From the NCBI GenBank assembly GCA_019314105.1, contig JAFCZY010000021.1, positions 1 to 13,195 of the forward strand: DNA of 13,195 nt, given 5' to 3'. The notes beneath the pieces were generated by a model. The model was given only the letters and a program-made list of their open reading frames with translations, was not told where the DNA came from and made no database searches. Positions 1-13,195 of this stretch are shown one piece after another; position 1 is the first letter of the stretch; every line of letters starts with the position of its first letter. Made by a program: the position numbers and the translations under genes. This DNA is from Deltaproteobacteria bacterium. GTDB lineage: Bacteria; Desulfobacterota; Desulfobacteria; Desulfobacterales; Desulfobacteraceae.

Positions 1-28
1 GTGTAAAATTTTTTAAAACCTGTTCCAT
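1..28 (-). CDS. Start of an unidentified gene, cut by the window edge
   Basis: On the minus strand an ATG at 28-26 opens a frame reading MEQVLKNFT before the window ends. It is preceded by a strong Shine-Dalgarno AGGAGG six bases upstream (plus-strand CCTCCT at about 35-40), which is why I accept so short a fragment. It lies downstream of the minus-strand ArsR gene with the same orientation, so it is probably another member of the metalloid-responsive unit. Nine codons are too few to assign a function. Confidence 0.5.
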
Positions 29-115
29 TCCTAACCTCCTCACGTTAATATTATTATATAGAGATTGATAGATGCGATGAGAATAAAAAAATACTATTCC
101 CGGCACAATGTCCTG

Positions 116-457
116 CTATTTAATGATATCTTTTCTGTCAATCTCTGGTAGCTTTACCATGATATCCATAATTTCGGGATCATCCTCCAGCCAGTGGCGC
201 ATGTTTCCGATCAGGCTTGCTGCATAGGGACTCTGGGTACCGTCCGCCAGGTTGTAATTTACCCACAGTCCGTCTTTTTCAAAAGAGATCAAGCCGGCAT
301 CCTCAAGTATTTTCAGATGTTTGCTGATGGTGGACTGCGCCCTGTCCAGAGCAGCCTGAATTTCACAGACGCACAGCATTTTTTTTTGCAGCATTTTTAA
401 TATCTTAACCCGGGTGGGATCGGACAACGCTTTTGTTACCTTTATAAATTCTTTCAT
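116..457 (-). CDS. arsR: ArsR/SmtB-family metalloregulatory repressor
   Basis: Small winged-helix repressor of the ArsR/SmtB family, expected to bind its operator as a dimer and release it on binding arsenite or antimonite. The N-terminal ALSDPTRVKIL helix, the helix-turn-helix segment around STISKHLKILEDAGLI and the wing are typical. The metal-sensing site is visible as LCVCEI, with Cys29 and Cys31 counted from the chosen start, the CVC motif of classical ArsR. An upstream in-frame ATG at 463-461 directly abuts the Shine-Dalgarno run AAAAGGGG and leaves no spacing, whereas the ATG at 457-455 sits six bases from it, so I start there (113 aa). The gene has its own near-consensus promoter in the gap before the thioredoxin-like gene, overlapped by an AT-rich inverted repeat, so autoregulation is likely. 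The inducer is inferred from the CVC motif and neighbours. Confidence 0.92.
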   Translation of the reverse strand: MKEFIKVTKALSDPTRVKILKMLQKKMLCVCEIQAALDRAQSTISKHLKILEDAGLISFEKDGLWVNYNLADGTQSPYAASLIGNMRHWLEDDPEIMDIMVKLPEIDRKDIIK

Positions 458-472
458 GTTCATCCCCTTTTT

Positions 473-517
473 ATATATTCAGATTAAGAAATATATCTTC
501 TGCCTCCACCCTGTCAA
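473..517 (-). promoter_or_regulatory. Promoter and probable operator of the minus-strand arsR
   Basis: Read on the minus strand there is a perfect -35 TTGACA (plus 512-517), a 16-base spacer and a -10 TATATT (plus 490-495). An imperfect inverted repeat overlaps the -10 (plus 473-480 ATATATTC and 488-496 GAAATATAT). A repressor site on the -10 box is the usual ArsR autoregulation layout. The hexamers are seen directly; operator function is inferred. Confidence 0.55.
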
Positions 518-548
518 GCCTTACTTGCCGGCATTTTCGACAACTCTC

Positions 549-782
549 CTATTTTGTCAGCCAGGCTTTGATATCACTTTTTTTGGGTACTTTGCCGGTA
601 CACTTTACTTCATTGTCAATGATAACGGACGGGGTGCCGAATACACCATAGGAAGCGATTTTCATCATGTCGGACACCTTTTCAATATCGGCATCCACAC
701 CGGTTTCATCTATGACTTCCCGTACCAGCTTTTCTGTTTTATTACATTTTGCACATCCAGGTCCAAGAATTTTAATTTCCAT
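549..782 (-). CDS. Small thioredoxin-like redox-active disulfide protein (CAKC)
   Basis: A 77-residue protein of the compact archaeal/bacterial thioredoxin-like type (redox-active disulfide protein 2 or MTH895-like). The active site GPGCAKC lies in the first turn after beta-1 (Cys10 and Cys13) and the conserved cis-proline follows in VFGTPSV (Pro51); a further Cys is at about 61. There is no signal peptide or membrane segment, so it is cytoplasmic. AGGAG lies six bases before the ATG. It is 33 bp downstream of the permease gene and co-oriented. Proteins of this kind are often found next to COG0701 permeases; a role in reducing or handing over a thiol-bound metalloid to the permease is an inference. 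A second thioredoxin-like domain is encoded on the other side of the permease. Confidence 0.85.
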   Translation of the reverse strand: MEIKILGPGCAKCNKTEKLVREVIDETGVDADIEKVSDMMKIASYGVFGTPSVIIDNEVKCTGKVPKKSDIKAWLTK

Positions 783-815
783 TTGAATCTCCTGACAACT
801 AATTTATAGTTAAAA

Positions 816-1868
816 TTAAATAATCATATTAAATAAATAACCCACCACCAGAATGCCGCTGGCAACGACACCGATAAAAACGGCAATCAGTTTGGGTTTG
901 AGCACTTTTCTCAAGATTACCATTTCCGGTAAAGAAAGGGCAATGACACTCATCATGAAGGCCAGCACTGTTCCAAGGGCTGCTCCTTTGCCCAGCAGGG
1001 CCTCCACAACGGGAATGATCCCTGCTGCATTGGAATACATGGGAACCCCGATAACAACAGACAAGGGCACAGACCACCAGGAACCCTTACCCATGACAGA
1101 GGCCATGACTCCTTCGGGAACAAATCCGTGGATACCGGCACCAACCGCAATGCCTATAATGACATATATCCAGACCCGGCCGATGATTTCCTTTACCGCA
1201 TCCCAGCCGTAAACAAGTCGATCTGTCCAGGTTAATTTTTCGTCCTCCATGGAAACACTGACCGCAACCGTTTCGGTCACCCAGTCTTCAATGTGATGTT
1301 CCAGTTTCAGTCGGCCGATGACCCAGCCTGCGCCGATGGCAATAAAAAGACCGGTTCCCAGGTAAATGGCAGCTACTTTCCAGCCCAAAAGTCCGTACAA
1401 AAGCCCTAAGGCAATCTCGTTGACCATGGGAGCTGCAATTAAAAAAGAGAAAGTCACCCCCAGGGGTACCCCGGCGGTGACAAACCCAATAAACAAGGGA
1501 ACAGCTGAACAGGAACAAAAAGGAGTGATAATACCTAAAAGAGCAGCCAGGATATTTCCTGCAAATTCACTTTTACCGGACAAAAATGCCCGGGTTTTCT
1601 CCGGCGTAAAAAAACTTCTGATGATGCCCACCCCGAAAACGACAAGAAACAACAGCATCATTACCTTGGGCGTATCATAGAAAAAAAATTCAATTGAAGA
1701 CCCCAGATGTGATCCGGTCTCAATGGGCAAAAGGCTGTAGGTCAGCCATGAGGACAGCCTGGGAAGTGTGTGATAAATTATCCACCACAGGTAGAGTCCG
1801 GTACCCCCCAGAATAAGATTAAACAACATCATCATTTTTGTGTTTTTATTAACTATTGTTGATTCCAT
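816..1868 (-). CDS. COG0701/ArsP-type permease
   Basis: Integral membrane protein of the DUF318/COG0701 permease family (Pfam ArsP_1), 350 aa with about eight to ten hydrophobic segments. The family signature TPFCSCSAVP is at residues 115-124 with Cys118 and Cys120, followed by a matching second half containing GVPMYSNAAGIIPVVEAL. ArsP members export trivalent organoarsenicals, with paired cysteines in this loop implicated in substrate binding; other members of the family are uncharacterised. The cytoplasmic loop around residues 185-215 is charged. AGGAGG lies four bases before the ATG. It is flanked on both sides by thioredoxin-like genes with short gaps (18 and 33 bp), suggesting a permease-redox carrier module. 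The arsenic context supports metalloid export but the exact substrate cannot be read from the sequence. Confidence 0.88.
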   Translation of the reverse strand: MESTIVNKNTKMMMLFNLILGGTGLYLWWIIYHTLPRLSSWLTYSLLPIETGSHLGSSIEFFFYDTPKVMMLLFLVVFGVGIIRSFFTPEKTRAFLSGKSEFAGNILAALLGIITPFCSCSAVPLFIGFVTAGVPLGVTFSFLIAAPMVNEIALGLLYGLLGWKVAAIYLGTGLFIAIGAGWVIGRLKLEHHIEDWVTETVAVSVSMEDEKLTWTDRLVYGWDAVKEIIGRVWIYVIIGIAVGAGIHGFVPEGVMASVMGKGSWWSVPLSVVIGVPMYSNAAGIIPVVEALLGKGAALGTVLAFMMSVIALSLPEMVILRKVLKPKLIAVFIGVVASGILVVGYLFNMII

Positions 1869-1886
1869 AATGCCTCCTGATATATA

Positions 1887-2408
1887 TTATGTATGGCTAT
1901 TTAACGATATATAAATTGATTTTTCAGCTTCTTTTAAAAATGCCTTGAGATCTGCACGGGAAGGAACAGTTCCCACTGCTTTGACTTTTCTGTTGATTAC
2001 CAGGGCTGGTACTCCCATCACCCCGTATCGACTGATTTCCTTAATGTCTCTCACGTGTACAAGATCAGCATCAATACCCATTTGTCCGATGACCATCATC
2101 AATTCCTGCTCCAGGCGGTCACAATTGGGACAGCCGCTGCCAAGAACCTTGACCTCAACATTTTCAAGCGGCAGCTCAGGAATCGACTCTCCCATGAATT
2201 TTTTATATTCCCTGAGAAGAACACTTTCATACAGTTCAGTCTCTGTTGACGGGATATAATTTTTTGAGGAAAGTTTTTCCATCATCAGGCCAACAATCTG
2301 TTCATCGGAAGGATTTCGAACCTTGCCAGCAACCTCTTCCAGCGCCTCTTTAAGGCCAACAATCCCTGTCATGTGCTTTCCTATTTTGAGTTGAGTGACA
2401 CTTGGCAT
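1887..2408 (-). CDS. Two-domain protein: unknown N-terminal domain plus CPNC thioredoxin-like domain
   Basis: First gene of the leftward transcription unit, 173 aa, no signal peptide. Residues 1 to about 80 form a mainly helical, charged domain that I do not recognise (it begins with a GKHMTGIVGLKEALEEVA segment). Residues 85-165 are a thioredoxin-like domain of the same compact type as the 77-aa protein downstream, with active site GSGCPNC (Cys93 and Cys96) and cis-Pro in MGVPALV (Pro134). The N-terminal domain may recruit the redox domain to a partner or substrate; this is inference. AGGAG lies seven bases before the ATG. Its promoter and an inverted-repeat operator lie immediately upstream. 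The end of the coding sequence contains TAACGATATA (1902-1911), identical to the operator half-site upstream. Confidence 0.8.
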   Translation of the reverse strand: MPSVTQLKIGKHMTGIVGLKEALEEVAGKVRNPSDEQIVGLMMEKLSSKNYIPSTETELYESVLLREYKKFMGESIPELPLENVEVKVLGSGCPNCDRLEQELMMVIGQMGIDADLVHVRDIKEISRYGVMGVPALVINRKVKAVGTVPSRADLKAFLKEAEKSIYISLNSHT

Positions 2409-2437
2409 TTAAATCTCCTGAAGTTAAATATATTTTC

Positions 2438-2467
2438 TATATCGTTAAAAGTGAATATAACGATATA
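2438..2467. promoter_or_regulatory. Perfect inverted repeat, probable ArsR operator
   Basis: TATATCGTTA (2438-2447) and TAACGATATA (2458-2467) are exact reverse complements separated by ten bases, so the half-site centres are 20 bp (two helical turns) apart. The repeat covers the -10 box of the leftward promoter. This is the expected position for a dimeric ArsR repressor. Which of the two ArsR proteins binds is unknown. Confidence 0.7.
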
Positions 2468-2482
2468 AAGATCTGCTGTCAA
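2454..2482 (-). promoter_or_regulatory. Promoter of the leftward permease/thioredoxin unit
   Basis: On the minus strand: -35 TTGACA (plus 2477-2482), 17-base spacer, -10 TATATT (plus 2454-2459). This is a near-perfect sigma-70 promoter and its -10 lies inside the inverted repeat 2438-2467, so repressor binding should block it. Confidence 0.7.
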
Positions 2483-2503
2483 GTTTTTTATGATAAAAAA
2501 TTA

Positions 2504-2532
2504 TTGACCCGGCATAAAATATCAAATATATA
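2504..2532 (+). promoter_or_regulatory. Promoter of the rightward arsR-arsC-acr3 unit
   Basis: -35 TTGACC (2504-2509), 17-base spacer, -10 TATATA (2527-2532), 37 bases before the arsR start. The -10 lies inside the self-complementary run AAATATATATTT (2524-2535), which could be part of a second repressor site. The hexamers are visible; activity is inferred. Confidence 0.65.
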
Positions 2533-2568
2533 TTTAGTTGTTTAGCTAATTATAAAAATGGAGACTCC

Positions 2569-2973
2569 ATGGACACTCTTCTGTTAATATTAAAAGCATT
2601 GTCGGACAAAAACAGGCTCAGAATTTTTTGTGCCCTGCTTTCTTATAAAGAACTTTGTGCCTGCCAGATTACTGAGTTCTTAAATGTTGCCGGTGCCACT
2701 GCATCCCGCCATTTAAGCCTCATGGTTACTGCCGGTCTGTTAAAAAACCGAAAACAGGGCCGTTGGGTATATTTTCGGATCAATACCAAAGACGCTTCCC
2801 TTGAACCAGTTGTTCTCTGGCTGAGTCAAAAACTTGAGGGCTCCACTCAAACAAAAAAAGATTTAAAGGCACTGCGGCAAATCATAGCGATTCCCTGTGA
2901 GGAGCTCAGCCAGAAACAGCGATCAGGTGGTTCATGTTCCAAAACCAGACAGGAGAACAAAAATAATGGCTGA
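2569..2973 (+). CDS. arsR: ArsR-family repressor, first gene of the rightward arsenic operon
   Basis: A 134-aa ArsR/SmtB-family winged-helix repressor. LKALSDKNRLRIFCALL matches the conserved N-terminal helix, and LCACQI carries the metalloid-binding CxC pair (Cys30 and Cys32) just before the DNA-reading helices (ATASRHLSLMVTAGLL), followed by a wing with GRWVYFRI. The C-terminal tail is extended, charged and Cys-containing (GGSCSK, Cys123), a possible extra ligand. It is clearly different from the minus-strand ArsR at 116-457. GGAG is five bases before the ATG, and the block ATGGAGACTCCAT (2558-2570) is self-complementary over the ribosome site and start. Its stop overlaps the next start by eight bases (2966-2973), implying coupled translation with arsC. 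It probably controls its own operon and perhaps the divergent one. Confidence 0.93.
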   Translation: MDTLLLILKALSDKNRLRIFCALLSYKELCACQITEFLNVAGATASRHLSLMVTAGLLKNRKQGRWVYFRINTKDASLEPVVLWLSQKLEGSTQTKKDLKALRQIIAIPCEELSQKQRSGGSCSKTRQENKNNG

Positions 2974-3289
2974 CAAATTAAAAATTTTATTTTTATGTAC
3001 AGGAATTGATATCTCCGGGCATACATCAAAACATGTCAATGATTTTAAAGATGTTACACTTGACCTTGTCATTACCGTCTGCGGTCATGCCCACGAGACC
3101 TGTCCTTATTTCCCGCCCCGTTGCCGGGTCATCCATGTGGGATTTGATGATCCACCGGAACTGGCAAGGAAACTTGCCCAAAAAGGGGCATCAAAAAAAG
3201 AGCAGCTATACTGCTACCGCAGGATCAGGGATGAAATAAAATTATTTGTCAAAGGATTGCCGGATAATCTTAAAAAAAGGAGAAATTAA
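2966..3289 (+). CDS. arsC: arsC-like arsenate reductase with internal deletion of the P-loop, probably inactive
   Basis: Thioredoxin-coupled arsenate reductase (low-molecular-weight phosphatase fold) family, but only 107 aa. The opening KILFLCTG is normal and then jumps straight to [11 protein letters not shown], so the family segment NSCRSQMAEG through the following helix and strand, about 35-45 residues, is missing in frame. In intact ArsC the first Cys (here Cys11) and an Arg form the CX5R phosphatase loop; the Arg and most of the loop are gone. The relay cysteines of VCGHAHETC (Cys39 and Cys46), the acidic GFDDP loop (60-63) and the C-terminal helix YRRIRDEI remain. I start at ATG 2966 (AGGAG at 2951-2955); longer in-frame starts would lie deep inside arsR. 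Unlikely to reduce arsenate by the known mechanism. Confidence 0.85.
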
Positions 3290-3291
3290 AA

Positions 3292-4476
3292 ATGAGTCAG
3301 GAAAATTGTACCACAGACAAACGGGAAATGACCAGTATCTTTGAACGGTACCTGACCGTATGGGTGGGACTATGTATTGCCGGCGGAATTTTATTGGGTA
3401 AAATTGCTCCTGACTTTGCCAAAACACTGGATGGTATGTCAATCAATGTCGGTGGTGCGCCTGTCGTATCCATCCCCATTGCAATCTGTCTTTTTTTCAT
3501 GATGTATCCCATCATGGTAAAAATAGATTTCGCCTCGGTCATACAAGCCGGGAAAAGCGGGAAACCCGTCTTTTTAACCCTTTTTATCAACTGGTGCATC
3601 AAACCCTTTACCATGTATGCCATTTCTTTATTTTTTCTCGGGTTTCTCCTTAAATCACTTATTGGGGTAGATGCCATTGATCTTGTCAAAATGCCCTTTG
3701 GCCTTGATCTTCCTGTAGGTGCCCAGCATGGAGCAGGAGTCGTTGTCTTGCAGGACGGTATAAAAATGCTGCAGATCCCTTTATGGAGAAGCTATTTTGC
3801 AGGGTGTATCCTTCTGGGGATTGCCCCGTGTACAGCCATGGTCCTGGTGTGGGGATACCTCTCCCGGGGAAATGACGGCTTAACCCTTGTCATGGTGGCC
3901 ATCAACTCTCTGACCATGCTGGTTTTATACGGTGTTCTGGGTGGTTTTCTTCTGGGAATAGGAAAGCTTCCCATCCCCTGGCAGGCATTGCTTTTATCTG
4001 TTGCCATCTATGTGGCCCTTCCACTGGTGACAGGCTATCTTTCAAGAAAATGGATTATTTCAGCCAAAGGGGAAACCTGGTTCAAGGAAAAATTCTTAGG
4101 TGTTCTGACCCCGGTGACCATCGGTGCATTACTGTTAACCCTTGTTTTACTGTTCAGTTTTAAAGGGGAAGTCATAACATCCAATCCTTTGACCATCGTG
4201 TGGATTGCCATTCCCCTTTTTATTCAGACCCTTCTTATTTTTGCCCTGGGCTATGGCGCTGCCAAACTGATGAACCTGAAATATGAAGATGCCGCCCCTG
4301 CCGCCATGATCGGTGCATCCAACCATTTTGAAGTAGCCATTGCAACGTCGGTCATGCTGTTTGGGCTTTCGTCGGGGGCAGCACTTGCAACCGTGGTAGG
4401 CGTTCTGATTGAAGTGCCGGTCATGCTGATGCTGGTGGGCTTTTGCAAACGTACCACTTATTGGTTTAATAATTAA
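3292..4476 (+). CDS. acr3: ACR3-type arsenite efflux transporter
   Basis: Inner-membrane arsenite exporter of the ACR3 branch of the BART superfamily, 394 aa with about ten membrane segments. Diagnostic motifs are [15 protein letters not shown] (Cys180, the conserved ACR3 cysteine needed for transport in characterised members) and [18 protein letters not shown] near residue 340. The N-terminal half also shows [20 protein letters not shown]. It is longer than the common 340-360 aa form, with an insertion of roughly 30 residues at about 120-165 (around [16 protein letters not shown]) between two membrane segments. AAGGAG is nine bases before the ATG and the gap from arsC is two bases, so it is in the same transcript. 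With arsC damaged, this pump would serve arsenite already present, as is plausible for an anaerobe in reduced sediment. Confidence 0.95.
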
Positions 4477-4483
4477 TCCTTAA

Positions 4484-4621
4484 AAACTAGATTTAAATGG
4501 TGTTACGACTGAGGAGTTGTCATCATATTTTCATCCTTATCTGACATTGTCTGAAGGAATTAAGCTGGCAGCAACCACTTTTGAAAAGAATATTGAGTCT
4601 CTAAGCTGTTGTGCAAGCTAA
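4484..4621 (+). pseudogene. Probable 3' remnant of an unidentified gene
   Basis: Immediately after acr3 an open frame without any ATG runs from just after a TAA (4481-4483) to a TAA at 4619-4621. It translates to about 45 residues that look protein-like: NGVTTEELSSYFHPYLTL, then SEGIKLAATTFEKNIESL, ending SCCAS. A terminal pair of cysteines suggests thiol or metal chemistry. It ends 29 bases before the TTG start of the next gene, the spacing of a normal operon member, so it is probably the 3' end of a gene whose 5' part was deleted when it was joined to acr3. I do not recognise the family. It could also be non-coding sequence. Confidence 0.4.
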
Positions 4622-4650
4622 GAGTAAATTATTTACATAGGAGAAATATT

Positions 4651-4884
4651 TTGGACAATGTAATCTGTTATTGTTTTGAATACACAGCCGAGGACATAAA
4701 AAAAGATTATCATAAAAATGGAAAGTCTTTAATTATGGAAAAAATCATTACTGAAAAAAAGTCTGGGGGATGTACTTGTGCTGAAAAGAACCCTAAGGGG
4801 AAATGATGCCTCAGTGATGTTCGCCAGGTGGTGAATGAAATAAAATCAGCAAATGGTGGCGCAATCACCCCGTTTATCAGCTAA
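4651..4884 (+). CDS. Putative selenoprotein: BFD/CopZ-like [2Fe-2S] protein with Sec at UGA 4804-4806
   Basis: With UGA 4804-4806 read as selenocysteine the frame gives 77 residues and ends at TAA 4882-4884. Before the UGA the protein matches the small BFD-like [2Fe-2S] domain found in the archaeal/bacterial copper chaperone CopZ: ICYCFEYTAEDI (Cys6 and Cys8), then GGCTCAEKNPKGK (Cys41 and Cys43). In that family NPxG is followed by CCLG(D/N)V; here it is followed by UGA, then CLSDVRQVVNEIK, so Sec52 takes the place of the first Cys. A conventional reading would stop at 51 residues, losing the conserved CC motif and final helix. The start is TTG 4651 with AGGAG seven bases upstream (4639-4643); an earlier in-frame ATG at 4609 lies in the preceding remnant. 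A SECIS-like hairpin lies at 4818-4837. Role inferred: electron or metal(loid) handling. Confidence 0.75.
4818..4837 (+). promoter_or_regulatory. Candidate bacterial SECIS hairpin for the BFD-like selenoprotein
   Basis: 4818-4825 pairs with 4830-4837: eight pairs, of which three are G-U, closing the four-base loop AGGU. The loop begins 19 bases after the UGA and has G at its second position. These fit the known bSECIS requirements (loop about 16-37 bases after UGA, a G among the first two loop bases, an upper stem of at least four pairs). It lies within coding sequence, as bacterial SECIS elements do. Pairing was found by eye, without energy calculation. Confidence 0.5.
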
Positions 4885-4904
4885 ACTACAGGAGTCAACC
4901 TAAA

Positions 4905-5108
4905 ATGGAAGGACTGAACATGATTGAGTTCCCAGCTAATTCAACCGCACCGCTAAGAGAATACTTTAATCAGAATCAAGATAAAGTACGATTTTTGGCT
5001 TTATTGTCTCCGACATGACCTAAATGATATAACAATGGTGCCCGTGCGGTACAAAAGTCTGTTCTAAAAGCGTTCCCTGATGCTGATAGTTGTGTTGGTA
5101 TTGTATGG
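4905..5108 (+). pseudogene. Putative thioredoxin-like selenoprotein (UxxU), apparently truncated at its 3' end
   Basis: From ATG 4905 (GGAG ten bases upstream; alternative ATG 4920) the frame reads through two TGA codons, 5016-5018 and 5025-5027. The protein has a beta strand VRFLALLSPT, then U-P-K-U (positions 38 and 41), then YNNGARAVQKSVLKAF and PDADSCVGIVW. This is the beta-CxxC-helix-beta start of a thioredoxin fold with both active-site cysteines as UGA. After Trp68 (5106-5108) the sequence no longer looks like the fold and the frame, open to 5244, runs antisense into argC, so the 3' part seems lost. It lies 20 bases after the upstream selenoprotein gene. I recall a family called thioredoxin-like (seleno)protein SaoT from a selenocysteine-assisted organometal system; membership is only a suggestion. 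One TGA could instead be a decay mutation. Confidence 0.6.
5038..5052 (+). promoter_or_regulatory. Candidate SECIS hairpin in the thioredoxin-like selenoprotein gene
   Basis: 5038-5042 (GTGCC) pairs with 5048-5052 (GGTAC) in five pairs including one G-U, closing loop CGTGC with G second. The loop starts 24 bases after the first UGA and 15 after the second, so one hairpin could serve the first and marginally both. The stem is short, so confidence is limited. Confidence 0.35.
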
Positions 5109-5136
5109 GGCAACGAAACTATTAGTTTCAGAATAA

Positions 5137-6174
5137 TTACAAAGGCCCTTGAACCGAATTCAAGCCTGTTTCATCATTTAAACCAAACAGTATATTCATG
5201 TTTTGAACCGCCTGGCCCGCTGCACCCTTTAAAAGATTGTCAATGACAGAAACAATAATGATCTGGCGCTTTGTTTCATCAAAGTGAAAGCCGATATCAC
5301 AGCAGTTCGTCCCTTTAACATAAGAAATTGCCGGGTAAGTATCTTTATCCAGTATCCTCACAAAAGGCTCATCACCATAATAGGCATCATACATTTTTCT
5401 GATATTTTTTTCGGTTGCATCATTTGTTGTCTGAGCATAAATCGTTGACAGCATTCCCCTTGTTAAAGGCAATAAATGTGGAACAAAAGTGATGGCTACT
5501 CTTTGTTGTGAGTGGCTGCTCAAAATTTCATTGATTTCAGGGGTATGCCGGTGGTTCCCGATTTTATAGGCATTGAATGATTCATTGGCTTCGCAAAAAT
5601 GAGTGGAAGGCGATAAAGAACGTCCTGCACCGCTTACACCGGATTTTGAATCTGAAATAATGTTATCAGGCCGGATCAAACCCTCCTTTAAAAGGGGAAG
5701 TAAGGGCAATAGAATGCTGGTTGGATAACAGCCTGGGTTGCCGACAAGGTTTGATGTTTTTATCCGGTCTCTGTATATTTCACTAAGACCATAGACGCTT
5801 TCTTTTAAAAGATGCCTTGAGGTGTGTGTTTGATAGGCGGATTCATAAGCTTTTGCATCTGTAAATCTGTAGTCTGCGGACAAGTCAATAACTTTTATCT
5901 TATGTTCAAGCAGTGCCGGCACATGCATCATTGATACTTTGTGGGGCAGTGCTAAAAACATGACATCTACTTTTTGGGAAAGTGATTGAATATCTAAATC
6001 TTCACAAATCAGATTTTCAAATCCTCTCATGGAAGGGAAAATATTCGTTAAAGATTTACCTTTATAGCTGTTTGATGTCACAGCACACAATTTAGTTTTT
6101 GGATGATTGGAAATCAATTTGACAAGCTCAACGCCTGTGTATCCGGATGCTCCTGCAATGCCTACGTTTATCAT
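5137..6174 (-). CDS. argC: N-acetyl-gamma-glutamyl-phosphate reductase
   Basis: Third enzyme of arginine biosynthesis: NADPH-dependent reduction of N-acetylglutamyl-5-phosphate to the semialdehyde, in the cytoplasm. Length 345 aa is normal. The N-terminal dinucleotide-binding loop GIAGASGYTGVEL (residues 5-17) and the catalytic motif GNPGCYPTS with nucleophile Cys149 are intact, as are LSADYRF, KSGVSGAGR, the HRHTPEI histidine region and the C-terminal NLLKGAAGQAVQNMN motif. AGGAAG precedes the ATG. It is the last gene of the minus-strand block, 99 bp downstream of aapP, possibly co-transcribed with the amino-acid importer. Its 3' end sits close to the truncated thioredoxin-like selenoprotein gene on the opposite strand, with no terminator visible between them, so this may be the junction between chromosome backbone and the arsenic region. 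Confidence 0.97.
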   Translation of the reverse strand: MINVGIAGASGYTGVELVKLISNHPKTKLCAVTSNSYKGKSLTNIFPSMRGFENLICEDLDIQSLSQKVDVMFLALPHKVSMMHVPALLEHKIKVIDLSADYRFTDAKAYESAYQTHTSRHLLKESVYGLSEIYRDRIKTSNLVGNPGCYPTSILLPLLPLLKEGLIRPDNIISDSKSGVSGAGRSLSPSTHFCEANESFNAYKIGNHRHTPEINEILSSHSQQRVAITFVPHLLPLTRGMLSTIYAQTTNDATEKNIRKMYDAYYGDEPFVRILDKDTYPAISYVKGTNCCDIGFHFDETKRQIIIVSVIDNLLKGAAGQAVQNMNILFGLNDETGLNSVQGPL

Positions 6175-6273
6175 ATGCTTCCTTATTGGATTATCCCCCA
6201 GTTAACGATAGTGGAGACTAGTGGATATAAAAAAATCGACAGTAAAAATCTGTAATAAAATACTAAGAATTTA

Positions 6274-7047
6274 TTAATACAAAATCTGGCTTAGAAATGT
6301 TTTGGTTCTATCATTTTGAGGATTATTGAAAAATTCTTCGGGTTCGTTTTCTTCAATAATCTCTCCTTCGTCCATAAAAAGAACCCTGTGGGCAACACTT
6401 TTTGCAAACCCCATTTCATGGGTGACAACAATCATGGTCATTCCCCCCTGTGCCAAGTCTATCATGACATCCAGAACCTCTTTTACCATTTCAGGATCAA
6501 GGGCTGAAGTCGCCTCATCAAACAGCATTATATTGGGTTTCATGCAAAGACTTCGAGCAATTGCCACCCGTTGTTGCTGTCCTCCGGATAGCTGTCCAGG
6601 GAATTTTGCTGCCTGTTCTGCAATTTGAACTTTTTCAAGATAAACCATGGCCATTTCTTCAGCTTCTTTTTTGGGTATTTTCCTTACCCATATAGGCCCT
6701 ATTGTTAAATTTTCAACAATTGTAAGGTGGGGAAATAAATTGAAATGCTGGAACACCATTCCCACCTCGGACCTGACTTTTTCAATGTTTTTAAGGTCCT
6801 TGGTAAGCTCAATACCGTCAACGATTATTTGCCCTTTCTGGTGCTCTTCAAGCCGGTTTATGCATCTTATAAGCGTTGATTTTCCAGATCCGGATGGACC
6901 ACAAACAACAATAATCTCTTTTCTTTTAACAGTGAGATTAATATTGTTTAAAACATGAAAATCACCGTACCATTTATGCATATTGATGATTTCAATCACT
7001 GTATCTTCACTTGAAATATCTTCTTTTCTATTTTTTTTTTCAGTCAT
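6274..7047 (-). CDS. aapP: General L-amino-acid ABC transporter, ATP-binding protein
   Basis: ATPase subunit of a polar/general amino-acid importer of the AapP/GlnQ type, 257 aa, cytoplasmic face. Walker [10 protein letters not shown] is at residues 50-58, the Q-loop in [13 protein letters not shown], the ABC signature LSGGQQQR near 158, Walker [14 protein letters not shown], and the switch histidine in [10 protein letters not shown]. The first 15 residues are a charged extension before the ABC core. It would drive the two permeases encoded just upstream (42-bp gap to aapM). No strong Shine-Dalgarno is visible before the ATG, so translation may depend on upstream genes. Assignment to Aap rather than glutamine or glutamate systems rests on the two unusually long permeases next door. 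Confidence 0.95.
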
Positions 7048-7089
7048 AAATAATCGCTTTATACATATTATTGTTAATAATAATTATGG

Positions 7090-8181
7090 TTATAATCCTG
7101 TATCAAGTTCTTTTTCCAGCTTTCTGCTATAGTTAGACATAAAAAAACAACACCCAAAATAAATGATGGCGATAAATATATATGCTTCTGCTGAGAACCC
7201 CATCCATTTTGGTTCTGATAATGTTACCTGTGTCGTTTTTAATAAATCGTATAATCCAATGATAACGACAAGGGATGTATCTTTAAACGCTGAAATTAAA
7301 ATGCTGACAGAAGGCGGAATAACAATTTTTAATGCCTGTGGCAGGATAATCAACCGCATGGTCTGGAAATAATTCAACCCAAGGGAATCAGCTGCTTCAA
7401 ATTGTCCTTTGTTCATTCCCTGTAAGCCGCCTCTGACCACTTCGGCAATATAGGCTGCCGTAAACATGATAATGGCAACTTGAGCTCTTAAGATGGCATT
7501 TATGGACACCCCTTCCGGCAGGAATAAGGGAAAAACCACAGAAGACATAAATAATAAACTGATTAACGGAACACCCCGTATCAATTCGATATAAAAGATA
7601 CAGAAGGTTTTAAATACCGGCATTTTTGACTGTCGTCCCAGAGCCAGAAAAACACCTAAAGGGTAGGCGGCGGTCAGGCCAAAAACAGATAAAAGTAATG
7701 TAAGGATAATTCCGCCCCATTTTTGTATATCAACTGTTTCAAGACCGAAAATCCCTCCTTTTAACAATATTCCCATAATGACCAATGAAATAATCCAGGT
7801 GTATCCAAGAAAGGCATTCCAGTAATTTCTATTTCGACTGATAAATAGTAAGATTACCAGCATGAAAATGGCCGTTATCGGACGCCATAAGATATTCTGG
7901 GGATAAAATCCAAAAAGAATAATTTTATAATTACTGGAGATAACGGACCAGCAGGCACCGCCTGATGCCTTGCAGTTTGCATCCGGCAGCCAGGAACTGT
8001 CGATTAAAGCCCATTTTAAAAAAGGAATAATGGAGAACCATAAGATACTGATAATAATAATAGTTAGAAAGGTATTAAAAGGGCTGGAAAATAAATTTTC
8101 TCTGATCCACCCCGGAATACCAACACTTGATATAGGTGGTTTGATTATTACCTGGCCTTCATTCTTTTTAGTTAATTCCAT
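7090..8181 (-). CDS. aapM: General L-amino-acid ABC transporter, permease AapM
   Basis: Inner-membrane permease of the HisM/GlnP family in the long Aap form (363 aa against about 220 for simple amino-acid permeases). After a cytoplasmic N-terminus, hydrophobic segments begin near 38-58; a periplasmic stretch rich in Cys, Gly and Trp (about 65-80) follows. The C-terminal half carries the standard domain with the ATPase-contacting EAA loop around 248-278 (EVVRGGLQGMNKGQ, EAADSLGL, then LPQALKIVIPP). It pairs with AapQ to form the translocation pore. It lies 21 bp downstream of aapQ in the operon. The ATG has only a weak upstream ribosome site. Confidence 0.93.
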   Translation of the reverse strand: MELTKKNEGQVIIKPPISSVGIPGWIRENLFSSPFNTFLTIIIISILWFSIIPFLKWALIDSSWLPDANCKASGGACWSVISSNYKIILFGFYPQNILWRPITAIFMLVILLFISRNRNYWNAFLGYTWIISLVIMGILLKGGIFGLETVDIQKWGGIILTLLLSVFGLTAAYPLGVFLALGRQSKMPVFKTFCIFYIELIRGVPLISLLFMSSVVFPLFLPEGVSINAILRAQVAIIMFTAAYIAEVVRGGLQGMNKGQFEAADSLGLNYFQTMRLIILPQALKIVIPPSVSILISAFKDTSLVVIIGLYDLLKTTQVTLSEPKWMGFSAEAYIFIAIIYFGCCFFMSNYSRKLEKELDTGL

Positions 8182-8202
8182 AAAAATTTGATGTTACCAT
8201 CA

Positions 8203-9384
8203 TCACCTTTCTATTATCGCCATTTTTTTATTATACCAATTCATAAAGGCAGACGTTGATAAACTGAATATAAGATATACAATCATGATTAACAGAACCC
8301 CCTCAATTGCCTGTCCTGTCTGATTTATCGCAGTTCCGGCAACCGAAACAAAATCCGGATACCCAATGGCTACAGCAAGAGAGCTGTTTTTCGTTAAATT
8401 GAGCATCTGGCTTGTTAAAGGCGGAATAATAACCCGTAATGCCTGGGGTAGAATGATGAGATTTAAAAGCTGCCCGGGTTTCAAACCAATGGCCATTGCC
8501 GCTTCAGTCTGACCTTTATTGACGGATTGAATTCCTGCTCTTACAACTTCAGCAACAAACGCTGCCGTATATAAAACAAGTCCTAAAAGAAGTGCCGCAA
8601 ACTCAGGGCTGATGGTTAACCCCCCCTTAAAATTAAATCCTTTTAATACAGGAACGCTCATTTCAGTCGGAGCTCCGCCAATTAACCAGGAGACAAAAGG
8701 CAGACCTAATATTAATGCTATTGAAGTATAAAAAACAGGAAATGCCTTACCCGTTAAATCCTGCCTTTTTTGAGCCCATTTTTTCAGGAGAAACATAATA
8801 ATAACTGCAATTAATATAGCCATTGCCATATATTTATAAACCGGATGGGCTTGTGGGATTCCAAAAATCAACCCTCTGTTACATAAAAACAGGCCATTGA
8901 ATGGACTTAGAGCCTCTCTTGGAGATGGCAGCATCTCATAAAAAAAAGCATACCAGAAAAAAAGCTGTAATAAGATCGGTATGTCTTGAAAGAGTTCAAT
9001 ATATCCTGTTGCACATTTATTAATCAGCCAGTTTTTTGATAATCGGGCTACCCCGAGAAATGTTCCAAGGATAACCGTTAGAATAATACCAATAAATGAT
9101 ACCAGAAGGGTATTTAAAAAACCGACAGAAAGAGCTCTAGCATACCTGTCTGCTGCTGAATACTCAATTAAAGACTCTCCAATTTCAAAAGCAGCTTCTT
9201 TATGTAAAAATCCAAATCCTGTTGCAATGGATTGTCTTTCCAAATTGGCCATTGTATTGGAAATGAGGTACCATGCAACAAAAGCAAACAAACAAGCTGC
9301 GCCAATCTGATAAAGTATGGACCGTTTATCAGGATCATACCAGAAGGATATGTCCTCAGAATTTTTATTATTAATTGTATTCAT
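8203..9384 (-). CDS. aapQ: General L-amino-acid ABC transporter, permease AapQ
   Basis: Second inner-membrane permease of the Aap importer, 393 aa, the usual length for AapQ. The first membrane segment is at about 27-42. A first permease stretch, ALSVGFLNTLLVSFIGIILT (84-103), is separated by a long insertion with extra hydrophobic segments (about 185-235) from the canonical C-terminal part with the EAA loop (EVVRAGIQSVNKGQ, EAAMAIGL, LPQALRVIIPP, 279-322). The split domain with a central insertion is characteristic of AapQ. It is separated from aapJ by 73 bp containing a terminator-like hairpin and has a weak AGAAAG ribosome site. Confidence 0.93.
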   Translation of the reverse strand: MNTINNKNSEDISFWYDPDKRSILYQIGAACLFAFVAWYLISNTMANLERQSIATGFGFLHKEAAFEIGESLIEYSAADRYARALSVGFLNTLLVSFIGIILTVILGTFLGVARLSKNWLINKCATGYIELFQDIPILLQLFFWYAFFYEMLPSPREALSPFNGLFLCNRGLIFGIPQAHPVYKYMAMAILIAVIIMFLLKKWAQKRQDLTGKAFPVFYTSIALILGLPFVSWLIGGAPTEMSVPVLKGFNFKGGLTISPEFAALLLGLVLYTAAFVAEVVRAGIQSVNKGQTEAAMAIGLKPGQLLNLIILPQALRVIIPPLTSQMLNLTKNSSLAVAIGYPDFVSVAGTAINQTGQAIEGVLLIMIVYLIFSLSTSAFMNWYNKKMAIIER

Positions 9385-9404
9385 TATACTTTCTAAATAC
9401 TTTT

Positions 9405-9437
9405 AAAAAAGTATGGTGCAATTTTCATTGCACCATA
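9405..9437 (-). terminator. Intra-operon hairpin with U-tract between aapJ and aapQ
   Basis: TATGGTGCAA (9412-9421) and TTGCACCATA (9428-9437) are perfect reverse complements with a six-base loop. Read in the direction of transcription (minus strand) the stem is followed after one C by six Ts (plus 9405-9410), a classic intrinsic terminator. In binding-protein operons such partial terminators, and 3'-end stabilising hairpins, keep the binding protein in excess over the permeases. Confidence 0.75.
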
Positions 9438-9457
9438 AATAAATGCAAAAATTTAGT

Positions 9458-10471
9458 TTATTTAAATGGTGGAGAATACATCAAGCCACCATCTGTCCAA
9501 AGTGCATTCAGCCCTCTTTCAATTCCAAGCTGAGTATTCACTCCCACATTTCTTTCAAAAATTTCGCCGTAATTCCCTACCATTTTAATGATATTGTAAG
9601 CAAATTTTTCATCCAGCCCCAGCGCTTTTCCATTTCCTTTTGTAACGCCTAAAAATCTTTGTATTTTGGGATTTTTGCTTTTCAGCATTTCATCAACATT
9701 TTTAGACGTAATACCCAGTTCTTCAGCATTAATCATGGCAAGTACAGAATAGTTAACAATATCTTTCCATTGATTATCTCCATGTCTTACTGCAGGCGCC
9801 AACGGTTCTTTTGAAATGATATCCGGAAGGATCATGTAGTCATCAGGATTTGGAGCCACTGCGCGCGTTCCTGCAAGCTGGGATGCATCTGATGTTAAAC
9901 AGTCGCATCTGCCGGCAAAAAAGGCCTTGGCAAGTTCGGCGGTGTCTTCAATAACAACCGGATTCATTTTCATTCCGTTTGTCCTGAAATAATCAGCAAC
10001 GTTCATTTCTGTGGTCGTTCCGGGAAGGACACAAACAGTCGCACCATCAAGTTCTTTAGCACTTTTAACCCCCAGTTTTTTAGGAATCAGGAATCCTTGA
10101 CCATCATAATAATTTACCACAGCAAAATCAAGGCCAAGAGCCGTGTCCCGGCTTAAGGTTTGGGTACAATTTCTGAAAAGAACGTCAATTTCTCCTGACT
10201 GCAATGCTGTAAATCTTGTTTTAGCTGTTAAAGGAGTGAATTTTAATTTGTCGGGACTGCCAAATACGGCAACAGAAACAGCCCTGGCAGAATCAACATC
10301 AAGGCCTCTCCAGACACCTTTGTCATCCGCTTTTCCAAAACCAAAAAGACTGCCGTTGACGCCGGCCTGAATCCATCCCTTTGCTCTAACATCTTCAAGT
10401 GTTCCAGCCATGGTTAATGTGGACATGGCAAGAACGGTGATGCAAACAGCCAATACTTTTAATACTTTCAT
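9458..10471 (-). CDS. aapJ: General L-amino-acid ABC transporter, periplasmic binding protein
   Basis: Periplasmic solute-binding protein (family 3) of the Aap importer, 337 aa. An N-terminal signal peptide is clear: positive MKVLK, hydrophobic core and probable cleavage after TMA at residue 22. Mature-sequence features typical of AapJ are LEDVRAKGWIQAGVNGSLFGF, GLDVDSARAVSVAVFG, the ligand-site TALQSGEIDVLFRN, and the C-terminal NYGEIFERNVG and GLNALWTDGGLMYSPPF, which are characteristic of this binding-protein class. It is the first gene of aapJQMP; AGGGAG lies several bases before the ATG. A long AT-rich leader lies upstream; I could not pick a convincing promoter there. Confidence 0.96.
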   Translation of the reverse strand: MKVLKVLAVCITVLAMSTLTMAGTLEDVRAKGWIQAGVNGSLFGFGKADDKGVWRGLDVDSARAVSVAVFGSPDKLKFTPLTAKTRFTALQSGEIDVLFRNCTQTLSRDTALGLDFAVVNYYDGQGFLIPKKLGVKSAKELDGATVCVLPGTTTEMNVADYFRTNGMKMNPVVIEDTAELAKAFFAGRCDCLTSDASQLAGTRAVAPNPDDYMILPDIISKEPLAPAVRHGDNQWKDIVNYSVLAMINAEELGITSKNVDEMLKSKNPKIQRFLGVTKGNGKALGLDEKFAYNIIKMVGNYGEIFERNVGVNTQLGIERGLNALWTDGGLMYSPPFK

Positions 10472-10664
10472 AGAAACTCTCCCTTTATTTGCTTAACGTT
10501 AATAGATTCCGGATAATCCCATTGAATTACCCGGATATTTGTATAACATGATTCTTTGAACTTTTTGAAACTTTTGTAGTATTAGCAGATTCGTAATATT
10601 TTTCAAGAATTAAATTAAATCAACTGGATATTTTTGATAACTGCCAATTGTTTTATTTATTCCA

Positions 10665-10910
10665 TTGAGATTCGAGGTGCCTGATCACCTATGGAGATTC
10701 AGGGATGTCTTATTCTCCCTAGTGCCTGAATAATTTTTGAAAGTTCACAAATATCTTCCATTGGACGGCAAAAACTCACTCGTTCCTTGTTCAAACAATT
10801 TGCCGTCTTAACCATTCCAGATATTTGGAACTTTACCAAAAATCACAGGCAAACCGGTCGAACAAGACACCCTTGAATCTCCTTGATACCCTAACCCCCA
10901 ATCACCCTGA
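10665..10910. repeat. Long imperfect inverted repeat (foldback element)
   Basis: The left half (about 10665-10773) and the reverse complement of the right half (about 10799-10910) align along most of their length with small gaps. Exact blocks, left/right: GGAGATTCA 10693-10701/10874-10882; AAAGTTC 10740-10746/10828-10834; CAAATATCT 10748-10756/10819-10827; GACGGCAAA 10764-10772/10799-10807. The centre is an unpaired run of about 26 bases. Smaller hairpins sit inside the left arm (AGGTG/CACCT at 10675-10690; ATTCAGG/CCTGAAT at 10697-10731). No coding sequence is evident. It could be a MITE-like element, two inverted copies of a dispersed repeat, or a structured RNA. The outer limits are approximate. 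Confidence 0.6.
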
Positions 10911-10917
10911 CACGCCC
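10889..10917 (-). other. G-quadruplex-capable run on the minus strand
   Basis: The plus strand carries four C-runs of three to five bases at 10889-10917; on the minus strand these are G3, a 7-base loop, G3, a 5-base loop, G5, a 3-base loop, then G3. A further GGG lies on the minus strand at 10870-10872. This is unusual in such AT-rich DNA. Formation of a quadruplex is a prediction from the pattern only. Confidence 0.35.
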
Positions 10918-11062
10918 GATCAATCATTACCAAGATCAGACCATGGAAAACAGATGCCTGGATTCAGAATATCCCTTTACATTATTTTTTTGGTATGGCA
11001 GGGTGATTTGAGCTGTTATTAAAAATAAATGGGGATTTTCTACTTTTTAATAGTATTATTTC

Positions 11063-11149
11063 AATAAATAGAAAAATTATCCATTGTATATTGGTAATAT
11101 ATAGAGTTTTTTCTATTTATTTACACTGTTGAACAAAACCGCTACGCGG
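11063..11149. repeat. Perfect 14-bp inverted repeat and GC hairpin near the probable left end of the IS91-type element
   Basis: AATAAATAGAAAAA (11063-11076) and TTTTTCTATTTATT (11108-11121) are exact reverse complements separated by 31 bases. Just beyond, CCGC-TAC-GCGG (11139-11149) forms a small hairpin preceded by GAAC (11131-11134). IS91-family elements have non-identical ends with short hairpins and insert at GAAC/CAAG-like tetranucleotides, so this may be the element's left terminus. The link is an inference. The rest of 11022-11272 is AT-rich with no gene seen. Confidence 0.35.
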
Positions 11150-11237
11150 AAGCAAATTCAAGCTTCTTTTTTAAACAATAAATAGCTGAATTATTCCGAA
11201 ATTTTCTTTTAAAACTTTTTTTAATGAGTCATCCTTT

Positions 11238-11267
11238 CCTGAATATTAACCTATAATGTTCAGGAGG
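11238..11267 (+). promoter_or_regulatory. Inverted repeat over the integrase ribosome-binding site
   Basis: CCTGAA (11238-11243) is complementary to TTCAGG (11259-11264), and the second arm overlaps the strong Shine-Dalgarno AGGAGG (11262-11267) that lies five bases before the integrase ATG. Folding would hide the ribosome site and dampen expression. A -10-like TATAAT (11252-11257) lies in the loop but has no good -35. Confidence 0.35.
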
Positions 11268-11272
11268 AAAAA

Positions 11273-11932
11273 ATGACCAAACTAAGAAGAGCATTTGAAA
11301 ATCATCTTATTTTAAAAAGGTACTCTTCAAAGACAAACGAAGCTTACATCCTTGCAGTAAAAGGGCTTGCTAACTATCATCAACAAAGCCCTGACAAATT
11401 ATCAGATGAACAGATTCAAGATTATTTTAGATATCTGATAAAAGATCGCAAGTATGCCTGGAGCTCCTGTAATGTAACATTTTGCGGGATTAAATGTTTC
11501 TATGACAATGTGCTTCACAGGGATACCAAGATAATGATCCCGCCCAGACCAAGACAGAAAACCCTTGCAACAATTTTAAGTCCAAAGGATGTCAAAAAAT
11601 TATTGGAATCCTGCACTAACCTCAAACACCGGGCACTTCTTTATGCAGTATATAGTGCAGGCTTAAGAGTCAGTGAGGTAGTTGCACTTAAGCCGATACA
11701 TATAGAAAGATCCCGTAAAATGATACGGGTAGATCAGGGCAAAGGCAGAAAAGACAGATACACTGTTTTATCCGATGCGCTCTTAACGGAACTGGAAAAT
11801 TATTGGCGCGAATACCGCCCTGAGAAATGGCTTTTCTTTGGTAAGGATAAATCCAAACCTATGCCTGTAGGAACAGCCCAGCAGATTTATTACACTGCAA
11901 AAAAAAGAGCCAGGATTACCAAGGGTAGTTGA
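11273..11932 (+). pseudogene. Tyrosine recombinase of an IS91-type element, disrupted by a short deletion
   Basis: Phage-integrase/XerD-like recombinase. The N-terminal SAM-like core-binding domain (residues 1-95, starting LRRAFENHLILKRYSSKT) and the start of the catalytic domain are present, with the first catalytic Arg in YSAGLRVSEV (Arg132) and the beta-hairpin lysine region GKGRKDRYTVL. The frame ends after KKRARITKGS at a TGA (11930-11932), where intact relatives continue with a box like GIHTLRHSFATHL. That box carries the second catalytic histidine and arginine and is absent. The frame resumes directly downstream in another phase (11932-12090) with the LGHKS and tyrosine segment. A deletion of about 12-13 codons plus a phase change explains both. 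Recombinase activity should be lost. Confidence 0.85.
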
Positions 11933-12090
11933 TGGAAAAGGGAATACAAACGCATACCATTAAACGTATGCTGGGTCATAAATCCATAGTCACCACTGCT
12001 GGATATATCCATATTTCACAAGAATTTCTATCCACTGTTAAAAGCCCTTTGGATATGCTTTATGAAGATTTTAAGGGGAGTGTACAGTGA
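11932..12090 (+). pseudogene. C-terminal fragment of the disrupted tyrosine recombinase
   Basis: A 52-codon frame starting MEKGIQTHTIKRMLGHKSIV, followed by TTAGYIHIS. It holds the third-box histidine (LGHKS) and the nucleophilic tyrosine (GYIH) of the integrase and ends at TGA 12088-12090. It follows the truncated integrase in a different phase. The ATG at 11932 may allow translation to continue, mainly to couple expression of the transposase, whose GTG overlaps its stop by four bases. Confidence 0.8.
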
Positions 12091-13195
12091 AGAATATATG
12101 CTGCGATGAAAGCAGCAAATCACAAAAACCAGGTATTGAAATTGCTGATATATTTAACGAGCATGGGCAAGATTTTCTTGATCACCATCCAGCCTCTCAT
12201 GCACAAGTTGGTGTTATGAATAAGATCGTAACCTGCCGCACTGCAGCACAGGGCGGGCATATGGATTTTTGTGATTCATGCGGCCATACTCAAAATTTCT
12301 ATAATTCATGCCGGAACCGGCATTGTCCCAAATGTCAGACCATGGCAAAAGAACACTGGCTCAATGCCCGTAAAGCAGAGCTTTTGCCGGTCGCATATTT
12401 TCATTTGGTCTTTACTTTACCCCATGATTTAAATCCCATAATTCTCTGCAATATGAAGGTACTGCTTGATTTATTGTTTTCATCGGTGAATGAAACCATC
12501 AAAGTTTTTGCAGCAGATCCCCAATGGCGGCTTGAAGGAAATCCAGGCTTTATAGGAGTCCTTCACACATGGACACAAACCATGATGGATCATTTCCACC
12601 TGCATTGTCTCATTCCCGGCGGAGTGCTTTCAGATGACAAGGAACAATGGACATCCTCAAAGACAAATTTTCTTTTCAGAACAAAATCATTGGTGCTGGC
12701 ATTTAAGAATATTTATATCAAAGGTTTAAAAAAACTTTATAAGGAAGGTTCCTTGCAATTTCCGGGCAATACATCCAAATATGAAAATGATGATCAATTT
12801 GATCGCTTAATCAAAACAATTGCCGGGAAAAAATGGTCAGGCTATGCAAAAGCACCTTTTTCAGGTCCTGAAAAAGTATTGGAATATCTTGGCCGATATA
12901 CCCACAGAGTGGCTATCTCCAATTATCGCATCAAATCCATGGACAATGGCAAAGTAAGTTTTATCTGGAAAGATCGTGCAGAAGATAACAAGACAAAACT
13001 CATGATTCTTGATGCTGAAGAATTTATCCGCAGGTTTTTGCTTCACGTCCTTCCCAAAGGATTTAGGAAAATAAGGTATTTTGGATTTTTATCCCCAAGA
13101 TATAAAACCCAAAACATTAGAACAATCAGGAAACTGCTGAATGAAGATTCCGAAGGATACATATTCCCCAAAGATGAATCTGTCCAGGAAATGAT
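12087..13195 (+). CDS. IS91-family HUH (Y2) transposase, 3' end outside the window
   Basis: Rolling-circle transposase, at least 369 codons, open to the last base. It begins with GTG 12087 (GGGGAG six bases upstream), overlapping the integrase-fragment stop as GTGA. The N-terminal zinc-binding region has FCDSCGH and NSCRNRHCPKCQ (about residues 65-95). ELLPVAYFHLVFTLPH is the family's typical core. The metal-binding HUH motif is H171-L-H173 in DHFHLHCLIPGG, and the paired catalytic tyrosines are Y267 and Y271 in EYLGRYTHRVAI. These residues all appear intact, so the transposase itself may work although the linked recombinase is broken. Such recombinase-transposase pairs are a known arrangement in IS91-type elements. 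The right end and origin lie beyond the window. Confidence 0.93.
   Translation, partial: MKNICCDESSKSQKPGIEIADIFNEHGQDFLDHHPASHAQVGVMNKIVTCRTAAQGGHMDFCDSCGHTQNFYNSCRNRHCPKCQTMAKEHWLNARKAELLPVAYFHLVFTLPHDLNPIILCNMKVLLDLLFSSVNETIKVFAADPQWRLEGNPGFIGVLHTWTQTMMDHFHLHCLIPGGVLSDDKEQWTSSKTNFLFRTKSLVLAFKNIYIKGLKKLYKEGSLQFPGNTSKYENDDQFDRLIKTIAGKKWSGYAKAPFSGPEKVLEYLGRYTHRVAISNYRIKSMDNGKVSFIWKDRAEDNKTKLMILDAEEFIRRFLLHVLPKGFRKIRYFGFLSPRYKTQNIRTIRKLLNEDSEGYIFPKDESVQEM

Follow-up and report, generated by a model that had tools for sequence, protein, structure and literature searches.

Bacterioferritin-associated ferredoxin (Bfd) has a CxxC second cysteine pair and carries neither an NPxG insert nor selenocysteine (Sec), and the N-terminal domain of Archaeoglobus fulgidus CopZ (2hu9), part of a two-domain copper chaperone, follows the pattern CYC ... 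C ... NPSGRCC. A selenoprotein family listed as (2Fe-2S)-binding protein (copper chaperone CopZ family) form 1 is tabulated in two reviews (PMC9312934; PMC13188914), the second of which gives its motif as GxUC and cites Zhang and Gladyshev 2008; the table passages of these reviews place form 1 in domain class cd10141, with one Sec and U directly before C and with WP_245779778.1 as its representative, and name no operon or function. NCBIfam family NF045877 (CopZ_Nterm_CU; the Csac_0668 family, form 2 of the 2026 review) is likewise a CopZ-like [2Fe-2S] selenoprotein, but with CU rather than UC. A term search of the main text of Zhang and Gladyshev 2008 returned no match for CopZ or 2Fe-2S; term searches within PMC5029168 and PMC12013277 were also without a match. 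No function of the GxUC family was found described in the literature searched, and an arsenic-operon context was not found in print, with earlier mention in Haft and Gwadz 2023, Haft and Tolstoy 2025 or Zhang and Gladyshev 2007 possible.

Here, we describe a predicted member of this family in 13,195 nucleotides of a Desulfobacteraceae genome (assembly GCA_019314105.1, contig JAFCZY010000021.1, positions 1 to 13,195, forward strand), the whole of which is called the window below (features in Table 1). The GKUC of the window protein fits the form 1 motif, a single Sec being present within a CopZ-like [2Fe-2S] domain, and since both reviews list the family with the GxUC motif, the family is already known and the window gene is a further copy of it; the preliminary description of this DNA, made from the letters alone, had known of no such case. 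No NCBIfam model reaches its cut-off for the window protein. The best match is NF047645 (CopZ_Nterm_CC; 52.3 bits over residues 2-57, cut-off 100); the Cys forms found here carry CC in place of UC and mostly have ~85-140 residues before the domain, whereas the window protein is the domain alone; NF045877 scores 23.0 bits (cut-off 190) and Pfam Fer2_BFD (PF04324) 14.8 bits (gathering cut-off 26). Among solved structures, a sequence search yielded the CopZ domain 2hu9 as the sole relevant relative (E 0.0083); it shares the cysteine pattern, but it has Cys118 where the window protein has Sec at residue 52, and it is without the second CxC.

Table 1. Coordinates of the Sec gene, its signals and the surrounding ars genes in the window.
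Feature	Position	Strand	Basis or remark
Second ArsE-family thioredoxin-like protein	549..782	-	TIGR00412, 105.3 bits
ArsP_1 permease, divergent, ~2.8 kb upstream of Sec gene	816..1868	-	PF03773, 249.5 bits
MTH895/ArsE-family thioredoxin-like protein	1887..2408	-	TIGR00412, 86.3 bits
ArsR-family regulator	2569..2973	+	PF01022
arsC remnant, segment between LCTG and a following ten-residue stretch missing	2966..3289	+	matches positions 50-127 only of TIGR02691
ACR3 arsenite efflux transporter, upstream of Sec gene	3292..4476	+	TIGR00832, 368.2 bits, over cut-off
Shine-Dalgarno AGGAG	4639..4643	+	spacer of 7 nt to TTG; read directly
CDS, predicted Sec-containing CopZ/BFD-like [2Fe-2S] protein, 77 aa	4651..4884	+	TTG start, TAA stop; homologues
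In-frame UGA, predicted Sec52	4804..4806	+	TGA in 29/29 copies spanning the codon; Cys in 66 distant loci
SECIS-like hairpin, 8-bp stem, AGGU loop at 4826-4829	4818..4837	+	pairing conservation, synonymous constraint
5' part of second frame, UGAs at 5016-5018 and 5025-5027, LLSPTUPKUYNNGARAVQKSVL...VGIVW	4920..5108	+	rest seen in relative missing
Break of second frame before argC 3' end, likely ars-island edge	5109..5136	.	similarity limits on both sides

The gene begins 174 nt 3' of the ACR3 arsenite transporter gene on the same strand, and its product is LDNVICYCFEYTAEDIKKDYHKNGKSLIMEKIITEKKSGGCTCAEKNPKGK-U-CLSDVRQVVNEIKSANGGAITPFIS, in which Cys53 directly follows Sec52 (NPKGK-U-C). The TTG-started frame with a good Shine-Dalgarno sequence, the CYC, CTC and NPKGK motifs, and the in-frame TGA followed by CLSDVRQVVNEIKSANGGAITPFIS and TAA are present as first described, and the proposal that the UGA of a BFD/CopZ-like selenoprotein falls on the first Cys of a conserved CC motif was borne out by sequence comparisons. 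The arsenic-gene setting was also correctly recognized, with ACR3, ArsR, ArsE and ArsP_1 genes around the Sec gene.

Among 145 related genomes searched, 33 had a match, and 30 loci were compared (the L008-L036 set and L037); 29 of these, the window included, span the codon (L009 loses its upstream part to a contig end, whereas L037 ceases to match before the codon), and all 29 have TGA followed by Cys at the Sec site. A phylum sample of 395 genomes, which overlaps the window and some of the 145, gave matches in 86; one internal TGA, at a position that the match list does not give, is present in 57 of the 59 matches below E 1e-15 and none in the other 2. Of 81 fetched loci, 70 were oriented, 11 being omitted as unrecognised by the strict motif pattern, and the motif residue in these 70 is U in 67, C in 1 and unclear in 2. 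Cys stands at the Sec site in 66 loci, mostly from other groups and mostly in longer proteins (Acidobacteria, Methanoperedens, Nitrospirota and others, with some labelled Deltaproteobacteria), found with a pattern that required CC and so could not detect Sec forms. The UGA is aligned with Cys in these homologues (alignment A3), as is looked for in a bacterial selenoprotein. Across 406 pairs of sequences, pN averages 0.28 over the 28 codons ahead of the UGA and 0.24 over the 12 that follow it, and mean pS falls from 0.86 to 0.49, as is expected where coding overlaps RNA structure; judged by these rates, protein constraint persists beyond the UGA. Homologues with U or Cys at position 52 and conservation past it, which the preliminary description had named as support for Sec, are both on hand.

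The predicted hairpin has stem arms at 4818-4825 and 4830-4837, and in the window all 8 pairs are intact, 2 of them wobble pairs at the stem base. It had been described as a hairpin with a G-containing loop that starts 19 bases after the UGA; the hairpin and its loop stand, whereas 19 nt is the distance to the apical AGGU loop and the stem itself starts at 11 nt. In bacterial SECIS (bSECIS) elements the loop lies 16-37 nt after the UGA and has an early G, and the AGGU loop falls within these limits. The 29 sequences agree with one shared stem of 8 bp and a loop of 4 nt, which is AGGU in 22; 94% of the resulting 232 cells are paired and 13 have changes on both sides, and shifting one arm by 1-3 columns leaves at most 69.8% paired. 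Double changes occur in 3 of the 8 pairs. Compared with 500 shuffles, neither the double-change pairs nor the pair types are in excess by number (206 and 300 of 500), while the count of both-side-change cells, the paired percentage and the covariation score exceed every shuffle (0 of 500 in each case), with relatedness still present in this control. All 25 Arg codons in the stem are CGC, as are 18 of 89 Arg codons upstream (p 6e-14), and GTG serves as the second Val codon in all 28 cases, against 7 of 33 (p 4e-11); from this codon choice, the synonymous sites after the UGA are held by the hairpin.

The host genome contains tRNA-Sec, SelA, SelB and SelD, each over its family cut-off, so that selA, selB, selC and selD, proposed earlier as a check, were each found. 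By every sequence test, then, 4651-4884 reads as a selenoprotein gene, and its UGA is almost certainly decoded as Sec. The SelD gene (L075, G000:C186:8213-9133) carries an in-frame TGA as well, so SelD is probably a selenoprotein too.

Neighbours of the 70 oriented Sec loci were scored within 4 kb on either strand, with ArsP_1, ArsR, ArsE, ArsC, ACR3 and ArsM taken as ars-type clusters. ArsP_1 is found at 17 loci, ArsR at 13, ArsE at 12, TauE at 11, ArsC at 10, ACR3 and RND-like pumps (the latter named by eye) at 7 each, and ArsM at 6; 23 loci have one or more of these six ars-type clusters, and 18 have two or more. At nine loci an ArsP_1 gene ends within ~30 nt of the approximate Sec-gene start on the same strand; these loci span four families (f116, f123, f136, f154), and six come from one family. 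The 17 of 70 for ArsP_1 give p 4e-14 at a chance of 2% per locus, which is an assumption, and the loci are related; ArsP_1 is present in 307 of the 395 phylum-sample genomes, in a survey that scored at most five candidates per genome and whose copy numbers are thus lower bounds. ArsP_1 is close to 1 of 66 Cys-form loci against 17 of 70 Sec loci (p 6e-5), and ArsP_1, ArsE, ArsC or ACR3 to 2 of 66 against 21 of 70, in a screen where some Cys-loci contigs are short and the database was made of proteins from Sec loci, so that distant homologues may escape and the contrast is perhaps inflated. For any of the six ars-type clusters there is no difference (23 of 70 Sec and 16 of 66 Cys loci), so the link is with ArsP_1, ArsC, ACR3 and ArsE and not with ArsR-type regulation in general. 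Resolution is poor in a gene tree built from 69 copies, where 39 of the 66 inner branches stay open; the ars label changes 14 times on this tree against a shuffled mean of 19.5, and 2 of 500 shuffles are as low. Plasmid relatives H2 and H10 are on merA or merB annotations, which suggests mercury contexts in part of the wider family.

These neighbourhoods also bear on one alternative, a general CopZ-type metal chaperone (copper, mercury, zinc and others) for which arsenic operons are one home among several. Most Sec copies sit outside ars neighbourhoods (47 of 70 are without the six clusters within 4 kb), several plasmid relatives are annotated as copper chaperone CopZ family, 2 of the 10 plasmid relatives listed (15 found) have a mercury annotation of the kind just named whatever the residue at the Sec site, and some database homologues have an N-terminal HMA domain (PF00403). 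We consider a general chaperone unlikely, if deserving of weight, as the excess of ArsP_1, ArsE, ArsC or ACR3 by Sec over Cys loci and the ArsP_1-adjacent order in four families both argue against it.

The ars genes of the window themselves show damage. The arsC of relative L055 is intact, and the segment that the window arsC lacks there holds NSCRSQ. Downstream of the Sec gene, a second frame carries UxxU; the preliminary description had overlooked both this frame and the damage to the surrounding island. Similarity of the second frame to P0123, a longer metagenome relative with W at both UGA sites that goes on with IKMNAKDDMTAAKKALQDF, ends at ~5108. The 96-residue second frame has no NCBIfam or Pfam match and matched one protein in a large database, which itself has no NCBIfam family; a search with its start in the 395-genome sample matched the window only. 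Positions 4708-4995 share 89.6% identity with contig G122:C52, from another family, where similarity also ends inside the second frame. Similarity to argC of five same-genus genomes starts at 5132-5137, which is the end of argC itself, so this start alone does not fix the junction. Among the same-genus genomes sampled there is no full-length match to the Sec gene, and one (G004) has two partial matches. Together, the arsC deletion, the broken second frame and the lack of full-length same-genus copies point to an acquired and damaged island, with misassembly or misbinning as the alternative. A short open frame at 4484-4618 (+), between ACR3 and the Sec gene, ends in ...EKNIESLSCCAS and could be what remains of a gene now lost, its tail; it has no Pfam family match. 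At the far contig end, 11273-13193 (+) holds a phage-integrase-type recombinase fragment and, by eye, a transposase-like frame.

The same observations would fit a relic, the window copy standing in an acquired ars island that is decaying (or misassembled) and encoding a protein that may no longer matter here: arsC is without its active-site segment, the two-UGA frame breaks off ahead of argC, and a close copy is in another family. This is rather improbable, as the Sec gene is undamaged and keeps all eight stem pairs, with wobble pairs at the two basal places, and as changes relative to that close copy are mostly synonymous before the UGA (pS 0.33, pN 0.026), with a weaker contrast after it (0.18, 0.086).

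Regarding the fold, Bfd (4e6k, 6e6r) ranks top of 15 chains (VIA-align 2), and a Foldseek search of the PDB returned nothing below E 5. The candidate cluster ligands are invariant in 27 aligned Sec forms, and a cluster-bearing BFD fold is very probable. In the alignment, for which ranges only are available, Cys53 corresponds to Bfd 41 and to CopZ 119, and Sec52 to Bfd 40; Bfd 41 is a cluster ligand position and Bfd 40 is not one. As Cys53 and not Sec52 is on the presumed ligand position, Sec52 is probably a selenol next to the cluster. A ligand or redox residue beside an Fe-S cluster had been envisaged at first, and it is the ligand role that is weakened. That Sec52 itself ligates the [2Fe-2S] cluster in place of Cys would agree with the invariance of the replaced Cys in the aligned Cys forms and with its place beside Cys53; it is improbable on the Bfd ligand numbering and because six invariant chalcogens face four ligand places.

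The database holds 129 homologues, of which 120 were listed, among them the window's own; 110 of those listed stop directly ahead of the UGA, as had been anticipated of gene callers, and the others read it as W in 8 and R in 1 or are divergent (1). The W calls presumably come from contigs translated with a genetic code that assigns W to TGA; a reading as Trp is contradicted by the machinery for Sec, by the hairpin and by the relatives with Cys. Several homologues (P0025, P0029, P0054, P0062, P0065 and others) carry an HMA domain (PF00403) N-terminal to the BFD domain, measure ~122-125 aa and are likewise cut at the UGA. That the UGA is a true stop with a 51-residue peptide as product is ruled out for practical purposes, since the calls that end there do so mechanically and the conserved TGA, Cys relatives, constraint beyond the UGA, conserved paired hairpin and full Sec machinery all speak against it.

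The best explanation for the whole, and the one we lean towards, is a GxUC selenoprotein with a cluster-bearing BFD fold and an arsenical role. The sequence supports decoding of the UGA as Sec, guided by the downstream hairpin, and the protein would fold like bacterioferritin-associated ferredoxin, with Cys6, Cys8, Cys43 and Cys53 holding a [2Fe-2S] cluster and with Sec52, together with the invariant extra Cys41, forming a free reactive selenol beside it. In ars operons this selenol may receive electrons through the cluster and reduce, or bind, an arsenical, whose trivalent product would be handed to the neighbouring efflux permease (ArsP_1 or ACR3), and the Sec protein may work with the operon's thioredoxin-like ArsE proteins. 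The arsenical role is less certain than the rest and is put forward tentatively. A dedicated partner of the ArsP permease, that is, a selenol [2Fe-2S] ferredoxin acting as a seleno-metallochaperone coupled to electron transfer, with a UxxU redox helper, where Sec beside the cluster would reduce or capture the arsenical and deliver it to the pump, appears doubtful.

Cutting at the UGA in most listed database copies hides a widely kept family from arsenic-operon surveys, and the conserved hairpin with the NPxGxUC motif provides a direct rule for correcting annotations. If the arsenical link is true, selenium use would be joined to arsenic detoxification in anaerobes, and the family would supply a small protein, amenable to testing, whose selenol lies next to an iron-sulfur cluster.
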